A DNA stretch of 64,000 nucleotides from Tabrizicola flagellatus (GTDB lineage Bacteria > Pseudomonadota > Alphaproteobacteria > Rhodobacterales > Rhodobacteraceae): NCBI RefSeq assembly GCF_008271465.1, contig NZ_VMDU01000003.1, forward strand, positions 62,001 through 126,000. Reading direction: 5' to 3'. This document shows positions 1 through 64,000 of this stretch, piece by piece. Under the pieces are notes generated by a model. It searched no databases and was not told the origin of the DNA. It saw only the letters and a program-made list of their open reading frames with translations. Position 1 is the stretch's first letter. Each line of letters begins with the position of its first letter. Both the position numbers and the translations under genes were made by a program.

Positions 1-1
1 C

Positions 2-454
2 TGGTGCGGCGACGGCAACAACGTCTGCGCCTCGTTCCTGCACGCCGCCGGTCAGTTCGGCTTCGACTTCACCTTCACCGGCCCCGAAACGCTCGACCCC
101 GAGGACAAGTTCGTCGCCTTCGCCCGCGAGAAGGGTTCGAAGGTCACCATCCAGCGCGACCCCTTCACCGCGGTCGAGGGCGCGGATCTGGTGGTCACCG
201 ACACCTGGGTCTCGATGCACGATCCCGAGAGCGCCAAGGAGCGTCGCCACAACCAGCTGCGCCCCTACCAGGTGAACGAACAGCTGATGTCCCGCGCCAA
301 GCCCGACGCGCTGTTCATGCACTGCCTGCCCGCGCATCGCAACGACGAGGCGACGAGCGCCGTGATGGACGGCCCCCATTCGGTCATCTTCGACGAGGCC
401 GAGAACCGCCTGCACGCCCAGAAGGCGATCATGCGCTGGTGCCTCGGCCTCTGA
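2..454 (+). CDS. argF: Ornithine carbamoyltransferase, C-terminal part (cut by window start)
   Basis: Ornithine carbamoyltransferase makes citrulline from ornithine and carbamoyl phosphate in cytosolic arginine synthesis. The first 150 visible residues begin at a WCGDGNN motif, continue through DTWVSM (about residues 67-72 of the visible part) and carry the family hallmark HCLPAHR (about 107-113), whose cysteine contacts ornithine. The protein ends with a typical helix containing QKAIMRWCL. Family members are about 305-310 residues, so roughly the N-terminal half with the carbamoyl phosphate loop lies outside the window. The reading frame is open from base 2 and no start is visible. argB, another arginine gene, lies 42 kb away in the same window. 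Confidence 0.96.
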
Positions 455-567
455 GGCCGCACCTGGCCGGGCGCGGCGGTCCGCACGGGTTTTCGCTGCC
501 CGGCCCGGCGGTTGCGCTTGACAGCCGCCCATCGCCGCCGGACGCTTGGCGCGAAAGGAGACCCCCC

Positions 568-1062
568 ATGCACCGCCGCTCCGTCGCCGTCTTCGACCGC
601 TTTCTCTCTGCCCTTTCCGCCATCCTCGACAAGGCCGAGGCGCATTGCACCGCCCGCAGGATCGCACCCGAGGTCATCCTCGCCGCGCGGCTCTTCCCCG
701 ACATGTTCTCCTTCACCCGCCAGGTGCAACTGGCCTGCGACTTTGCCGCGCGCGGCACGGCGCGGCTGGCGGGGCAGGAGCCCAAGAGCTTCCCCGACAC
801 AGAGACCAGTTTTGCCGAACTGCGCGACCGCATCGCGGCGGCGCGGGGCTACATGGGCAGCTTCCAGCCCGCCGATTTCGCCCATGCCGAAACGCGCGAG
901 ATCCATTTCAGGACCGGGGGCCGCGACATGGTGCTGAAGGGCGACGAGTTCCTGTCCTTCTACACCCTGCCGCAGTTCTTCTTCCACGTCGCCACGGCCT
1001 ACGACATCCTGCGGCACAACGGGGTGGAGCTCGGCAAGCGCGACTACATGGGCGCGCCCTGA
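568..1062 (+). CDS. DUF1993 family protein
   Basis: A 164-residue cytosolic-looking protein that I assign to the DUF1993 family, based on overall length, the early LDKAEAHC-like stretch, and the C-terminal FYTLPQFFFHVATAYDILR segment. The family is a compact helical bundle, distantly DinB-like, with no established reaction. The start is set by AAGGAG at 555-560, 7 bases before ATG. It follows argF by 113 bases on the same strand and could be read from the same transcript, but nothing in the sequence ties it to arginine metabolism. Confidence 0.8.
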   Translation: MHRRSVAVFDRFLSALSAILDKAEAHCTARRIAPEVILAARLFPDMFSFTRQVQLACDFAARGTARLAGQEPKSFPDTETSFAELRDRIAAARGYMGSFQPADFAHAETREIHFRTGGRDMVLKGDEFLSFYTLPQFFFHVATAYDILRHNGVELGKRDYMGAP

Positions 1063-1081
1063 ATCCGGCCCTTCACCCGCC

Positions 1082-1864
1082 TCAGTGGCAAAAGGCAAGG
1101 ACATGGCCCGGCGCTCCCGCCGGGGACAGCAGCCGGTCGCGCAGGATCAGGCTGCCCGGCCGGTCGGGGTCGGCGCAGGCCTCGGCGAAGCTGCCGCGCA
1201 GATCGTCGGCATATTCGATCCCCAGCACCTGATCGCGGCCATATACCCGGGTATAGGCCGCACATTCGTCCCAGCGGTGGCAACCCTCGGCCACGGCAAA
1301 GCGGAACCCGGCCCGTTCGCGGCCCAACCGGCCCAGCCCGGGCGTGTTCTTCTGCCCGGCCGGCAGGCCGTGCCGGGCGGCCTCGGCGACCAGAAGGCTG
1401 GCGAAGGCCAGCGCGTCCTGCCGCGACAGCCGGCCGCCCGACCGGGTGTAGCTGTCGAGATTGTCGAACTCCACCGCGTCGAAGCCTTTCTCGGCGCAGG
1501 TGCGGATCACCGGGGCGAGCCGCGCCAGATTGGCCTTGCGCGTCTCGGGTGAGCCGATGTCCAGCAGGAACTCGTCCGGCCAGGCCGGATCGGCCAGGGG
1601 CGCGCCAGCCCCGTCCTTCAGCAACAGCGCCTCGGGCCAGTCCGCCCCGGGCTGGGTCTGAAAGCCGTTCACATAGCAGATGTTGTATAGCCCCGGCGCC
1701 GGGCTGTCCGTCACGTCGCGCGCGACGACCGTGACGCCCCGGGGCGGCGGATAGGCCCCGCCCAGCTGGTAATCCGCCACCGCCCCCGCCGGCAGCGGCC
1801 CGTCCCCGGCGGCCAGCGGCCCCGCTGCACAGATCAGGGCGAGAAGACCCGCCCGCAGCCTCAT
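1082..1864 (-). CDS. Secreted GH114-type glycosidase (endo-alpha-1,4-polygalactosaminidase family)
   Basis: A 260-residue protein with an N-terminal signal peptide (hydrophobic residues 5-19, likely cleavage near residue 20). The motifs ADYQLGGAY (30-38) and VEFDNLDSY (131-139) are those of the TIM-barrel family GH114, whose characterised members cut alpha-1,4-galactosamine polymers; the aspartates of the second motif are the expected catalytic region. It would act in the periplasm or outside the cell. Its start overlaps the stop of the upstream MFS gene by 4 bases (ATGA), so the two are translationally coupled. Substrate is inferred only from the family. Confidence 0.8.
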   Translation of the reverse strand: MRLRAGLLALICAAGPLAAGDGPLPAGAVADYQLGGAYPPPRGVTVVARDVTDSPAPGLYNICYVNGFQTQPGADWPEALLLKDGAGAPLADPAWPDEFLLDIGSPETRKANLARLAPVIRTCAEKGFDAVEFDNLDSYTRSGGRLSRQDALAFASLLVAEAARHGLPAGQKNTPGLGRLGRERAGFRFAVAEGCHRWDECAAYTRVYGRDQVLGIEYADDLRGSFAEACADPDRPGSLILRDRLLSPAGAPGHVLAFCH

Positions 1865-3063
1865 GCCGGTTGCGCCTGCGTGGCGGACAGTGGCCGCGCT
1901 CCGTCCGCATCCGCCGCCCGCGCGGCCAGCAGGCCCACCACGACCAGAAGCAGCGACAGCCCCGCATAGGTCGGCCGGAATCCGGCATGTTCGGCCAGGA
2001 AGCCGATCGAGGATGGTGCGACCAGGATCCCGCAGTAGCCCACCATGGTCACGATCGAGATCGCGCTGGCCGAGGGCAGGCGCGGATGGTTGCCGGCGGC
2101 CGAGAACAGGATCGGCACCATGTTGGCGATCCCGAGGCCCGCGGCAAAGAAGCTGGCGATCACCATCCAGTCCGCCGTGGCCAGTGCCCCGCCCATCATC
2201 CCGGCCGCGCCCAGAAAGCCCGAGATCCGCAGCGTCCGGACCGCACCCAGCCGGTTTCGCACCGTGTCGCCCAGAAAGCGCATGACCGCCATCGCCCCGG
2301 CGAAGAAGGCAAAGCCCAGTCCCGAGACGAAGACCCCCGCCCCCAGTTCCTTCTGCAGGTAGATCGCCGCCCAGTCCAGCACCGCGCCTTCGGGCACCAT
2401 GGCGAACAGCGCGAGGAACCCGAGCAGCCAGACATGGAAGTCCTTCGGGAAAAGCCGCGTCTTCGCCGCCGTCGCCGTCGCCACCGAGACGCCGGCAGGT
2501 GCCGGGGCAGAGGGCAGCAGGAAGGGCATCGCCGCCAGCACGATCCCGGCGACGATGGCGGCGGTCAGAAGCGACTGCGCCTCCGAGCCCCGATGCGCGA
2601 TGACCCAGGCCCCGGCCGAGCCGCCAATGAAGCCGCCGAGGCTCCAGAACCCGTGGGACGAGGACATGATCGCCCGGTTGAGCCGCCGCTCGATCTCGAC
2701 CGCCTGGGCGTTCATCGCCACGTCCATGCAGCCCGCCATGGCGCCGAACAGCGCCATGAACAGCGCCAGCAGCCAGAGGTTCGGGGAAAAGACCACCATC
2801 GGCAGGACCGGGATCAGCGCCAGCGAGAACCAGGACAGCACCCGCCGCCCGCCAAAGCGCCCGATCAGGCGCCCGGCGAACAGCATGGCCGTGACCGCCC
2901 CCAGCCCCAGCACCAGGATCAGGAGGCCCAGCACCGATTCAGTCACCCCGTGCCGAGGCATCAGGAGCGGGATTTGCGGCGCCCAGGCCCCCATGACGAA
3001 ACCGTTCGCCAGGAACATGGCCGCCACCGCCCACCGCGCCCGCCGCGCCTGCCTGTCCTGCAT
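1861..3063 (-). CDS. MFS transporter
   Basis: A 400-residue major facilitator superfamily membrane protein with about twelve hydrophobic segments. The loop after the second segment, GRLIGRFGGRRVL (about residues 64-76), is the typical MFS motif A. It resembles the sugar-porter/YbjJ-type subgroup, but the substrate cannot be read from the sequence. It is the first gene of a two-gene unit with the GH114-like enzyme, which may mean that it moves a sugar or amino-sugar product; this is inference. The translation start is the ATG at 3063. Confidence 0.9.
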   Translation of the reverse strand: MQDRQARRARWAVAAMFLANGFVMGAWAPQIPLLMPRHGVTESVLGLLILVLGLGAVTAMLFAGRLIGRFGGRRVLSWFSLALIPVLPMVVFSPNLWLLALFMALFGAMAGCMDVAMNAQAVEIERRLNRAIMSSSHGFWSLGGFIGGSAGAWVIAHRGSEAQSLLTAAIVAGIVLAAMPFLLPSAPAPAGVSVATATAAKTRLFPKDFHVWLLGFLALFAMVPEGAVLDWAAIYLQKELGAGVFVSGLGFAFFAGAMAVMRFLGDTVRNRLGAVRTLRISGFLGAAGMMGGALATADWMVIASFFAAGLGIANMVPILFSAAGNHPRLPSASAISIVTMVGYCGILVAPSSIGFLAEHAGFRPTYAGLSLLLVVVGLLAARAADADGARPLSATQAQPA

Positions 3064-3179
3064 GATCCGCCCCTTCAGTGTTAGCGCCTGTCATAATTGG
3101 GTCGCCAAAGCTGCGAAAGGGCCAGCAGATCAACTGATGTTGCAGGCCTGTAGCGCGAACTTCAGCCTTAGACCCGCAG

Positions 3180-3241
3180 CTTGCACTTTTCGCAAATACT
3201 CCACTGGTGGTCCGGAGGGTATGAAACCCTCCGTCCTCCGG
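3180..3241. repeat. Dispersed intergenic repeat, hairpin variant (copy 1)
   Basis: One member of a repeat family found at least eight times here. This copy reads CTTGCACTTTTCGCAAATAC and then a hairpin: CGGAGGGT (3213-3220), loop ATGAA, ACCCTCCG (3226-3233), an 8-bp perfect stem. It lies between the MFS gene start and the end of hrpB, both on the minus strand. A terminator role for the upstream unit is possible but there is no U-tract. Confidence 0.75.
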
Positions 3242-3253
3242 GTGGTCAGGGGC

Positions 3254-5713
3254 TCAGGTCCCGCGCGGCTTGGCGCGCAGCGTCGGTTCGGCCTGGGTCG
3301 GATCCTCGGGCCAGGGATGGCGCGGATAGGCGCCGCGCATGTCCTTTCGGACATCGGCATAGGATGTGGCCCAGAAGCGCGGCAGGTCGGTCGTCACCTG
3401 CACCGGGCGCTGCGCAGGCGACAGCAGCGTGATGCGCAGCGGCATCCGCGTGGCGCCGACCAGGGGGTGCTGCGTCACGCCGAACATCTCCTGCAACCGC
3501 ACCTCGATCGCCGGCACCTCGCCCTCGTAGTCGATCGGGATGCGCCGACCGAGCGGCGTCTCGAAATGGCCGGGCACCAGCCGGTCCATCTCGGCCAGCC
3601 GGTCCCAGCCCAGAAGACCCTGCAACGCCGGCACCAGGTCCAGCGCGCGGATCTCGGCCTCGGTCCGCACGCCCGCGAGATACGGCAAGAGCCAGTCCTC
3701 GGCCGTGGCGATCAGGTCGGCATCCTCCACCCCCGGCCAGCCCTCGCCCCGCGCCAGCCGCGCCCGCGCCCGCAGCCGCCGTGCGGCGGGGGACCAGGGC
3801 AGGCCCAGTTGCCGCACCCCCTCCAGCGCCGCCCGCGCCACCGCCTCGGGCGGGGCCTCCCAGGGCCGGTCGTCCAGCACCAGCGCGCCCAGCCGTTCCT
3901 GCCGGCGGGCCAGCACCCGGCCCTCGCGGCGCGACCATTCGCAGAGCTCGACCCAGGCGATGCGGTCGGCGTAAAGCCGGCGCACCTCGGCCTCCGAAAT
4001 TGCAACCGCCTGCCGCACCTGCGCCTCCCGCGCATCGCCGTCGAGGTCGGTGGCCACGATCAGCCGCGCGCCGGACAGGGGCAGGCCGGGCGCCATCGCC
4101 GCGCCCTTGCCGCCCGACAGCACCCAGCGCGGCGCCTCGCCCTTGCGGCGCAGGCCGATCCGGTCGGGATAGGCCTGCGCCGCCATCTCGGCCAGGCTGT
4201 AACCCTCGGCGACGCCCCCCCTCCCCTCCCCACCAGGGGGAGGGGAGGGGGGCGGGGGGCCACCCTCGCCGCGCATCGCCGCCGCCAGCCGCCTGGCCTC
4301 GGCCCGGATGCGCTCGATCACCCCCCGGTCGGCCTCCGGCCCCGGCCGGGCAATGGCCTGCATCCGCAATGTCAGGTCGGGCGGCGCCCCGCGGAGGGGA
4401 TCGCGCTCGGCCAGGAGCGCCGCCAGGGTGGCAGCATCCGGCCCCGCCACCGCCAGCATGTGTGCGAGCCGCGGATGCAGCGGCAGACCCGCAAGCCGCT
4501 TGCCGTGCGCAGTGATGTGCCCCTGCGAGTCGAGCGCGCCGAGAGCGGTCAGAAGGCTCCGCGCTTCTGCCAGCGGGCCGGCGGGCGGCGGGGTCAGGAA
4601 GGGCAGGTCGGCGCCGCCCCAGAGCGCGAGTTCCAGCGCCAGGCCAGCCAGATCGGCCACCTCGATCTCGGCCGGGGGGAAGGGAGCGAGACCGCCTTCC
4701 TCGCCCTTCGTCCACAGCCGGTAGCAGACACCTTCGGCAACCCGCCCCGCCCGGCCCCGACGCTGCTCGGCCTCGGCCTTGGTCACCCGTTCGGTCACCA
4801 GCCGCGATATGCCCGAGTTCGGGTCGAACCGCGCCCGCCGCGCCCGGCCTGCATCCACAACCACCCGGATGTCGGGCAGGGTCAGCGAGGTCTCGGCGAT
4901 GGCGGTGGCCAGCACCACCTTGCGCCCCTCGGCCGGGGCCAGCGCCGCGCGCTGGGCGGCGAAGTCCATCGCCCCGAACAGGGGCCGCAATGCCACGCCG
5001 GGCAGGTCGCGCAACAACGCCTCGACCCGCCGGATCTCGCCCTCGCCGGGCAGGAAGACCAGCATCCCGCCCTCGGTCTCGGCCAGCGCCGCGCGCACCG
5101 CGCCCGCCACCACGGCCTCGAGCCTGAGGCTGGCATCCGGTGGGCGTGGCAGCCAGCGCGTCTCGACCGGGAAGGCCCGGCCCTCCGAGGTGACGACGGG
5201 CGCATCCCCCATCAGCGCCGCCACCGGCCCTGCGTCCAGCGTCGCCGACATGACCAGCAGCTTCAGATCGTCCCGCAGAGCGCCCCGCACCTCGAGGCAG
5301 AGCGCCAGGCCCAAGTCGGCATTCAGGCTGCGCTCGTGGAATTCGTCGAAGATCACCAGCCCGATGCCGGACAGCTCCGGGTCGGACTGGATCATCCGGG
5401 TCAGGATGCCCTCGGTCACCACCTCGATCCGTGTGGCGGCAGACACCTTCGCCTCGCCCCGGATCCGGTAGCCCACGGTCCGGCCCACGGGCTCGCCCAG
5501 CGTCTCGGCCATCCGTTCGGCGGCGGCCCGCGCGGCCAGACGGCGCGGTTCCAGCATCACGATCCGGCCCGCGACGATGCCACGGGCCAGCAAGTCCAGC
5601 GGCACAAGCGTCGTCTTGCCCGCGCCCGGCGGGGCCTGCAACACCGCGACCCCGCTACGGGCCAGGGCCTCGGCGAGCTCGGGCAAGACAGCAGAAACGG
5701 GCAGAGGTTCCAT
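3254..5713 (-). CDS. hrpB: ATP-dependent RNA helicase HrpB
   Basis: An 819-residue DEAH-box helicase of the HrpB family. Visible motifs are Walker A APPGAGKTT (27-35), IFDEFHERS (motif II), SATLDA (motif III) and QRRGRAGRVAEG (motif VI), followed by the helicase-associated regions and the long HrpB-specific C-terminal domain. The family length is about 810-840, so the ATG at 5713 is preferred to upstream in-frame starts, which would run into the divergent meaB gene. Around residues 487-500 a Gly/Pro-rich segment (GGPPPPSPPPGGEG) is encoded by a perfect DNA palindrome (see 4216-4252) and looks like an insertion. The precise substrate of bacterial HrpB is poorly defined. Confidence 0.95.
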   Translation of the reverse strand: MEPLPVSAVLPELAEALARSGVAVLQAPPGAGKTTLVPLDLLARGIVAGRIVMLEPRRLAARAAAERMAETLGEPVGRTVGYRIRGEAKVSAATRIEVVTEGILTRMIQSDPELSGIGLVIFDEFHERSLNADLGLALCLEVRGALRDDLKLLVMSATLDAGPVAALMGDAPVVTSEGRAFPVETRWLPRPPDASLRLEAVVAGAVRAALAETEGGMLVFLPGEGEIRRVEALLRDLPGVALRPLFGAMDFAAQRAALAPAEGRKVVLATAIAETSLTLPDIRVVVDAGRARRARFDPNSGISRLVTERVTKAEAEQRRGRAGRVAEGVCYRLWTKGEEGGLAPFPPAEIEVADLAGLALELALWGGADLPFLTPPPAGPLAEARSLLTALGALDSQGHITAHGKRLAGLPLHPRLAHMLAVAGPDAATLAALLAERDPLRGAPPDLTLRMQAIARPGPEADRGVIERIRAEARRLAAAMRGEGGPPPPSPPPGGEGRGGVAEGYSLAEMAAQAYPDRIGLRRKGEAPRWVLSGGKGAAMAPGLPLSGARLIVATDLDGDAREAQVRQAVAISEAEVRRLYADRIAWVELCEWSRREGRVLARRQERLGALVLDDRPWEAPPEAVARAALEGVRQLGLPWSPAARRLRARARLARGEGWPGVEDADLIATAEDWLLPYLAGVRTEAEIRALDLVPALQGLLGWDRLAEMDRLVPGHFETPLGRRIPIDYEGEVPAIEVRLQEMFGVTQHPLVGATRMPLRITLLSPAQRPVQVTTDLPRFWATSYADVRKDMRGAYPRHPWPEDPTQAEPTLRAKPRGT
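4216..4252. repeat. GC-rich palindromic element inserted in frame in hrpB
   Basis: A 16-bp perfect stem made of C/T-only and G/A-only arms (4216-4231 and 4237-4252) with loop ACCAG. It is read through in frame and encodes a Gly/Pro-rich stretch of about 15 residues between two conserved parts of HrpB. A shorter element of the same type (CCCCTCCCC, 6-nt loop plus GGGGAGGGG) is at 53928-53953. Confidence 0.8.
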
Positions 5714-5818
5714 GCCCCGCTTATGCCGCGCCGCCCGCACCATCGGAAGCCCAAGAATCTTCGCCGAAAATTCCTGGGCCCCTCGCCAAGCCCGCGCCGA
5801 TCCGGCAATAAGGCGGTC

Positions 5819-6799
5819 ATGGATACGATGGACCGCGCCGCCCTGATCCGCGCCGGCGACCGCCGGGCGCTGGCCCGTGCGATCACGCTGGTCGAAAGCG
5901 CCCGCCCCGACCACCGCGCGCAGGCCCTGGCGCTGCTCGACGCCCTGCGCGAACCCCGGCGCCAGGCGTTGCGCATCGGGCTTTCCGGCACGCCGGGAGT
6001 CGGCAAGTCCACCTTCATCGAGACTTTCGGCCTGATGCTGACCGGCCAGGGGCTCCGCGTCGCCGTCCTCGCCGTGGATCCCTCCTCGGCGCGCTCGGGC
6101 GGCTCGATCCTCGGCGACAAGACGCGGATGGAACGCCTCTCGCGCGACCCCATGGCCTTCATCCGCCCCTCGCCCAGCCAGTCGCAACTGGGCGGCGTGG
6201 CCCGCCGCACGCGCGAGGCCGTGGCCCTGTGCGAGGCCGCGGGTTTCGACGTGGTGCTGATCGAGACGGTGGGCGTCGGCCAAAGTGAAACCGTCGTCGC
6301 GGAACTTTCCGACCTGTTCCTCCTCCTCCTCGCCCCGGCGGGCGGGGACGAGTTGCAGGGCGTGAAGCGCGGGATCATGGAGATGGCCGACCTGATCCTG
6401 GTGAACAAGGCCGACGGCGACCTGAAGCCCGCCGCGCTGCGCACCGTGGCGGACTATGCCGGTGCGCTGCAACTCCTCCGCCGCCGCCCGCAGGATCCGC
6501 CGGACTTCCCGAAGGCGCTGCCGGTTTCGGCGCTGGCCGACGAAGGTCTGGCGCAGGCCTGGCAGGACATGCAGGCGCTGGTTCTCTGGCGCAAGGAACA
6601 CGGCCACTGGGACCGCACCCGCGCCGCGCAGGCCCGCCACTGGTTCGAGGAAGAGGTGCGCCAGGGCCTTCTCGCCGCGCTTTCGCGCGAGCCGCAGAAG
6701 GGCCTGATGGCCGGCCTCAGCGACCGGGTGGCCGAGGGCGCGCTCACCCCCGAGGCCGCGGCGGCCGAGATGCTGCACCTTCTCGGCCGCGCCCCCTGA
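5819..6799 (+). CDS. meaB: Methylmalonyl-CoA mutase-associated GTPase MeaB/ArgK
   Basis: A 326-residue G3E-type GTPase. Walker A GTPGVGKST is at 57-65, followed by DPSSARSGGSILGDKTRM (the characteristic MeaB/ArgK stretch), the switch-II-like ETVGVGQSE and the NKAD guanine-specificity motif. The family protects and reloads B12-dependent methylmalonyl-CoA mutase, supporting propionate or ethylmalonyl-CoA-type metabolism; no mutase gene is in this window. The ATG at 5819 gives the usual length. The gene is divergent from hrpB across about 105 bases. Confidence 0.95.
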   Translation: MDTMDRAALIRAGDRRALARAITLVESARPDHRAQALALLDALREPRRQALRIGLSGTPGVGKSTFIETFGLMLTGQGLRVAVLAVDPSSARSGGSILGDKTRMERLSRDPMAFIRPSPSQSQLGGVARRTREAVALCEAAGFDVVLIETVGVGQSETVVAELSDLFLLLLAPAGGDELQGVKRGIMEMADLILVNKADGDLKPAALRTVADYAGALQLLRRRPQDPPDFPKALPVSALADEGLAQAWQDMQALVLWRKEHGHWDRTRAAQARHWFEEEVRQGLLAALSREPQKGLMAGLSDRVAEGALTPEAAAAEMLHLLGRAP

Positions 6800-6809
6800 C
6801 CGTGCTACC

Positions 6810-6841
6810 CTTGCCCTTTTCCAAATACTCCCGCCGGAGGC
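6810..6841. repeat. Dispersed intergenic repeat (copy 2, reverse orientation)
   Basis: Reads CTTGCCCTTTTCCAAATACT followed by CCCGCCGGAGGC: the reverse complement of the copy at 31938-31969, to which it is identical over the full 32 bases. It lies just after the meaB stop codon. Confidence 0.85.
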
Positions 6842-6974
6842 AGCACGGCCGGTGACCCGTGCCCCGCTTCCTGCTTGACGCTGCCCCGGATTCCCCTTAC
6901 ACGCCCGCAATCGCTTTCGAGGGCAGGGGATTCCCCGCCTTCCCCCGCTTTTGACGAATCGAAGGAACATCGCA

Positions 6975-7262
6975 ATGTCGCGCGTCTGCGAACTCACCGG
7001 CAAGGGGCCGATGACGGGCAATACCGTCTCCCACGCCAACAACAAGTCCCGCCGCCGGTTCCTGCCGAACCTGAACGAGGTCACGCTGATCTCGGACGTG
7101 CTGGGCCAGTCGTTCAAGTTCCGCGTCACCGCGGCCGCGCTGCGCTCGGTCGATCACCGGGGCGGGCTCGATGCCTATCTGGCCAAGGCCAGGGACGAGG
7201 AACTCTCGCCCGCCGCGCTGAAGATCAAGAAGGACATCGCGAAGGCCCAGGCCAGCGCCTGA
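6975..7262 (+). CDS. rpmB: 50S ribosomal protein L28
   Basis: A 95-residue L28 protein, a component of the large ribosomal subunit. The N-terminus [15 protein letters not shown] and the downstream [16 protein letters not shown] are diagnostic for the alphaproteobacterial form. GAAGGAA at 6961-6967 is the ribosome binding site 7 bases before the ATG. A strong intrinsic terminator follows at 7281-7317, so it appears to be the last gene of its transcript. Confidence 0.98.
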
Positions 7263-7280
7263 GCCGGTTGGCTTTTCCAG

Positions 7281-7317
7281 AAAAGGCCCCGCCTTCGTCC
7301 TGAAGGCGGGGCCTTTT
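7281..7317 (+). terminator. Intrinsic terminator after rpmB
   Basis: A 16-bp perfect stem: arm AAAAGGCCCCGCCTTC (7281-7296), 5-base loop, arm GAAGGCGGGGCCTTTT (7302-7317), ending in a T-tract. It lies 18 bases after the rpmB stop. The A-run before the stem and T-run after it could make it work in both directions. Confidence 0.95.
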
Positions 7318-7389
7318 GGTCTGCGCTGAGGCGACCTTGCGCAGCGGCCCGGCGCTGCCCATGCTGCCAGGAGTGCGTGTTCCTCGCCT

Positions 7390-7671
7390 GTGGCTGACAT
7401 GTCTGTCTGGTCGGATGCCATTGTAGCGGTCCCGCTTGCGGCTGCCCTCGGACAAGCGGCTCTGACGCAGGACTGCGACCCGAACTATGCCGGGGCCTGC
7501 GTGCCGGTTGCCCTGGACGTGGATTGCGCCGGAGGATCAGGCGATGGCCCGGCCTATGTCCCCGGACCGGTGCGGATCATCGGAGAGGATGTCTACGAAC
7601 TCGACCGCGATGGCGACGGGGTCGCCTGCGAGCCGGAGAAGCAGAAAGGCAAGAAGCGGAAGAAGCAGTAG
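7390..7671 (+). CDS. Small secreted protein with an excalibur-like calcium-binding motif
   Basis: About 90 residues: a hydrophobic N-terminus, then DCDPNYAGACVPVALDVDC and a C-terminal DRDGDGVACEP, the Asp-rich loop with adjacent cysteine seen in excalibur domains, followed by a lysine-rich tail (KQKGKKRKKQ). Four cysteines suggest disulfides in the periplasm. The start is uncertain: GTG at 7390 or ATG at 7399. It may bind Ca2+; in some larger proteins such domains accompany a nuclease or cell-wall function, but neither is present here. Confidence 0.65.
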   Translation: MADMSVWSDAIVAVPLAAALGQAALTQDCDPNYAGACVPVALDVDCAGGSGDGPAYVPGPVRIIGEDVYELDRDGDGVACEPEKQKGKKRKKQ

Positions 7672-7719
7672 GCCACGACAGAGGATCGCGCAGTCCGGCG
7701 ATCCTCTGTCTCTGCCGGT

Positions 7720-8028
7720 TCACCCGCCGCAGTAGGCTTCGGCGGTCTGGCCAAAGCTCTTGTAACGCTCCCAGAAGGCATCGTCGGACCGCGACTGGGA
7801 GATCCAGGTCGCATGAGCGGCCTCGGGGTCCTTGAAGAACTTCGCCGCCCGGCGCTGGTCGCCGCCCGACAGCGTCATGTCGGCAGCCTGCTGGATGCAG
7901 CCGCAGAGCGAGCGGTTGGCGCCACGGTCAGAGGCCATGCAGGCCCGCTCGATCGGGCCGGCAGCAACCGGGATGGACAGTGCCGGAAGAATGGCCGCGA
8001 AAACGGCCGCAAATGCGATGGATTTCAT
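7720..8028 (-). CDS. Conserved small secreted protein
   Basis: A 102-residue protein with a signal peptide (hydrophobic residues 4-22, ending ...PVAAGP) and cysteines in the CMASDRGANRSLCGC segment plus a C-terminal AYCGG. Similar proteins occur in Rhodobacteraceae and are sometimes labelled arginine transporter without evidence, so I give no function. The ATG at 8028 is chosen over an in-frame upstream ATG at 8088 because it begins the signal peptide. It is convergent with the excalibur-like gene, with a 48-base gap. Confidence 0.75.
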   Translation of the reverse strand: MKSIAFAAVFAAILPALSIPVAAGPIERACMASDRGANRSLCGCIQQAADMTLSGGDQRRAAKFFKDPEAAHATWISQSRSDDAFWERYKSFGQTAEAYCGG

Positions 8029-8329
8029 CTGTCTCTGCCTCTCTTGCCGGAGACCGGCCGGGCCAGGGCCCGGGCCGACGCCGATCATCTTGTGAGTTCG
8101 ATAATGTCAAGTCCACGAGAAATTTTCAAGTCTTCACAGTGGGTTGCGACAAATGCGCGGATTTCCGCAACCCCTCGCGGGGGGCTGCGTCCCTGCCCAC
8201 AAGATGCGGTGGTGCCGGCCCCGGCCGGCTCGTCGTCGCCTGCGGCGCTCCTCGCCCGCGACGCGCCCTCGATGCCGCCACGCAGGAGTCCCCTTTCGCG
8301 ACCCCGCAGGTCAGGCTATACGCGCGCCC
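8029..8329. other. Divergent intergenic region upstream of lepA
   Basis: A 301-base region between the small secreted protein gene and lepA. The half near 8090-8150 is AT-richer and holds the candidate promoter at 8101-8129; the half near lepA is GC-rich. I see no RNA gene or repeat, although CCCCTCGCGGGGGG near 8170 can form a short hairpin. Confidence 0.5.
8101..8129 (-). promoter_or_regulatory. Candidate promoter for the small secreted protein gene
   Basis: On the minus strand TTGAAA (8124-8129), a 17-base spacer, then CATTAT (8101-8106): matches of 5/6 and 4/6 to the housekeeping consensus. This places the start of transcription about 65 bases before the ATG at 8028. It is a sequence match only. 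Confidence 0.45.
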
Positions 8330-10129
8330 ATGATCGAGCTCGACCGCATCCGCAACTTCTCCATCGTGGCGCATATCGACCACGGCAAATCCACGCTTGC
8401 CGACCGTCTGATCCAGATGACGGGCACGGTCGCCGAACGCGACATGAAGGCCCAGCTCTTGGACTCGATGGACATCGAGCGCGAACGCGGCATCACGATC
8501 AAGGCCAACACCGTCCGCATCGAATACCCGGCCAAGGACGGCAAGACCTATATCCTGAACCTGATCGACACCCCCGGCCATGTGGACTTCGCCTACGAGG
8601 TCTCCCGCTCCATGCGCGCGGTCGAGGGCTCGCTTCTGGTCGTGGACGCCTCGCAAGGGGTCGAGGCACAGACGCTCGCCAACGTCTATCAGGCACTGGA
8701 CGCGGGCCACGAGATCGTCCCCGTCCTGAACAAGATCGACCTTCCGGCGGCCGAACCCGAGCGGGTCAAGCAGAACATCGAGGACGTGATCGGCCTCGAC
8801 GCCTCCGACGCCATCCCGATTTCGGCCAAGACCGGCCTCGGCATCCCCGACGTGCTCGAAGCCATCGTCCACCGCCTGCCGCCCCCCAAGGGCGACCGCA
8901 ACGCGCCCCTCAAGGCGATGCTGGTGGACAGCTGGTACGACGCCTACCTCGGCGTCGTCGTGATGATCCGCGTGGTTGACGGCGTGGTCAAGAAGGGCGA
9001 CCGCATCAAGATGATGCAGACCGGCGCCGTCTACGGAATCGACAAGCTGGCCGTCCTGAAACCGCAGATGGTGGACATCGAGGAGCTTGGCCCCGGCGAG
9101 ATCGGTGTCTTCACCGCCTCGATCAAGCAGGTCCGCGACACCCGCGTCGGCGACACCATCACCCACGAAAAGAAGCCCTGCGACCAGCCGCTTCCGGGCT
9201 TCAAACCCTCGGTCCCGGTCGTCTTCTGCGGCCTTTTCCCGGTGGACGCCAACGACTTCGAGGCCCTGCGCGACGCCATCGAGAAACTCGCCCTCAACGA
9301 CGCGAGCTTCACCTACGAGATGGAGACCAGCGCGGCCCTCGGCTTCGGCTTCCGAATGGGCTTTCTCGGCCTTCTCCACCTCGAGGTCGTCCGCGACCGG
9401 CTTGAACGCGAATACGACCTCGACCTGATCACCACCGCGCCCTCGGTGGTCTTCAAGCTGCACATGAAGGACGGCGAGGTCCGCGACCTGCACAACCCCG
9501 CCGACATGCCCGACCTGACCTACGTCGATCATATCGAGGAGCCGCGGATCAAGGCCACGATCATGGTCCCCGACGAATACCTCGGCGACATCCTGAAACT
9601 CTGCCAGGACCGCCGCGGCATCCAGCTGAACCTCACCTATGCCGGCAACCGGGCGATGGTCGAATACGACCTGCCGCTCGCCGAAGTGGTCTTCGACTTC
9701 TACGACCGCCTGAAATCAGTGACCAAGGGCTACGCCAGCTTCGACTACCAGATCAGCGAATACCGCGAGGACAACCTGGTGAAGATGTCGATCCTGGTGA
9801 ACGACGAACCCGTGGATGCCCTGTCGATGATGGTCCACCGCGACCGGGCCGAGGCGCGCGGCCGGTCGATGGTCGAGAAGCTGAAGGACCTGATCCCCCG
9901 CCACATGTTCAAGATCCCCGTCCAGGCGGCCATCGGCGGCCGGGTGATCGCCCGCGAGACGATTTCAGCGATGCGCAAGGACGTGACGGCGAAGTGCTAC
10001 GGCGGCGACGCGACCCGGAAGAAGAAGTTGCTTGAGAAGCAAAAGGCGGGCAAGAAGAAGATGCGCCAGTTCGGGAAGGTGGAGATCCCGCAGGAGGCGT
10101 TCATTGCGGCGTTGAAGATGGATGGGTGA
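8330..10129 (+). CDS. lepA: Elongation factor 4 (LepA), ribosomal back-translocase
   Basis: A 599-residue translational GTPase that acts on stalled or mistranslocated ribosomes. Near the N-terminus are G1 [19 protein letters not shown]3 DTPGHVDF and G4 NKIDL; the EF-G-like domains follow, and the C-terminus has the LepA-specific [20 protein letters not shown] segment. The start ATG at 8330 gives the canonical [20 protein letters not shown]-terminus and family length; the longer upstream-extended frame is not conserved. The stop overlaps the possible GTG start of the next small gene. Confidence 0.98.
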
Positions 10130-10380
10130 GGGTAACGGCATTGGAAATACTAGCAGCCTTAGGCGTCGCCGCCATTGCTTTTGCGGCATTCATGTTTGCC
10201 AAATTCATTGGTTTCAAGAAGCGCCTGATGCAGGCCTTTGGACGCCACGGTGTTCCCTACCATGTGGCAAATGATGCTTACTCAAGAGCAGCCGATTTCA
10301 TCAACTCCATGAACGCCGATGGCCGTCCCGTTGACGAAATCGTTGTTGAAACAATGCGCCGCTATCCTGAACTCTTCTAA
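10126..10380 (+). CDS. Small single-pass membrane protein, unknown
   Basis: 84 residues: an N-terminal membrane segment (about residues 8-28, [20 protein letters not shown]) followed by a charged soluble part with [22 protein letters not shown] and a C-terminal [10 protein letters not shown]. No family recognised. The GTG at 10126 overlaps the lepA stop; a TTG at 10141 is an alternative. Codon use is less GC-biased than in lepA, and it starts the lower-GC patch running to about 10800. Confidence 0.55.
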
Positions 10381-10382
10381 TT

Positions 10383-10778
10383 CTAGAAGAATTCAAAGTA
10401 TCGATTAAGTAGCATCACAGAGCAAGTTATTGCACCGATAGTCGCAATTCCCCTCGCCTGCCAAGCCGTTGCAAAGGTCTGGCGATTGACCAAGAATGGA
10501 GCAATGAGCCAATATCCAATCGCCAATGCCAGCGGTGGTATCCACCATGAGAACAAGAAGAAACTTACGATGAAGGCCGCCATACCTGCCAAGAAACCCA
10601 AGAACTCAAGTAAGACGACGCCGAAGCTCTTTTGAGCCTCATGCTGCAATAAAAATCCTCCGCGATGCGCAAGAAGCGTAAGTCGCGCATTTATTCCGCT
10701 TAGCGCCATGCCGATGAACAGGTAGATCAATTCAGTCTCCTCTTTGCGACCAAGCACATAGGGAAGGGTAGCTAGCAT
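10383..10778 (-). CDS. Small multi-pass membrane protein, unknown
   Basis: A 131-residue hydrophobic protein with about four membrane segments (LIYLFIGMALSG, GVVLLEFLGFLAGMAAFIV, WWIPPLALAIGYWLIAPFLV, IATIGAITCSVMLL). No family recognised. The ATG at 10778 is used; an upstream TTG at 10793 would add five residues. It is tail-to-tail with the preceding small gene, with only two bases between the stops. Its base composition is clearly less GC-rich than flanking genes, which suggests recent acquisition. Confidence 0.6.
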   Translation of the reverse strand: MLATLPYVLGRKEETELIYLFIGMALSGINARLTLLAHRGGFLLQHEAQKSFGVVLLEFLGFLAGMAAFIVSFFLFSWWIPPLALAIGYWLIAPFLVNRQTFATAWQARGIATIGAITCSVMLLNRYFEFF

Positions 10779-10808
10779 TGGGGTGGGAGCCAACCCATAG
10801 CTCGCCCC

Positions 10809-11072
10809 CTACCCGTAAACCCCTCCCCTCGGCGCCACGCGGACCACGACCACCACCAGCCGCCCGTCCTCGATCCGGTAGACGATCCGCCAGTCCCCCA
10901 CCCGCACGCGCCAGTGGTCCTTGTGGCCAACCAGTTTCAAGCATCCATGCGGCCTCGGGTTGTCCGCCAGCGCAAGAATTTCTCGCTCCAAGACATTCCG
11001 CAGGCGCTTGTCCTTGACGGCCTTCAACTGTTTCTGCGCCGGGCGGTCAATCGTGACCGTATAGCGCGTCAT
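10809..11072 (-). CDS. RelE/ParE-family toxin of a type II toxin-antitoxin pair
   Basis: An 87-residue basic protein. MTRYTVTIDRPAQKQLKAV at the start, LADNPRPHGCLKLVG in the middle and WRVRVGDWRIVYRIEDG towards the end match the RelE fold, which as a rule cleaves mRNA in the ribosome A site. It starts inside the last codons of the antitoxin gene (ATGA overlap at 11069-11072), the usual coupling for these pairs. RelE subgroup activity (ribosome-dependent) versus ParE (gyrase) cannot be decided here, though the profile favours RelE. Confidence 0.93.
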   Translation of the reverse strand: MTRYTVTIDRPAQKQLKAVKDKRLRNVLEREILALADNPRPHGCLKLVGHKDHWRVRVGDWRIVYRIEDGRLVVVVVRVAPRGGVYG

Positions 11073-11344
11073 TCAGCGGCATCTTCCAGGCGAAGCTGGG
11101 CAAAGAACTCCTCGGCGGAAATCGTGTCATTCGGGTCATAATCCGGATCGGCATAGATTGCCGCCACTTCCCGGGCCAGCTCCGCATCCTCCAGCCGCTC
11201 GTAGTATTCCATCGCCTCGACCGAGATCATGACGGCCACCGCCTTGCCATGCTTCTTGATCGTCACGTCCTCATGCCCATGTTGGACCTTGCCCAGAAGA
11301 TCGGCTAGGTTCTCCCGCGCTTCCGACACTGTGACCTCGATCAT
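11069..11344 (-). CDS. Phd/YefM-family antitoxin
   Basis: A 91-residue antitoxin. The N-terminal MIEVTVSEARENLADLLGKV and HEDVTIKKHGKAVAVMIS form the Phd/YefM DNA-binding domain; the acidic C-terminus (DPNDTISAEEFFAQ) would wrap the toxin. It is expected to neutralise the overlapping RelE-like toxin and autorepress the operon. The ATG at 11344 is preferred to an upstream TTG at 11356 because the domain begins at MIEV. A near-consensus promoter overlapped by a palindrome lies directly upstream. Confidence 0.93.
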   Translation of the reverse strand: MIEVTVSEARENLADLLGKVQHGHEDVTIKKHGKAVAVMISVEAMEYYERLEDAELAREVAAIYADPDYDPNDTISAEEFFAQLRLEDAAE

Positions 11345-11366
11345 CGCCACCCCCAATTTCGTACAA

Positions 11367-11400
11367 AACGTAATATACGTTACATCCGTACGAAAATCAA
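11367..11400 (-). promoter_or_regulatory. Promoter and palindromic operator of the toxin-antitoxin operon
   Basis: On the minus strand TTGATT (11395-11400), a 17-base spacer and TATATT (11372-11377) form a good housekeeping promoter. A palindrome AACGTA-ATA-TACGTT (11367-11381) covers the -10 box, as expected for an autorepressor operator. CGTAC/GTACG half-sites recur on either side. The region is markedly AT-rich relative to its surroundings. Confidence 0.7.
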
Positions 11401-11402
11401 CC

Positions 11403-11879
11403 TCACCGCACCCAAGGCCTTAACGCCTCCGGCTCCGGCGCGCCCTCCTCCGCATACCGCCGCTGCAACGCCTCCTGCAGCGCCACCCGGTCCGCCTCGA
11501 CCGGCTTCCCCTCCTCCCCCTCGAACCCCGGCTTCGGCCCGTCATGGGCCCCCCGGTTCCGATAATGGGAAATCGTCTCCGCCCCCCGGATCACCCCCGC
11601 CAGCCGGGCGTGCATGTAGCTGCGCAGCACATCATTGATCCGCGGCCCGTAGTCCGGCCCCATCGACCGGAAGAACTTCAGCACATCCGTCTCCAGCCGC
11701 AGCGTCACCTTCTCCTTGCCGCTTGTCGGCCGACGCTGCGCGATCTCGTGCCACTCCGCCGGGATGCGGCCCGTCATCTCGATGGAGTTGTGCAGGTCCC
11801 ATTCCAGGCGCCGCATCACGTCCATCATGTAGCTCATCTGCGCCCGCTGCCGGGGCGTCTGCTTCTTCAGGTCGGGCAT
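11403..11879 (-). CDS. BrnA-like ribbon-helix-helix antitoxin protein, no partner toxin
   Basis: 158 residues. The central KVTLRLETDVLKFFRSMG-PDYGPRINDVLRSYMHARL segment matches the BrnA antitoxin C-terminal domain, a ribbon-helix-helix DNA-binding fold. It is longer than usual BrnA, with a basic N-terminal helix and a C-terminal tail. No BrnT toxin gene lies next to it, so it is either an orphan antitoxin or a transcription factor derived from one. It ends only three bases before the promoter of the Phd/RelE operon on the same strand. Confidence 0.75.
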   Translation of the reverse strand: MPDLKKQTPRQRAQMSYMMDVMRRLEWDLHNSIEMTGRIPAEWHEIAQRRPTSGKEKVTLRLETDVLKFFRSMGPDYGPRINDVLRSYMHARLAGVIRGAETISHYRNRGAHDGPKPGFEGEEGKPVEADRVALQEALQRRYAEEGAPEPEALRPWVR

Positions 11880-12024
11880 GGCCAGGGCTCCTTTGCCCCC
11901 ACCAAACCACCCAAAGGTTAACGCCTGGCGAGGCCACCGCCCCGCCCGACAGAAACCCGACGGATGCCAGACGGATGCCAGACGCTTAACCCCCCGTTAA
12001 CCAACCTCTGCCATCCTTGCGGCC

Positions 12025-12333
12025 ATGAAACACCGCATCCCCCTGATCCCGCTGATCTTTCTCGCCGCCTGCGGGGCCTCTCCGGCCCCCGAGTTCATGG
12101 GCGCGACTCGCACCGACGTCAAGGTTAACGGGCGGGACTATACCGTCTTCCAGAAGGGCGAGAGGGTGGAGGTCATCCGCCTCGGCTACGCCCGCCGCGG
12201 CGAGCATCAGGAAATCCGCGCCACGATGATCGAACTCATCCCCCGTGTGACAGGCTGCAAGCTGCGGGAAAGCACACTCCAAGGCGACAGCGGCGAGATG
12301 CGGGGGGCGCTCGACTGCCCCAGGCAGCCTTGA
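12025..12333 (+). CDS. Small lipoprotein, unknown
   Basis: A 102-residue protein with a lipoprotein signal peptide: hydrophobic residues 5-14 and lipobox LAAC with the acylated Cys at 16. The mature part contains TDVKVNGRDYTVFQKGERVEVIRLGYARRG, a basic beta-rich stretch. It lies 52 bases before purC on the same strand and may be cotranscribed with it. No family assigned. Confidence 0.75.
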   Translation: MKHRIPLIPLIFLAACGASPAPEFMGATRTDVKVNGRDYTVFQKGERVEVIRLGYARRGEHQEIRATMIELIPRVTGCKLRESTLQGDSGEMRGALDCPRQP

Positions 12334-12384
12334 CTCGCAGGGCAAAACCCCCAAGAAGCAGGCACCGCGAACCGGGGGCCTGCC

Positions 12385-13353
12385 ATGCGCCAGATCGACC
12401 TTTCCCGCACCCTGCCGCAGGCGCGGATCCCTGAACTGCCGAACCCCTATTTCGGCAAGGTCCGCGATTGCTACGACCTGCCCGACGGCACGCGGCTTCT
12501 GATCTCGTCCGACCGGATTTCCGCGTTCGACCAGATACTTGCGGTGATCCCCTGGAAGGGCCAGGTGCTGACCCAGCTTGCCCGCTACTGGTTCGACCAC
12601 ACGGGCGACATCGCCGCGAACCACGTCCTCGGCTACCCCGACCCGAACGTCGTCCACTGCAAGCGCGTCACCATCCTGCCGGTCGAAATCGTGGTGCGCG
12701 GCTACCTTGCCGGCACGACCTCGACCTCGATCCTGACCCGGTACAAGGCCGGCGCCCGCACGATGTACGGCCACACCTTGCCCGACGGTCTGCGCGACAA
12801 CGAGGCCCTGCCGCAGGCGATCATCACCCCCACCTCCAAGGCCTTCGACGGCGGCCATGACGAGCCGCTGACGGCGGCCGAGATCGTCGGCACCGGGCTG
12901 TTAACGCAAAAGCAATGGGATGAGGTTAGCCAGAAGGCGCTGGCCCTTTTTGCCCGCGGGCAGAGAATGGCCGCCGACCGGGGCCTGATCCTGGTCGATA
13001 CGAAATACGAATTCGGCACCGACACGGAAGGCAACGTCCTTCTGGCCGATGAAATCCACACGCCCGATTCCAGCCGCTACTGGATCGCGGATGGCTATGA
13101 GGAGGCATTCGCGGCGGGCACCCGCCCGCCGAGTTTCGACAAGGACGTGATCCGCTCCTGGGTCGTCGCGCGCTGCGATCCCTACAAGGACCCGATCCCC
13201 GAGATCCCGGCCGAGATGATCGAACAGACCGCCCGGGTCTACATCGACGCCTACGAGCGGATCACCGGCCAGCCCTTCACCCCCGACGCGAGCGGGGAGA
13301 CCCCGCTCGCCCGGGTCCGGGCCAACCTGGCGCGGTTCTTCAGCCCTTCGTGA
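12385..13353 (+). CDS. purC: Phosphoribosylaminoimidazole-succinocarboxamide synthase (SAICAR synthase)
   Basis: 322 residues. The enzyme ligates aspartate to CAIR with ATP in de novo purine synthesis. Motifs include GKVRDCYDL near residue 30, [13 protein letters not shown], the VVRGYLAGT stretch, and [11 protein letters not shown] with the [13 protein letters not shown] metal/nucleotide region. It is the longer PurC form (about 300-325 residues), also found in yeast. Its last 14 bases overlap the end of the convergent small heat shock gene. Confidence 0.97.
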
Positions 13354-13753
13354 TCGGCACGCGCGCGGCGGCCTTCTTCTCGGGCTTCTTCGGCACGGTG
13401 ACGGTCAGGACGCCGTCCTTCATCTCGGCCTTGACCGCGCCGGCATCGGCATCCGAGGGCAGGCGGAAGCTGCGGCTGAAGCTGCCGAACTGGCGCTCGG
13501 AGAAATACCAGGTATCGCCCTTCTCCTCGCGCTCGCTCTTCTTTTCGCCCTTGATCTGCAGCACGCCGTCCTCGACCGTGACGTGGATGTCGTCCTCGGC
13601 CACGCCGGGCAGTTCCACCGCGATGCGATAGGCCTCGCCGGACTGGCTGGCCTCGGCCGCCGGCGACAGCCAGTCGGCAAGCCGCGTGCCCATCATGCGG
13701 AAGGGTTCGTAGAGACTGGGCCAGAAACTGCCCGTTGACGATTTCTCGACCAT
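13340..13753 (-). CDS. Small heat shock protein, Hsp20/alpha-crystallin family
   Basis: A 137-residue ATP-independent chaperone that holds unfolding proteins. The alpha-crystallin domain runs from about residue 37 ([28 protein letters not shown]) to the [11 protein letters not shown] strand; the extreme C-terminus VPI is a V-x-I version of the oligomerisation motif. The N-terminal arm contains a short amphipathic region. The start is the ATG at 13753 with AGGAGG at 13759-13764 (minus strand) upstream. No clear heat-shock promoter was identified. Confidence 0.95.
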
Positions 13754-13939
13754 GGGAACCTCCTGTTCCGGGTTGAACGGGGGCAGTCTGGCGGTGACTC
13801 CCGCCCCGCGCCATGATCCGGGTCAAGGCAGGCAGGCTCTGGCGCGTTAAACTTCGGGGGGGTATGTGCAGGCCGAAAGGGCGCGATGTTTGCGCTAACG
13901 AGGGCGGCGGCCTATGGTGCCGCAACTGCGGAGGGGACG

Positions 13940-14863
13940 ATGATTCTGAGTTGCGGCGAAGCCCTGATCGACATGCTGCCCCGGACCTCGACGCTGGGCG
14001 AGGCCTGCTTTGCCCCCTATGCTGGCGGGGCCGTGTTCAACACCGCGATCGCGCTGGGGCGACTGGGGGCGCCATCGGCGTTTTTCTCGGGCGTTTCCAA
14101 CGACATGCTGGGCGAGATCCTGGCGGATACCCTGACGGCCTCGAAGGTCGACACCCGCTATCTGGCGCGGTCCGACCGGCCCACTACGGTTGCCTTCGTC
14201 AAGCTGGTGAACGGCCAGGCGACCTATGCCTTCTACGACGAGGGCACGGCGGGCCGGATGCTCTCCGAGGCCGATCTGCCCGATCTGCCGGCCGAGGTCG
14301 GCACGCTGTTCCTGGGCGGGATCAGCCTGGTCAACGACCCCGCCGCCTCGACTTACGAGGCGTTGCAGGCGCGCGAGTGCGGTCGGCGGGTCACCATGGT
14401 CGATCCGAATATCCGCCCGGGCTTCATCGCCGGGAAGGAAGCCGCCTACCGCGCGCGGATCGGGCGGATGCTGGCGCGGGCCGACATCGTCAAGCTCTCG
14501 GACGAGGATCTGCACTGGCTGGAAGGACAGGGCGACCTGACCGCCCTGGCGCGGGGGGTCCTGGCCCGGGGCCCGAAGGTCGTCTTCATCACCGAAGGCG
14601 CCAAGGGGGCGCGGGCGGTGACGGCGACGCAGGATGTTTTCGTTGCCGCCCGGAAGGTTGCGGTCGTCGATACCGTCGGCGCAGGCGACACGTTCAACGC
14701 CGGCGTCCTGGCCGCGCTGCATCAGGCGGGGGCGCTGACCAAGGCCGGGATCGCCGCGCTGTCGGACGCCACCCTGACCGAGGCGCTCTCGCTCGGCACC
14801 CGCGCTGCGGCCGTCACCGTCAGCCGGGCCGGCGCGAACCCGCCCTGGGCGCACGAGCTGTGA
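13940..14863 (+). CDS. PfkB-family carbohydrate kinase (fructokinase-like)
   Basis: 307 residues. The first PfkB signature appears at the start ([11 protein letters not shown], then [15 protein letters not shown]) and the second, [12 protein letters not shown], with the catalytic Asp near residue 250. The enzyme phosphorylates a sugar, most likely fructose, with ATP; specificity is not provable from motifs. ATG 13940 is chosen because GAGGGG (13931-13936) precedes it and the conserved fold begins there; an upstream in-frame ATG at 13886 adds an unconserved leader. It overlaps dtd by 4 bases (GTGA). Confidence 0.88.
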
Positions 14864-15303
14864 GGGCGGTCCTGCAGCGGGTCAGCGAGGCGCGCGTCCA
14901 TGTGGCGGGCGAGCTTGTCGGCGAGACCGGAAAGGGCTTTCTGATCCTCGTCTGCGCCATGGGCGGGGATACCGAGGCCGAGGCCGAGAAGCTGGCGGCC
15001 AAGGTCGCCAAGCTGCGGGTGTTCAAGGACGATCAGGGCAAGATGAACCTGTCGATCCGCGACATCGGCGGCGCGGCGCTGGTGGTCAGCCAGTTCACGC
15101 TGGCCGCCGACCTGCGCGGCAACCGCCCCGGCTTTTCGACCGCCGCTCCACCGGCCGAGGGCGAAAGGCTGTATCTCCATTTCAGCCGCTGCCTTCAAAG
15201 GCAAGGCGTTCCTGTCGCCAATGGCCGATTCGGGGCGGACATGGCGGTCAGCCTGGTCAATGACGGGCCGGTGACCATCTGGATGGACACCGACCAGGCC
15301 TGA
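14860..15303 (+). CDS. dtd: D-aminoacyl-tRNA deacylase
   Basis: A 147-residue proofreading enzyme that hydrolyses D-aminoacyl-tRNAs. It starts [13 protein letters not shown], has the catalytic-region motif [17 protein letters not shown], and ends with the cis-Pro motif NDGPVTIW that excludes L-amino acids. The start is GTG at 14860, overlapping the kinase stop, so the genes are translationally coupled. Length is normal for the family. Confidence 0.97.
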
Positions 15304-15305
15304 CC

Positions 15306-15830
15306 TCAGTTGAACGGATTGCCCGGCGTGGCCTGGGTGATCGCATTGCCGCACTCCACCAGCGCCGAGATGGAGGCGCTGGAACCGGCCAGCGAATAGT
15401 TCTGCACATCCGACCCGTCGGCCGAACGCAGATACAGCCGGTTTCCGCGCGCGACCTCGGTGATGAAGTTCACCCCGGCGTTGCTGTCCGGCAGGTTGAA
15501 CAGGACCGAGTTCTTGAAAAGCTCGGCGCCGGTCAGGCTCCACGGTGCGCGGCGGTCGATCTGCACGCCAAGGTCGGCGGTCTGGCCCTCGCCGAATTCC
15601 CAGGAGGTCGAATAGAACTGCAACTGGACGGAACCGTTCGGAAAGGTCCAGATCGAGAAGCTCTCGCCCGGGGCTGTCACCTCGGCCACGCAACCGAAGC
15701 TGCCGTCATCCCAGCCGACTATCGAGACCTGCCAGTGCTTGTGCGAGAACAGGACCTCGCTTTCCTGTGCCTCGACACCCGCAACCGACGCGACGACCAG
15801 TGCCGCCGCCAAACCCATCCGTATCTTCAT
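15306..15830 (-). CDS. Secreted protein, unknown
   Basis: 174 residues: a signal peptide (residues 1-21, ending GVEAQ) followed by a beta-rich domain with WDDGSFGCVAEV and a C-terminal VECGNAITQ; the two cysteines could form one disulfide. No family recognised, although similar short periplasmic proteins are common in Rhodobacterales. The ATG at 15830 begins the signal peptide; longer in-frame starts up to 15950 would overlap the acyl-CoA synthetase 3' end. It is convergent with dtd, with 2 bases between. Confidence 0.7.
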   Translation of the reverse strand: MKIRMGLAAALVVASVAGVEAQESEVLFSHKHWQVSIVGWDDGSFGCVAEVTAPGESFSIWTFPNGSVQLQFYSTSWEFGEGQTADLGVQIDRRAPWSLTGAELFKNSVLFNLPDSNAGVNFITEVARGNRLYLRSADGSDVQNYSLAGSSASISALVECGNAITQATPGNPFN

Positions 15831-15937
15831 CTTCGCCGTCCCGTTGACTTGTCGTTTCCCCCTGTCTCGCGCCGTCGCGCGATTCAGGCAAATGAAACTT
15901 CGGGCCAGAGACGGGACAATCCGTTCCTGTTGCGGGA

Positions 15938-17830
15938 TCAGGCCGCCCATTCCCAGGGGTTGGCGAACTGGCCCAGAACCGCAGAGACCGCCGCATCCTC
16001 GACCGGTGCGGATTTCTGCAACTGCGCCACAAGCCCGCGCTTCTTGTCCTCGACCACCGCGGCAACCCGCGCGGGCACTCCGGCTTCGGCCAGGGCCGCG
16101 TCGAAGGTGCGGGTGATCGCCAGCCGGCGCAGGTCGGGCTTGAAGACCTTTCCCACCGCAGTCTTGGGCAGTTCCGGCAGGATTTCCAGATATTTGGGAA
16201 TGGCCGCCCTTTCGCTGATATGCTTTGCCGCATAGTCCATCAGGTCATCGACCGTAGCCGACTTGCCCTTCACCAGTTCGACATAGGCGCAGGGCAACTC
16301 TCCCGCGTGGGCATCGGGCTGGCCTATGGCGCCCACGAAACCCACTGCCTCGTGGCCCATCAGCGCCTCTTCGATGATCGCCGGGTCAATGTTGTGGCCG
16401 CCGCGAATGATCAGGTCCTTGGCCCGGCCGGTGATGAAGATGTAGCCGTCCGCGTCGATCCGACCGAGGTCGCCGGTGCGCAGGAAACGGCCATCGGCGA
16501 ACAGCTCGCGGTTCTTGTCGGCCTCGGTGTAGGTCGAGCCCTCATAGACCCCGGGATTCGAGACGCAGATCTCGCCCACCTCGTCCACCGCGCATTCGCG
16601 AAAACCGATGGCGCCCTTCGAGGTCAGGATGCGGACCTGGGTGTAGGGGAAGGCCAACCCGACCGAGCCGATCTTCTTCACCCCGTCCGGCGGGTTGATC
16701 GAGACGAGGCAGGTGGCCTCGGTCAGGCCGTAACCTTCCACGATCTCGATGCCGGTTTCCTTCTTGAAGCGGTTGTAGAGTTCGACCGGCAGCGGAGAGG
16801 ACCCCGAGAAGGCGTTCTTCAGGCTGGAGATGTCGGCATTGACCGGACGCTGCATCAGCGCCGCAAGCGCCGTGGGCACGGTGATGAGATAGGTCACCCG
16901 GTAGCGTTCGATCAGCCGCCAGAGGTTGTCGAATACGCCCTCGCCCCGATAGCCCTGCGGGGTCGGAAAGACCACATGCGCGCCCGAGCCGATCATCGAC
17001 ATCAGGATCGGATAGCAGGCGAAGACGTGGAAGAGCGGCAGCGGGCACATCACCACGTCGTCCGGCTTGAACAGGAGCGTGCTGCCCAGCCAGCCGTTGT
17101 AGATCATGCCGCTGGCCTTGTGCTGGGCCACCTTGGGCATGCCGGTGGTGCCGCCGGTGTGGAAATAGGCGGCGACGTGATCCTCGGTCCGGTCGGCGAA
17201 GGTCAGCTTGTCGGCCGGCATGCGCGCCAGTTCGGCGCGGAAATCCTTGATGTTCGCCGTGTGCTGCGGCGGGTTCTTCGGCCGGATCAAGGGCACGATG
17301 ACCTTCTTCAGCCCCGAAAGGTAGGGCACGAGGTCCACCTCCAGCACGGTCTTGACCGAGGGCGCGAACTGGACCGCCTCGGAGACCTTCTGCGGCAGGT
17401 CGGTCTTGGGGAAGGCCTTCAGCGTGACGACGACCCTGGCATTCGTCTCGCGCAGGATGGCGCTGATCTTTTCCGGCTCGAGCAGCGGGTTGATCGGGTT
17501 CACGATGCCCGCGACCATTCCGCCCAGCAGGGTGATCACGGTCTCCATCGCATTGGGCAGGACGAAGGCGACCACGTCCTTTTCACCCACGCCAAGGCTG
17601 CGGAACAGGTTCGCAGCCTGCGTGACCTGCGCGTGCAATTCTGCCCAGGTCAGCGTGACCTTCTTCGTCTCGGGCCCGGAAAGCAGCTGATAGCTGACCG
17701 CCGGGCGGGCGCCGTGTCGGGCCTTGGCGCGGCCGAGATAGTCGTAGATCGACCGGGCCTGGCCACGATCGGCCCAGGGCATCTCTGCCTCGATCGCGCG
17801 CAGGTCCGCTGCGGTGGCGAATGACGTCAT
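15938..17830 (-). CDS. Acyl-CoA synthetase (AMP-forming)
   Basis: A 630-residue member of the adenylate-forming superfamily that activates carboxylic acids as acyl-AMP then acyl-CoA. The P-loop-like motif FHTGGTTGMPK (about 228-238), the adenine motif GYGLTEAT and the RTGDLGRID hinge are clear. The C-terminal KTAVGKVFKPDLRR carries the catalytic lysine. Medium- or long-chain fatty acids are likely but chain length cannot be read. It stands alone between a secreted protein gene and the ABC exporter. Confidence 0.9.
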   Translation of the reverse strand: MTSFATAADLRAIEAEMPWADRGQARSIYDYLGRAKARHGARPAVSYQLLSGPETKKVTLTWAELHAQVTQAANLFRSLGVGEKDVVAFVLPNAMETVITLLGGMVAGIVNPINPLLEPEKISAILRETNARVVVTLKAFPKTDLPQKVSEAVQFAPSVKTVLEVDLVPYLSGLKKVIVPLIRPKNPPQHTANIKDFRAELARMPADKLTFADRTEDHVAAYFHTGGTTGMPKVAQHKASGMIYNGWLGSTLLFKPDDVVMCPLPLFHVFACYPILMSMIGSGAHVVFPTPQGYRGEGVFDNLWRLIERYRVTYLITVPTALAALMQRPVNADISSLKNAFSGSSPLPVELYNRFKKETGIEIVEGYGLTEATCLVSINPPDGVKKIGSVGLAFPYTQVRILTSKGAIGFRECAVDEVGEICVSNPGVYEGSTYTEADKNRELFADGRFLRTGDLGRIDADGYIFITGRAKDLIIRGGHNIDPAIIEEALMGHEAVGFVGAIGQPDAHAGELPCAYVELVKGKSATVDDLMDYAAKHISERAAIPKYLEILPELPKTAVGKVFKPDLRRLAITRTFDAALAEAGVPARVAAVVEDKKRGLVAQLQKSAPVEDAAVSAVLGQFANPWEWAA

Positions 17831-17940
17831 CGGTTCCTCCCCTTCCTGCCCGCTGTGACCGCAGGCTTCAGACGAACATGGGGGCGGGAAACTCGTTTGT
17901 GAAGCTGGTTTGTCCCGGTCACGCCTGTCGAGACGCGACG

Positions 17941-19722
17941 TCAGACCGATCCGTCGGTGAACTGGAGCCTGGCGAGACGGGCGTAGAGGCCATCCTCGGC
18001 GACCAGCTGGTCATGGGTTCCCTGTGCCACGATCCGCCCCTGGTCGAACACCACGATGCGGTCGGCGCGTTTCACCGTGGCCAGACGGTGCGCCACGACC
18101 AGCGTCGTGCGTCCCTCCGACAGCTTCTCGACCGCCGCCTGCACCAGCCGTTCGCTTTCGGCATCCAGTGCCGAGGTCGCCTCGTCCAGGAGCAGGATCG
18201 GCGCATCGCGCAGGATGGCCCGTGCAATCGCCACCCGCTGCTTCTGCCCGCCCGACAGCATGACGCCGCGCTCGCCCAGATAGCTGTCATAGCCCTGCGG
18301 CAGCGCGGTCAGGAAATCATGCGCGGCGGCGGCCTTCGCGGCGGCCTCCACCTCGGCATCCGAGGCGTCGAGGCGGCCAAAGCGGATGTTCTCTCGCGCA
18401 GAGGCGGCGAAGATCACCGGATCCTGCGGCACGAGCGCGATGGCCTGGCGGAAGTCGCCGCGCGCCATGTCGGGCAGGGCCACACCGTCCAGGGTGATCC
18501 GGCCGGATTGCGGATCGTAGAAGCGCATCAGGAGTTGCAGGATCGTCGTCTTGCCCGCGCCGGAGGGACCGACCAGCGCCACGGTTTCCCCCGGCTTAAC
18601 ATGCAGGCTGACCCCGTTCAGCGCCGAAGCCTCGGGCCGGGCCGGATAGCGGAAGGTCACGTCCTGAAAGCTGATCTCGCCGCGCACCGGGCGGGGCAGG
18701 GCGATTGGGCGGACCGGGTCCTGCACGGTATCCTCGGCCCCCAGCAGTTCCACCAGCCGCTCGGTCGCCCCGGCAGCCCGCTGGAGTTCTCCCCAGATCT
18801 CGGACAGGGCGCCCACGGCGCCGGCCACCATCACGGCATAGATCACGAACTGGATCAGGGCACCCACGGACATCGCATCGGCCCGCACGTCGCGCGCCCC
18901 GACCCAGAGGACGCCCACGATCCCGGCGAAGGTCAGGAAGATGACGATCACGGTCATCACCGCCCGTGTCCTGATCCGGGCCTTGGCCGCGGCAAAGCTC
19001 TTTTCGGTCACGTCGGCGAACTGGCTGCGTGTCGCGCCCTCATGGGTGAAGGCCTGCACGGTCTGCACCGAGAGCAGCGCCTCGGACGCCGCCCCCGAGG
19101 ACGAGGCGATCCAGTCCTGGTTCTCGCGGGACAGCGCCCGCAGCCGACGGCCCAGCCCCACGATGGGCACGATGATCGCCGGAACGATCAGCAGGACCAG
19201 CCCGGTCAGCTTGGCCGAGGTCAGGAACATCAGCACCAGGCCACCCAGCAGGATCAGGACGTTGCGCAGGGCGACCGAGACCGAGGACCCGATGACCGAC
19301 AGGATCAGCGTGGTGTCGGTCGTGATCCGGCTCAGGATCTCGCCGGTCAGGATGCGCTCGAAGAAGGCCGGGGACATGCCAAGCACGCGGTCGAACAGGG
19401 CGCGGCGGATGTCGGCCACCACCCGCTCGCCAAGGCGCGTGACGAGGTAGTAGCGAAAGCCGGTTCCGACGGCGAGCAGGGCGGCGATCCCCAGCGCGGC
19501 GGCGAAATACTGGTCCAAAAGGGCCGCGTTGGCATCATTGAACCCGTCGATCACCCGGCGAACCGCAAGCGGCAGGACAAGGCTGACCGATGCGGTCAGG
19601 ACCAGCGCCAGCAGGGCCAGCGCGGCGAGCCCGCGATAGGGCCAGAGGAACGGCACCAGGCCGCGCAGCGCCCCCACCCGTTTCGACTTCGGCCGATCCT
19701 CCACCGATGATCTGTCCGCCAT
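17941..19722 (-). CDS. ABC exporter, fused permease and ATPase (MsbA/ABCB type)
   Basis: 593 residues. The N-terminal six-helix transmembrane domain (about residues 25-310) is followed by the nucleotide-binding domain with Walker A GPSGAGKTT, signature LSGGQKQR, Walker B ILLLDEATSALD and the switch VAHRLAT. It works as a homodimer or a half-transporter in the inner membrane; lipid, peptide or drug substrates are all possible. The ATG at 19722 starts a short charged leader before the first helix; the frame stays open upstream but only as antisense of the hydrolase gene. Confidence 0.93.
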   Translation of the reverse strand: MADRSSVEDRPKSKRVGALRGLVPFLWPYRGLAALALLALVLTASVSLVLPLAVRRVIDGFNDANAALLDQYFAAALGIAALLAVGTGFRYYLVTRLGERVVADIRRALFDRVLGMSPAFFERILTGEILSRITTDTTLILSVIGSSVSVALRNVLILLGGLVLMFLTSAKLTGLVLLIVPAIIVPIVGLGRRLRALSRENQDWIASSSGAASEALLSVQTVQAFTHEGATRSQFADVTEKSFAAAKARIRTRAVMTVIVIFLTFAGIVGVLWVGARDVRADAMSVGALIQFVIYAVMVAGAVGALSEIWGELQRAAGATERLVELLGAEDTVQDPVRPIALPRPVRGEISFQDVTFRYPARPEASALNGVSLHVKPGETVALVGPSGAGKTTILQLLMRFYDPQSGRITLDGVALPDMARGDFRQAIALVPQDPVIFAASARENIRFGRLDASDAEVEAAAKAAAAHDFLTALPQGYDSYLGERGVMLSGGQKQRVAIARAILRDAPILLLDEATSALDAESERLVQAAVEKLSEGRTTLVVAHRLATVKRADRIVVFDQGRIVAQGTHDQLVAEDGLYARLARLQFTDGSV

Positions 19723-19842
19723 CCACCCGCCTCCGTTTTCGCGGACGGGTTTAGTCTGCCGCAGCCCAGGGGACAAGCACTCCTGCCCGCGACGAAGGGG
19801 TTGGGGCTTCCAAGCCGTCCCGCCTCGTGCCACCCTCGCGCC

Positions 19843-20670
19843 ATGAGCAACACACAGCATTTCCGTGCCGAGGACGGTGCCCGGCTGGCCTACCGCGACG
19901 AAGGGGACGGCCTGCCGCTGCTTTGCCTGCCGGGCCTCACCCGCAGCATGGCCGATTTCGACTATGTCATGCCGCACCTGCCGCCGTTGCGGCTGATCCG
20001 CATGGACTACCGCGGTCGCGGCGCCAGCGACTGGACCGGAGCTGCAACCTACACCGTGGCGCAGGAGGCGCGGGATGCCCTGGCGCTTCTGGATCATCTG
20101 GGGGTAGGGAAGGCCGCGATCCTGGGCACCTCGCGCGGCGGGCTGATCGGCATGCTTCTTGGTGCAACGGCGCGCGATCGGGTGCGGGGGCTGTGCCTCA
20201 ACGATGTCGGCCCCGAGATCGCCCGCGACGGGCTGACCCGCATCTTCGACTATGTCGGCCGCAATCCGGCCGGCAAGACCCACGAGGGCTTTGCCGAACT
20301 GCTCTCGCGCTCTCCCGGCTTTGCAGGTGTGCCGATGTCGCGCTGGCTGGCGGAGGCACGCAAACACGCCGTGGAAACCCCGCAGGGCCTGCGCATCCCC
20401 TACGATCCCACCCTGCGCGAGGCCTTCCTCGCCGCCTTCGAGGGTCCGCCGGTGGACCTCTGGCCGCTGTTCGACGCGCTGGCCGGACTGCCGCTTGCTC
20501 TGATCCGGGGCGCGAATTCCGACCTGCTGACACGGGAGACGGTCGCGGAGATGCGCGCCCGCCGTCCCGACATGGCCTATGCCGAGCTGCCTGGGCGCGC
20601 CCACATTCCCTTTCTCGACGAACCCGAGGCGGTCGATCTGATCCGCCGTTTCCTGGCGGGCCTCGCATGA
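19843..20670 (+). CDS. Alpha/beta hydrolase
   Basis: A 275-residue alpha/beta hydrolase. The oxyanion region CLPGLTRS, nucleophile elbow GTSRGG (Ser about residue 102) and C-terminal GRAHIPFLDEP with the catalytic His are all present, so it should be an active serine hydrolase (ester, lactone or C-C bond). It is the first gene of a three-gene unit joined by 4-base overlaps with a PLP-dependent dehydratase and a second hydrolase-like protein. The substrate is unknown; the operon suggests release of a hydroxyamino acid or related compound. Confidence 0.88.
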   Translation: MSNTQHFRAEDGARLAYRDEGDGLPLLCLPGLTRSMADFDYVMPHLPPLRLIRMDYRGRGASDWTGAATYTVAQEARDALALLDHLGVGKAAILGTSRGGLIGMLLGATARDRVRGLCLNDVGPEIARDGLTRIFDYVGRNPAGKTHEGFAELLSRSPGFAGVPMSRWLAEARKHAVETPQGLRIPYDPTLREAFLAAFEGPPVDLWPLFDALAGLPLALIRGANSDLLTRETVAEMRARRPDMAYAELPGRAHIPFLDEPEAVDLIRRFLAGLA

Positions 20671-21635
20671 CCGACATTGCCCTGATCGAGACCGCCGCCG
20701 CCCGACTTGCCGGCCATGTGCGCCGCACGCCGCTGTTGCATGCCCCGCTTCTCGACCGGCTGGCGGGACGGCGGGTGCTGGTCAAGGCCGAATGTCTGCA
20801 ACTGACCGGCAGCTTCAAGGCCCGCGGCGGCTGGTCGGCGATCTCGGCCCTGCCAGGGGAGGCGCGGGCGCGGGGCGTGATCGCCTATTCCTCGGGCAAT
20901 CATGCGCAAGGCGTCGCCCATGCCGCCGCCCGGCATGGCTGCCCCTGCGTGATCCTGATGCCCTCCGACGCGCCGCAGGTGAAGATATCGAACACCAGGG
21001 CCTACGGTGCCGAGGTCGTGCTCTATGACCGCGCGACCCAGGACCGCGACGCGTTGGGCGCGGAGATCGCCGAGCGGCGCGGGCTGACCCTGATCCGACC
21101 CTACGACGACCCGCAGGTCATCGCCGGGCAGGGCACGGTGGGTCTCGAAATCGCCGAACAGGCCGCCGACGCCGAGGTGGAGCGCGCCGACGTGCTGGTC
21201 TGTTGCGGCGGTGGCGGGTTGACGGCCGGGGTGGCGCTGGCCCTGGCCGACCGGGCGCCGGGCCTGCGGGTGCGGACCTGCGAACCCGAGGGTTTCGACG
21301 ACATGGCGCGCTCGCTGGCCTCGGGCCGGGCCGAGCGCAACGCGGCCAGCTCGGGCTCGATCTGCGACGCGATCCTTACGCCAGCGCCGGGGGCGCTGAC
21401 CCTGCCGGTCCTGTCCCGGCTTGCCGGGCCGGGGCTGGCCGTCAGCGACGAACAGGCCCTGCAGGCGATGGTGCTGGCCTTCACCCACCTGCGCATCGTG
21501 CTGGAGCCCGGCGGCGCGGTCGCCCTGGCCGCGGCGCTTTTCGCCAAGGATCTACCCGCGACTGTGATTGCCGTCGCAACCGGCGGCAACGTCGATCCGG
21601 CCCTCTTCGCGCGGGCCCTGGACCGCTTTGCATGA
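20667..21635 (+). CDS. Threonine/serine dehydratase-like PLP enzyme
   Basis: 322 residues, fold type II PLP family (threonine dehydratase, serine racemase, hydroxyaspartate dehydratase). Visible are SFKARGG with the PLP lysine (about residue 49), the substrate loop SSGNHAQG and the phosphate-binding CCGGGGLTAG. The C-terminal regulatory domain of biosynthetic IlvA is absent. The same family includes bhcB in this window. The ATGA overlap on both sides couples it to the two hydrolase-like genes, so a hydroxyamino acid derived from hydrolase action is the likely substrate; this is inference. Confidence 0.88.
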   Translation: MTDIALIETAAARLAGHVRRTPLLHAPLLDRLAGRRVLVKAECLQLTGSFKARGGWSAISALPGEARARGVIAYSSGNHAQGVAHAAARHGCPCVILMPSDAPQVKISNTRAYGAEVVLYDRATQDRDALGAEIAERRGLTLIRPYDDPQVIAGQGTVGLEIAEQAADAEVERADVLVCCGGGGLTAGVALALADRAPGLRVRTCEPEGFDDMARSLASGRAERNAASSGSICDAILTPAPGALTLPVLSRLAGPGLAVSDEQALQAMVLAFTHLRIVLEPGGAVALAAALFAKDLPATVIAVATGGNVDPALFARALDRFA

Positions 21636-22411
21636 CCCTGGTCTGGCTTGCCGATCTGCGGCTGAATGCCGAACTGTCCGGTCCCTCAACCGCTCCGCCC
21701 GTGGTGCTGATCCACGGCCTCGGCCTGGACGCCAGGGTCTGGCAGGCGCTGATGCCTTCGCTTGTCGGGCACCCCGTCCTGCGGCTGGACCTGCGCGGTC
21801 ACGGCGGCTCGGATACCCCGCACGCGCCTTATGCCATGGGCGCGCTCATCCGTGATGTCGAACGTCTGATCGACCATTTCGGACTGACCGGGACCGTGGT
21901 CCTGGGGGCCGGAGAAGGCGGGCTGATCGCCCAGGGTCTTGCCATCAAGCGGCTGGATCTGGTGCGGGGTCTTGTCCTGACCGGCTCGGCCACGCGCTTC
22001 GCCAACCCCTCGGTCTGGGAAACGCGCCTGGCGCGGCTGCGCGATGGCGGCCCTGACCTGGAGGCGGACTGCGCTGCCCTGCTCGGCCCGCGCTGGCGCC
22101 AGTCTCCCGTGCTGGCCGAGGTCCGCGCCATGCTGGAGACCACGCGCCCCGACGGCTGGACCGGCTTCGCCGCTGCCATCGCCACCGCCGATTTCTACAA
22201 GACCACCGCCACCCTGCGACTGCCGACCCTGGTCCTCGCCGGCGGCAACGACCGCAAGACCCCACCCGACCTGCAACGCGAACTGGCCGATCTCGTTCCG
22301 GGCGCGGGCTTCCACCTGATCCGCGGCGGCGGTCATCTGGCCATGCTGACCCACACAGCCGGGTTCTCCGAGCCTCTCCTCGGCTTTCTCGGTGCGATCG
22401 GCCATCGGTGA
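21632..22411 (+). CDS. Alpha/beta hydrolase-fold protein lacking the serine nucleophile
   Basis: 259 residues with the layout of 3-oxoadipate enol-lactonase-like hydrolases: HGLGLDARVW oxyanion loop, DLRGHGGSD, and a C-terminal GGGHLAML with the catalytic-position His. The nucleophile elbow, normally G-x-S-x-G, reads GAGEGG near residues 92-97: Gly occupies the Ser position (codon GGA at 21911-21913). It may therefore be a non-hydrolytic member or a binding partner. It is the last gene of the coupled three-gene unit. Confidence 0.8.
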   Translation: MTLVWLADLRLNAELSGPSTAPPVVLIHGLGLDARVWQALMPSLVGHPVLRLDLRGHGGSDTPHAPYAMGALIRDVERLIDHFGLTGTVVLGAGEGGLIAQGLAIKRLDLVRGLVLTGSATRFANPSVWETRLARLRDGGPDLEADCAALLGPRWRQSPVLAEVRAMLETTRPDGWTGFAAAIATADFYKTTATLRLPTLVLAGGNDRKTPPDLQRELADLVPGAGFHLIRGGGHLAMLTHTAGFSEPLLGFLGAIGHR

Positions 22412-22583
22412 TTTATACGTTTCCTGCATTCTTGGCGCTCATTGCCCCTTATCGTGCCACTGCTCTGCATTTTTCCAACATCAGGCGATGTTCTGCTGCC
22501 TCCGATACCTCCAATTCACCTCTGTCTTGTCCGCGTCACACCCTGTCGCTGCTGAAGGGTCACCTTGCCCCCGAACCTCCTAG

Positions 22584-22634
22584 CTTGCCCTTTGCGAAAT
22601 ACTCCACGGGGGTGCGGGGGTGTGAAACCCCCGC
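22584..22634. repeat. Dispersed intergenic repeat, hairpin variant (copy 3)
   Basis: Reads CTTGCCCTTTGCGAAATACT, then a hairpin GCGGGGGT (22614-22621), loop GTGAA, ACCCCCGC (22627-22634). It is close in design to copies at 3180 and 52112. It lies between the hydrolase-like gene and the enolase-superfamily gene; the rest of that 250-base gap is lower in GC and shows nothing else I recognise. Confidence 0.78.
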
Positions 22635-22661
22635 TTCCAGGCCAGCAAGAGGGCGCGGCAC

Positions 22662-23900
22662 ATGAAACTCAAGGACCTCGAGATCTTCGTCGTCGCCCCG
22701 CCCTTTCCGGGCTGGGGCGGCCGCTACTGGATCTTCCCGAAGCTCACCACGGACACCGGCATCACCGGCTACGGCGAATGCTACGCCTCGACTGTCGGAC
22801 CGAAGGCGATGCGCGCCGTGATCGAGGATGTGTTCGAACGCCACATGGCCGGCGAGAGCCCGGAAAACATCGAGCTGATGTTCCGCCGCGCCTATTCCGC
22901 CGGCTTTACCCAGCGCCCGGATCCCACGGTGATGGGCGCTTTCGCGGGGTTGGAGATCGCCTGCTGGGACATCCTGGGCAAGGCCAGGAACCGTCCGGTC
23001 TGGGCTCTTCTTGGCGGGCGGATGAACGACCGGATCCGCAGCTATACCTATCTATATCCCGAGCCCGGAAAGGAATCGGCCGAGTTCTGGGTCAGCCCCG
23101 ATGCCGCCGCGGAGGCGGCGCTGCGGTTCATGAATCTGGGCTTCACCGCGGTGAAGTTCGACCCGGCCGGCCCCTACACGATCCGCGGCGGGCATGAGCC
23201 GGCGATGTCCGACATCACCCGTTCGGTCGCCTTCTGCAAGGCGATCCGCGCGGCGGTGGGCGACCGGGTGGACCTGCTGTTCGGGACGCATGGCCAGTTC
23301 TCCACCCCCGGCGCGATCCGGCTGGGGCGGGAGCTGGAGCCCTACAACCCGCTCTGGTACGAAGAGCCGATCCCGCCCGACAACCTGCTGGAATTCGCCG
23401 AGGTGGCGAAATCGCTCCGTGTGCCGCTGGCGACCGGCGAGCGGCTGACCACCAAGGCGGAATTCGGCACGCTGTTGCGGGCGGGCGGGGTCAAGATCCT
23501 GCAGCCGGCGCTGGGCCGGGTCGGCGGGATCTGGGAGGCCAAGAAGATCGCCGCCATGGCCGAGATCTTCAATGCGCAGATGGCGCCGCACCTTTACGCC
23601 GGGCCGGTGGAATGGGCGGCGAACGTGCACCTGTCGGCCTCGATCCCGAACCTGCTGATCGCCGAGACGATCGAGACCGGCGGCGCCTTCCACCAGAAAC
23701 TGATCCGCAACACGATCCGCTGGGAGGACGGCTACATCCTGCCGCCCGAGGCGCCTGGCCTCGGGATCGAGTTCGACGAGGACGTGGCCCGCGCCCATCC
23801 CTTCACCGGGACGGGGCTGCACCTGCAGATGCAGGAGGCGCCCTGCGACTATCGCCACGGCAACCGCTTCGAGGGCGGGGCGCCGAGCAGCAAGACCTGA
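22662..23900 (+). CDS. Mandelate racemase/muconate lactonizing enzyme family protein (enolase superfamily)
   Basis: A 412-residue enolase-superfamily enzyme. The N-terminal capping domain is followed by a barrel with VKFDPAGPY (second-strand acid/base position), FGTHGQF in place of the usual D-x-N metal site, WYEEPIPPDN and ATGERLTTK (expected metal-ligand glutamates), and APHLYAGPVEWAANVHL near the end. Members of this kind dehydrate or isomerise sugar acids such as galactonate or galactarolactone. The exact substrate is not determined. Standalone gene; tRNA-Arg is read towards it from downstream. Confidence 0.85.
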   Translation: MKLKDLEIFVVAPPFPGWGGRYWIFPKLTTDTGITGYGECYASTVGPKAMRAVIEDVFERHMAGESPENIELMFRRAYSAGFTQRPDPTVMGAFAGLEIACWDILGKARNRPVWALLGGRMNDRIRSYTYLYPEPGKESAEFWVSPDAAAEAALRFMNLGFTAVKFDPAGPYTIRGGHEPAMSDITRSVAFCKAIRAAVGDRVDLLFGTHGQFSTPGAIRLGRELEPYNPLWYEEPIPPDNLLEFAEVAKSLRVPLATGERLTTKAEFGTLLRAGGVKILQPALGRVGGIWEAKKIAAMAEIFNAQMAPHLYAGPVEWAANVHLSASIPNLLIAETIETGGAFHQKLIRNTIRWEDGYILPPEAPGLGIEFDEDVARAHPFTGTGLHLQMQEAPCDYRHGNRFEGGAPSSKT

Positions 23901-23984
23901 CGGCCGCCTTCGCGAGCACTTCGTGCACTCGTCGGGACCTGCCGCGAGGCGTGCCTGAAATGCGCGACGAGCGATTCCCGGAAA

Positions 23985-24061
23985 TGGCGGGCCCAGAAGG
24001 ACTCGAACCCTCAACCTCGGACTTAGAAGGTCCTTGCTCTATCCAGTTGAGCTATGGGCCC
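23985..24061 (-). tRNA. tRNA-Arg (anticodon TCT)
   Basis: Read on the minus strand. Acceptor GGGCCCA pairs with TGGGCCC, the D arm is GCTC/GAGC, the anticodon loop is CTTCTAA with anticodon TCT, the T arm has GGTTCGAGTCC, and CCA is encoded (23985-23987). The anticodon stem has an A-G mismatch at the outer pair (27-43), with the remaining four pairs intact. It decodes AGA. Confidence 0.96.
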
Positions 24062-24092
24062 GCGCGACGCCCTTTTGGGCCAAGCCGCAGGG

Positions 24093-24557
24093 TCAGGCAA
24101 GCACCTTCGTCATGAAGATCGAGTTCGGGTCGTCCCAGTAGCCCTCGAAGGGCGGGCAGTCCTCGAACCCGGCGCGGGCATAGAGCGCGCGCGCGGCGGT
24201 GAATGTGGGCTGCACCCCGGTCTCGAGGCTCAGCCGACGGTAGCCGTCGGCCCGGGCGCTGGCGACGAGGTGGTCGAGCATCGCCTTCGACAGGCCGCGG
24301 CCCCGCGCCTCGGCCAGGACATGCATCGACTTGATCTCGGCATGGGTGGCGTCGATCCGCTTGTAGGCGCCCATGGCCAGCGCCACCCCGTCCTCGCGCA
24401 GGACGAAGAAGCGGATGCCCGGCGCGGCGAGGGCGCCCTTGTCCATCATGTGGATCGATTCGGGCGGCGTGTCGGCATGCATGTCGGCGGTATGGCGCTG
24501 GAACAGGAGCGCCAGGTCCGGCGTCAGCGGATCTTCCTCGGCAATGGTGATCGTCAT
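24093..24557 (-). CDS. GNAT-family N-acetyltransferase
   Basis: 154 residues. The acetyl-CoA-binding motif is EARGRGLSKAMLDHLV (about 83-98), following the beta strand IKSMHVL; the C-terminal ARALYARAGFEDCPPFEGYWDDPNSIFM is typical of GNATs of the ElaA/putative amino-group acetylating type. Substrate unknown. The ATG at 24557 is preferred to an upstream in-frame one. It follows tRNA-Arg on the opposite side from the secreted protein gene. Confidence 0.88.
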   Translation of the reverse strand: MTITIAEEDPLTPDLALLFQRHTADMHADTPPESIHMMDKGALAAPGIRFFVLREDGVALAMGAYKRIDATHAEIKSMHVLAEARGRGLSKAMLDHLVASARADGYRRLSLETGVQPTFTAARALYARAGFEDCPPFEGYWDDPNSIFMTKVLA

Positions 24558-24703
24558 CTTCGGTCCCTCCGCCGCCTTCCTGCCCGTGCTTGCCTCGACT
24601 GGCAAGCAGAACCCCGCCGCGGCGCGTCAGGTCTGGAAATTCCTGTTTCATGTTGCCGGTAGATTCAGCCAAGGTCTGTTCATTCGCCGATCGGAGATTG
24701 CCG

Positions 24704-25897
24704 ATGCGCGCTGCCCTCGCCGCACTAGTCCTTCTGGCGTCGCCGCTTTCCGCCGAGACCCGCCAGCACGGCAACGTCATCCTCGATCTGCCCCAGGGCT
24801 GGAGCCCCGGCGGAACCTTGGACGGCGGGACCCTCGTCCTGACCTCGGGCTTGCCCGAAGACAGCTGTCCCGCCTGCCGAATCTATGTCACGCCCGGGGA
24901 GAGGGCCGGCGGTAGGGTTGACGACTGGATCGCCGGCCAGGTCCGCCGCTTCCTTTATCGCGACGAAGACCCGGCCGGAATCGAACGCCTGTCGGGCCCG
25001 TCGCTTGTCAACCTGAAGGGGCGTCCCGCAGCTGTCATGGGGCAGAAGATCGACGGCCGTCTGCAGGTGCTTTTCGCGGTGCAGCTGTTCGGCCGGATGG
25101 AGCTGATCGGCTTCGAGGCCGCAGCCGCCGATGCCGACCGCGCCGCCGCGGCGATGCGCGTGTTCGAGCGCGACGTGGTGCCGATGATGGAGCGTGCGCG
25201 CTTCGTTTCCGAAGGCGCCGCCCCGCTTCTGCCCGCTCCGCAGCCCGGCGCCCTTGAAGGCGTCTGGTGGGGCACCTCGACCTGGTGGAGCGTCGGCCTC
25301 GACGCGATGCTGAAGATGGAGATCGACCATCACTGGCTGACCTTCTGGCGCGACGGCACATTCTACCGCGGCACGCCTCCCCTCGGCACCGCCCCCTTCG
25401 ACCCGCCGGAGCGATTGGCCGTCGGCGACATGGACTGGGGCAGCTACCGGCTGGACGGCGACCGGCTCACCCTGTCCTACGCCTCGGGAGAGACCGAGAC
25501 CTACAGTGTCGCGGACGGGAGACTGACGCTTGGCGACCGTGTGCTGGACCGGGTCGAGCTTCTGGCCGACGGCACCAGGATCGACGGCACGGTTTCGACG
25601 CTGTTCGCCACCGGCTTCACGCCGGGCATCGGCATGTCGGGCGGCGGCATGACCGCCATGACGGACACCCGCTACCGGCGGGACGGGACCTGGACCTATG
25701 GTTCCTATGCCGGCGCCTCGGCCAGTTTCGACAACGGGAGCGGCTTCGCCACCGGCTCCGAGAGGTCGGAGGAAGGAAGGTACGAGGTCAGGAACGGATT
25801 GATCCTGCTTTACGGAAAGGACGGTCGCGTCCTGGCGTCGGACTACATCTTCAAGGCCGGCGGAACGATCTGGATCGGGTCCGAGACCCTGGAATGA
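24704..25897 (+). CDS. Secreted protein, unknown
   Basis: 397 residues. A signal peptide (residues 1-17, ending PLSA) is followed by a first domain of about 180 residues with a CPAC pair, then a beta-rich second half with WWGTSTWWSVGLDAMLKMEIDHHWLTFW and many Gly/Ser-Thr turns (GTAP, GSYRLDGDRLTLSY, RRDGTWTYGSY), which suggests a lipocalin- or beta-barrel-like unit. No family recognised. GGAGATT at 24692-24698 precedes the ATG at 24704. Confidence 0.75.
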   Translation: MRAALAALVLLASPLSAETRQHGNVILDLPQGWSPGGTLDGGTLVLTSGLPEDSCPACRIYVTPGERAGGRVDDWIAGQVRRFLYRDEDPAGIERLSGPSLVNLKGRPAAVMGQKIDGRLQVLFAVQLFGRMELIGFEAAAADADRAAAAMRVFERDVVPMMERARFVSEGAAPLLPAPQPGALEGVWWGTSTWWSVGLDAMLKMEIDHHWLTFWRDGTFYRGTPPLGTAPFDPPERLAVGDMDWGSYRLDGDRLTLSYASGETETYSVADGRLTLGDRVLDRVELLADGTRIDGTVSTLFATGFTPGIGMSGGGMTAMTDTRYRRDGTWTYGSYAGASASFDNGSGFATGSERSEEGRYEVRNGLILLYGKDGRVLASDYIFKAGGTIWIGSETLE

Positions 25898-25898
25898 C

Positions 25899-26210
25899 CT
25901 AGTGCGTCCAGGCGCCCTTGCGGTCGGTCGCGAAGTTCTCGCCATAGCCGCGCGGGCGGATGTTGGCCTTGCGCGCTTTCGGCTCGATCACGTCGTAGTC
26001 AAGCCCGTGGTCCGTGGCATAGGCCTCGGCGGCCTCGCGCGTCTCGAAGCGCAGGCGGACCTGGGACTGGGTGTCGGTGGAAGAGGTCCAGCCCATCAGC
26101 GGGTCGATCTCGCGCTTCGAGGCGGGGGCGAATTCCAGCACCCAGGTGTGGGTCTTGGCGGTTCCCGACTGCATGGCGGTCTTGGCGGGCTGGTAGATGC
26201 GGGCGCGCAT
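25899..26210 (-). CDS. NDUFS4-like accessory subunit of respiratory complex I
   Basis: 103 residues matching the ETC complex I subunit (NDUFS4, 18 kDa) family: [22 protein letters not shown] at the N-terminus, [20 protein letters not shown] in the middle and [19 protein letters not shown] at the end. Alphaproteobacteria such as Paracoccus carry these mitochondrial-type accessory subunits. Its role is assembly or stability of the NADH-binding module. It lies away from any nuo operon and ends one base after the stop of the convergent secreted protein gene. Confidence 0.92.
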
Positions 26211-26457
26211 GGGCTGCTCCTTCGGATTTGACCCGTGTTATTCCGAAGCTTAGGGAAAAGCGCAAGCGCGAGATTGCCGGGAAAGGACTGCCGGTCGGCA
26301 TCGACGAGTGTGGGTGGGGTGGGGTTCGAGGCCGACCGGCAGGGTCAGTTGCTGCTTGCCCCTTCACATTGGCCGATCCGCGCGGCGGAATCAACTGGAA
26401 GTTGTGCGCTGGGGAGGAATTTTCCTTCGGGCCGCTGGGGCAGGGGCTGGCGCCGCC

Positions 26458-27318
26458 TCAGGCCGGAGCGCGTTCCAGCCGGGCGATGTGATAGCGGTTG
26501 TAGGTCCGGAAGGCCTCGGACGTGCGCGCGGTTCCGGTCAGGCGCTGCATCAGGTTCTCGCGCCGCTTGCGCGACAGGAAGAGGCCGATCATCCGCCCGA
26601 GCGCCCAATGCGCCATCGGCCGCTTGCGGTGCAGTTCCTCGGACACCCGGGTCACGCCATGGCCGAGCACATGGAACAGCCGCTGTTCCAGGTCGATCGA
26701 GGGCGCGACGGCGTCGGTGATGTCCTCTTCGGCGGCCAGCACATAGCCCGTTTCGCGCACCGCCGCGTGGAAGGCCGCGATCTGGTGGCCGCCGCCGGGT
26801 TGGGGGCCGTGGACGGCGCGGCCGCGATAGGCCTCGGTGCGGAAGCAGTCGGCGATCAGCACCTGCCCGCCGGGGGCAAGTAGCCGGGCGCATTTCGGCA
26901 GGCTTTCGCCCAGCGGGATGTACTGGAAGCTTTCCGAAAAGAGGCAGAGGTCGAAGGGGCCGGTGCCCTGGAACGCCTCGAAGGTGCATTCGTGGACGGT
27001 CGCGCCCGGCGCGTTCGCGCGGCAGCGGGCGGCGAGAAAGGGCGAGGGCACCACGATCTCGACCGAATGGCCGAGTGCGAGGAGTTTCTTTGCCGTCTCG
27101 CCCGCGCCGCCGCCGATGTCGAGGATGCGGAGCCGTCCTTCGGGCAGGTAGCCGAAGAGCTTTGCAGTGTAATTGTCCTGTGCCGCGCGGAGGTTGCCCG
27201 CTGTCACCTCAAGGCCGGTCCACAGCCCGTAATGCAGGTTCTCGGCCCCGGTCAGCCAGCGGATGAAGGCGAGCCCCACGTCCAGCCCCACCGCGCGCGT
27301 GTCGATCTTGTCTGCCAT
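26458..27318 (-). CDS. Class I SAM-dependent methyltransferase
   Basis: About 286 residues. The SAM-binding glycine motif is [15 protein letters not shown] (about 62-76), followed by an acidic turn and the [14 protein letters not shown] motif IV region; [14 protein letters not shown] follows. The C-terminal part is rich in basic helices ([27 protein letters not shown]), which may bind a membrane or anionic substrate. Two adjacent ATGs (27321 and 27318) are possible; AGAGG (minus strand) is better spaced for the second. Substrate unknown. Confidence 0.85.
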
Positions 27319-27446
27319 CATGCACCTCTTGGTCCCCCGCTTACCGACTTGCCCCCGTCGGGGCAACCTTGCCCTGCGGATTGGCGCTTGAAGGTGAACA
27401 AAAACGGATCAACTCTGGCCTGTCCCGAGTCGCGAAGGCCCGCCCG

Positions 27447-29630
27447 ATGCCGCACAACAATTCCAACGCCCTGACCGAACGCCCGGAGGTCCTGACCAAG
27501 CCCAAGCTCGAGGGCGGGCGGCGGTTCGTCATGCAGACGCCGTTCCAGCCGGCGGGCGACCAGCCGACCGCGATCGCCGAGCTGACCGCCGGTATCCTGA
27601 GCGGTGAACGGGACCAGGTGCTTCTGGGCGCGACCGGCACCGGCAAGACCTTCACCATGGCCAAGGTGATCGAGGCCACCCAGCGCCCGGCCATCATCCT
27701 CGCGCCCAACAAGACGCTGGCCGCGCAATTATACGGGGAATTCAAGGGCTTCTTCCCCGACAACGCGGTGGAATACTTCGTTTCCTACTACGACTACTAC
27801 CAGCCCGAGGCCTATGTGCCGCGGACCGACACCTATATCGAGAAGGAAAGCCAGATCAACGAACAGATCGACCGGATGCGCCATTCGGCCACCCGGGCGC
27901 TTCTGGAACGCGACGATGTCATCATCGTCGCCTCGGTCAGCTGCATCTACGGCATCGGCTCGGTCGAGACCTATTCGGCGATGACGGTCGATCTGGTGGT
28001 TGGCCGGCTTTACGACCAGCGCAAGGTGATGGCCGATCTGGTGGCGCAGCAGTATCGCCGGCTGGACGGCGCCTTCCAGCGCGGCGCCTTCCGGGTGCGG
28101 GGCGACAGCCTGGAGGTCTGGCCGGCGCACCTTGAGGACCGCGCCTGGCGGTTTTCCTTCTTCGGCGAGGAGCTGGAGGCGATCACCGAGTTCGATCCGC
28201 TGACCGGGGCAAAGACCGACAGCTTCAAGCAGATCCGCATCTACGCCAACAGCCACTACGTCACCCCGCGCCCGACGTTGCAACAGGCGATCAAGGGGAT
28301 CAGGGAGGAACTGTTCCACCGGCTCAAGCAGTTGCAGTCCGAGGGAAAACTGCTCGAGGCGCAGCGCCTGGAACAGCGCACCAACTTCGACCTCGAGATG
28401 CTGGAGGCGACGGGGTCCTGCGCGGGGATCGAGAACTATTCGCGCTATCTGACCGGGCGCGCGCCCGGTGAGCCGCCGCCGACCCTGTTCGAATTCATCC
28501 CCGACAATGCCATCGTCTTCGCCGACGAAAGCCACGTCAGCGTGCCGCAGATCGGCGGCATGTATCGCGGCGACTTCCGGCGCAAGTTCACGCTGGCCGA
28601 ACACGGGTTCCGGCTGCCTTCCTGCATGGACAACCGCCCGCTCAAGTTCGAGGAATGGGACGCGATGCGCCCGCAATCGGTCTTCGTCTCGGCCACCCCC
28701 GCCGCCTGGGAGCTGGAACAGACCGGCGGTGTCTTCACCGAACAGGTGATCCGACCCACGGGCCTTCTGGACCCGGTGGTCGAAATCCGCCCCGTCGAGA
28801 TGCAGGTGGACGACCTTCTGGACGAGATCCGGAAAGTGTCGGCAAAGGGCCTCAGGACGCTGGTCACGGTGCTGACCAAGCGCATGGCCGAGGACCTGAC
28901 GGACTATCTGCACGAACAGGGCATCCGGGTGCGCTACATGCATTCCGACATCGACACGATCGAGCGCATCGAGATCCTGCGCGATCTGCGGCTGGGGGCC
29001 TTCGACGCGCTGGTAGGCATCAACCTGTTGCGAGAGGGGCTGGACATCCCGGAATGCGGGCTGGTGGCGATCCTCGATGCGGACAAGGAGGGGTTCCTGC
29101 GGTCCGAGACGAGCCTGATCCAGACCATCGGCCGCGCGGCGCGGAACGCCGAGGGCCGGGTCATCATGTATGCCGACCGGATCACCGGCAGCATGGAGCG
29201 GGCACTCGCCGAGACCAACCGGCGGCGCGAGAAGCAGATGGCCTACAACCTGGAACACGGCATCACGCCCGAGACGGTGAAGAAGAACGTCGAGGATGTG
29301 CTCGCGGGCCTCTGGCAGGGCGACACCGATCAGAGCCGGATCACGACGAAGGTGGACAAGCCCCTGGTCGGGTCCAATCTGGCGGCACATCTCGACGCGC
29401 TGCGCACCCAGATGCGCAAGGCCGCCGAGAACCTTGAGTTCGAGGAGGCCGCCCGCCTGCGCGACGAGATCAAGCGGCTGGAGGCGGTGGAGCTGGCCGT
29501 GGCCGACGATCCCTTCGCCCGGCAGGATGTGATCGAGGAGGCCGTCAGCGAGGCGGTGAAGCGGACCGGGCGCTCGACGGCCGGGCGGGCCGGGCAGCGC
29601 GGCGGCAAGCGGTCGCGCGGGCGCGGCTGA
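27447..29630 (+). CDS. uvrB: Excinuclease ABC subunit B
   Basis: 727 residues. UvrB receives damaged DNA from UvrA and, with UvrC, directs dual incision in nucleotide excision repair. Walker A GATGTGKT (about residue 61), the damage-probing beta-hairpin [16 protein letters not shown], helicase motifs through [23 protein letters not shown] and QTIGRAARN, and a C-terminal UVR domain ([23 protein letters not shown]) are all present. The ATG at 27447 is chosen; further upstream in-frame starts give a poorly conserved leader. It ends in a basic tail (KRSRGRG). Confidence 0.97.
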
Positions 29631-29653
29631 AGGGATCGACAGGGACAGGCAGC

Positions 29654-30124
29654 ATGGCCAATCACGACTACACGACGCGCATCCTGTGGACCGGCAACCG
29701 GGGCGAGGGGACGGCGCATTACCGCGCCTACGACCGCACCTGGGACATCGCGGTGCCGGGCAAGGCGCCGGTCCACTGTTCCAACGACCCGCTTCTGGGC
29801 GGCGATCCGGCGAAGATGAACCCGGAGGACCTGCTGTTGTCGGCGCTCTCGGCCTGTCACATGCTGTGGTATCTCCATTATGCCAGCGACGCGGGGATCG
29901 TGGTGACCGGGTATTCCGACAGCCCGCTGGGGGTGGGCGAGGTCGGGCGCGGCGGCGCGGGGCGGTTCGTGAAGGTGACGCTGCGGCCGCATGTCGTGGT
30001 GACGCCGGGGACGGACCTTGCGGCGGCCGAGGCGATCCACCACCGGATCCACGAGGTCTGCTTCATCGCCCGGTCGGTGAACTTTCCGGTGGATTACGCG
30101 CCGACCTTCGAGGTCCAGGCGTAA
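29654..30124 (+). CDS. OsmC/Ohr-family thiol peroxidase-like protein
   Basis: 156 residues of the OsmC family, which reduces organic hydroperoxides with a cysteine pair. The first cysteine is in LSACHMLWYLHYA (about residue 69) and the second in HEVCFIARSVNFPV (about 137), at the expected spacing; GGDPAKMNPEDLLLSAL precedes the first. It follows uvrB by 23 bases on the same strand and may share its transcript. Two hairpins in the next gap may end the transcript. Confidence 0.92.
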   Translation: MANHDYTTRILWTGNRGEGTAHYRAYDRTWDIAVPGKAPVHCSNDPLLGGDPAKMNPEDLLLSALSACHMLWYLHYASDAGIVVTGYSDSPLGVGEVGRGGAGRFVKVTLRPHVVVTPGTDLAAAEAIHHRIHEVCFIARSVNFPVDYAPTFEVQA

Positions 30125-30200
30125 CGCTCGTCGCAGGCTGCGCCGCTCCTCGCCGGGCGGCCCGCGACGACACGCCGAAGGCGCGGGAGGAGCCGTCACG

Positions 30201-30239
30201 GGCGCGACATCCGATGTCGCAAACCGGACGGTTTGCGCC
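30201..30239. repeat. Tandem hairpins between osmC and the GMC oxidoreductase
   Basis: GCGACAT-CCG-ATGTCGC (30204-30220) directly abuts GCAAACC-GGAC-GGTTTGC (30219-30236); flanking GGCGC and GCGCC can pair around both. No U-tract follows. It could be a transcription end or an intergenic repeat. Confidence 0.6.
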
Positions 30240-30280
30240 CATGGCCCCCGCTAGGGTCGCGCCGGGGTCTGGGGGCGCGA

Positions 30281-31894
30281 ATGGACGAGACCGATTACAT
30301 CATCGTGGGCGCGGGCTCGGCCGGTTGCGTCCTGGCCGATCGGCTGACCGCGAGTGGCCGCCACCGGGTCACGGTGCTGGAGGCAGGCGGGACGGACCGG
30401 CGGTTCTATGTCCAGCTGCCGCTCGGCTACGGCAAGCTGTTCTACGATCCGGCGGTGAACTGGCTTTACAAGACCGAACCCGACCCGGGGCTGAACGGGG
30501 CGCAGGACCACTGGCCGCGCGGCAGGATCCTGGGCGGGTCCTCCAGCATCAACGCGATGGTCTGGATCCGCGGGCATCGCGCGGATTACGAGGACTGGGG
30601 CCGCGCGGCGCCGGGCTGGGGCTGGGACGAATGTCTCGCCGCCTATCGCGCGCTGGAGGACAACGAGGCCGGCGCGGACGAGTTCCGCGGGACGGGGGGG
30701 CCGCTGTTCATCTCGGCCAACCGGACGGGGCTGCATCCGCTGGTGGCAAGCTATGTCGCGGCCTGCGGCGAGGCGGGGCTGGCGGAAAACCCGGATTTCA
30801 ACGGCGCGCGGCAGGAAGGCGCGGGCATCTACCAGATGACGATCAAGGCGGCCCGGCGCAATTCGGCGGCGCGGGCCTTCCTGCGGCCGGCGATGAAGCG
30901 GCAGAACCTGCGCGTGCTGACCCGGGCGCTGGTGACGCGGGTGCTGATCGAGGGCGGCCGGGCAGTCGGGGTGGAGTATCGCCAGGGCGGCGCGACGCGG
31001 GTCTTGCGGGCGCGCGCCGAGGTGATCCTGGCCGGGGGCGCGATCAACTCGCCGCAGCTGTTGCAATTGTCCGGCATCGGGCCGGGGGCGCTGTTGCAGG
31101 GGCTGGGGATCCCGGTCGTCCGCGACAATCCGAATGTCGGCGACCATCTGAGCGACCACCAGGGGCTGAACTACACCTGGTCGATGAAGGTGCCGACCTA
31201 CAACGACGAGCTGCGCCCCTGGTGGGGCAAGCTGCGCGCGGGGTTGCAGTATGTCCTGGGCGGGGGCGGGCCGCTGTCGAAGTCGATCAACCATGGCGGC
31301 GGCTTCTTCCGCACACGGCCCGACCTGGACCGGCCGAACATGCAGCTGTATTTCCAGGCCTTCTCGACCCTGATCCCGCGCGGGGGCGAGCGGCCGATCT
31401 TGACGCCGGACCCCTGGTCGGGCATGTCGATCGGCCTGTCGAACTGCCGGCCCACCAGCCGGGGCCATATCCGGCTGCGCAGTCCCCGGCCGGAGGAGCA
31501 TCCGGTGATCACCGCGAATGCCTATTCGACGAACACCGATGTCGAGGAGATGCTGGCCGCGGTGAAATTCGTCCGCCGCATCGCCGCGCAGCCGGCCCTG
31601 GCGGCACTGATCAAGGAAGAGCTGCGCCCGGGGCCGGAGGTGGTGACCGACGAGGAGCTGATCGCCGATTTCCGCGCCCGGTCGGGGACGGTCTATCACC
31701 CGAGCTGCACCTGCCGGATGGGGCAGGACCCGGAAGCCTCGGTGGTGGATCCGGGGCTGCGGGTGCATGGGGTCGGCGCGCTGCGGGTGATCGATGCCTC
31801 GGCCTTCCCGAACATCATCGCGGGCAACACCAATGCGCCGTCGATCCTGATGGGGTGGATGGGGGCCGAAAAGGTGCTGGCCGACGCGCGTTAG
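30281..31894 (+). CDS. GMC-family oxidoreductase (choline dehydrogenase-like)
   Basis: 537 residues. The FAD-binding motif DYIIVGAGSAGCVLADRL is at the N-terminus, GRILGGSSSINAMVWIRG follows, and the catalytic His lies in VYHPSCTCRMG (about 476) with the paired Asn in GNTNAPSILMGW. It oxidises an alcohol; choline is the best-known substrate of close relatives such as BetA, and the convergent betC gene supports that, but motifs alone do not distinguish choline from other alcohols. ATG 30281 starts right at the FAD fold. Confidence 0.88.
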   Translation: MDETDYIIVGAGSAGCVLADRLTASGRHRVTVLEAGGTDRRFYVQLPLGYGKLFYDPAVNWLYKTEPDPGLNGAQDHWPRGRILGGSSSINAMVWIRGHRADYEDWGRAAPGWGWDECLAAYRALEDNEAGADEFRGTGGPLFISANRTGLHPLVASYVAACGEAGLAENPDFNGARQEGAGIYQMTIKAARRNSAARAFLRPAMKRQNLRVLTRALVTRVLIEGGRAVGVEYRQGGATRVLRARAEVILAGGAINSPQLLQLSGIGPGALLQGLGIPVVRDNPNVGDHLSDHQGLNYTWSMKVPTYNDELRPWWGKLRAGLQYVLGGGGPLSKSINHGGGFFRTRPDLDRPNMQLYFQAFSTLIPRGGERPILTPDPWSGMSIGLSNCRPTSRGHIRLRSPRPEEHPVITANAYSTNTDVEEMLAAVKFVRRIAAQPALAALIKEELRPGPEVVTDEELIADFRARSGTVYHPSCTCRMGQDPEASVVDPGLRVHGVGALRVIDASAFPNIIAGNTNAPSILMGWMGAEKVLADAR

Positions 31895-31937
31895 GGCAAG
31901 GGGCCGTCCTTGCGGCATCGAGCCGCGCGGACGGCGG

Positions 31938-31969
31938 GCCTCCGGCGGGAGTATTTGGAAAAGGGCAAG
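31938..31969. repeat. Dispersed intergenic repeat (copy 4, forward orientation)
   Basis: Reads GCCTCCGGCGGGAGTATTTG then GAAAAGGGCAAG; the reverse complement of copy 2. It lies between the convergent GMC oxidoreductase and betC genes. Confidence 0.85.
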
Positions 31970-31994
31970 GGGGGCGCTGGCTGCACCACCCGCC

Positions 31995-33497
31995 CTATTC
32001 GCCGCGGGGGAAGCGCTTCTGTTCCTCCAGCACGTTCAGGTCCATGTGGTTGCGCATGTAGCGTTCCGAGGCGGCGCGGAGCGGCTGGTAGTCCCAGGGG
32101 AAATAGGCGCCGTTGCGGAGCGCCTCGTAGACGACCCAGCGCCGGGCCTGGCTTTCGCGGACCTGGGCGTCATAGGCGGCAAGGTCCCAGCGGGCATCGG
32201 CAAGCTTGCGGAAATGCGCGAGGATTTCGGCCGCGCGGGGGTCGTCGGCGAGGTTCGTCGTCTCGCCCGGGTCGTTGGCCACGTCGAAAAGCATCTCGGG
32301 GTCGGCCGGGCAGCGGATGTATTTCCAGGCGCCCTCGCGCAGGGCGACGAGCGGCGTGATCGAGCCTTCGGCGGCATATTCCATCGCCACCGGGCCGCGC
32401 GGGGCGCCGTTCGCCACCGGGATCAGGTTGACGCCCTCGGTCCAGGGGGCGACCTCGTCCATCGAGATGCCGGCCAGCGCCGCGAGCGTGGGGGCGAGGT
32501 CGATGGAGGAGACCGGGGTGTCGATGCGGCCTGCCGGCATCCCGGGGGCGGCGATCATCAGGGGGACGCGGGCCGAGCCTTCGAAGAAATTCATCTTGAA
32601 CCACAGGCCCTTCTCCCCAAGCATCTCGCCGTGGTCGGACAGGAAGAGGATATGGGCCTCTTGCCGCGTGGCTTCGAGCACCGCGAGGATCTCGCCGATC
32701 TTGTCGTCGATGTAGGAGATGTTGGCGAAATAGGCGCGGCGGGCGCGGCGGATGTGGTCCGGGGTGATCGTGAGCGCGCGCCAGTCGCAGGCGTCCATCA
32801 GGCGCTGGGAATGGGGGTCCATGTCCTCATAGGCCAGTGACGGGGGCGGTTCGCATTCGGGGGTGCCCTCGTAGAGGTCCCAGTACTTGCGGCGGGCGAC
32901 GAAGGGGTCGTGCGGGTGGGTGAAGCTGACCGTCAGGCACCATGGCCGCGGATCGGCCCCGCGCGACAGGTCGTAGAGTTTCTGCACCGCCTGGAAAGCC
33001 ACGTCGTCGTCGTATTCGTACTGGTTGGTGATCTCGGCCACCCCCGCGCCGGTGACGGAGCCGAGGTTGTGGTACCACCAGTCGATCCGCTCGCCCGGTT
33101 TGCGGTAGTCCGGGGTCCAGCCGAAGTCGGCGGGGTAGATGTCGGTGGTGAGCCGCTGTTCAAAGCCGTGCAACTGGTCGGGGCCGACGAAATGCATCTT
33201 GCCGCTGAGGGCCGTCTGATAGCCGGCGCGGCGCAGGTGGTGGGCGTAGGTCGGGATATCCGAGGCGAATTCGGCGGCGTTGTCGTAGACTCGGGTGCGG
33301 CTGGGCAGCTGACCCGACATGAAGCTGGCGCGGGCGGGCGCGCAGAGCGGCGAGGCGGTGTAGCAGTTGGCGAACCGGGTGGACCGCGCGGCAAGGCGTT
33401 TCAGGTTCGGGGCATGCAGGAAATCGGCCGGGCCGTCGGGAAACAGCGTCCCGTTCAGCTGATCGACCATGAAGATCAGAAGGTTGGGCTTGGTCAT
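31995..33497 (-). CDS. betC: Choline-sulfatase
   Basis: 500 residues. The protein matches choline-sulfatase along its whole length: NILIFMVDQLNG-type N-terminus, the sulfatase signature SPLCAPARASF with the cysteine to be converted to formylglycine (about residue 52), GKMHFVGPDQLHGFEQRL, TVSFTHPHDPF, LSDHGEMLGEKGLWFKMNFFEGSARVPLM, and the C-terminus ALRNGAYFPWDYQPLRAASERYMRNHM. It releases choline and sulfate from choline-O-sulfate. A formylglycine-generating enzyme is needed in trans and is not in the window. It follows bhcR on the same strand by 88 bases. Confidence 0.94.
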   Translation of the reverse strand: MTKPNLLIFMVDQLNGTLFPDGPADFLHAPNLKRLAARSTRFANCYTASPLCAPARASFMSGQLPSRTRVYDNAAEFASDIPTYAHHLRRAGYQTALSGKMHFVGPDQLHGFEQRLTTDIYPADFGWTPDYRKPGERIDWWYHNLGSVTGAGVAEITNQYEYDDDVAFQAVQKLYDLSRGADPRPWCLTVSFTHPHDPFVARRKYWDLYEGTPECEPPPSLAYEDMDPHSQRLMDACDWRALTITPDHIRRARRAYFANISYIDDKIGEILAVLEATRQEAHILFLSDHGEMLGEKGLWFKMNFFEGSARVPLMIAAPGMPAGRIDTPVSSIDLAPTLAALAGISMDEVAPWTEGVNLIPVANGAPRGPVAMEYAAEGSITPLVALREGAWKYIRCPADPEMLFDVANDPGETTNLADDPRAAEILAHFRKLADARWDLAAYDAQVRESQARRWVVYEALRNGAYFPWDYQPLRAASERYMRNHMDLNVLEEQKRFPRGE

Positions 33498-33585
33498 CGG
33501 GCGGTCCTTTCCGGCAGCTGAGCGCCTGTCTAGACCCTTGGGCTGGCCCGTCTGGTCCCCGACCGACCGCCCCATGTCGAAAGCG

Positions 33586-34398
33586 TCACGCGGGCCGGGT
33601 GCCGCCCGTCGCCTCGGTCACCTGATCGGCCGCAGCCCTGACCAGGGCGCCGATCCGGGTCGCGTCCGACAGGCCCATGCGGAAGGCGGGGCCCGAGACG
33701 GAGAGGCCCGCCACGGGTTCGCCATGCGCGTTGAAGATGGGTGCTGCGACGCAGCGCATGCCCTCGGCGCGTTCCTGGTCGTCGATGGAAAAGCCGCGCT
33801 CCCGCGTGCGGTTTAGGTCGCGGAGGAGGGCCGATTCGCTGGTGAGCGTCAGCGAGGTGAACTTTTCCAGGCCCTTGCGGGCGAGGATGCCGCGGGTCTT
33901 CTCCTCCGGGTACCAGGCGAGAAGCGCCTTGCCGATGCCCGAGGAATGCATCGGCGCGCGGGTGCCGGGGGGGAAGAAGGCGCGGATCGCCTCGTAGGTC
34001 TCGACCTGGGCGACGAAGAAGACCTCGTCCTTGACCTCGATCCCGAGGTTCGCGGTTTCCCCGGTTTCGCGCATGAGCGCATCCATCGGCTGCCGCGCGC
34101 GTTCGACGACCTTGGTCCGGCGCAGGAAGGCGGAGCCGACGCGGAAGGCGCCGGGGCCGATGTGCCAGAACTGGCCGGGTTCCTCGACCTCGACCATGCC
34201 GTGTCCTTGCAGGGTGACGAGGGCGCGGAAGACGGTGGCGATGGCCTCGCCCGTCTCCTCGGCGATTTCCGAGAGGGTGCGGCCCGGGTTCAGCGCGACG
34301 AAGGACAGGATGTCGAGGCCGCGGTCCAGGGCCTGCACGGTGTTCTGGTCCGTCTTGTCGTTGAACGCCTTCGGGCGGCCGCGGGGTTTCTGGGCCAT
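33586..34398 (-). CDS. bhcR: IclR-family regulator BhcR
   Basis: 270 residues. An N-terminal winged helix (VQALDRGLDILSFVALNPGRTLSEIAEETGEAIATVFRALVTLQ) is followed by the IclR effector domain (TGETANLGIEVKDEVFFVAQVE through APIFNAHGEPVAGLSVSG). Its position divergent from bhcABCD identifies it as the regulator of the beta-hydroxyaspartate cycle; the characterised homologue binds the bhc promoter and responds to glyoxylate. The ATG at 34398 is chosen because MAQKPRGRPKAFNDK is a typical start; an earlier in-frame start exists at 34455. Confidence 0.93.
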   Translation of the reverse strand: MAQKPRGRPKAFNDKTDQNTVQALDRGLDILSFVALNPGRTLSEIAEETGEAIATVFRALVTLQGHGMVEVEEPGQFWHIGPGAFRVGSAFLRRTKVVERARQPMDALMRETGETANLGIEVKDEVFFVAQVETYEAIRAFFPPGTRAPMHSSGIGKALLAWYPEEKTRGILARKGLEKFTSLTLTSESALLRDLNRTRERGFSIDDQERAEGMRCVAAPIFNAHGEPVAGLSVSGPAFRMGLSDATRIGALVRAAADQVTEATGGTRPA

Positions 34399-34547
34399 CG
34401 GGGGCCTCCTTCGCATGAAAAAGCGCAAGTCTTTGACCGGGTTGAGGATTAGCATGCGATTGTGACAGTGAAAAATCTTTTCGAAAAAATTGTGCGGATT
34501 GGTCGCAGGGCGTAGCTTTTGTGGGCGATCTTTCAGGGAGTTGCCCG
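34399..34547. promoter_or_regulatory. Divergent bhcR-bhcA control region
   Basis: A 149-base region, AT-rich between 34440 and 34500. It contains the palindrome TTTTCGAAAA (34478-34487) inside AAATCTTTTCGAAA (34473-34486), and GCATGC (34452-34457). The 14-nt element recurs, inverted, between bhcA and bhcB, so it is a candidate BhcR operator. No strong -35/-10 pair was identified. GGGAG at 34536-34540 is the bhcA ribosome binding site. Confidence 0.6.
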
Positions 34548-35738
34548 ATGTCCATGCAGAACCCGGTTTTCATCCCCGGCCCGACCAACATCCCCGACTC
34601 GGTCCGCAAGGCCTGCGACATGGGCACCCTGGACCACCGCTCGCCGGCCTTCGCGCGACTGTTCAAGCCGGCGGTGGAGGGGGTGCGGCGGGTTCTGAAC
34701 ATGACGCAGGGCGAGGTCATCCTCATCCCCTCCACCGGCACGGGTGGCTGGGAGGCGGCGATCACCAACACGCTGTCGCCGGGCGATACGGTGCTGGCGG
34801 CCCGCTTCGGCATGTTCAGCCACCGCTGGATCGACCTCTGCCAGCGCCACAAGCTGGACGTCGAGATCATCGAGACCCCCTGGGGGCAGGGCGCGCCGCT
34901 GGCGGCCATCGAGAAGGCGCTGCGGGCCGACAAGGGGCATCACATCAAGGCGGTGCTGGCCACGCACAACGAGACCGCGACCGGGGTGAAGTCCGACATC
35001 GCGGGCATCCGGGCCGCGCTGGATGCGGCGGGGCACCCTGCGCTTCTGTTCGTGGACGGGGTGTCGTCCATCGCGTCGATGCCCTTCGACTTTGCCGGCT
35101 GGGGCGTCGATATCGCCGTGGCGGGCAGCCAGAAGGGCTTCATGCTGCCGGCGGGCCTGGCGATCCTGGGGGTCTCGCCGAAAGCGATTGCGGCGATGGA
35201 GACGGCGCGGCTGCCGCGAACCTTCTTCGATTTCAAGGACATGCTTACCTCTTACGCCAAGGGCGGCTATCCCTATACCCCGGCCGTCGGCCTGATCGCG
35301 GGCCTTGCCCATTCCATCGACCTGCTCGAGGCGGAAGGGCTGGACAACGTCTATGCCCGCCACCACCGCCTGGCCGAGGGCGTGCGCCGCGCGGTCCTGG
35401 CCTGGGGGATGACGCCCTATGCGGCCTCGCCCGAGCTGTATTCCGACACGGTGACGGCGGTGAAGGTGCCGGCGGGCTGCGACGGGACGGCGCTGGTGCA
35501 GCTTGCGGCGTCGAAATACGGCATGGCCTTCGGCGTGGGGCTGGGCGAGGTTGCGGGCAAGGTGTTCCGCATCGGCCATCTGGGGATGCTGACCGACGCG
35601 ATGGTGCTGTCGGGCCTTTGCGTGGCCGAGATGTGCATGGCCGATCTTGGCTGGAAGGTCGAACTGGGCAGCGGCGTGGCCGCGGCGCAGGAGTACTATC
35701 GCGGGACGGTTCCGGCCCTGGCGATGGCGGCGGAGTGA
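34548..35738 (+). CDS. bhcA: Aspartate-glyoxylate aminotransferase BhcA
   Basis: 396 residues, class V aminotransferase related to serine-glyoxylate aminotransferase. In the beta-hydroxyaspartate cycle it converts aspartate plus glyoxylate to oxaloacetate plus glycine, the net-product step. N-terminus PVFIPGPTNIPDSVR, loop STGTGGWEAAITNTLSPGD, and the PLP lysine in GSQKGFML (Lys196). Length equals characterised BhcA. It is the first gene of the bhc operon and is followed by two stem-loops before bhcB. Confidence 0.95.
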   Translation: MSMQNPVFIPGPTNIPDSVRKACDMGTLDHRSPAFARLFKPAVEGVRRVLNMTQGEVILIPSTGTGGWEAAITNTLSPGDTVLAARFGMFSHRWIDLCQRHKLDVEIIETPWGQGAPLAAIEKALRADKGHHIKAVLATHNETATGVKSDIAGIRAALDAAGHPALLFVDGVSSIASMPFDFAGWGVDIAVAGSQKGFMLPAGLAILGVSPKAIAAMETARLPRTFFDFKDMLTSYAKGGYPYTPAVGLIAGLAHSIDLLEAEGLDNVYARHHRLAEGVRRAVLAWGMTPYAASPELYSDTVTAVKVPAGCDGTALVQLAASKYGMAFGVGLGEVAGKVFRIGHLGMLTDAMVLSGLCVAEMCMADLGWKVELGSGVAAAQEYYRGTVPALAMAAE

Positions 35739-35741
35739 AAC

Positions 35742-35785
35742 GCAAATCCTTTCGAAAAGATTTGCAAAATCCTTCGAAGGATTTT
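35742..35785 (+). promoter_or_regulatory. Two tandem palindromes between bhcA and bhcB
   Basis: First element: GCAAATCCTTT-CG-AAAAGATTTGC (35742-35765), an imperfect palindrome with one mismatched pair. Second element: AAAATCCTTCGAAGGATTTT (35766-35785), perfect over 20 bases and immediately adjacent. The first, read in reverse, contains AAATCTTTTCGAAA, also found upstream of bhcA. As RNA they form stem-loops that could adjust bhcA versus bhcBCD levels. Confidence 0.75.
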
Positions 35786-35810
35786 GGGCCCCAACGGAAA
35801 GGGCAGGAAA

Positions 35811-36782
35811 ATGAAAGACATGAACGGACTGATGGTCCCCACCTACGACGACATGCTGGCCGCGCATGACCGGATCCGGCCGCATATCCGACTGACCCCG
35901 GTGCGGACCTCGGACTACCTGAACGAACTGGCCGGCTGCGAGCTGTTCTTCAAATGCGAGAACTTCCAGGAGCCGGGCGCCTTCAAGGTGCGTGGGGCGA
36001 CGAACGCGGTCTTCGGCCTTTCGGACGAGCAGGCGAGGAAGGGCGTGGCGACCCATTCCAGCGGCAACCATGCCTCGTGCCTGTCCTATGCGGCCATGCT
36101 GCGCGGCATCCCCTGCAACGTGGTCATGCCTCGCACCGCGCCGCAGGCGAAGAAGGACACCGTGCGCCGCTATGGCGGGGTCATCACCGAATGCGAACCC
36201 TCGACCTCCTCGCGCGAGGCGACCTTTGCCGAGGTCCAGGCCCGGACGGGCGGCGATTTCGTCCACCCCTACAACGACCCCCGCGTGATCGCGGGCCAGG
36301 GCACCTGCTCGCGCGAGTTCATGGAGCAGACCGGGGGTCTCGACATGGTGGTGGCGCCGATCGGCGGGGGCGGGATGATTTCCGGCACCTGCCTGACGCT
36401 GGCGACGCTGGCGCCCGAGACGAAGGTGATCGCGGCAGAACCGGAACAGGCCGACGACGCCTATCGCAGCTTCAAGGCCGGGCATATCATCGCCGACGAC
36501 GCGCCGAAGACCATCGCCGACGGGCTTCTGGTGCCGCTGAAGGACCTGACCTGGCATTTCGTGCAGAGCCATGTCAGCGAGATCTACACCGCCTCGGAGC
36601 AGGAAATCATCGACGCGATGAAGCTGACGTGGAAGCACCTGCGCGTGGTGATGGAACCCTCGAGCGCGGTGCCCCTGGCGGTGGTCCTGAAGAACCGCGC
36701 GGCCTTCCGGGGCAAGCGGGTGGGCATCATCATCACCGGCGGCAACGTGGATCTGGACAAACTTCCCTGGATGAAAGGCTGA
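35811..36782 (+). CDS. bhcB: Beta-hydroxyaspartate dehydratase BhcB
   Basis: 323 residues, fold type II PLP enzyme. It removes water from (2R,3S)-beta-hydroxyaspartate to give iminosuccinate. PLP lysine in GAFKVRGAT (Lys59), substrate loop HSSGNHASC, phosphate-binding IGGGGMISG. Length and order match characterised bhcB. The ATG at 35811 has AGGAAA (35805-35810) directly before it, with GGAAAGGGCAGG a few bases further upstream. It is related to the dehydratase at 20667. Confidence 0.95.
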   Translation: MKDMNGLMVPTYDDMLAAHDRIRPHIRLTPVRTSDYLNELAGCELFFKCENFQEPGAFKVRGATNAVFGLSDEQARKGVATHSSGNHASCLSYAAMLRGIPCNVVMPRTAPQAKKDTVRRYGGVITECEPSTSSREATFAEVQARTGGDFVHPYNDPRVIAGQGTCSREFMEQTGGLDMVVAPIGGGGMISGTCLTLATLAPETKVIAAEPEQADDAYRSFKAGHIIADDAPKTIADGLLVPLKDLTWHFVQSHVSEIYTASEQEIIDAMKLTWKHLRVVMEPSSAVPLAVVLKNRAAFRGKRVGIIITGGNVDLDKLPWMKG

Positions 36783-36787
36783 GAACC

Positions 36788-37951
36788 ATGAACAAGCACA
36801 CGGATTTTCAAGGGCTTGAGGTGGGTTACGACATCCCGGCCCTCCCGGGCATGGACGAGAAGGACATCCAGACGCCCTGCCTGATCCTCGACCTCGACGC
36901 GCTGGAGCGGAACATCGTCAAGATGGGCGACTATGCGAAGGCCCACGGGATGCGGCATCGGGTGCATGGCAAGATGCACAAGTCGGTGGACGTGGCCAAG
37001 CTGCAGGAGCGGCTGGGCGGCGCAGTGGGGGTCTGCTGCCAGAAGGTCAGCGAGGCCGAGGTCTTCGCCCGCGGCGGCATCAAGGACGTGCTGGTGTCGA
37101 ACCAGGTGCGCGACCCGGCCAAGATCGACCGCCTCGCCCGCCTGCCGAAGCTGGGCGCGCGGACCATCGTCTGCGTGGACGACGTGGCGAACGTCTCGGA
37201 CCTGTCGGCGGCGGCGGTGAAGCATGGCACCGAGATCGAGGTTTTCGTGGAAATCGACTGCGGCGCGGGCCGCTGCGGGGTCAAGACGCCCGAGGAGGTG
37301 GTGGCGATCGCCAAGGCCGTCGCGGCGGCGCCGGGGCTGAAGTTCACCGGAATCCAGGCCTACCAGGGCGCGATGCAGCACCTCGACCGCTACGAGGACC
37401 GCAAGGCCAAGCTGGATGCGGCGATTGCCCAGGTGAAGGCCTGCGTCGATGCGCTGGAGGCCGTCGGTCTGAAACCCGAGCTGGTGTCGGGCGGCGGTAC
37501 CGGGTCCTACTATTTCGAAAGCAATTCAGGTGTTTACAACGAGCTTCAGTGCGGCAGCTATGCCTTCATGGACGCCGATTACGGCCGCATCCTCGACAAG
37601 GACGGCAACCGCATCGACCGGGGCGAATGGGAGAATGCGCTGTTCATCCTGACCTCGGTGATGAGCCATGTGAAGGCCGACAAGGCGATCTGCGACGCGG
37701 GGTTGAAGGCACAGTCGGTGGACAGCGGGCTGCCGGTGATCTTCGGGCGCGACGACGTGAAATACGTCAAGTGCAGCGACGAGCATGGGGTGATCGAGGA
37801 TCCGCAGGGCGTGCTGAGGGTGGGCGACAAGCTGAAGCTGATCCCCGGTCACTGCGACCCGACCTGCAACGTGCACGACTGGTATGTCGGCGTGCGGAAC
37901 GGCAAGGTCGAGGTTGTCTGGCCGGTCTCGGCGCGCGGCAAGGCCTACTGA
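36788..37951 (+). CDS. bhcC: Beta-hydroxyaspartate aldolase BhcC
   Basis: 387 residues, fold type III PLP enzyme of the D-threonine aldolase family. It condenses glycine and glyoxylate to beta-hydroxyaspartate. The PLP motif is RVHGKMHKS (Lys62 likely), with QAYQGAMQHL and VSGGGTGSYYFE further along; the metal site near the C-terminus is GHCDPTCNVHDW. Length equals characterised BhcC. It follows bhcB by five bases (translationally close) and is separated from bhcD by 94 bases carrying a repeat. Confidence 0.95.
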   Translation: MNKHTDFQGLEVGYDIPALPGMDEKDIQTPCLILDLDALERNIVKMGDYAKAHGMRHRVHGKMHKSVDVAKLQERLGGAVGVCCQKVSEAEVFARGGIKDVLVSNQVRDPAKIDRLARLPKLGARTIVCVDDVANVSDLSAAAVKHGTEIEVFVEIDCGAGRCGVKTPEEVVAIAKAVAAAPGLKFTGIQAYQGAMQHLDRYEDRKAKLDAAIAQVKACVDALEAVGLKPELVSGGGTGSYYFESNSGVYNELQCGSYAFMDADYGRILDKDGNRIDRGEWENALFILTSVMSHVKADKAICDAGLKAQSVDSGLPVIFGRDDVKYVKCSDEHGVIEDPQGVLRVGDKLKLIPGHCDPTCNVHDWYVGVRNGKVEVVWPVSARGKAY

Positions 37952-37968
37952 TCGACAGAGTCGCCACG

Positions 37969-38018
37969 TCCCGCCGGAGGCATCCGACCGGCGGGAGTAT
38001 TTCCGATAAGAGCAAGTC
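37969..38018. repeat. Dispersed intergenic repeat (copy 5, forward, with hairpin)
   Basis: TCCCGCCGG (37969-37977) pairs with CCGGCGGGA (37988-37996) across a 10-base loop; GTATTTCCGATAAGAGCAAG follows. It is a member of the same family as 31938-31969, placed between bhcC and bhcD, and could influence bhcD expression. Confidence 0.78.
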
Positions 38019-38045
38019 AGGGTCCTGGGCCCTGGAAAGGCTGCC

Positions 38046-39005
38046 ATGCTGATCGTTCCCGAGGCGCTGATCGCCTCGCTTGTCACCCCCGAGGACGCCT
38101 TCCGCGCGGTCGAGGCCTGTTTTGTGGCCATGGCGCGGGGCGAGGCCTACAACTTTCCCGTCGTGCGCGAGGCGCTGGGCGGGGGGCGGCAGTACGGGTT
38201 CAAGTCCGGGCTGGACCGGGCGGCGGGGCAGCTGGGCGTGAAGGCGGGTGGCTACTTCCCCGGAAATGCCGAAAAGGGGCTGATCAACCACCAGTCCTCG
38301 GTTTTCCTGTTCGATCCGGATACGGGGCGGCCCGTCGCGATGGTGGGCGGGAACCTTCTGACGGCGCTGCGGACGGCGGCGGCCTCGGCGATTGCCATCG
38401 ACCGGCTGGCGCGGCCCGAGGCCGAGGTGCTCGGCATGGTCGGTGCCGGACATCAGGCGGGGTTCCAGTTGCGTGCGGCGGCCCGGGTGCGCCGGTTCCG
38501 GCGGGTGATCGCCTGGAACCCCCATCCCGAGATGCTGCCCCGGCTGGGAGCGGTGGCTGCCGAACTCGGGTTGCCGTTCGAAGCGGTCCCGCTGGAGCGG
38601 ATGCGCGAGGCGGATGTGGTGATCACCATCACCTCTTCGCCGGCCGCAAGCCTGATGGCGGCCCATGTCAGCCCCGGGACTCATCTGTCCTGCATGGGCA
38701 CCGACACCCGCGGCAAGCAGGAGGTCGAACCGGCCCTGGTTTCCGGCGCATCGGTGTTCACGGACGAGGTCGCGCAGTCGGTCACCATCGGAGAGGCGCA
38801 GCATGCGGTTACCGCTGGGCTGATCGATGCCGCTTCCATCACCCCTCTGGGCGATGTCCTGATCGGCGCGCATGCCGGGCGGCGGTCTGCAAGCGAGATC
38901 ACCCTTTTCGACGGCACCGGGGTGGGTCTTCAGGATCTTGCGGTCGCGGCGGTGGCTGTGGATCGCGCGCGTGAACGGGGGCTCGGAGTCGATGTCGGCG
39001 TCTAA
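38046..39005 (+). CDS. bhcD: Iminosuccinate reductase BhcD
   Basis: 319 residues, ornithine cyclodeaminase/mu-crystallin family. In the cycle it reduces iminosuccinate to aspartate with NADH, regenerating the amino donor for BhcA. The Rossmann motif is MVGAGHQAGFQLRAAAR (about 132-148), preceded by GGNLLTALRTAAASAIAIDRLA. Position at the end of bhcABCD and length identify it as bhcD rather than a true ornithine cyclodeaminase. It has its own short leader, so it may also be expressed separately. Confidence 0.94.
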   Translation: MLIVPEALIASLVTPEDAFRAVEACFVAMARGEAYNFPVVREALGGGRQYGFKSGLDRAAGQLGVKAGGYFPGNAEKGLINHQSSVFLFDPDTGRPVAMVGGNLLTALRTAAASAIAIDRLARPEAEVLGMVGAGHQAGFQLRAAARVRRFRRVIAWNPHPEMLPRLGAVAAELGLPFEAVPLERMREADVVITITSSPAASLMAAHVSPGTHLSCMGTDTRGKQEVEPALVSGASVFTDEVAQSVTIGEAQHAVTAGLIDAASITPLGDVLIGAHAGRRSASEITLFDGTGVGLQDLAVAAVAVDRARERGLGVDVGV

Positions 39006-39230
39006 GGGCCCGGACCCGACCTGCTGCGGGCCTGCCATCGCCCTGCATCTGCGATCCGACCTTTCGCGCTGGCATTTCCGGGATCAACGACGCAGCGCGG
39101 TCCGCCTTCAGTCTGTCTGACCGGTACCCGGCGGCCCGATACCGGAAAAGCTGCCGCTACCTGATATCCCGTTTCCGCAAGCCAGACAGAGGCCTTGTGC
39201 CGCGCGAAAGGCTTGTGCATCTCTGGTGTC

Positions 39231-39479
39231 ATGAACGACCTGTCCGACCTTGCCCGAGAGGGCGCGATTTTCCCCGTTCGCGTCACGCCGAACGCGCGCT
39301 GTCCCGGGGTTGAGCGCGTTGGCGACCGTATCGCTATCAGGGTGAGCGAGCCGCCCGAGGACGGTCGGGCGACCGAAGCGGCGCGTGTCTCTCTGGCACT
39401 GGCCCTGGGTGTTGCCAAATCAAGATTGAAACTGGTCCGGGGAGCCACAAGCAGGGAAAAGCTGTTCCGGCTGGACTGA
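39231..39479 (+). CDS. DUF167 (YggU) family protein
   Basis: 82 residues. The DUF167 fold is recognisable from FPVRVTPNARCPGVERVGDRIAIRVSEPPEDGRATEAARVSLALALGVAKSRLKLVRGATSREK; the TP-NA and GRAT-A elements are family marks. Function unknown, small cytosolic alpha/beta protein. The ATG at 39231 is used over an in-frame one at 39195. Its 225-base upstream gap after bhcD shows nothing recognisable. Confidence 0.85.
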   Translation: MNDLSDLAREGAIFPVRVTPNARCPGVERVGDRIAIRVSEPPEDGRATEAARVSLALALGVAKSRLKLVRGATSREKLFRLD

Positions 39480-39575
39480 GCCACGGCGCGGCAGTGGCCG
39501 GGCCCGGTGGATTCAGGATAGCGCGCTTTCTTTCGGCTCTGAAGTCGCCCGGGCATGCAACGACCTTTCCCCTGC

Positions 39576-41063
39576 CTATCTTGCTCCGACGCCGATGCAC
39601 AGCGCGTGGGCCTGTCTTTCACGATAGGACACCAGCCAGGTGGCCAGCTCCTCGGCGGGCATCGGTCGGGCGATGACGAAGCCCTGCACATGGCCGCAGC
39701 CCAGCTGTGCCAGAAGCGCATGCTCAGCCGGGGTCTCGACACCTTCGGCCAGGGTCTCGAGGCCCAGGCGCTCGGCCAGCGACAGTATCGCGGTCACCAG
39801 GTTCTGCTGGTCACGGTTCTGATCGACCTCCTTGATGAAGCTGCGATCGATCTTCAGCCGGTTCAGCGCAAAGCGGCGGATGGCTGTGATCGAGGCATTG
39901 CCCGTTCCGAAATCGTCAAGATCGACGCCGCATCCCATTGCGGCGATCCTGCCGATGTTCGCGGCGACGACATCCTCGCCATCGCCCGAAACCACGGATT
40001 CGAGGACCTCGACCGTCAGGCGCGACGGCGACAGGCCGAAACTGTCCAGCATCCACGCGAGTCGGTCGGGCAACTGCGGATCGCGCAGTTCCTGCTGCGA
40101 AAAGTTGACCGCCACCGCGGGGATGCGCAATCCACGCCGGTCGAAGTCGGCCAGCATGGCAAGTGACTGCGTCAGCATGGTCTGGCCCAGAAGCTCCATC
40201 AGGTCGGAGCCTTCGATTGCGGGAAGAAATGCCGCGGGCGCAAGACAGCCTCGGTCCGGATGCTCCCAGCGTACCAGCGCCTCGACCCCGGTGACGTCAC
40301 CGCTGTCGGTCGAGATCTGAGGCTGGAACCAGGCGCGCACTTCGCCCCGGTCGACTGCGGCCGAAAACCCGGCGCGCAAGGCGTCACGGTCGGACCGCGC
40401 TCGGGCCATCTCGGCCGTGAAACCGCGAATTGCGCCCGGGGTGCAAATCGCAGCCTCGTCCCCGGCGACCTGGGCCGCGTCCAGTAGCGCCCGCCCGCTG
40501 GGCTGCGTCAGTTGTGCCGAGTGGCAGAATCCGATCGAACAGATGACCTGCACCGGTCCGGACGCGAGCATGACCGGCTGCTGGACCACCAGTTGCATGC
40601 GGGCGGCGATGCGCACCATGATCTCGGCGTCCAGCCGTGGAGAGGCCGAAAGCGCCACCGCAAGACTGCCGTCCTCGAGCGTGTAGAGCAGGTCGCCCGG
40701 GCGGAGCGCCCCGCGCAGGCGCGCAACGGACGTGGCGAGGACCTCGCTTTGCCGGCTGCGTCCGAGCCGGTCGCGGAGATGCGCCGCATCGTCGAACTGG
40801 ATCACCAGACAGCCAGTCGCACCGCCGCGGACGGCAATCTCCGCAAGCGTCGCATCCAGCCGGGCGATCACCTGGTCGGACACGGATGCGGACGAGCCGG
40901 GCGGAATCGGACGCCGGACCGCCAGCATGGCCAGGGGACACAGGGCCGCCATCGTGGCCAGCCCAGCTTCGCCACCCAGCCAGAACACCGCCAGCGCAAG
41001 GAGGGGCGACAGTGCAAGGGCCTGCCAGGTCTGAATCGCCGGCCGCAGCGGTGCCAAGAACAT
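39576..41063 (-). CDS. EAL-domain cyclic-di-GMP phosphodiesterase with degenerate GGDEF domain
   Basis: 495 residues. Two N-terminal membrane segments (about residues 15-32 and 35-50), a diguanylate cyclase-like domain whose active-site loop reads EDGSL (about 130) in place of GGDEF and is likely inactive, and a full EAL domain with EALVRWEHP (261), NFSQQEL, and DLDDFGTGNAS. It should break down cyclic di-GMP at the membrane. The protein is standalone and ends 97 bases from DUF167. Confidence 0.88.
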   Translation of the reverse strand: MFLAPLRPAIQTWQALALSPLLALAVFWLGGEAGLATMAALCPLAMLAVRRPIPPGSSASVSDQVIARLDATLAEIAVRGGATGCLVIQFDDAAHLRDRLGRSRQSEVLATSVARLRGALRPGDLLYTLEDGSLAVALSASPRLDAEIMVRIAARMQLVVQQPVMLASGPVQVICSIGFCHSAQLTQPSGRALLDAAQVAGDEAAICTPGAIRGFTAEMARARSDRDALRAGFSAAVDRGEVRAWFQPQISTDSGDVTGVEALVRWEHPDRGCLAPAAFLPAIEGSDLMELLGQTMLTQSLAMLADFDRRGLRIPAVAVNFSQQELRDPQLPDRLAWMLDSFGLSPSRLTVEVLESVVSGDGEDVVAANIGRIAAMGCGVDLDDFGTGNASITAIRRFALNRLKIDRSFIKEVDQNRDQQNLVTAILSLAERLGLETLAEGVETPAEHALLAQLGCGHVQGFVIARPMPAEELATWLVSYRERQAHALCIGVGAR

Positions 41064-41139
41064 GCCAATCGCCCCCGTTCAGGCGGGCACGATGCCCGCG
41101 GATCGAGGTCAGGCTAGGCGGATGTTCATGATGAGTTCC

Positions 41140-42003
41140 TTAACGCTGCCCCGGAAGTTGCGTCGAATTTTCCAGATCGGCAGAGGCGGCCAGGGCGGCG
41201 AAATCGAACAGGCCGGGGTCGGCCAGATGCGAGGGACGCACGTTCATCAAGGCCCGGAACATGATCTGACGGCGGCCTGGCGTCCTGGTTTCCCAGTCGT
41301 CGAGCAATTTCTTCACCTGTGCGCGCTGCAACCCTTCCTGGCTGCCGCAGAGGTCGCACGGGATGATCGGATAGCCCATCGCCGCAGCGAACCTGCCGCA
41401 ATCTTCCTCCGCGACGAAGGCGAGCGGACGAGCGACGTATAGGTCGCCGTCCTCGTTCAGCAGGCGGGGGGGCATGGAGGCAAGGCGGCCGCCATGGAAG
41501 AGGTTCATGAAGAAGGTCTCCAGGATATCGTCGCGGTGGTGGCCGAGCACGACCGTCGAACAGCCCTCTTCCCGCGCGATGCGATACAGGTTGCCGCGCC
41601 GCAGCCGCGAGCAGAGCGAACACATCGTGCCGCCGGGCTTGATCTTGTCGATGACGACCGAATAGGTGTCCTGGTATTCGATCCGGTGCGGCACGCCCAT
41701 CCGGGTCAGGAATTCGGGCAGGACGGTGGCCGGAAAACCGGGCTGGCCCTGGTCGAGGTTGCAGGCGAGGAGGTCCACCGGCAGCAGCCCGCGCCATTTC
41801 AGCTCGTGCAGGATGGCGAGCAGCGTGTAGCTGTCCTTGCCGCCAGACAGGCACACGAGCCAGCGGTCGCCCGCCCGCGCCATGCCGTAGGTCTCGATCG
41901 CCTCGCGCACCTGTTGCACCAGGCGCTTGCGCAGCTTGCGGAACTCCAGGCTTTTCGGGGCGCCGTGGAACAGCGGGTGGATGTCGTCGGTGTCGTCGAG
42001 CAT
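41140..42003 (-). CDS. ttcA: tRNA 2-thiocytidine(32) synthetase TtcA
   Basis: 287 residues. PP-loop SGGKDS (about 52-57) adenylates cytidine 32, and the Fe-S cysteines lie in [10 protein letters not shown] and [27 protein letters not shown] is highly typical. It places sulfur on C32 of certain tRNAs, including arginine tRNAs in characterised bacteria. The ATG at 42003 is preferred over an upstream one at 42069. It may be downstream of the SDR gene on the same strand, with the long inverted repeat between them. Confidence 0.95.
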
Positions 42004-42060
42004 GAGCAGACCTTTCGGATGCGCCCTTATGCCAGAGCGGTGCCCGGGGTGCAAAGACCC

Positions 42061-42128
42061 GCTCATCACTTCCTTCGGTCGCTCTTCGCCGGCGGCCTTG
42101 CGAAGAGCGACCGAAGGAAGCGATGAGC
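42061..42128. repeat. Long inverted repeat between SDR and ttcA
   Basis: Arms of 29 bases (42061-42089 and 42100-42128) with a single mismatched pair (A42068/C42121) and a 10-base loop. It lies 7 bases beyond the SDR stop on the minus strand. No clear U-tract in either direction, so an RNA-processing or pausing role is as plausible as termination. Confidence 0.85.
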
Positions 42129-42134
42129 CGCCGT

Positions 42135-42866
42135 TCAGACGTGTTGCGCGCCGTTTACCTCGATCTCGGCGCCGGATATGTAGCTGGCCTGATCCGAGCA
42201 GAGGAACCAGATCACGTCTGCCACCTCCTTCGGCTGGCCAAGCCGCTGCAGCGGCAACTTCTCGACGATCTTCTCGGTGCCGGGCGACAGGATCGAGGTC
42301 TCAACCTCTCCCGGAGCAATGGCGTTGACGCGCACGCCCAGGGGGCCGAAATCATGCGCCATTTCCCGGGTCAGGGCGGCCAGAGCAGCCTTGGAGGTGG
42401 CATAGGCAGCCCCCGCGAAGGGATGCACCCTGCTGCCGGCGATGGATGTGACATTGACGATGCTGCCCTTGGCGGCGGTCAGTTCGTCCTTCAGCCCGCG
42501 GGCGAGGATCACGCTGGCGAAGAAGTTGACGTGGAACACATGGCCCCAGGTCCGAAGGTCGGTGTCGAGCGTGTTGAGCCGCGCCCCACCCGGTCCTTTG
42601 GGACTGATTCCGGCATTGTTCACAAGGGCATGGACCTTGCCGCCGACCTTGGCCCTGATCGTCTCGATGGCGGCGATGGTCTTGTTCGGGTCGGCGAGGT
42701 CGATCTCGATATGGTTGGCCTCGCCCCCTGGCCAGGGGCAGCGCGGGTCGAAGGGCTGGCGCGAGCAGGTCAGCACCCGCCAGCCTTCGGCCGAAAACCG
42801 CTTGACGGTGGCATGGCCGATCCCGCGGCTTGCGCCGGTCAGGACGAGGGTCTTCTGGTCGGACAT
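42135..42866 (-). CDS. Short-chain dehydrogenase/reductase
   Basis: 243 residues, classical SDR. The NAD(P) motif [10 protein letters not shown] is at 10-19, NNAG at 88-91, the catalytic Ser in [10 protein letters not shown] and the catalytic Tyr/Lys in [13 protein letters not shown] (YxxxK). The tail [33 protein letters not shown] is typical of FabG-like enzymes. Substrate unknown. It is divergent from argB across about 104 bases. Confidence 0.9.
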
Positions 42867-42970
42867 CTGCGGTCTCCTTCGGGGCCACAGGCTACGCTTG
42901 CCGATGGGGAACGCAAGGCTTGGCAGGGGGGCCGAAAAGGCTTATGCGGCGCGAAAGCATGGAGGCCCAG

Positions 42971-43870
42971 ATGAAGCAGCAGACCCTGACCGCCGAGAAC
43001 GCCAAGGCCACCGCGAAGATGCTGTCCGAGGCGCTGCCCTATCTCCAGCGGTTCGAGGGTGCGGTGGTGGTGGTGAAGTTCGGCGGCAACGCCATGGGCG
43101 ACGACGCGGCGATGGCCGAGTTCGCCCGCGACATCGTGCTGATGAAGCAGGTGGGTGTGCATCCCGTCGTGGTCCATGGCGGCGGGCCGATGATCAACGA
43201 AATGCTTGACAAGCTTGGGATAAAATCCGAGTTCGTGCGCGGCAAGCGGGTGACGGACAAGGCCACGGTGCAGGTGGTCGAGATGATCCTGTCGGGCCTT
43301 GTCAACAAGCGGATCGTGCAGGCGATCATGGATGCCGGCGGCCGCGCGGTGGGGATTTCCGGCAAGGACGATGACCTGATGGTCTGCGAGGCCGACGACC
43401 CGGAACTGGGCTTCGTCGGCCGCCCGGTCGAGATGAACGTGCAGGTGCTGCGCGATCTTTACAACGCCGGGATCATCCCGGTCGTGGCGCCGGTGGCGAC
43501 GGGGATGAAGGACAACGAGACCTTCAACGTCAACGGCGACACGGCGGCGGGCGCCATCGCCGGGGCGCTGAAGGCGGATCGGCTGCTGCTCTTGACCGAT
43601 GTGCCGGGGGTGAAGAACGCGGCGGGCGAGGTGATGACCCAGATCACGCCCGATGAGATCCGCCAGATGATCCGCGACGGGGTGATCTCGGGCGGCATGA
43701 TCCCCAAGACAGAGACCGCTCTCATGGCCATCGAGCAGGGGACGCGGGCGGTGACGATCCTGGACGGCAAGGTGCCGAATGCCTGCCTGCTGGAACTGTT
43801 CACCGACCATGGCGCGGGAAGCCAGATCCGTTCGACCGAGCCGCGGGTGAAGCCGCATGTCCGGCGCTGA
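42971..43870 (+). CDS. argB: Acetylglutamate kinase
   Basis: 299 residues, amino acid kinase family. It phosphorylates N-acetylglutamate in arginine synthesis. KFGGNAMGD near residue 36, [14 protein letters not shown], and [12 protein letters not shown]-type and [27 protein letters not shown] segments are characteristic. The ATG at 42971 has GGAGG at 42961-42965 five bases before it; another in-frame ATG is at 42959. This is the second arginine gene of the window, unlinked to argF. Confidence 0.97.
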
Positions 43871-44024
43871 GGGCGTGCGGTGAGTTAACCCGCTGAACTG
43901 GCCGAAAATCTTCCGTCTGCTTCGCGTCGGCTTTCCGTCTGGCATCCGTCGGGCATCGCGTCGCGCTGCCCGTCCCGGCTTGCCCTGTTAACCTGACCGC
44001 GCGAATCGGGTCCTGGGAGGGACA

Positions 44025-44819
44025 ATGGAGCAGGAGCTGCTCTGGCGCGGGGGGATCTTTCTGGGTGTCCTGGCCCGGATGGCGGCGCTGGAGGCCTGGC
44101 TGCCGCGCCGCGTCCGCAGCCTTGACCGCAGCCGGCGCTGGCCGACGAACCTGGGCCTGACGGTCTTGAACACGCTGGCGTTGCGGGGGCTGGCCATCGC
44201 CCTGCCGCTTCTGGCGATCGGGGCGGCGCTGGATGCCGAGGCGCAGGGCTGGGGTCTCTTCAACCGGCTGGACTGGCCCGCATCGGTCGAGCTGGTCCTG
44301 GCCGTCCTGATCCTCGACCTCGCGATCTGGGCGCAGCACCTGGTGACGCACAAGGTGCCGCTGTTCTGGCGGTTCCACCGGGTCCATCATGCCGACCGCG
44401 ACATGGACGTGACCACGGGTTTCCGCTTTCACCCGGTGGAGATCCTGGCCTCGATGGGGTTGAAGATCGGGCTGGTCTATCTGCTGGGGCCTGCGGCGCT
44501 GGCGGTGCTGGTCTTCGAGATCATGCTCAGCGCCACGGCGCTGTTCAGCCATTCCAACCTGGCGCTGCCGGCGCCGGTGGACCGGGTGCTGCGGCTGGTC
44601 CTGGTGACGCCCGACATGCACCGGGTGCATCATTCGGTGCACCGGGCCGAGCATGACAGCAATTACGGCTTCTGCCTGTCGCTTTGGGACCGGATTTTCC
44701 GCACCTATGTGCCAGAACCGAAGGCGGGACATGACGGGATGACGGTGGGGCTGCAATGGCAGGACGACAGACCGGCGCGGCTGGGGTGGCTTCTGGCGCT
44801 GCCCTTCTTCCGGCGCTGA
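44025..44819 (+). CDS. Sterol desaturase/fatty acid hydroxylase family protein
   Basis: A 264-residue integral membrane enzyme with four or five membrane segments. The di-iron histidine motifs are HLVTHKVPLFWRFHRVHHADRDMDVTTGFRFHP and MHRVHHSVHRAEHDSNYGF. These enzymes hydroxylate or desaturate lipid-like substrates with O2 and an electron donor. In Rhodobacterales the substrate is usually unknown. GGGAGGGACA (44015-44024) sits just before the ATG. It overlaps the next gene, a ferredoxin-like protein, by 64 bases. Confidence 0.88.
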   Translation: MEQELLWRGGIFLGVLARMAALEAWLPRRVRSLDRSRRWPTNLGLTVLNTLALRGLAIALPLLAIGAALDAEAQGWGLFNRLDWPASVELVLAVLILDLAIWAQHLVTHKVPLFWRFHRVHHADRDMDVTTGFRFHPVEILASMGLKIGLVYLLGPAALAVLVFEIMLSATALFSHSNLALPAPVDRVLRLVLVTPDMHRVHHSVHRAEHDSNYGFCLSLWDRIFRTYVPEPKAGHDGMTVGLQWQDDRPARLGWLLALPFFRR

Positions 44820-45445
44820 CCGCGCGGATCGAGGCAGAGCGGCTGGAGGTCCTGGGCGGCTTTGCCGTGGAGCCGGAAGAGGAAGGTTTTCCGGCGGGGA
44901 CGCGGACGCTTCTCTTGCTGGGGCCGAGGGAGCCGGGGTTCTGGGCGCATCTGACGGCGCAGCCGGAATGGGGCGGGCCCGATCCGGTGGACCGCTGGTC
45001 GCGCCGCGTGATCGGGCGGATCGCCTGCGACCTCGGGGCCAAGGCGCTGTTTCCCTTCGGCGGGCCGCCCTGGCATCCGTTCTACCGCTGGGCCTTGCGG
45101 ACGGGGCGGGTCTGGGACAGCCCGGTGCGGCTTCTGGTCCATGCCGGGCAGGGGCTGATGGTCAGCTTTCGCGGCGCGCTGGCCCTGCGCGAGGCGGTGG
45201 ATGTGCCGCCCGCGGTGGCAAAGCCGTGCGAGACCTGTGCGGCGCCCTGTCTGTCTGCCTGTCCGGCAGGGGCGCTGACCGGGGAGGGGTATGATGTGCC
45301 GGGGTGCCATGCCTGGCTCGACCGGGCCGAGGGGGCGGAATGCATGGCGGGCGGCTGCCTCGTGCGCCGCGCTTGCCCGGTGTCGCAAAGCTATGCAAGA
45401 CTGCCGGAACAGTCGGCCTATCACATGGGGCAGTTCCACCGATGA
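44756..45445 (+). CDS. Ferredoxin-like 4Fe-4S protein related to epoxyqueuosine reductase
   Basis: Up to 229 residues. The C-terminal cysteine cluster reads CETCAAPCLSACPAGAL (about 160-176), followed by CHAWLDRAEGAECMAGGCLVRRACPV, enough for two 4Fe-4S clusters. The region before it (RLEVLGGFAV, TRTLLLLGPREPGFW, ALFPFGGPPWHPFYRW) resembles QueG-like proteins without the B12 domain. The start is uncertain: ATG 44756, or GTG 44786. A role as electron donor for the overlapping hydroxylase is a plausible inference. Confidence 0.78.
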   Translation: MAGRQTGAAGVASGAALLPALTARIEAERLEVLGGFAVEPEEEGFPAGTRTLLLLGPREPGFWAHLTAQPEWGGPDPVDRWSRRVIGRIACDLGAKALFPFGGPPWHPFYRWALRTGRVWDSPVRLLVHAGQGLMVSFRGALALREAVDVPPAVAKPCETCAAPCLSACPAGALTGEGYDVPGCHAWLDRAEGAECMAGGCLVRRACPVSQSYARLPEQSAYHMGQFHR

Positions 45446-45945
45446 AGCGGTTGATCCTGACGCGGCACGCGAAATCGTCGTGGGACGATCCGATGACCCC
45501 CGACCACGACCGCCCGCTGAACGAGCGCGGCAAGGCGGCGGCGGCGGACCTGGGGCAATGGCTCGCCAGCCGCGACTATGTGCCTGGCGAGGTCTTGTGT
45601 TCCGACGCCTTGCGCACACGAAAGACGTTCTCCGGTATCGCCCCGGCCCTGCCGGCAACGACGGTGCTGGAACTGAAACCCGCGCTCTACCATGCCGGGC
45701 CGGATGTGATGATGGCGGTCCTGCGCCATGCCAAGGCCGACGTGGTGATGATGATCGGCCACAATCCCGGCATCGCCGAGTTCGCCGCGCGCCTTGTCGC
45801 GCATCCGCCCGCGAACCCGGAATTCCACCGCTATCCCACCGGGGCGACGCTGGTCGCCGATTTCGACGTGGAGGACTGGGCCAAGGTCGCCTTCGGCACC
45901 GGCGTCGTGGTGGATTTCGTCGTCCCGCGCGAGATCGTGGTCTGA
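45442..45945 (+). CDS. Histidine phosphatase family protein (SixA-like)
   Basis: 167 residues, phosphoglycerate mutase/SixA-like fold. The RHG-type motif is LILTRHAKSSWDDP (residues 4-17, catalytic His 9), then HDRPLNERGKAAA, CSDALRTRKTF and IGHNPGIAEF with the second catalytic His. Members dephosphorylate histidine-phosphorylated proteins or small molecules; the target is unknown here. It starts in the stop of the ferredoxin-like gene (ATGA overlap), so the two are coupled. Confidence 0.9.
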   Translation: MKRLILTRHAKSSWDDPMTPDHDRPLNERGKAAAADLGQWLASRDYVPGEVLCSDALRTRKTFSGIAPALPATTVLELKPALYHAGPDVMMAVLRHAKADVVMMIGHNPGIAEFAARLVAHPPANPEFHRYPTGATLVADFDVEDWAKVAFGTGVVVDFVVPREIVV

Positions 45946-46005
45946 GCGTCTGACCCTGGGCGAGGCGGCCGCCTCGGGGGCCATCGAGGCCCCGCTCGGC
46001 GGCGG

Positions 46006-46038
46006 GCCTCTGGCGGGAGTATTTGGGAAAAGGGCAAG
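46006..46038. repeat. Dispersed intergenic repeat (copy 6, forward orientation)
   Basis: GCCTCTGGCGGGAGTATTTG then GGAAAAGGGCAAG; one substitution and one extra G relative to copy 4. It is located between the sixA-like gene and the next SDR gene. Confidence 0.83.
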
Positions 46039-46094
46039 CCATGGTCGGGCAGGGACCGGGCACTATCTTTCGCCTCGGTTTTTCGGAGGCGGGC

Positions 46095-46757
46095 ATGCGG
46101 GCTTTGGTGGTGGGGGCTTCGGGCGGGATCGGCGGGGCGCTGGTGGCGGCGCTGCGGGCGCGGGGGGGGGAGGTCACGGCGCTGTCGAGGTCGGGCGAAG
46201 GAGTGGATGTGACGAATGAGGCCTCCGTGGCGGCGGCGCTGGGTGCGCTGGAGCCGGGGTTCGATCTGGTGGTGGTGGCGACGGGGACGCTGGTCATCGG
46301 CGGGGTCGGGCCGGAAAAGACCCTGCGGGCGGTGACGGCGGAGGGGCTGGCAGCGCAGTTCGCGGTCAATGCCATCGGGCCGGCGCTGGTGATGAAGCAT
46401 ACGCTGCGGCTGTTGCCGAGGGACCGGGTGTCCCGGCTGGCGGTGCTCTCGGCGCGGGTGGGATCGATCGGGGACAACCATCTGGGCGGCTGGTACGGCT
46501 ATCGGGCGGCGAAGGCGGCGCTGAACCAGCTGGTGCGGACGGCGGCGGTGGAGGCGAAGCGGACGCATCCCCTGTCGGTCTTCGTGGCCCTGCATCCGGG
46601 GACGGTGGAGACGGGCCTCGCGCCTGCCCTGCGGGCCGGGCATCCGTCGGTTCCGGCGGAGGTGGCGGCGGGGAACCTGCTGGCGGTGCTGGAGGGGCTT
46701 GGGCCGGAGGATTCGGGAGGCTTCTACGACTGGAAGGGCGAGGTCGTGCCGTGGTGA
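46095..46757 (+). CDS. Short-chain dehydrogenase, C-factor-like
   Basis: 220 residues. The cofactor motif GASGGIGGALVAAL (residues 8-21), the central AVLSARVGSIGDNHLGGWYGYRAAKAALNQL with the catalytic Ser and the Tyr/Lys pair (YRAAK) are clear, close to the C-factor-like SDRs. The substrate is unknown; in several Rhodobacterales this gene sits next to the FeS photolyase. The ATG at 46095 begins at the fold. Its end overlaps the photolyase start. Confidence 0.82.
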   Translation: MRALVVGASGGIGGALVAALRARGGEVTALSRSGEGVDVTNEASVAAALGALEPGFDLVVVATGTLVIGGVGPEKTLRAVTAEGLAAQFAVNAIGPALVMKHTLRLLPRDRVSRLAVLSARVGSIGDNHLGGWYGYRAAKAALNQLVRTAAVEAKRTHPLSVFVALHPGTVETGLAPALRAGHPSVPAEVAAGNLLAVLEGLGPEDSGGFYDWKGEVVPW

Positions 46758-48274
46758 GGCTGGGCCTGGTGCTGGGGGACCAGTTGAGCCCCCATGTCGC
46801 GGCGCTGAAGGCGGCCGACAAGGCGCGGGATGTCGTCGTGATGGCCGAGGTCATGGGCGAGGGGACCAGCGTCCCGCACCATCCGCAGAAGATCGCGCTG
46901 ATCCTGTCCGCAATGCGAAAATTCGCGGCGGGTTTGGAGCGCGAGGGGTGGCGGGTCGCCTATTCGCGGCTTGATGATCCTGGAAACAGTCAGACCATTT
47001 CTGGTGAACTGTTGCGCAGAGCGGCAGAGTTTGGCGCATCGGAGGTGCTGGCGACGAAGCCGGGGGAATGGCGGGTGTTGCGGGACCTGGGGGACCTGCC
47101 GCTGCCGGTGACGGTGCTGGAGGACGACCGGTTCCTCTGTTCCGAGGCGGAGTTCGCGGCCTGGGCCGGGGGCCGCAAGCAGCTGCGGATGGAGTGGTTC
47201 TACCGCGAGATGCGGCGGAAGACGGGCCTGCTGATGGAGGGGGACCAGCCGGCCGGGGGCCAGTGGAATTTCGACCACGACAACCGGAAGCCGGCGAAAT
47301 TGGACCTTTTGCGGCCGCGGCCCCGGGATTTCGCGCCGGATGCGGTGGTGGAGGAGGTGCTGGGGCTGGTGGAGGCGCGGTTTGCCCATTTCGGGCGGCT
47401 GCGGCCGTTTCGCTGGGCGACGGATCGGGCGGGGGCCCTGGCGGCCCTGGCCGAGTTCGTGGCGGAGCGGTTGCCCCGGTTCGGCGAGGAGCAGGATGCG
47501 ATGCTGGAGGGGGAGGCTTACCTCAGCCATGCGGTGATCTCGCCTTACCTCAACATCGGGCTTCTGGGGCCGATGGAGGTGTGTCGTGCGGTCGAGGCGG
47601 CGTGGCAGGCGGGCCGTGTGCCGATCCAGGCGGCGGAAGGGTTCATCCGGCAGGTGATCGGCTGGCGGGAATATGTGCGGGGGATCTGGGCGCTGAAGGG
47701 GCCGGCCTATCTGGAGGGCAACGCCCTGGGCCATTCCCGCGCCCTGCCGGCGGTCTATTGGGGGGGCACGACGGGCATGGCCTGCATGAAGGCGGCCGTC
47801 GGGCAGACACGGGACCTGGCCTATGCGCATCATATCCAGCGGCTGATGGTGACGGGGAATTTCGCGCTCCTGGCCGGGGTCACTCCGAGCGAGGTGCATG
47901 AGTGGTACCTGTCGATCTATGTCGATGCCTTCGAATGGGTGGAGGCGCCGAACACGCTGGGGATGAGCCAGTTCGCGGACGGGGGGCTTCTGGGGTCGAA
48001 ACCCTATGTCTCGTCCGGGGCCTATATCGACCGGATGTCGGATTACTGCGGGGGGTGCCGGTATCGGGTGAAAGAAAAGGTGGGCGAACGGGCCTGTCCT
48101 TTCAACCTGCTCTACTGGCATTTCCTCGACCGGCACCGAGCGCGGTTTGAGGCCAATCCGCGGATGGCGCAGATGTATCGGGTCTGGGACGGGATGCCGG
48201 AAAGCCACCGGCAGGCGGTGCTGGCCGGCGCCGACGGCGTGCTGGCCCGGCTGGACGCCGGAGCGCCGGTCTGA
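46751..48274 (+). CDS. FeS-type photolyase/cryptochrome (prokaryotic 6-4 photolyase family, CryB/PhrB-like)
   Basis: 507 residues, matching the FeS-bacterial cryptochrome and photolyase family. The four cluster cysteines are at 345, 433, 436 and 449, the spacing seen in Agrobacterium PhrB (350, 438, 441, 454), with SHAVISPYLNIGLLGP and TGNFALLAGVTPSEVHEWYLSIYVDAFEWVEAPNTLGMSQFADGG as typical FAD-binding and catalytic-region segments. It repairs (6-4) photoproducts and may also signal. The start is GTG 46751 or 46754, overlapping the SDR stop (GTGA). Confidence 0.93.
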   Translation: MVRLGLVLGDQLSPHVAALKAADKARDVVVMAEVMGEGTSVPHHPQKIALILSAMRKFAAGLEREGWRVAYSRLDDPGNSQTISGELLRRAAEFGASEVLATKPGEWRVLRDLGDLPLPVTVLEDDRFLCSEAEFAAWAGGRKQLRMEWFYREMRRKTGLLMEGDQPAGGQWNFDHDNRKPAKLDLLRPRPRDFAPDAVVEEVLGLVEARFAHFGRLRPFRWATDRAGALAALAEFVAERLPRFGEEQDAMLEGEAYLSHAVISPYLNIGLLGPMEVCRAVEAAWQAGRVPIQAAEGFIRQVIGWREYVRGIWALKGPAYLEGNALGHSRALPAVYWGGTTGMACMKAAVGQTRDLAYAHHIQRLMVTGNFALLAGVTPSEVHEWYLSIYVDAFEWVEAPNTLGMSQFADGGLLGSKPYVSSGAYIDRMSDYCGGCRYRVKEKVGERACPFNLLYWHFLDRHRARFEANPRMAQMYRVWDGMPESHRQAVLAGADGVLARLDAGAPV

Positions 48275-48283
48275 GGCGGCGCT

Positions 48284-48316
48284 GCCTCCGGCGGGAGTAT
48301 CTGGATGAAGGGCAAG
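48284..48316. repeat. Dispersed intergenic repeat (copy 7, forward orientation)
   Basis: GCCTCCGGCGGGAGTATCTG then GATGAAGGGCAAG. It lies between the convergent photolyase and hemC genes, 9 bases after the photolyase stop. Confidence 0.8.
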
Positions 48317-48338
48317 CGCAGGGCCGGGGGCTTCGGGA

Positions 48339-49277
48339 TCAGTCGAAGAAGCCGGCACCCGCGCGGGCCAGAAGTTCGTCGGCCAGGGCGCGGCCGATGT
48401 CTGCGCCCTGGCGAACCGGGCCGCGCCGGTCGCCGGCGACCGCGGCGCTGCCGTCGGGGCGCAAGATCTCGCCGCGCAGCCAGAGGCTGTCGCCCTCGAT
48501 CACCGCCAGGCCCGCGATGGGGGTTTCGCAGGATCCGTCGAGCCGGGCGAGGAAGGCGCGTTCGGCCGCGAGGCGCAGGCCGGTTTCCGTGTCGTGGATG
48601 TGGGACAGCAGCGCGGCGGTGCGGGCATCGGCAAGGCGGCGTTCGACCCCGATCGCGCCCTGGGCGACGGCGGGCAGCATCTCCTCGGGTGCTATGGCAG
48701 AGCGGGCGACCTCGGTCATCCCGAGGCGGGTGAGGCCAGCCATGGCAAGGAAGGTGGCATCGGCCACGCCCTCGTCGAGCTTGCGCATCCGGGTCTGGAC
48801 GTTACCGCGGAATTCCACGAGCTGCAGGTCGGGGCGGCGCAGCGCGAGTTGGGCGCGGCGACGCAGGGAGGAGGAGCCGACTGTGGCGCCCTGGGGCAGG
48901 TCGTCGATGGAGGCGTAACGCGGCGAGACGAAGGCATCGCGCACGTCGGCGCGGGGGAGGTAGCAGTCGAGGATCAGGCCCTCGGGCTGCACCGTGGGCA
49001 TGTCCTTCATCGAATGGACGGCGATGTCGATGGAGCCGTCGAGCAGCGCCTCCTCGATCTCGCGGGTGAAAAGGCCCTTGCCGCCGATCTCGCGCAGGGC
49101 CTTGTCCTGGATCTGGTCGCCGGTGACCTTGATGACCACGATCTCGAAGGCATCCTCGGGCAGCGCGAAGGCGGCCATCAGGCTGCGGCGCGTCTCGTGC
49201 GCCTGCCAGAGGGCGAGGGCCGAGCCTCGGGTGCCGATCTTGAGGGGACGCGCGGGGGTGGGCAGATCATCGCTCAT
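48339..49277 (-). CDS. hemC: Porphobilinogen deaminase (hydroxymethylbilane synthase)
   Basis: 312 residues. The enzyme polymerises four porphobilinogen molecules into hydroxymethylbilane on its dipyrromethane cofactor. Motifs include [14 protein letters not shown] at the N-terminus, HSMKDMPT, and the cofactor-binding cysteine in [11 protein letters not shown] (about residue 246). Length is normal. It is divergent from hemE, a later step of the same tetrapyrrole pathway, across 93 bases, so the two could share control. Confidence 0.97.
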
Positions 49278-49370
49278 GCGCCAAGGCTTAACCCTGTCAG
49301 GCCAGGCTTACAACTCTTGACAAGCCGGGCGGGGCAGCGGACGCATGGTCCGACACGGAAAGGACTTCCC

Positions 49371-50399
49371 ATGACCAAGACGATCCTGCGCGCGCTGAGG
49401 GGCGAGGTGCTGCCCACCCCCCCGATCTGGATGATGCGCCAGGCGGGCCGCTACCTGCCGGAATACCGCGAGACGCGGGCGAAGGCGGGGGATTTCCTGT
49501 CGCTCTGCTATACGCCGGAGCTGGCCGCCGAGGTCACGTTGCAGCCGATCCGCCGCTTCGGGTTCGACGCCGCGATCCTGTTTGCCGACATCCTTCTGCT
49601 GCCGCAGGCGCTGGGCCCGAAGCTGTGGTTCGAGACGGGCGAGGGGCCCCGGATGGAGACGACGGATACGCCCGGACAGGTGGCGAACCTGAAGCCCGTG
49701 GAGGCGATCCACGAGACGCTGGCCCCGGTCTACGAGACGGTGCGGATCCTGGCGCGCGAGTTGCCGAAGGAGACGACGCTGATCGGCTTTGCCGGCGCGC
49801 CCTGGACGGTGGCGACCTACATGATCGCGGGCCGGGGCTCGAAAGACCAGGCGGCTGCGCATGCGCTGAAGGATCAGGACCGGGCGACCTTTCAGGCGCT
49901 GATCGACCGGATCGTCGAGGCGACGGTGGAATATCTCTCGGCGCAGATCGAGGCCGGGGCCGAAGTGGTCAAGCTGTTCGACAGCTGGGCCGGCAGCCTG
50001 AAGGGGCAGGATTTCCGCGACTTTGCCGAGGCGCCGGTGGCTCGCATCATCGCTGGCGTCAAGGCGCGGCATCCCGGCGTGCCGGTGATCGCCTTCCCGC
50101 GCGAGGCCGGGCAGGGCTACATCGGCTTTGCGCATCGGACAGGGGCGGATTGCGTGGCGATCGACAATTCGGTCAGCCCGGAATGGGCGGCGGCGAATGT
50201 GCAGATCGACGGCTGCGTGCAGGGGAACCTTGCACCCGAGCACATGGTGACGGGCGGGCAGGCTCTGGTGGCGGCAACGCGGCATGTGGTGCGCGCCTTC
50301 TCGAAGGGGCCGCATATCTTCAACCTGGGCCACGGGATCACGCCGGACGCGAATCCCGACAATGTGCAGTTGATGATCGACACGGTGCGGGGCGGCTGA
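49371..50399 (+). CDS. hemE: Uroporphyrinogen decarboxylase
   Basis: 342 residues. It decarboxylates uroporphyrinogen III to coproporphyrinogen III. The N-terminal [21 protein letters not shown] signature, the [39 protein letters not shown] stretch and [13 protein letters not shown] are diagnostic. The ATG at 49371 gives the canonical start; the frame is open far upstream only as antisense of hemC. A TTGACA (49317-49322) lies 54 bases upstream and may be the -35 box, with no strong -10. Confidence 0.97.
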
Positions 50400-50694
50400 C
50401 CGGCCGCTTGCCGTCCAGGTGACGACACGTCCGGCCTGCGGGCGTTGCAGGGCGGCAGAACCATCCGGTGCCCCCGTTGCGCGGCATTAGCCGCCACGGG
50501 CAGTGGCAGGACAGCTGAGGCCGCTGCAACGCCGGCGCCGGCCGCCGACGTGCCCATGGGCCGGGCCGGCGGGACAAGATGCCGTGCGATCCGGGACGCG
50601 AGGGCACGTCGCGCGCGGGGCTGCCGGCCGTGCCGCGGTGGGCCTCCTCGCGGGTTGGCGAGGAGGAGACGCAGTCGAACGACGAGCGGGTCGG
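50400..50694. other. Non-coding gap between convergent hemE and lpd
   Basis: A 295-base, very GC-rich stretch. Open frames exist on both strands, but none has a recognisable domain or a good ribosome binding site. The only structure I see is the hairpin at 50643-50666 near the end of lpd. Confidence 0.5.
50643..50666 (-). terminator. Hairpin after lpd
   Basis: CCTCCTCGC (50643-50651), loop GGGTTG, GCGAGGAGG (50658-50666): a 9-bp perfect GC-rich stem 28 bases after the lpd stop on the minus strand. No clear U-run follows, so efficiency is uncertain. Confidence 0.55.
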
Positions 50695-52083
50695 TCAGGC
50701 GTGGATCGCGCCGTCGCCGCAGGCGAGCGCGGCCTCGCGCACGGCCTCGGACCAGGTGGGGTGCGCGTGGCAGGTGAGCGCGAGGTCCTGCGCCGAGGCG
50801 CCGAACTCCATCGCCACGCAGACCTCGTGGATCAGGTCGCCCGCGGCCGGGCCGATGATGTGGCAACCGAGGATGCGGTCGGTGGCGGCGTCGGCGATCA
50901 GCTTGACGAAGCCTTCGGCCTGGAACACGGCCTTGGCGCGGGCATTGCCCATGAAGGGGAATTTTCCGACCTTGTAGGCGCGGCCCGCCTCTTTCAGCTG
51001 TTCCTCGGTCTGGCCCACCGAGGCCACCTCGGGCGTGGTGTAGATCACGCCGGGGATGACGCCATAGTTCACATGGCCATGCTTGCCCGCGAGGACCTCG
51101 GCCACGGCCATGCCTTCGTCCTCGGCCTTGTGGGCGAGCATGGGGCCTGCGACGCAATCGCCGATGGCATAGAGGCCGGGGATGTTGGTCTGCCAGTGCG
51201 CGTCGGTCTTGATCGTGCCGCGGGGGCCCATCTCGACCCCCAGCGCCTCGAGCCCGAGGCCGGCGGTGTAGGGCTTGCGGCCGGTGGCGACGAGGACGAT
51301 CTCGGCGTCCAGGCTGGCCTCGCTGTCGTTCTTCCGCAGCTTGTAGGCAACGGTCGCGCCGCTGGCGGTTTTCGTGACCGACTGGACGGCGGCGCCGAGG
51401 ACGAATTTCAGGCCCTGTTTCGTCAGGATGCGCTGGAAGGTCTTGGCGACCTCGGCGTCCATGCCGGGGGTGATGGCGTCGAGGTATTCGACCACGGTCA
51501 CTTGCGTGCCGAGCCGGGCATAGACCGAGCCCATTTCAAGGCCGATGACGCCCGCGCCGATGACGACCATCGACTTCGGCGGCTTGGCCAGCGTCAGGGC
51601 GCCGGTGGAGGTGACGACGGTTTCCTCGTCCACCTCGACGCCGGGGAGGGACGAGGCCTCGGACCCGGTGGCGATGACGATGTTCTTCGCGCTGTGGATG
51701 TCGTCGCCGACCTTGACCTGGCCGGGGGCGGGGATCGTGGCCCAGCCCTTCAGCCAGGTGACCTTGTTCTTCTTGAACAGGAACTCGATCCCCTTGGTGT
51801 TGCCGGCGACGACATCGGCCTTGTAGGCCTGCATCTTCGCCCAATCGACGGTGGGGGCGGCGCCCATGAGGCCCATCTTCTCGAAGTTCTCGTGCGTCTC
51901 GTGCAGGAGGTGGGTGGCATGCAGAAGCGCCTTCGAGGGGATGCAGCCCACGTTCAGGCAGGTGCCGCCGAGCGTGTCGCGCCCCTCGACGCAGGCGACC
52001 TTCTGGCCAAGCTGTGCGGCGCGGATCGCGGCGACATAGCCGCCGGGGCCGGCGCCGATGATGATGGTGTCGAAATCTGCCAT
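50695..52083 (-). CDS. lpd: Dihydrolipoyl dehydrogenase (E3)
   Basis: 462 residues. E3 reoxidises the dihydrolipoyl groups of 2-oxoglutarate dehydrogenase (and possibly other complexes) with NAD+. FAD motif [17 protein letters not shown], redox disulfide [13 protein letters not shown] (Cys42, Cys47), NAD motif [23 protein letters not shown] motif GLYAIGDC and catalytic [10 protein letters not shown] at the C-terminus. It lies on the same strand as sucCDA-odhB but is separated from odhB by about 2.4 kb of four other genes. Confidence 0.97.
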
Positions 52084-52111
52084 GGGTCGGGTCCTTTGGG
52101 TTCGGTCGGAG

Positions 52112-52162
52112 CCGGGGGTTTCACACCCCCGGACCCCCGTGGGATATTTGGGGACAGATGAA
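52112..52162. repeat. Dispersed intergenic repeat, hairpin variant (copy 8)
   Basis: CCGGGGGT (52112-52119), loop TTCAC, ACCCCCGG (52125-52132), then ACCCCCGTGGGATATTTGG and an AAAGGG tail: the opposite orientation of copies 1 and 3. It lies between the lpd start and the MAPEG stop. Confidence 0.75.
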
Positions 52163-52166
52163 AGGG

Positions 52167-52562
52167 TCAGACGAGGGCGGCCACGATCATCGTCAGGGTT
52201 GCGAAGAAGCCTACCGCCCAGATGGCCGAGCGCCAAGGGCGCCAGCCGGCGGCATAGGCCGGGATGTAGAGCACGCGCGCCGCGAGATAGGTCCAGGCGG
52301 CATATTGCGTGAGCGGGGTGGACTGGTTGCCGAGGGTCACGACGACGACGGCGAGGGTGAAGAGGATCAGCCCCTCGAAATGGTTGTTCATCGCGCGTTG
52401 CAGCCGGCCGGTGAGCGGAGAGAGCGGCCGGGGCGGCGGGGTGTCGCGGGGGCCGGAGGTGTAGCCGGTGCCGAGTTCCAGGTTCGCGGGGATGGCGAAG
52501 AGGTGGAACTGCACGGCCTGCAGGAGGCCGGCCAGCGCGAGGGCGGTCAGTTCGGGGGTCAT
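52167..52562 (-). CDS. MAPEG-family membrane protein
   Basis: 131 residues with four predicted membrane segments. MAPEG marks include the [20 protein letters not shown] stretch (NNHFE then a helix) and the [19 protein letters not shown] segment. Eukaryotic members act in eicosanoid and glutathione metabolism; bacterial ones of this subgroup have no fixed function. It starts inside the last codons of the glycosyltransferase gene (ATGA overlap, 52559-52562). Confidence 0.87.
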
Positions 52563-53518
52563 GCGGCGCCTTTCGTGATCTCGCGGATGCGGTCGGGGGT
52601 GAGCGCGGCGGCACGCGTCCGGAACCAGGCGCGGCAGTCGGCTTCGGCCTCGCCCATGCCCGGCAGGGCGCGGAGGCGGGCGAGTTCGGCCTCGACCTCG
52701 GGCCAGCGCAGGAGGATCGACCGGTCCTGGCACTCGTTGCGGTTGGCCTGGCGGTGCCAGGTGCCGTTCAGGCGGTACTTGGCATGGCGTTCGCCGGTGC
52801 CGAGGCCGCGGTCGTTCTTCAAGAGGAACACGTCGGTCGAGCGGGTCGCGTAGTGGTTCACCTGCGCGCCGCCCTTGAGGGCAAGGTCGGCCGGGTGATA
52901 GCGCGCGCGGGGCGGGCCGAGGAGCGTGTCGGGGGCCAGCGCCTCGCCTGCCGCATTGACCGCGACGGGGGCGGGGATGCGGGGGTCGCAGGGCTGGTGT
53001 TCGGAGGCATGGCCGAAGTCTCGGAAGCGGTAGAGCGACTTGAACTTCACGGTGGCCGGGTCGGGGGCTGTTTCGCAGGCGGTGAAGGCGCGCAGCGTCT
53101 CGCCCGGCCAGGTCGCATGGCCGTTGTCGCCGAAGAACCGCCAGGGCAGGGCCACGGCATGCGCCGCGCCGGCGCGGGCGGCGAGGTCGGCGACCGGCGC
53201 GGCGCCGGGGGCGAGGTTCAGGGACTCGTCGCTGTCGGGATGGGCAACCCGTTGCGCCGGGCTGTCCGCCACGTGCCGGTGCGCACGGCGGATGCCCGCG
53301 TCCTGCGGCGAAGCGCCGGGGGTGACGGGGTTCGGCAGGTGCTCCACCGCGCCGTGCCGCGCGAGGAGGTCGAGCAGGCGGTCGGAGCCGTCCTTGCAAT
53401 CGTTGGTGCAGACGACGATCGGGCCGAAGCCGATCACGCGGTGACAGGTCAGCCATTCGAGGAGGTGGATCCCCTCGTTCCGCATGCAGGACATCAGCGC
53501 GACGGGGGCCGGGGTCAT
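52559..53518 (-). CDS. Glycosyltransferase family 2-like protein
   Basis: 319 residues. [47 protein letters not shown] at the N-terminus is the Glyco_tranf_2_4 type nucleotide-sugar-binding region, and the DSDESLNL (about 95) replaces the usual DVDEF metal motif. The C-terminal half ends in basic helices. It probably transfers a sugar to a cell-surface glycan; donor and acceptor unknown. It overlaps both neighbours by 4 bases, forming a coupled three-gene unit. Confidence 0.78.
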
Positions 53519-53928
53519 GGGAAGACCTGCGGGAGCCTTTGGCCGAGGAGGGTGAAATCGAACTGGGCGAGGCGGGTCTGCCAGTCGGTATGGGTGTCGC
53601 AGAGGCCCTTGATGGAAGCCCAAGGGGTTTCGGGGCCGGGCATCAGGGCGGCGGGCGCGGCGGAGCTGGTGAAGGCGGCGATGGCCTCGGGCGGAACCTT
53701 GTTGGCGGTCAGTATGGCGGTGGCGTCGGTCACGTCGCGCTGCCAGCTGTCGGCGATCCGGGCGTGGAGGGCGGGGTCGAGGGCCGAGCAGGTCAGGAAC
53801 ACGCGGTGTTCGGTGATGGCCTGGCTGAGGAGGATGTCGGCGGCGGGGGTACCGGTGGGGATGACCTGGGCGGCGGCTGGGGTGGAAAGCGTGATGGCGA
53901 GGGCCAGCGCGAGGCCCCCCACCCCCAT
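53515..53928 (-). CDS. Small secreted protein, unknown
   Basis: 137 residues from ATG 53928: a signal peptide (GGLALALAITLSTPAAAQ) and a short helical mature region with two cysteines (FLTCSAL, KGLCDTH). No family recognised. The start codon and its purine-rich upstream region lie in the GC palindrome at 53928-53953, so the insertion may have created or displaced the start; an in-frame ATG at 53991 gives a Pro/Arg-rich leader before the signal and is less likely. It is coupled to the glycosyltransferase gene. Confidence 0.6.
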   Translation of the reverse strand: MGVGGLALALAITLSTPAAAQVIPTGTPAADILLSQAITEHRVFLTCSALDPALHARIADSWQRDVTDATAILTANKVPPEAIAAFTSSAAPAALMPGPETPWASIKGLCDTHTDWQTRLAQFDFTLLGQRLPQVFP

Positions 53929-53953
53929 CCCCTCCCCACGGCGGGGGAGGGGA
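53928..53953. repeat. GC-rich palindromic element at the start of the secreted protein gene
   Basis: TCCCCTCCCC (53928-53937), loop ACGGCG, GGGGAGGGGA (53944-53953). It is a shorter version of the element inside hrpB (4216-4252). Read on the minus strand, its GGGGAGGGG arms form the only Shine-Dalgarno-like sequence before ATG 53928. Confidence 0.7.
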
Positions 53954-54021
53954 GGCGCTTTGGGCCGGGGCGTGGGGATGGGGCGGGGCATGTGGGGTTT
54001 GGGAGGCCGGTTGGGGGTGGC

Positions 54022-54074
54022 GTAGGGTGCGGCTCACAGCGCACCGTCGGAAGGTGCGCTGTAGCGCACCCTAC
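54022..54074. repeat. Nested inverted repeat
   Basis: Outer arms GTAGGGTGCG (54022-54031) and CGCACCCTAC (54065-54074); inner arms GCGCACC (54039-54045) and GGTGCGC (54053-54059). It lies between the unknown secreted protein gene at 54081 and the next gene. A related GTAGGG-type element is on the other side of that gene (54447). Confidence 0.65.
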
Positions 54075-54080
54075 TCCAGG

Positions 54081-54416
54081 TTATTGTTGGCAGTTTTCCA
54101 AGGGAGTGATTTCATCGTTGGTGATGGCATAGGTTCTTAACTGGCCTTCGTTCATTATGCGGGCCATCATCAACCTGTAGGAAAACGTTCCAGAATCGCC
54201 ACGGCAGGTGACGTCGAACAGAAATGCATCCATGCCCCTGACCGATGTCGGCTCTTCCATGACGCAAGTCTCTTCACAGGTGAAGAAACTGTTACCGGTG
54301 ATGGGCACAGGCCCCGTGCATCCGTTCCCGGGAAAGCAGAGGCCGTCGTAGCTCTGCGCTGATGCTTGCAGGCCGACGACAACGACTAACGCTGGTGTCA
54401 GAAGAAGTCTCATCAT
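54081..54416 (-). CDS. Small secreted protein of lower GC, unknown
   Basis: 111 residues. A signal peptide (LLLTPALVVVVGLQASA) and a cysteine-rich mature part: LCFPGNGCTG, FFTCEETCVMEEP, DVTCRGDSG, ENCQQ, six or so cysteines likely in disulfides. No family recognised. Codon use is visibly less GC-biased than odhB. It is bracketed by short inverted repeats (54022-54074 and 54447-54469), which suggests an acquired unit in the odhB-lpd gap. ATG 54416 or 54413 start. Confidence 0.6.
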   Translation of the reverse strand: MMRLLLTPALVVVVGLQASAQSYDGLCFPGNGCTGPVPITGNSFFTCEETCVMEEPTSVRGMDAFLFDVTCRGDSGTFSYRLMMARIMNEGQLRTYAITNDEITPLENCQQ

Positions 54417-54446
54417 CCGAAGCCTCAAGTACAAGGTTATATGGCT

Positions 54447-54469
54447 GTCGGGGCAGACCCCGCCCTACG
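54447..54469. repeat. Short inverted repeat of the GTAGGG type
   Basis: Contains CGGGG-CAGA-CCCCG and ends CCCTACG; read in reverse it begins CGTAGGGCGGGG. It lies between odhB and the low-GC secreted protein gene and mirrors the element at 54022. Confidence 0.55.
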
Positions 54470-54503
54470 CATCACCATAGGCCGGGGTTCACACTGGCTC
54501 CGC

Positions 54504-55712
<1,209 letters not shown>

Positions 55713-55737
55713 TTCAAAGTCTCCGGTCTTTCCGAGG

Positions 55738-58707
55738 TCAGTTCAGGCCAAGGGCCTGGGCGACGAGGGTTTCTTGTTCATGCTTGTGGCGGGAGGCGAG
55801 GCCCGTGGCGGGCGAGGCCGATGCCTTGCGGCCGGCATAGGACATGCGGGTGGTCTTGCCGCGCACCCTGGTCAGGATTGCCTCCATCTCGGGCTCGATG
55901 AAGGACCAGGCTCCCTGGTTCTTCGGTTCTTCCTGGCACCAGACGAATTCGGCCTTCGGGAACCGGGCGAGTTCCTGGCCGAGCGAGATCGTCGGCACGG
56001 GGTAAAGCTGTTCCACACGCAGCAGATAGACATCGTCCAGCTTCTGCGCATCGCGTTCGGCCAGAAGATCGTAATAGACCTTGCCCGAGCAGAGGACGAC
56101 ACGCTTGATCTTGTCGTCGGCCTTGAGTTTCAGGGTCGAATTGCCCTTCTGCGCGTCGTCCCAGAGGACGCGGTGGAAGGTGGAGCCGTCGGTGAAGTCC
56201 TCGGCCCGGCTGATGCACATCGGATGGCGCAACAGCGACTTGGGCGTCATCAGGATCAGGGGCTTGCGGTAGGTCCGGTGCAGCTGGCGGCGCAGGATGT
56301 GGAAGTAGTTCGCCGGCGTCGTGCAGTTGGCGACGATCCAGTTGTCCTCGGCACTGAGTTGCAGGAAGCGTTCGAGGCGCGCGGAGGAGTGTTCCGGGCC
56401 CTGGCCCTCGAAGCCGTGCGGCAGGAGGACGACAAGGCCAGACATCCGCAGCCATTTCGATTCCGACGAGTTGATGAACTGGTCGAACATGATCTGCGCG
56501 CCATTGGCGAAATCGCCGAACTGGGCTTCCCAGAGCGTCAGCGCGTTCGGTTCGGCCAGCGAATAGCCGTATTCGAAGCCGAGGACCGCGTATTCCGAGA
56601 GCATCGAGTCGATGACCTCATACCGCGCTTGCCCCGGACGGATGTGGTTCAGCGGGTAGTGGCGTTCCTCGGTGGTCTGGTCGATCCAGCCGGAATGGCG
56701 CTGGCTGAAGGTGCCGCGGGTGCAGTCCTGGCCGGCAAGGCGGACGGGGAAGCCTTCGAGCTGGAGTGAACCGAAGGCCAGCGCCTCGGCCGTGGCCCAG
56801 TCGAAGCCTTGACCTTTTGCAAACATTTCCCGCTTGGCTTCCAGCTGGCGGGCCACGGTCTTGTGGATATCGAACCCTTCCGGCACGCGGGTCAGGGCGG
56901 CGCCGATCTCGGCCATGGTCTCGGCCTTGATCCAGGTTTCGCCGCGTTGATAGTTGTTCAGGTCCTTGGTCTGGAGATTCTTCCAGCGCCCGTCCAGCCA
57001 GTCGGCCTTGTTCGGCAGGAAGGCCTTGCCGGCCTCGAATTCCTCGTTGAGCCGGGCCTGGAAGGCGGCCTTCATGTCCTCGATCTCGCCGGCCGAGATC
57101 AGCCCGTCGGCCACCAGCCGTTCGGTGTAGAGCTGAAGCGTCGTCTTCTGCTTGCGGATGCGGTTGTACATCGCCGGGTTGGTGAACATCGGCTCGTCGC
57201 CTTCGTTGTGACCGAAGCGGCGGTAGCAGAAGATGTCGATGACCACGTCCTTGTGGAACTTCTGGCGGAACTCGGTGGCGACCTTGGCGGCATGGACCAC
57301 GGCCTCGGGGTCGTCGCCGTTGACGTGGAAGATCGGCGCCTCGACCATCAGCGCGATGTCGGTCGGATAGGGCGAGGTGCGGCTGAAGGCGGGCGCGGTG
57401 GTGAAGCCGATCTGGTTGTTGACGATGATGTGGATGCAGCCCCCTGTCCGGTGGCCCTTGATGCCCGACAGTTGCAGGCATTCCGCCACGACACCCTGGC
57501 CGGCAAAGGCCGCGTCGCCGTGCAACAGCACCGGCAGCACCGCGATGCGTTCGGCCTGATCGTTCAGCTGGTCCTGCTTGGCCCGCGCCTTGCCCAGCAC
57601 GACAGGGTTCACGGCCTCGAGGTGCGAGGGGTTCGCGGTCAGCGAGAGGTGGACCTTGTTGCCGTCGAACTCGCGGTCGGACGAGGCGCCGAGGTGGTAT
57701 TTCACGTCGCCCGAGCCGTCCACGTCCTCGGGCTTGTAGGAGCCGCCCTGGAATTCGTGGAAGATCGCGCGGTAGGGCTTCTGCATCACGTTGGCGAGGA
57801 TGTTCAGCCGCCCGCGGTGCGGCATGCCGATGATGATTTCCTTCACCCCCAGCGCGCCGCCGCGCTTGATGATCTGCTCCATCGCCGGGATCAGCGCCTC
57901 GCCCCCGTCAAGGCCGAAACGCTTGGTGCCCATGTACTTGACATGCAGGAACTTTTCGTAGCCCTCGGCCTCCACGAGCTTGTTCAGGATGGCCTTGCGC
58001 CCCTCGCGGGTGAACTGGATTTCCTTGCCGTAGCCCTCGATCCGTTCCTTCAGCCAGGAGGCCTGTTCGGGGTCGGAGATGTGCATGTACTGCAGCGCGA
58101 AGGTGCCGCAATAGGTGCGTTTCAGGATGTCGATGATCTCGCGCATCGAGGCGTGCGTCAGGCCCAGCACGTTGTCGATGAAGATCGGCCGGTCCATGTC
58201 GGCCTCGGTGAAGCCGTAGGAGGCGGGGTCGAGCTCGGGGTGGTTGCCGCGTTCGGTGAGGCCCAGCGGGTCGAGATCTGCGGCGAGGTGGCCGCGGATC
58301 CGGTAGGCGCGGATGATCATGAGCGCGCGGATGGAATCCAGCACGGCGCGCTGGATCTGGTCTTCGGTCAACTGGACGCCCGCCTCGGCGGCCTTGACGG
58401 CGATCTTCTGGCCGGCGGCCTTCGCCTCCTTCGCAGGGGGCGAGGCCGCCCATTCGCCGGTCAGCGCGGCGGTCAGGTCGTCGGCGGGCTGCGGCGGCCA
58501 GTCGGCGCGCGCCCAGCTGGGGCCTTGCGCGGCGCGCTTGGCGTCGATCTCGCTGTCGCCGAGGGCCTTGAAGAATTCGGCCCATTGCGGGTCGACCGAG
58601 TTCGGGTCCTGCGCATGGCGAGCGGCGAGCTGGTCGACGTATTCGGCATTGGCCCCGTCGAGGAAGGACGAGGCGGTGAAGGCGGCGGTGGGGGATTGGT
58701 CGGTCAT
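55738..58707 (-). CDS. sucA: 2-oxoglutarate dehydrogenase E1
   Basis: 989 residues. Thiamine-diphosphate-dependent decarboxylase of the TCA cycle. N-terminal helix [33 protein letters not shown], the [25 protein letters not shown] signature, [30 protein letters not shown]-type [21 protein letters not shown], and the C-terminal domain. Length is typical of alphaproteobacterial SucA. It is antisense to a long meaningless frame on the plus strand. Located between sucD and odhB. Confidence 0.98.
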
Positions 58708-58775
58708 CGCGCGTTTCCTGTTGGGGCGGGGCTACCGCCGAGGGAAAGGCGGGGCGTCCCCCGCCCTGGTCCAGT

Positions 58776-59660
58776 TCAGCCCTTGATCGCTTTCAGCACG
58801 GCTTCGCCCAGGCCTGCGGGGCTGTCGGCCACGACGATCCCGGCGGATTTCATCGCCTCGATCTTCGATCCCGCGTCGCCCTTGCCGCCCGCCACGATGG
58901 CGCCGGCGTGGCCCATGCGGCGGCCTGGGGGGGCGGTGCGGCCGGCGATGAAGCCGGCGGTGGGCTTCCAGCGGCCGCGCTTCCTTTCGTCGGCGAGGAA
59001 CTGGGCGGCTTCCTCTTCGGCCGACCCGCCGATTTCCCCGATCATGATGATCGAATGGGTGTCGGGGTCGGCGAGGAACATTTCCAGCACGTCGATGTGT
59101 TCGGTCCCCTTGATCGGGTCGCCGCCGATGCCGACGGCGGTGGTCTGGCCCAGGCCCACGTCGGTGGTCTGCTTCACGGCCTCATAGGTAAGCGTGCCGG
59201 AGCGCGACACAACCCCGACCGAGCCCTTGGAGAAGATCGAGCCCGGCATGATGCCGATCTTGCATTCGCCGGGGGTCAGGACGCCGGGGCAGTTCGGGCC
59301 GATGAGCCGCGACTTCGAATTTATGAGCGCGCGCTTCACTTTCATCATGTCGAGGACCGGGATGCCTTCGGTGATGCACACGATCAGCGGCACTTCGGCG
59401 TCGATGGCTTCGAGGATCGAGTCGGCGGCGAAGGGCGGCGGCACGTAGATCGCGGTCGCATCGGCGCCGGTTTTGGCGACGGCCTCGTGGACCGAGTCGA
59501 AGACGGGGAGGCCGAGATGCTCGGTCCCGCCCTTTCCGGGGGTCACGCCGCCGACCATTTGCGTCCCATAGGCGATGGCCTGTTCCGAGTGGAAGGTGCC
59601 CTGGGAGCCGGTGAAGCCCTGGCAGATGACGCGGGTGTTCTTGTTGACGAGAACGGACAT
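58776..59660 (-). CDS. sucD: Succinyl-CoA synthetase, alpha subunit
   Basis: 294 residues. CoA-binding [15 protein letters not shown] near the N-terminus, [15 protein letters not shown], and the phosphohistidine in [11 protein letters not shown] (about residue 250). With SucC it makes succinate and ATP/GTP from succinyl-CoA. It starts 5 bases after the sucC stop, so the subunits are made in a coupled way. Confidence 0.98.
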
Positions 59661-59665
59661 GAGCT

Positions 59666-60859
59666 TCAGCCTTTCACCGCTTTGACGATCTTCCGGGCAG
59701 CATCCGACAGGTCGTCGGCTGCGATGACGTTGAGGCCCGAGTCGTTGATGATCTTCTTGCCCAACTCGACGTTGGTGCCTTCGAGCCGCACCACCAGCGG
59801 GACCTTGAGGCCGACTTCCTTGACCGCCGCGATCACGCCCTCGGCGATGATGTCGCAGCGCATGATGCCGCCAAAGATGTTGACGAGGATGCCCTTCACG
59901 TTCGGGTCCGAGGTGATGATCTTGAAGGCCTCGGTCACCTTCTCCTTGGTCGCACCACCGCCCACGTCGAGGAAGTTTGCGGGTTCCGCCCCGTAGAGCT
60001 TGATGATGTCCATGGTGGCCATGGCAAGGCCGGCGCCGTTGACCATGCAGCCGATCTCGCCATCAAGCGCGATGTAGTTCAGGTCGAACTTCGACGCGGC
60101 GAGTTCCTTGGGGTCTTCCTCGGTCTCGTCGCGCAGGGCGGCGATGTCGGGGTGGCGGTAGATCGCATTGCCGTCGAAGCCCATCTTCGCGTCCAGCAGT
60201 CGCAGCGAGCCATCCTTGAGGACGCAGAAGGGGTTGATCTCCAGCATGTCCATGTCCTTGTCCAGGAACAGCTGGTAGAGCTTCTTCACGATCTGGACGC
60301 ATTGCTTGACCTGCGCCCCGGTCAGCCCCAGCGCAAAGGCCACGCGGCGACCATGGAAGTCCTGCAGGCCCGTGGCCGGGTCGATGGTGAAGGTGTGGAT
60401 CTTCTCGGGCGTGTCGTGGGCCACGTCCTCGATCGACATGCCGCCCTCGGTCGAGGCGACGATCGAGATGCGGCTGGATTTGCGGTCGATCAGGAAGGCC
60501 AGGTAGAATTCCTTGTCGATGTCCGAGCCGTCCTCGATGTAGATGCGGTTCACCTGCTTGCCCGCCGGGCCGGTCTGGACGGTGACGAGCGTGCGGCCCA
60601 GCATCTGGCGGGCGAATTCGGCGGCCTCTCCGACGCTGCGGGCCAGGCGCACGCCGCCCTTCTCGCCGGCCTCGGGCTCCTTGAAATGGCCCTTGCCGCG
60701 GCCCCCGGCATGGATCTGCGCCTTCACGACCCACAGCGGCCCGTCGAGTTCCCCCGCGGCGGTCTTGGCGTCCTCGGCCTTCAGGACGACACGGCCGTCA
60801 CTGACCGGTATGCCGTAGCTGCGCAGAAGCTCTTTCGCCTGGTATTCGTGGATGTTCAT
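59666..60859 (-). CDS. sucC: Succinyl-CoA synthetase, beta subunit
   Basis: 397 residues, ATP-grasp fold. [22 protein letters not shown] start, [13 protein letters not shown], and the C-terminal [41 protein letters not shown]. First gene of the sucCDA-odhB operon. ATG 60859 is the conserved start; an in-frame one at 60874 adds five residues. Upstream, three TGTGATCACA palindromes lie 111-162 bases before the start. Confidence 0.98.
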
Positions 60860-60969
60860 GGAGCGCCCCTTCACGGCCGGGATTGGTCAGGCGTCTTCTG
60901 GCACGGGTTGGCGGTCTGGCCAAACGGCAAATGCCTGTAATGCCGGCAGAATGCCGAGAAAATGAACGA

Positions 60970-61021
60970 TGTGATCACGGCTTTCAAATGTGTGATCACA
61001 TGCTGGAAACGTGTGATCACA
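60970..61021. promoter_or_regulatory. Three phased TGTGATCACA palindromes between sucC and the aminotransferase gene
   Basis: Sites at 60970-60979 (TGTGATCACG, last base off), 60991-61000 and 61012-61021 (both perfect TGTGATCACA), spaced exactly 21 bp start to start, two helical turns. They sit in the divergent gap, 106-157 bases before the aminotransferase ATG and 111-162 before sucC. A minus-strand TTGAAA (60982-60987) lies between sites 1 and 2, so binding could affect sucC. The regulator is not identified. Confidence 0.85.
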
Positions 61022-61126
61022 TGGTGGCGGTAACGCCAGAACAGTCTGCGAATCACCCCTGGAGTGGCCAGATTGACAAGGGGCGGCCGGCTTGCGAAGC
61101 CTTCCCGGACCAAGGAGGAGAGCATC

Positions 61127-62455
61127 ATGCCGCGCCCAAGCGCCAACGACATCACCCAGGACAGCCTGCCGAAGATCAGCCACGGGCGCGGGGTCTATCT
61201 GTGGGATGTCGAGGGGAAGCAATACATCGACGGCTCGGGCGGGCCGGCGGTGTTCTCGATCGGGCACGGCGACCCCCGGGTCAACGCGGCGGTGGCCGGG
61301 CAGATGGAGAAGGTCGCCTACGGCTACCGCTATCTCTTCACCACCGACCCGCTGGAGGAGATGACCGAGATCATCCGGCAGGCCACGGGGCTGGCAGACA
61401 TGGTCTATACCACCTCGGGGTCCGAGGCGGTGGAAAGCGCGGTGAAGATCGCGCTGCAATACCATTACGACAGGGGCGATCCGAAGCGGGTGAAGTTCAT
61501 CGCGCGGAAGCGGTCCTGGCATGGGAATACGCTGATGGCGACGGCCTTGTCGGGGTTCGAGGAGCGGCAGCGCGCCTTTGCGGGCGCCTTGCCCCAGGTC
61601 GGGCGGGTGAGCGCGGCCAATGCCTACCGGCTGCCGGAGGGGGTGAGCCGCGAAGGGCTGGTGGCGCATCTGGCCGCCGAGTTGGAGGCAGAGATCCTGC
61701 GGCTGGGGCCCGAGACGGTGGCGGCCTTCATCTTCGAGCCGGTGGTGGGCGCGGCCGGCGGAGCGCTGCCCGCGCCGGAAGGCTATGGCAGGGCCGTGGC
61801 CGAGGTCTGCCGGCGGCACGGCGTACTGGTCATCTGCGACGAGGTGATGTGCGGCTCGGGCCGCACCGGGGTCTGGCGCGCCTCCGAGGAGGACGGGATC
61901 ACCGCCGACATCATCACCGTGGCCAAGTCGCTGTCGGGCGGCTATCTGCCGCTGGGGGCGGCGGTCTACACGGCCGAGATCGCCGAGGCGATGGCGAAAG
62001 GCCACGGCGGGCCGCTTACGGGACACACCTACACCGGGCACACGGCCTGCCTTGCGGCGGGTGTGGCGGTGCAGAAGATCGTGCGAGAGGAGGGGCTTCT
62101 GGCCCGCATCCGCGACAAGGGCCCGCGCTGGCAGGCCGACTTGCGGGCGCGGATGGCGCATCTGCCGCAGGTCGGCGATGTGCGGGGGCGCGGCTATTTC
62201 ATCGGGGTCGAGATCGTGGCGGATCCCGAGACGAAGGCTCCGTTCGACGTGGCGCTGGGCGTCAACGGCCGGATCCGCGCCGAAGGGCTGCGGCGGGGCC
62301 TGATCTGCTATCCCTCGGGCGGCAACGTGGATGGCGCGGCGGGGGATACGGTGATCCTTGCGCCGCCGTTCAATGCGACGGATTCCGAGCTGGACGAGAT
62401 CGCCGACAAGCTGGTCGCAACGCTGGAAACGGTGATCGCCGGTCTGCCCGGCTGA
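61127..62455 (+). CDS. Class III aminotransferase
   Basis: 442 residues, PLP fold type I. NIDGSGGPAVFSIGHGDPRV-type N-terminus, TSGSEAVESAVKIALQY, FEPVVGAAGGALPAPEGYGRAVAEVCRRHGVLVICDEVMCGSGRTG (Asp for PLP), and TVAKSLSGGYLPLG with the PLP lysine, then HTYTGHTACLAAG. Substrates of such enzymes are omega-amino acids, amines or glutamate-type donors; specificity not determined. AAGGAGGAG (61112-61120) precedes the ATG at 61127. Divergent from sucC across the phased palindromes. Confidence 0.9.
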   Translation: MPRPSANDITQDSLPKISHGRGVYLWDVEGKQYIDGSGGPAVFSIGHGDPRVNAAVAGQMEKVAYGYRYLFTTDPLEEMTEIIRQATGLADMVYTTSGSEAVESAVKIALQYHYDRGDPKRVKFIARKRSWHGNTLMATALSGFEERQRAFAGALPQVGRVSAANAYRLPEGVSREGLVAHLAAELEAEILRLGPETVAAFIFEPVVGAAGGALPAPEGYGRAVAEVCRRHGVLVICDEVMCGSGRTGVWRASEEDGITADIITVAKSLSGGYLPLGAAVYTAEIAEAMAKGHGGPLTGHTYTGHTACLAAGVAVQKIVREEGLLARIRDKGPRWQADLRARMAHLPQVGDVRGRGYFIGVEIVADPETKAPFDVALGVNGRIRAEGLRRGLICYPSGGNVDGAAGDTVILAPPFNATDSELDEIADKLVATLETVIAGLPG

Positions 62456-62461
62456 TGGTGG

Positions 62462-63643
62462 TCAGTTCAGGAAGACCGCGAACAGCATCGCGTCGCCCTG
62501 GATGAAATCCTCGAAGTCGCGCCAGGACTGCAACGACATCAGCGGGCCCTTCTCGGCATAGGGCAGCAGGCCCTCGCCCTGGATGAAGGTGACCAGGTCG
62601 ATGGCGGGCGGGTCGTCGAAGGCGCGTTTCAGGTTGATCCCAGCCTCGGCCCCGAAGCGCCAGTGCGGGAGCAGCACCTCGCCTTTGAGCACCTTCTCGG
62701 CGTCGGCCAGCACCGCCTGCCAGCGTTCGCCGGTGCCCGGGGGCATCCTGAGGCCAAGGCCGGAAACCTGGGTATCGTTCGGGACCCATTCGCCGGTGTC
62801 GTCGGTCTCCATCTCCACCAGCGACCAAAAGCGGCGGTTCTCGCGGATCATCGACAGGAAGTGATTGTGGGCGTCCTGCGCCAGCGCGCGGTCGGGCCTG
62901 TTCGACAGGGCGTGCAGGATCATCGCCGCGCGGTCCACCTGGCGGCCGAACATCATGTCCATCGCGTTGCGGGGCGGCGTGGTGCCCCACAGGGCGTAGA
63001 TCGCCTTCGACGAATCGATCACCCGCTGGATCGCGGGTTCGGGGTCGTATGCCAGAGCGGTCGAGGCGAAGCCGGACAGGAAATGGGTGTAGGCCGACAG
63101 CCATGCGGCGTCGGCGGTGTCGAAGGTGATGACCGGATCCTCGACCCGGACGCCCATGCCGCGACCGCCGCCGAGGGCCATGCCGGTGACTTCGGCGAGG
63201 CTTTCTCCGGCTTCGCGGGTGCCGTTGGCGTTGATGTCGAACCAGAGGTCGCTGATGCGGACCGGCAGCGAAAACTCCTGGTCGCCAAGCTGCGCCAGGG
63301 CCGTGCGGGCAGCGTCCATGTCGGCGTCGAGGTTGCGGATGAGGGCGGTGAAGTCGGCGGCCTGAAAGGGGATGGCGTCGGGGTTCTCGGGGATCGGCAG
63401 GCGGAGGATCGGGAGTTCGGACCAGTCGGCCTTGACCCCGGTCTTCCAGCGCAACTGCAGGGCTTGTTCGACGCCGCCGAGGAAGTGGAGACCAGCCAGC
63501 GCGAAGAGCTCTTCGCTGGTGGGGGAGGGGAGCGCAGCGAGGCGGGTTTCGGTCGCCTGCAGGCCGGTGCGGGCGATTTCCTCGGAGATCGTCTCGGCGG
63601 TGGCCGGGGTGGCGAGGAGGAGGGCGAGGGCGAGGGTGCGCAT
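62462..63643 (-). CDS. Secreted protein, unknown
   Basis: 393 residues. A signal peptide (RTLALALLLATPATA) is followed by a mostly helical soluble domain with the repeated themes LAALPSPTSEELFALAGLHFLGGVEQALQLRWKTG, RISDLWFDINANGTREAGESLAEV (Asp/Asn-rich, EF-hand-like loop) and AVFLN at the end. No family recognised. It is convergent with the aminotransferase gene with 6 bases between stops. Confidence 0.75.
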   Translation of the reverse strand: MRTLALALLLATPATAETISEEIARTGLQATETRLAALPSPTSEELFALAGLHFLGGVEQALQLRWKTGVKADWSELPILRLPIPENPDAIPFQAADFTALIRNLDADMDAARTALAQLGDQEFSLPVRISDLWFDINANGTREAGESLAEVTGMALGGGRGMGVRVEDPVITFDTADAAWLSAYTHFLSGFASTALAYDPEPAIQRVIDSSKAIYALWGTTPPRNAMDMMFGRQVDRAAMILHALSNRPDRALAQDAHNHFLSMIRENRRFWSLVEMETDDTGEWVPNDTQVSGLGLRMPPGTGERWQAVLADAEKVLKGEVLLPHWRFGAEAGINLKRAFDDPPAIDLVTFIQGEGLLPYAEKGPLMSLQSWRDFEDFIQGDAMLFAVFLN

Positions 63644-63710
63644 GGGGGACTCCGGATTCCGCACAAGTGTGGGCGGGCCTGCGGCGCGGCGCAAGGTGGG
63701 GAAGCCCTCA

Positions 63711-64000
63711 TCAGGTCGCGGACCACAGGACCTGCCCGCGCGGCAGGAGTGTCGGGAGGCGGGTGGGGGTGAAACCTGCTGCGGCGATGGTGTCTCGAAC
63801 GGCGGCTTCGGCGACGTGATAGGGCGGGCGGTCGGGGTGAGTGACGACTCCGTCGGGCTGGCGGGTGGGGCCGGGGGCGTCCGAGAGGAAGACCGTGAAC
63901 AGGATCGCGCGGAGATCGGGGAAGCGCCGGAGGTTCCGCAGCGCCGTGGCGAGGTCGTCGTGTGGGAGGTGGGTGAAGACGCCGAAGGCGATGGCTAGCG
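63711..64000 (-). CDS. Methyltransferase-like protein, C-terminal part (cut by window end)
   Basis: 96 visible codons from 63998 to the TGA at 63711-63713. AIAFGVFTHLPHDDLATALRNLRRFP, ILFTVFLSDAPG and YHVAEAAVRDTIAAAGFTPTRLP resemble the second half of small SAM-dependent methyltransferases (post-motif IV region); no SAM-binding motif is visible because the N-terminal part is beyond the window. No start codon is present, so it does not appear as a complete frame. Identity is tentative. Confidence 0.55.
   Translation of the reverse strand, partial: LAIAFGVFTHLPHDDLATALRNLRRFPDLRAILFTVFLSDAPGPTRQPDGVVTHPDRPPYHVAEAAVRDTIAAAGFTPTRLPTLLPRGQVLWSAT

Follow-up and report, generated by a model that had tools for sequence, protein, structure and literature searches.

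The window, the whole stretch of 64,000 nucleotides that was analysed, carries at positions 33586-39005 what we interpret as an intact operon for the beta-hydroxyaspartate cycle (BHAC), and this operon appears to be a mosaic with in-place replacement of bhcB and bhcC. We assign a probability of roughly 85% to this combined reading. All five genes of bhcR-bhcABCD were found intact, and their order and orientation (bhcR on the reverse strand, bhcA to bhcD on the forward strand) were those of the original prediction. The likely starts were not those of the longest open reading frames; with these starts, Lys196 of BhcA, Lys59 of BhcB, and Lys62 of BhcC were recovered under the numbering given there. 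The features of the locus are as follows.

33586..34398, reverse strand: bhcR, IclR-type regulator BhcR, 270 aa, ATG at 34398 (NF045644, 394 bits, cut-off 350)
34469..34492, forward strand: candidate BhcR operator TGAAAAATCTTTTCGAAAAAATTG in the bhcR-bhcA gap, 79 nt upstream of the bhcA start
34548..35738, forward strand: bhcA, L-aspartate--glyoxylate aminotransferase, 396 aa, ATG at 34548, Lys196 (NF045640, 713 bits, cut-off 650)
35742..35786, no strand: two adjoining palindromes in the bhcA-bhcB gap, with 12-nt arms 92% and 11-nt arms 100% complementary
35811..36782, forward strand: bhcB, beta-hydroxyaspartate dehydratase, 323 aa, ATG at 35811, Lys59, allele Pro55 (NF045641, 578 bits, cut-off 550)
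36788..37951, forward strand: bhcC, 3-hydroxy-D-aspartate aldolase (key enzyme), 387 aa, start at 36788, Lys62 (NF045642, 777 bits, cut-off 690)
37969..37996, no strand: hairpin in the bhcC-bhcD gap, with 9-nt arms TCCCGCCGG and CCGGCGGGA, 100% complementary
38046..39005, forward strand: bhcD, iminosuccinate reductase, 319 aa, start at 38046 (NF045643, 524 bits, cut-off 500)

The proteins were assigned to families with the NCBIfam equivalog models (release 20) and their curated cut-offs. All five exceeded the cut-offs given above, with E-values of 3e-118 to 3e-234 that lie far outside chance expectation, and the next best families were far behind: IclR for BhcR (195 bits), pyridoxamine-pyruvate transaminase for BhcA (169 bits), threo-3-hydroxy-L-aspartate ammonia-lyase for BhcB (342 bits), alanine racemase for BhcC (26 bits), and alanine dehydrogenase for BhcD (189 bits). 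The original prediction had named closer similarity to serine-glyoxylate aminotransferase, IlvA, D-threonine aldolase, and ornithine cyclodeaminase than to BhcA-D as the outcome that would speak against it; the opposite was observed with NCBIfam for all four enzymes. Its expectation that automatic annotation lists four unrelated enzymes probably does not hold, as NCBIfam release 20 has named models for all five proteins, and current NCBI annotation should name them.

Pfam assigned the four enzymes to broad families only (aminotransferase, dehydratase, aldolase, and cyclodeaminase types), as would be the case if they were paralogs outside the BHAC, namely a serine-glyoxylate aminotransferase, a threonine dehydratase, a D-threonine aldolase, and an ornithine cyclodeaminase. 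The solved structures nearest to BhcA (6pk1, named serine-glyoxylate aminotransferase, 386 bits) and to BhcB (named serine racemases) point in the same direction, and no solved BHAC counterpart of either protein was among the structure matches listed. However, all 387 residues of BhcC aligned with the D-3-hydroxyaspartate aldolase 6qkb (737 bits, against 326 bits for the best D-threonine aldolase), and BhcD matched the iminosuccinate reductase 6rqa with 402 bits (alanine dehydrogenase, 158 bits); both were the best structure matches, and we take them to be P. denitrificans proteins. In this comparison with solved BHAC enzymes, which covers BhcC and BhcD only, BhcD was the less similar of the two. 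These matches, the gene order and regulator as described, and the equivalog scores argue strongly against paralogs, which we regard as very improbable indeed. Taken together, these findings support the assignment of the locus to a complete, intact, and already known BHAC pathway with a divergent regulator. The cluster itself is ordinary, since BhcA exceeded the cut-off in 175 of the 395 family genomes sampled.

By homology, BhcA would transfer the amino group of aspartate to glyoxylate, yielding glycine and oxaloacetate, and BhcC would join glycine with a second glyoxylate to form (2R,3S)-3-hydroxyaspartate. BhcB would then dehydrate this compound to iminosuccinate, the reduction of which by BhcD would regenerate aspartate. 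The net of this predicted cycle is the conversion of two glyoxylate to oxaloacetate with no carbon lost. The glyoxylate is probably supplied from glycolate via GlcDEF, since GlcD, GlcE, and GlcF frames lie side by side on the same contig; the names follow from gene order and similarity, and the GlcD score was below the cut-off of its model (447 vs 568 bits).

Schada von Borzyskowski et al. reportedly described the BHAC and bhcR-bhcABCD of Paracoccus denitrificans in 2019. The window has the same genes and, likewise, a divergent IclR-type regulator, which by homology would turn the operon on with glyoxylate. At the positions aligned to IclR residues 160, 161, 212, 220, 239, and 241, BhcR carries G, I, D, M, S, and S; according to the ligand-residue table in PMC11323563, the BhcR of P. 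denitrificans has identical oxygen-binding residues there. That paper reports a potential palindrome upstream of bhcA in P. denitrificans, and a conserved palindrome was found upstream of bhcA here too. The motif GAAA-N3/4-TTTTC was present in 96 of 152 distinct bhcR-bhcA gaps (simple shuffles, mean 0.45), and the 24-mer of the candidate operator occurred once in the genome when up to 3 mismatches were allowed.

The neighbourhood of the cluster had been put forward as a point of interest, which was not borne out. The neighbouring genes (choline sulfatase, GMC oxidoreductase, and OsmC) are kept only in part of the window's genus: betC adjoins bhcR in 12 of 20 same-genus stretches, a few others ending too early to judge, and among the 80 named loci this adjacency was found only in three (L031, L063, and L089), all same-genus records. 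With conservation so confined, a functional link of bhc to choline use was rejected.

Mosaic operons arising by in situ gene displacement are a general phenomenon. The histories of the bhc genes were compared in 67 genomes, each used once, comprising 11 of the window's genus and 56 others. For the latter, 80 family stretches were taken from the 175 genomes over the cut-off, picked among the higher-scoring BhcA matches listed; in 11 one of the genes was not intact within the stretch (some end early), 8 were left out, and 5 had no or a partial rpoB, which left 56. Within the genus, 19 genomes were searched and 12 with rpoB were taken (one slightly short), of which 11 were used, the twelfth (G008) having no intact bhcD. 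The 77 loci of a first wide comparison had been selected for a BhcC similar to that of the window, which flattens the BhcC distances; in the later set, BhcA served as the criterion for the 56 non-genus genomes.

In the 67 genomes, the noise-corrected distance correlations were 0.81 for BhcR-BhcA, 0.76 for BhcA-BhcD, and 0.73 for BhcR-BhcD. The corresponding values with BhcR, BhcA, and BhcD were 0.31, 0.29, and 0.27 for BhcB and 0.10, 0.01, and 0.16 for BhcC, and BhcB and BhcC correlated with each other at 0.17. In the 56 non-genus genomes, the corrected values were 0.64-0.68 among BhcR, BhcA, and BhcD, 0.37-0.43 for BhcB with them, and -0.08 to 0.02 for BhcC with them. The BhcB contrast was weaker in these 56 genomes than in the full 67. 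Among the 11 genus genomes, the raw BhcA-BhcB correlation (0.66) was about equal to that of BhcA-BhcD (0.65), and RpoB correlated significantly with none of the five Bhc proteins.

Such values could also arise if the operon had been inherited as a unit and BhcB and BhcC only looked discordant owing to slow evolution and little signal. Indeed, BhcC and BhcB had the smallest mean distances of the five proteins (0.182 and 0.204) and the lowest reliabilities (0.77 and 0.85, within an overall range of 0.77-0.94). These reliabilities would nevertheless permit far higher correlations, and those given for the 67 genomes already include the noise correction. The trees argue against this explanation as well. 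When misfit was expressed as the likelihood loss of a foreign tree divided by the mean loss of two random trees, the share was 0.20-0.27 among BhcR, BhcA, and BhcD, 0.36-0.42 for the BhcB tree on these three, and 0.51-0.55 for the BhcC tree. Approximately unbiased (AU) tests rejected every foreign tree; as this includes those of BhcR, BhcA, and BhcD among themselves, the frame formed by these three is not perfectly congruent. With the clade tests and BhcB alleles described below also counting against it, we consider inheritance as a single unit improbable.

As a control, one operon, glcDEF, was compared: 45 genomes were searched, the best 30 loci were taken, and 29 were used, the remaining stretch (G167) containing no GlcD. 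In 18 non-genus genomes, the correlations were low for both glcD-glcE (0.29) and glcE-glcF (0.32), and some loosening is therefore possibly general, a single control operon being no firm base rate for operon discordance.

The clade tests covered the 11 genus species, with groups picked after the identities had been seen and with quick trees without a mixture model. RpoB accepted a clade of all 11 species (p 0.48), whereas BhcR, BhcA, and BhcD rejected it (p 4e-9, 1e-4, and 0.008) and united the 10 species other than G001 (support 97, 100, and 94). BhcB also rejected the clade of 11 (p 3e-4) but accepted 10 species without G010 and with G001 (0.64), and with BhcC all 11 were accepted (0.63), the genus clade not being rejected. 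We read these results as foreign BhcR, BhcA, and BhcD around native BhcB and BhcC in G001, and as only BhcB being foreign in G010.

BhcB forms two deep groups with 17 separating positions, although the separation is not sharp, with 19 intermediates among 172 sequences (some genomes being represented twice). Residue 55 is either Pro, as in the window, or Ala, and it changes once on the BhcB tree, against 19 times on the RpoB tree and 12, 13, 12, and 14 times on the BhcR, BhcA, BhcC, and BhcD trees, respectively. Paracoccus lutimaris and P. halophilus share 90% identity in BhcA and 86% in BhcD, yet only 76% in BhcB. Outside Paracoccus, the closest BhcB to that of P. lutimaris in the comparison of 77 loci was from Rhizobium lusitanum (88%, with BhcA at 74%). 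The two deep groups might instead descend from an ancestral tandem bhcB pair, of which differential loss left one allele or the other. Under this scenario, numerous independent losses would have had to occur in the same place (12-19 changes), and G001, with BhcR, BhcA, and BhcD outside the genus and BhcB and BhcC inside, is left unexplained; moreover, no bhcB pair between bhcA and bhcC was noticed in passing, outside any systematic search. A tandem origin thus seems quite unlikely.

Significantly different gene trees were found within one operon with its order kept, the pattern by which a mosaic operon is recognised. As far as distances and trees can tell, these comparisons show a largely common history for bhcR, bhcA, and bhcD and other histories for each of bhcB and bhcC between bhcA and bhcD. 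In the mosaic reading, copies from other lineages would have displaced bhcB and bhcC in situ, each independently and on repeated occasions, presumably by homologous recombination within the bhcB-bhcC stretch, which is strongly conserved. Identity to the window, taken in 150-nt windows, falls close to 37950 in each of the four loci displayed; L133 shows further drops at about 35700 and 36750, and L127 shows one at about 35700. Saturation hides the exact ends and the donors. Identity at fourfold sites failed as a clock, the sites being largely saturated: the means lay at 0.41-0.49, with bhcB (0.485) and bhcC (0.479) only slightly above bhcA (0.448), bhcD (0.433), and bhcR (0.406). For this reason a recent donor cannot be named.

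The palindromes in the bhcA-bhcB gap set the window apart from the P. denitrificans locus. This gap was at least 55 nt long in 10 of 20 loci in or near the genus; at family level, 3 of the 78 loci had a gap longer than 16 nt. GGCGGGAGTATTT, which starts in the right arm of the bhcC-bhcD hairpin, has 40 copies in the genome and none in the reversed control. Hairpins flanking the bhcB-bhcC block were rejected as the cause of the exchange, because the bhcA-bhcB palindromes are absent with either BhcB allele (L127 with Ala55; L136, L120, and L118 from the other group) and AAATCCTTCGAAGGATTT was found at one place in the genome.

What is added here to the known pathway is an evolutionary reading, which suggests that middle enzymes were exchanged in place within an otherwise normal operon. 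As in other mosaic operons, inner genes were apparently swapped for outside homologs with the order retained; a difference is that two adjacent middle genes of one pathway operon were affected, separately and repeatedly. A partial literature search found no published report of such an exchange of the bhc middle genes. More broadly, we lean towards the view that the BHAC operon of Rhodobacteraceae is modular: a frame of bhcR, bhcA, and bhcD would travel together, and bhcB and bhcC would form a freely exchanged core, each gene being replaced on its own across genera and even across orders. Recombination would then keep this conserved core similar as a common gene pool. The two BhcB alleles, which are distinguished at residues 54-55 next to the catalytic lysine, may have different catalytic properties.

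Glycolate, which the pathway consumes, is released by algae at very large scale, as stated in PMC11323563, and a related bacterium lacking the aldolase gene is described in PMC7574528 as able to use glycolate for energy only. Carrying the BHAC predicts growth on glycolate. If the mosaic reading is true, the tree of BhcC, the key enzyme, would say little on the origin of the whole pathway, and the two natural BhcB alleles would be ready variants for engineering the cycle into plants and bacteria.

The original prediction of a complete beta-hydroxyaspartate cycle (BHAC) cluster, including its lysines Lys196 (BhcA), Lys59 (BhcB) and Lys62 (BhcC), held: all five genes are intact and each protein exceeded the curated NCBIfam equivalog cut-off for its respective BHAC role, whereas none of the other families listed for it in that search reached its own cut-off. 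The features are as follows (window coordinates).

33586-34398, minus strand: bhcR, intact
34469-34492: candidate BhcR operator TGAAAAATCTTTTCGAAAAAATTG, in the bhcR-bhcA gap
34548-35738, plus strand: bhcA, intact, Lys196
35742-35786: paired palindromes in the bhcA-bhcB gap
35811-36782, plus strand: bhcB, intact, Lys59
36788-37951, plus strand: bhcC, intact, Lys62
38046-39005, plus strand: bhcD, intact
6823-6836, 31943-31956, 37989-38002 and 46011-46024: dispersed element GGCGGGAGTATTT, with 36 further sites in the genome

A Pfam search of the five proteins gave broad families only. The best solved relatives of BhcC and BhcD were 6qkb (D-3-hydroxyaspartate aldolase) and 6rqa (iminosuccinate reductase), respectively; those of BhcA and BhcB were a serine-glyoxylate aminotransferase and serine racemases, and no structure listed for these two was named BhcA or BhcB. 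The genes and the pathway, whose steps are given in PMC8307300 and PMC11323563, are already known. The window occupies 62001-126000 of contig C3 in a 3.6 Mb draft genome, which also carries glcD, glcE and glcF grouped near 227-230 kb of C3 and a malate synthase G gene on contig C9. BhcC was over its cut-off in 26 of 32 genomes of the genus and BhcA in 175 of 395 genomes of Rhodobacteraceae; ranked by BhcC similarity, the top 80 named loci came mostly from this family, with some from Rhizobium and its kin and two from Marinobacterium. The genes at 29654-33497 encode an OsmC-like protein, a GMC oxidoreductase that scored below the BetA cut-off, and the choline sulfatase BetC; only some members of the genus have this block beside bhcR.

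When the window proteins were compared with 100 loci (five duplicates), the identities of BhcB and BhcC were not in step with those of BhcR, BhcA and BhcD. Protein distances were then correlated over 67 genomes having all five bhc genes and rpoB (11 of the same genus and 56 others, mostly one per genus). Raw Spearman values were 0.74 (BhcR-BhcA), 0.70 (BhcA-BhcD) and 0.65 (BhcR-BhcD); against BhcR, BhcA and BhcD they were 0.27, 0.26 and 0.23 for BhcB, 0.08, 0.01 and 0.14 for BhcC, and 0.34, 0.43 and 0.54 for RpoB. BhcB-BhcC gave 0.14, and RpoB gave 0.12 and 0.08 against BhcB and BhcC. Phylogenetic signal is present in each protein, because its random halves correlated at 0.63-0.89. After correction for this split-half reliability, the values were 0.73-0.81 among BhcR, BhcA and BhcD, 0.27-0.31 for BhcB and 0.01-0.16 for BhcC against these three, and 0.17 for BhcB-BhcC. 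The 56 non-genus genomes gave 0.64-0.68, 0.37-0.43, -0.08 to 0.02 and 0.26, respectively; the case for discordance is therefore equally strong for BhcC and weaker for BhcB. Along the operon in 60-column windows, the correlation with BhcD was 0.61 at the end of bhcA (its last window) and dropped to 0.29 and then 0.08 over the two opening windows of bhcB. For those two windows the correlation with BhcA was 0.40 and 0.00; it stayed between -0.17 and 0.10 through bhcC and reached 0.71 where bhcD begins (its first window). Tree likelihoods gave the same ranking; formal tests rejected all foreign trees, including those of BhcR, BhcA and BhcD among themselves. The mosaic is one case of a known evolutionary process, and a literature search of limited depth did not find it reported for bhc.

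The glycolate oxidase genes glcDEF served as a control operon in 29 of the 67 genomes. Correlations were 0.41-0.62 within glc and 0.49-0.66 against RpoB, while bhc in the same genomes gave 0.73 (BhcA-BhcD), 0.22 (BhcB-BhcA) and 0.27 (BhcC-BhcA). In the 18 non-genus genomes among them, the glc values were 0.29-0.54 and 0.25-0.34, and the bhc values 0.63, 0.40 and -0.06. Thus, coherence is higher in glc than for bhcB and bhcC, by a slight margin for bhcB in this small set; a single control operon gives no base rate for exchange.

Clade tests within the genus used groups picked after the identities were known. RpoB accepted 11 species as a single clade (p 0.48), and so did BhcC (p 0.63). BhcR, BhcA and BhcD grouped ten species and rejected all 11 including G001 (p 4e-9, 1e-4 and 0.008), and BhcB rejected all 11 (p 3e-4) and accepted the ten with G001 and without G010 (p 0.64). 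DNA identities of G010 (locus L127) to the window were 82-89% in bhcR and bhcA, 73-75% in bhcB and 82-85% in bhcC; those of G001 (locus L118) were 66-73% in bhcR and bhcA, 84-87% in bhcB and bhcC, and 72-73% in bhcD. The Glc proteins are genus-like in both species (92, 82 and 95% to the window in G001; 92, 77 and 92% in G010). In a third species, G017, BhcC is distant (81-83% to those of the ten others), while BhcB and BhcD on either side of it are close; even so, the genus clade was not rejected for BhcC. Distance correlations within the 11 species (BhcA-BhcD 0.65, BhcA-BhcB 0.66, BhcC against BhcR, BhcA and BhcD -0.14 to -0.17, and none significant between RpoB and any Bhc protein) are less telling.

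BhcB falls into two groups separated by 17 positions (a residue found in over 85% of one group and differing in over 70% of the other, with 19 sequences of intermediate similarity excluded). Residue 55, directly before GAFK59, was Pro in 73 and Ala in 99 of 172 sequences, some genomes being counted twice. The BhcB cut-off was passed by four far-group sequences (L042, L084, L061 and L127, the G010 locus) and the near-group L055. Over the 67 genomes, residue 55 changed once on the BhcB tree, 12-14 times on the BhcR, BhcA, BhcC and BhcD trees (under all 500 label shuffles) and 19 times on the RpoB tree (shuffled mean 22.6; 41 of 500 shuffles as low), so the allele is near-random relative to species.

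Aligned to E. coli IclR, the window BhcR has G, I, D, M, S and S at positions 160, 161, 212, 220, 239 and 241, the same residues as BhcR in the table of PMC11323563, from whose residues the numbering was assigned by manual count; positions 143, 146 and 154 read A, A and A in the window protein and T, A and S in the table. That paper also reports a potential palindromic BhcR site upstream of bhcA. Judging from sequence, BhcR may bind the candidate operator at 34469-34492. A GAAA-N3/4-TTTTC core occurs in 96 of 152 distinct bhcR-bhcA gaps (mean 0.45 in simple shuffles), and a related pattern in 81 of 152, its median start 78 nt before bhcA (5th-95th percentile 75-154). A genome-wide search for the 24-mer that tolerated up to 3 mismatches gave a single site.

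The bhcA-bhcB gap is at most 16 nt in 75 of 78 family-level loci. A gap of 72-94 nt with paired palindromes of variable sequence was observed in nine of 20 loci of or near the genus (the window, L031, L121, L123, L126, L063, L130, L131 and L133). The element GGCGGGAGTATTT, with 40 genome occurrences against 0 in a reversed control, comes after a hairpin arm at 37969-37996.

A same-genus bhcC match, L027 (G002:C9:394-1551), has one internal TGA, which may reflect either decay of the copy or a sequencing error. Two bhc clusters (L125 and L136) were observed in one same-genus genome, G016; as this is a draft with 5% contamination, the second cluster may be an artefact. In the one-contig family genome G081, two BhcA genes over the cut-off lie at C1:2603122 and C1:4118542; two bhc copies in one cell, as with these genes, would provide a site for exchange.
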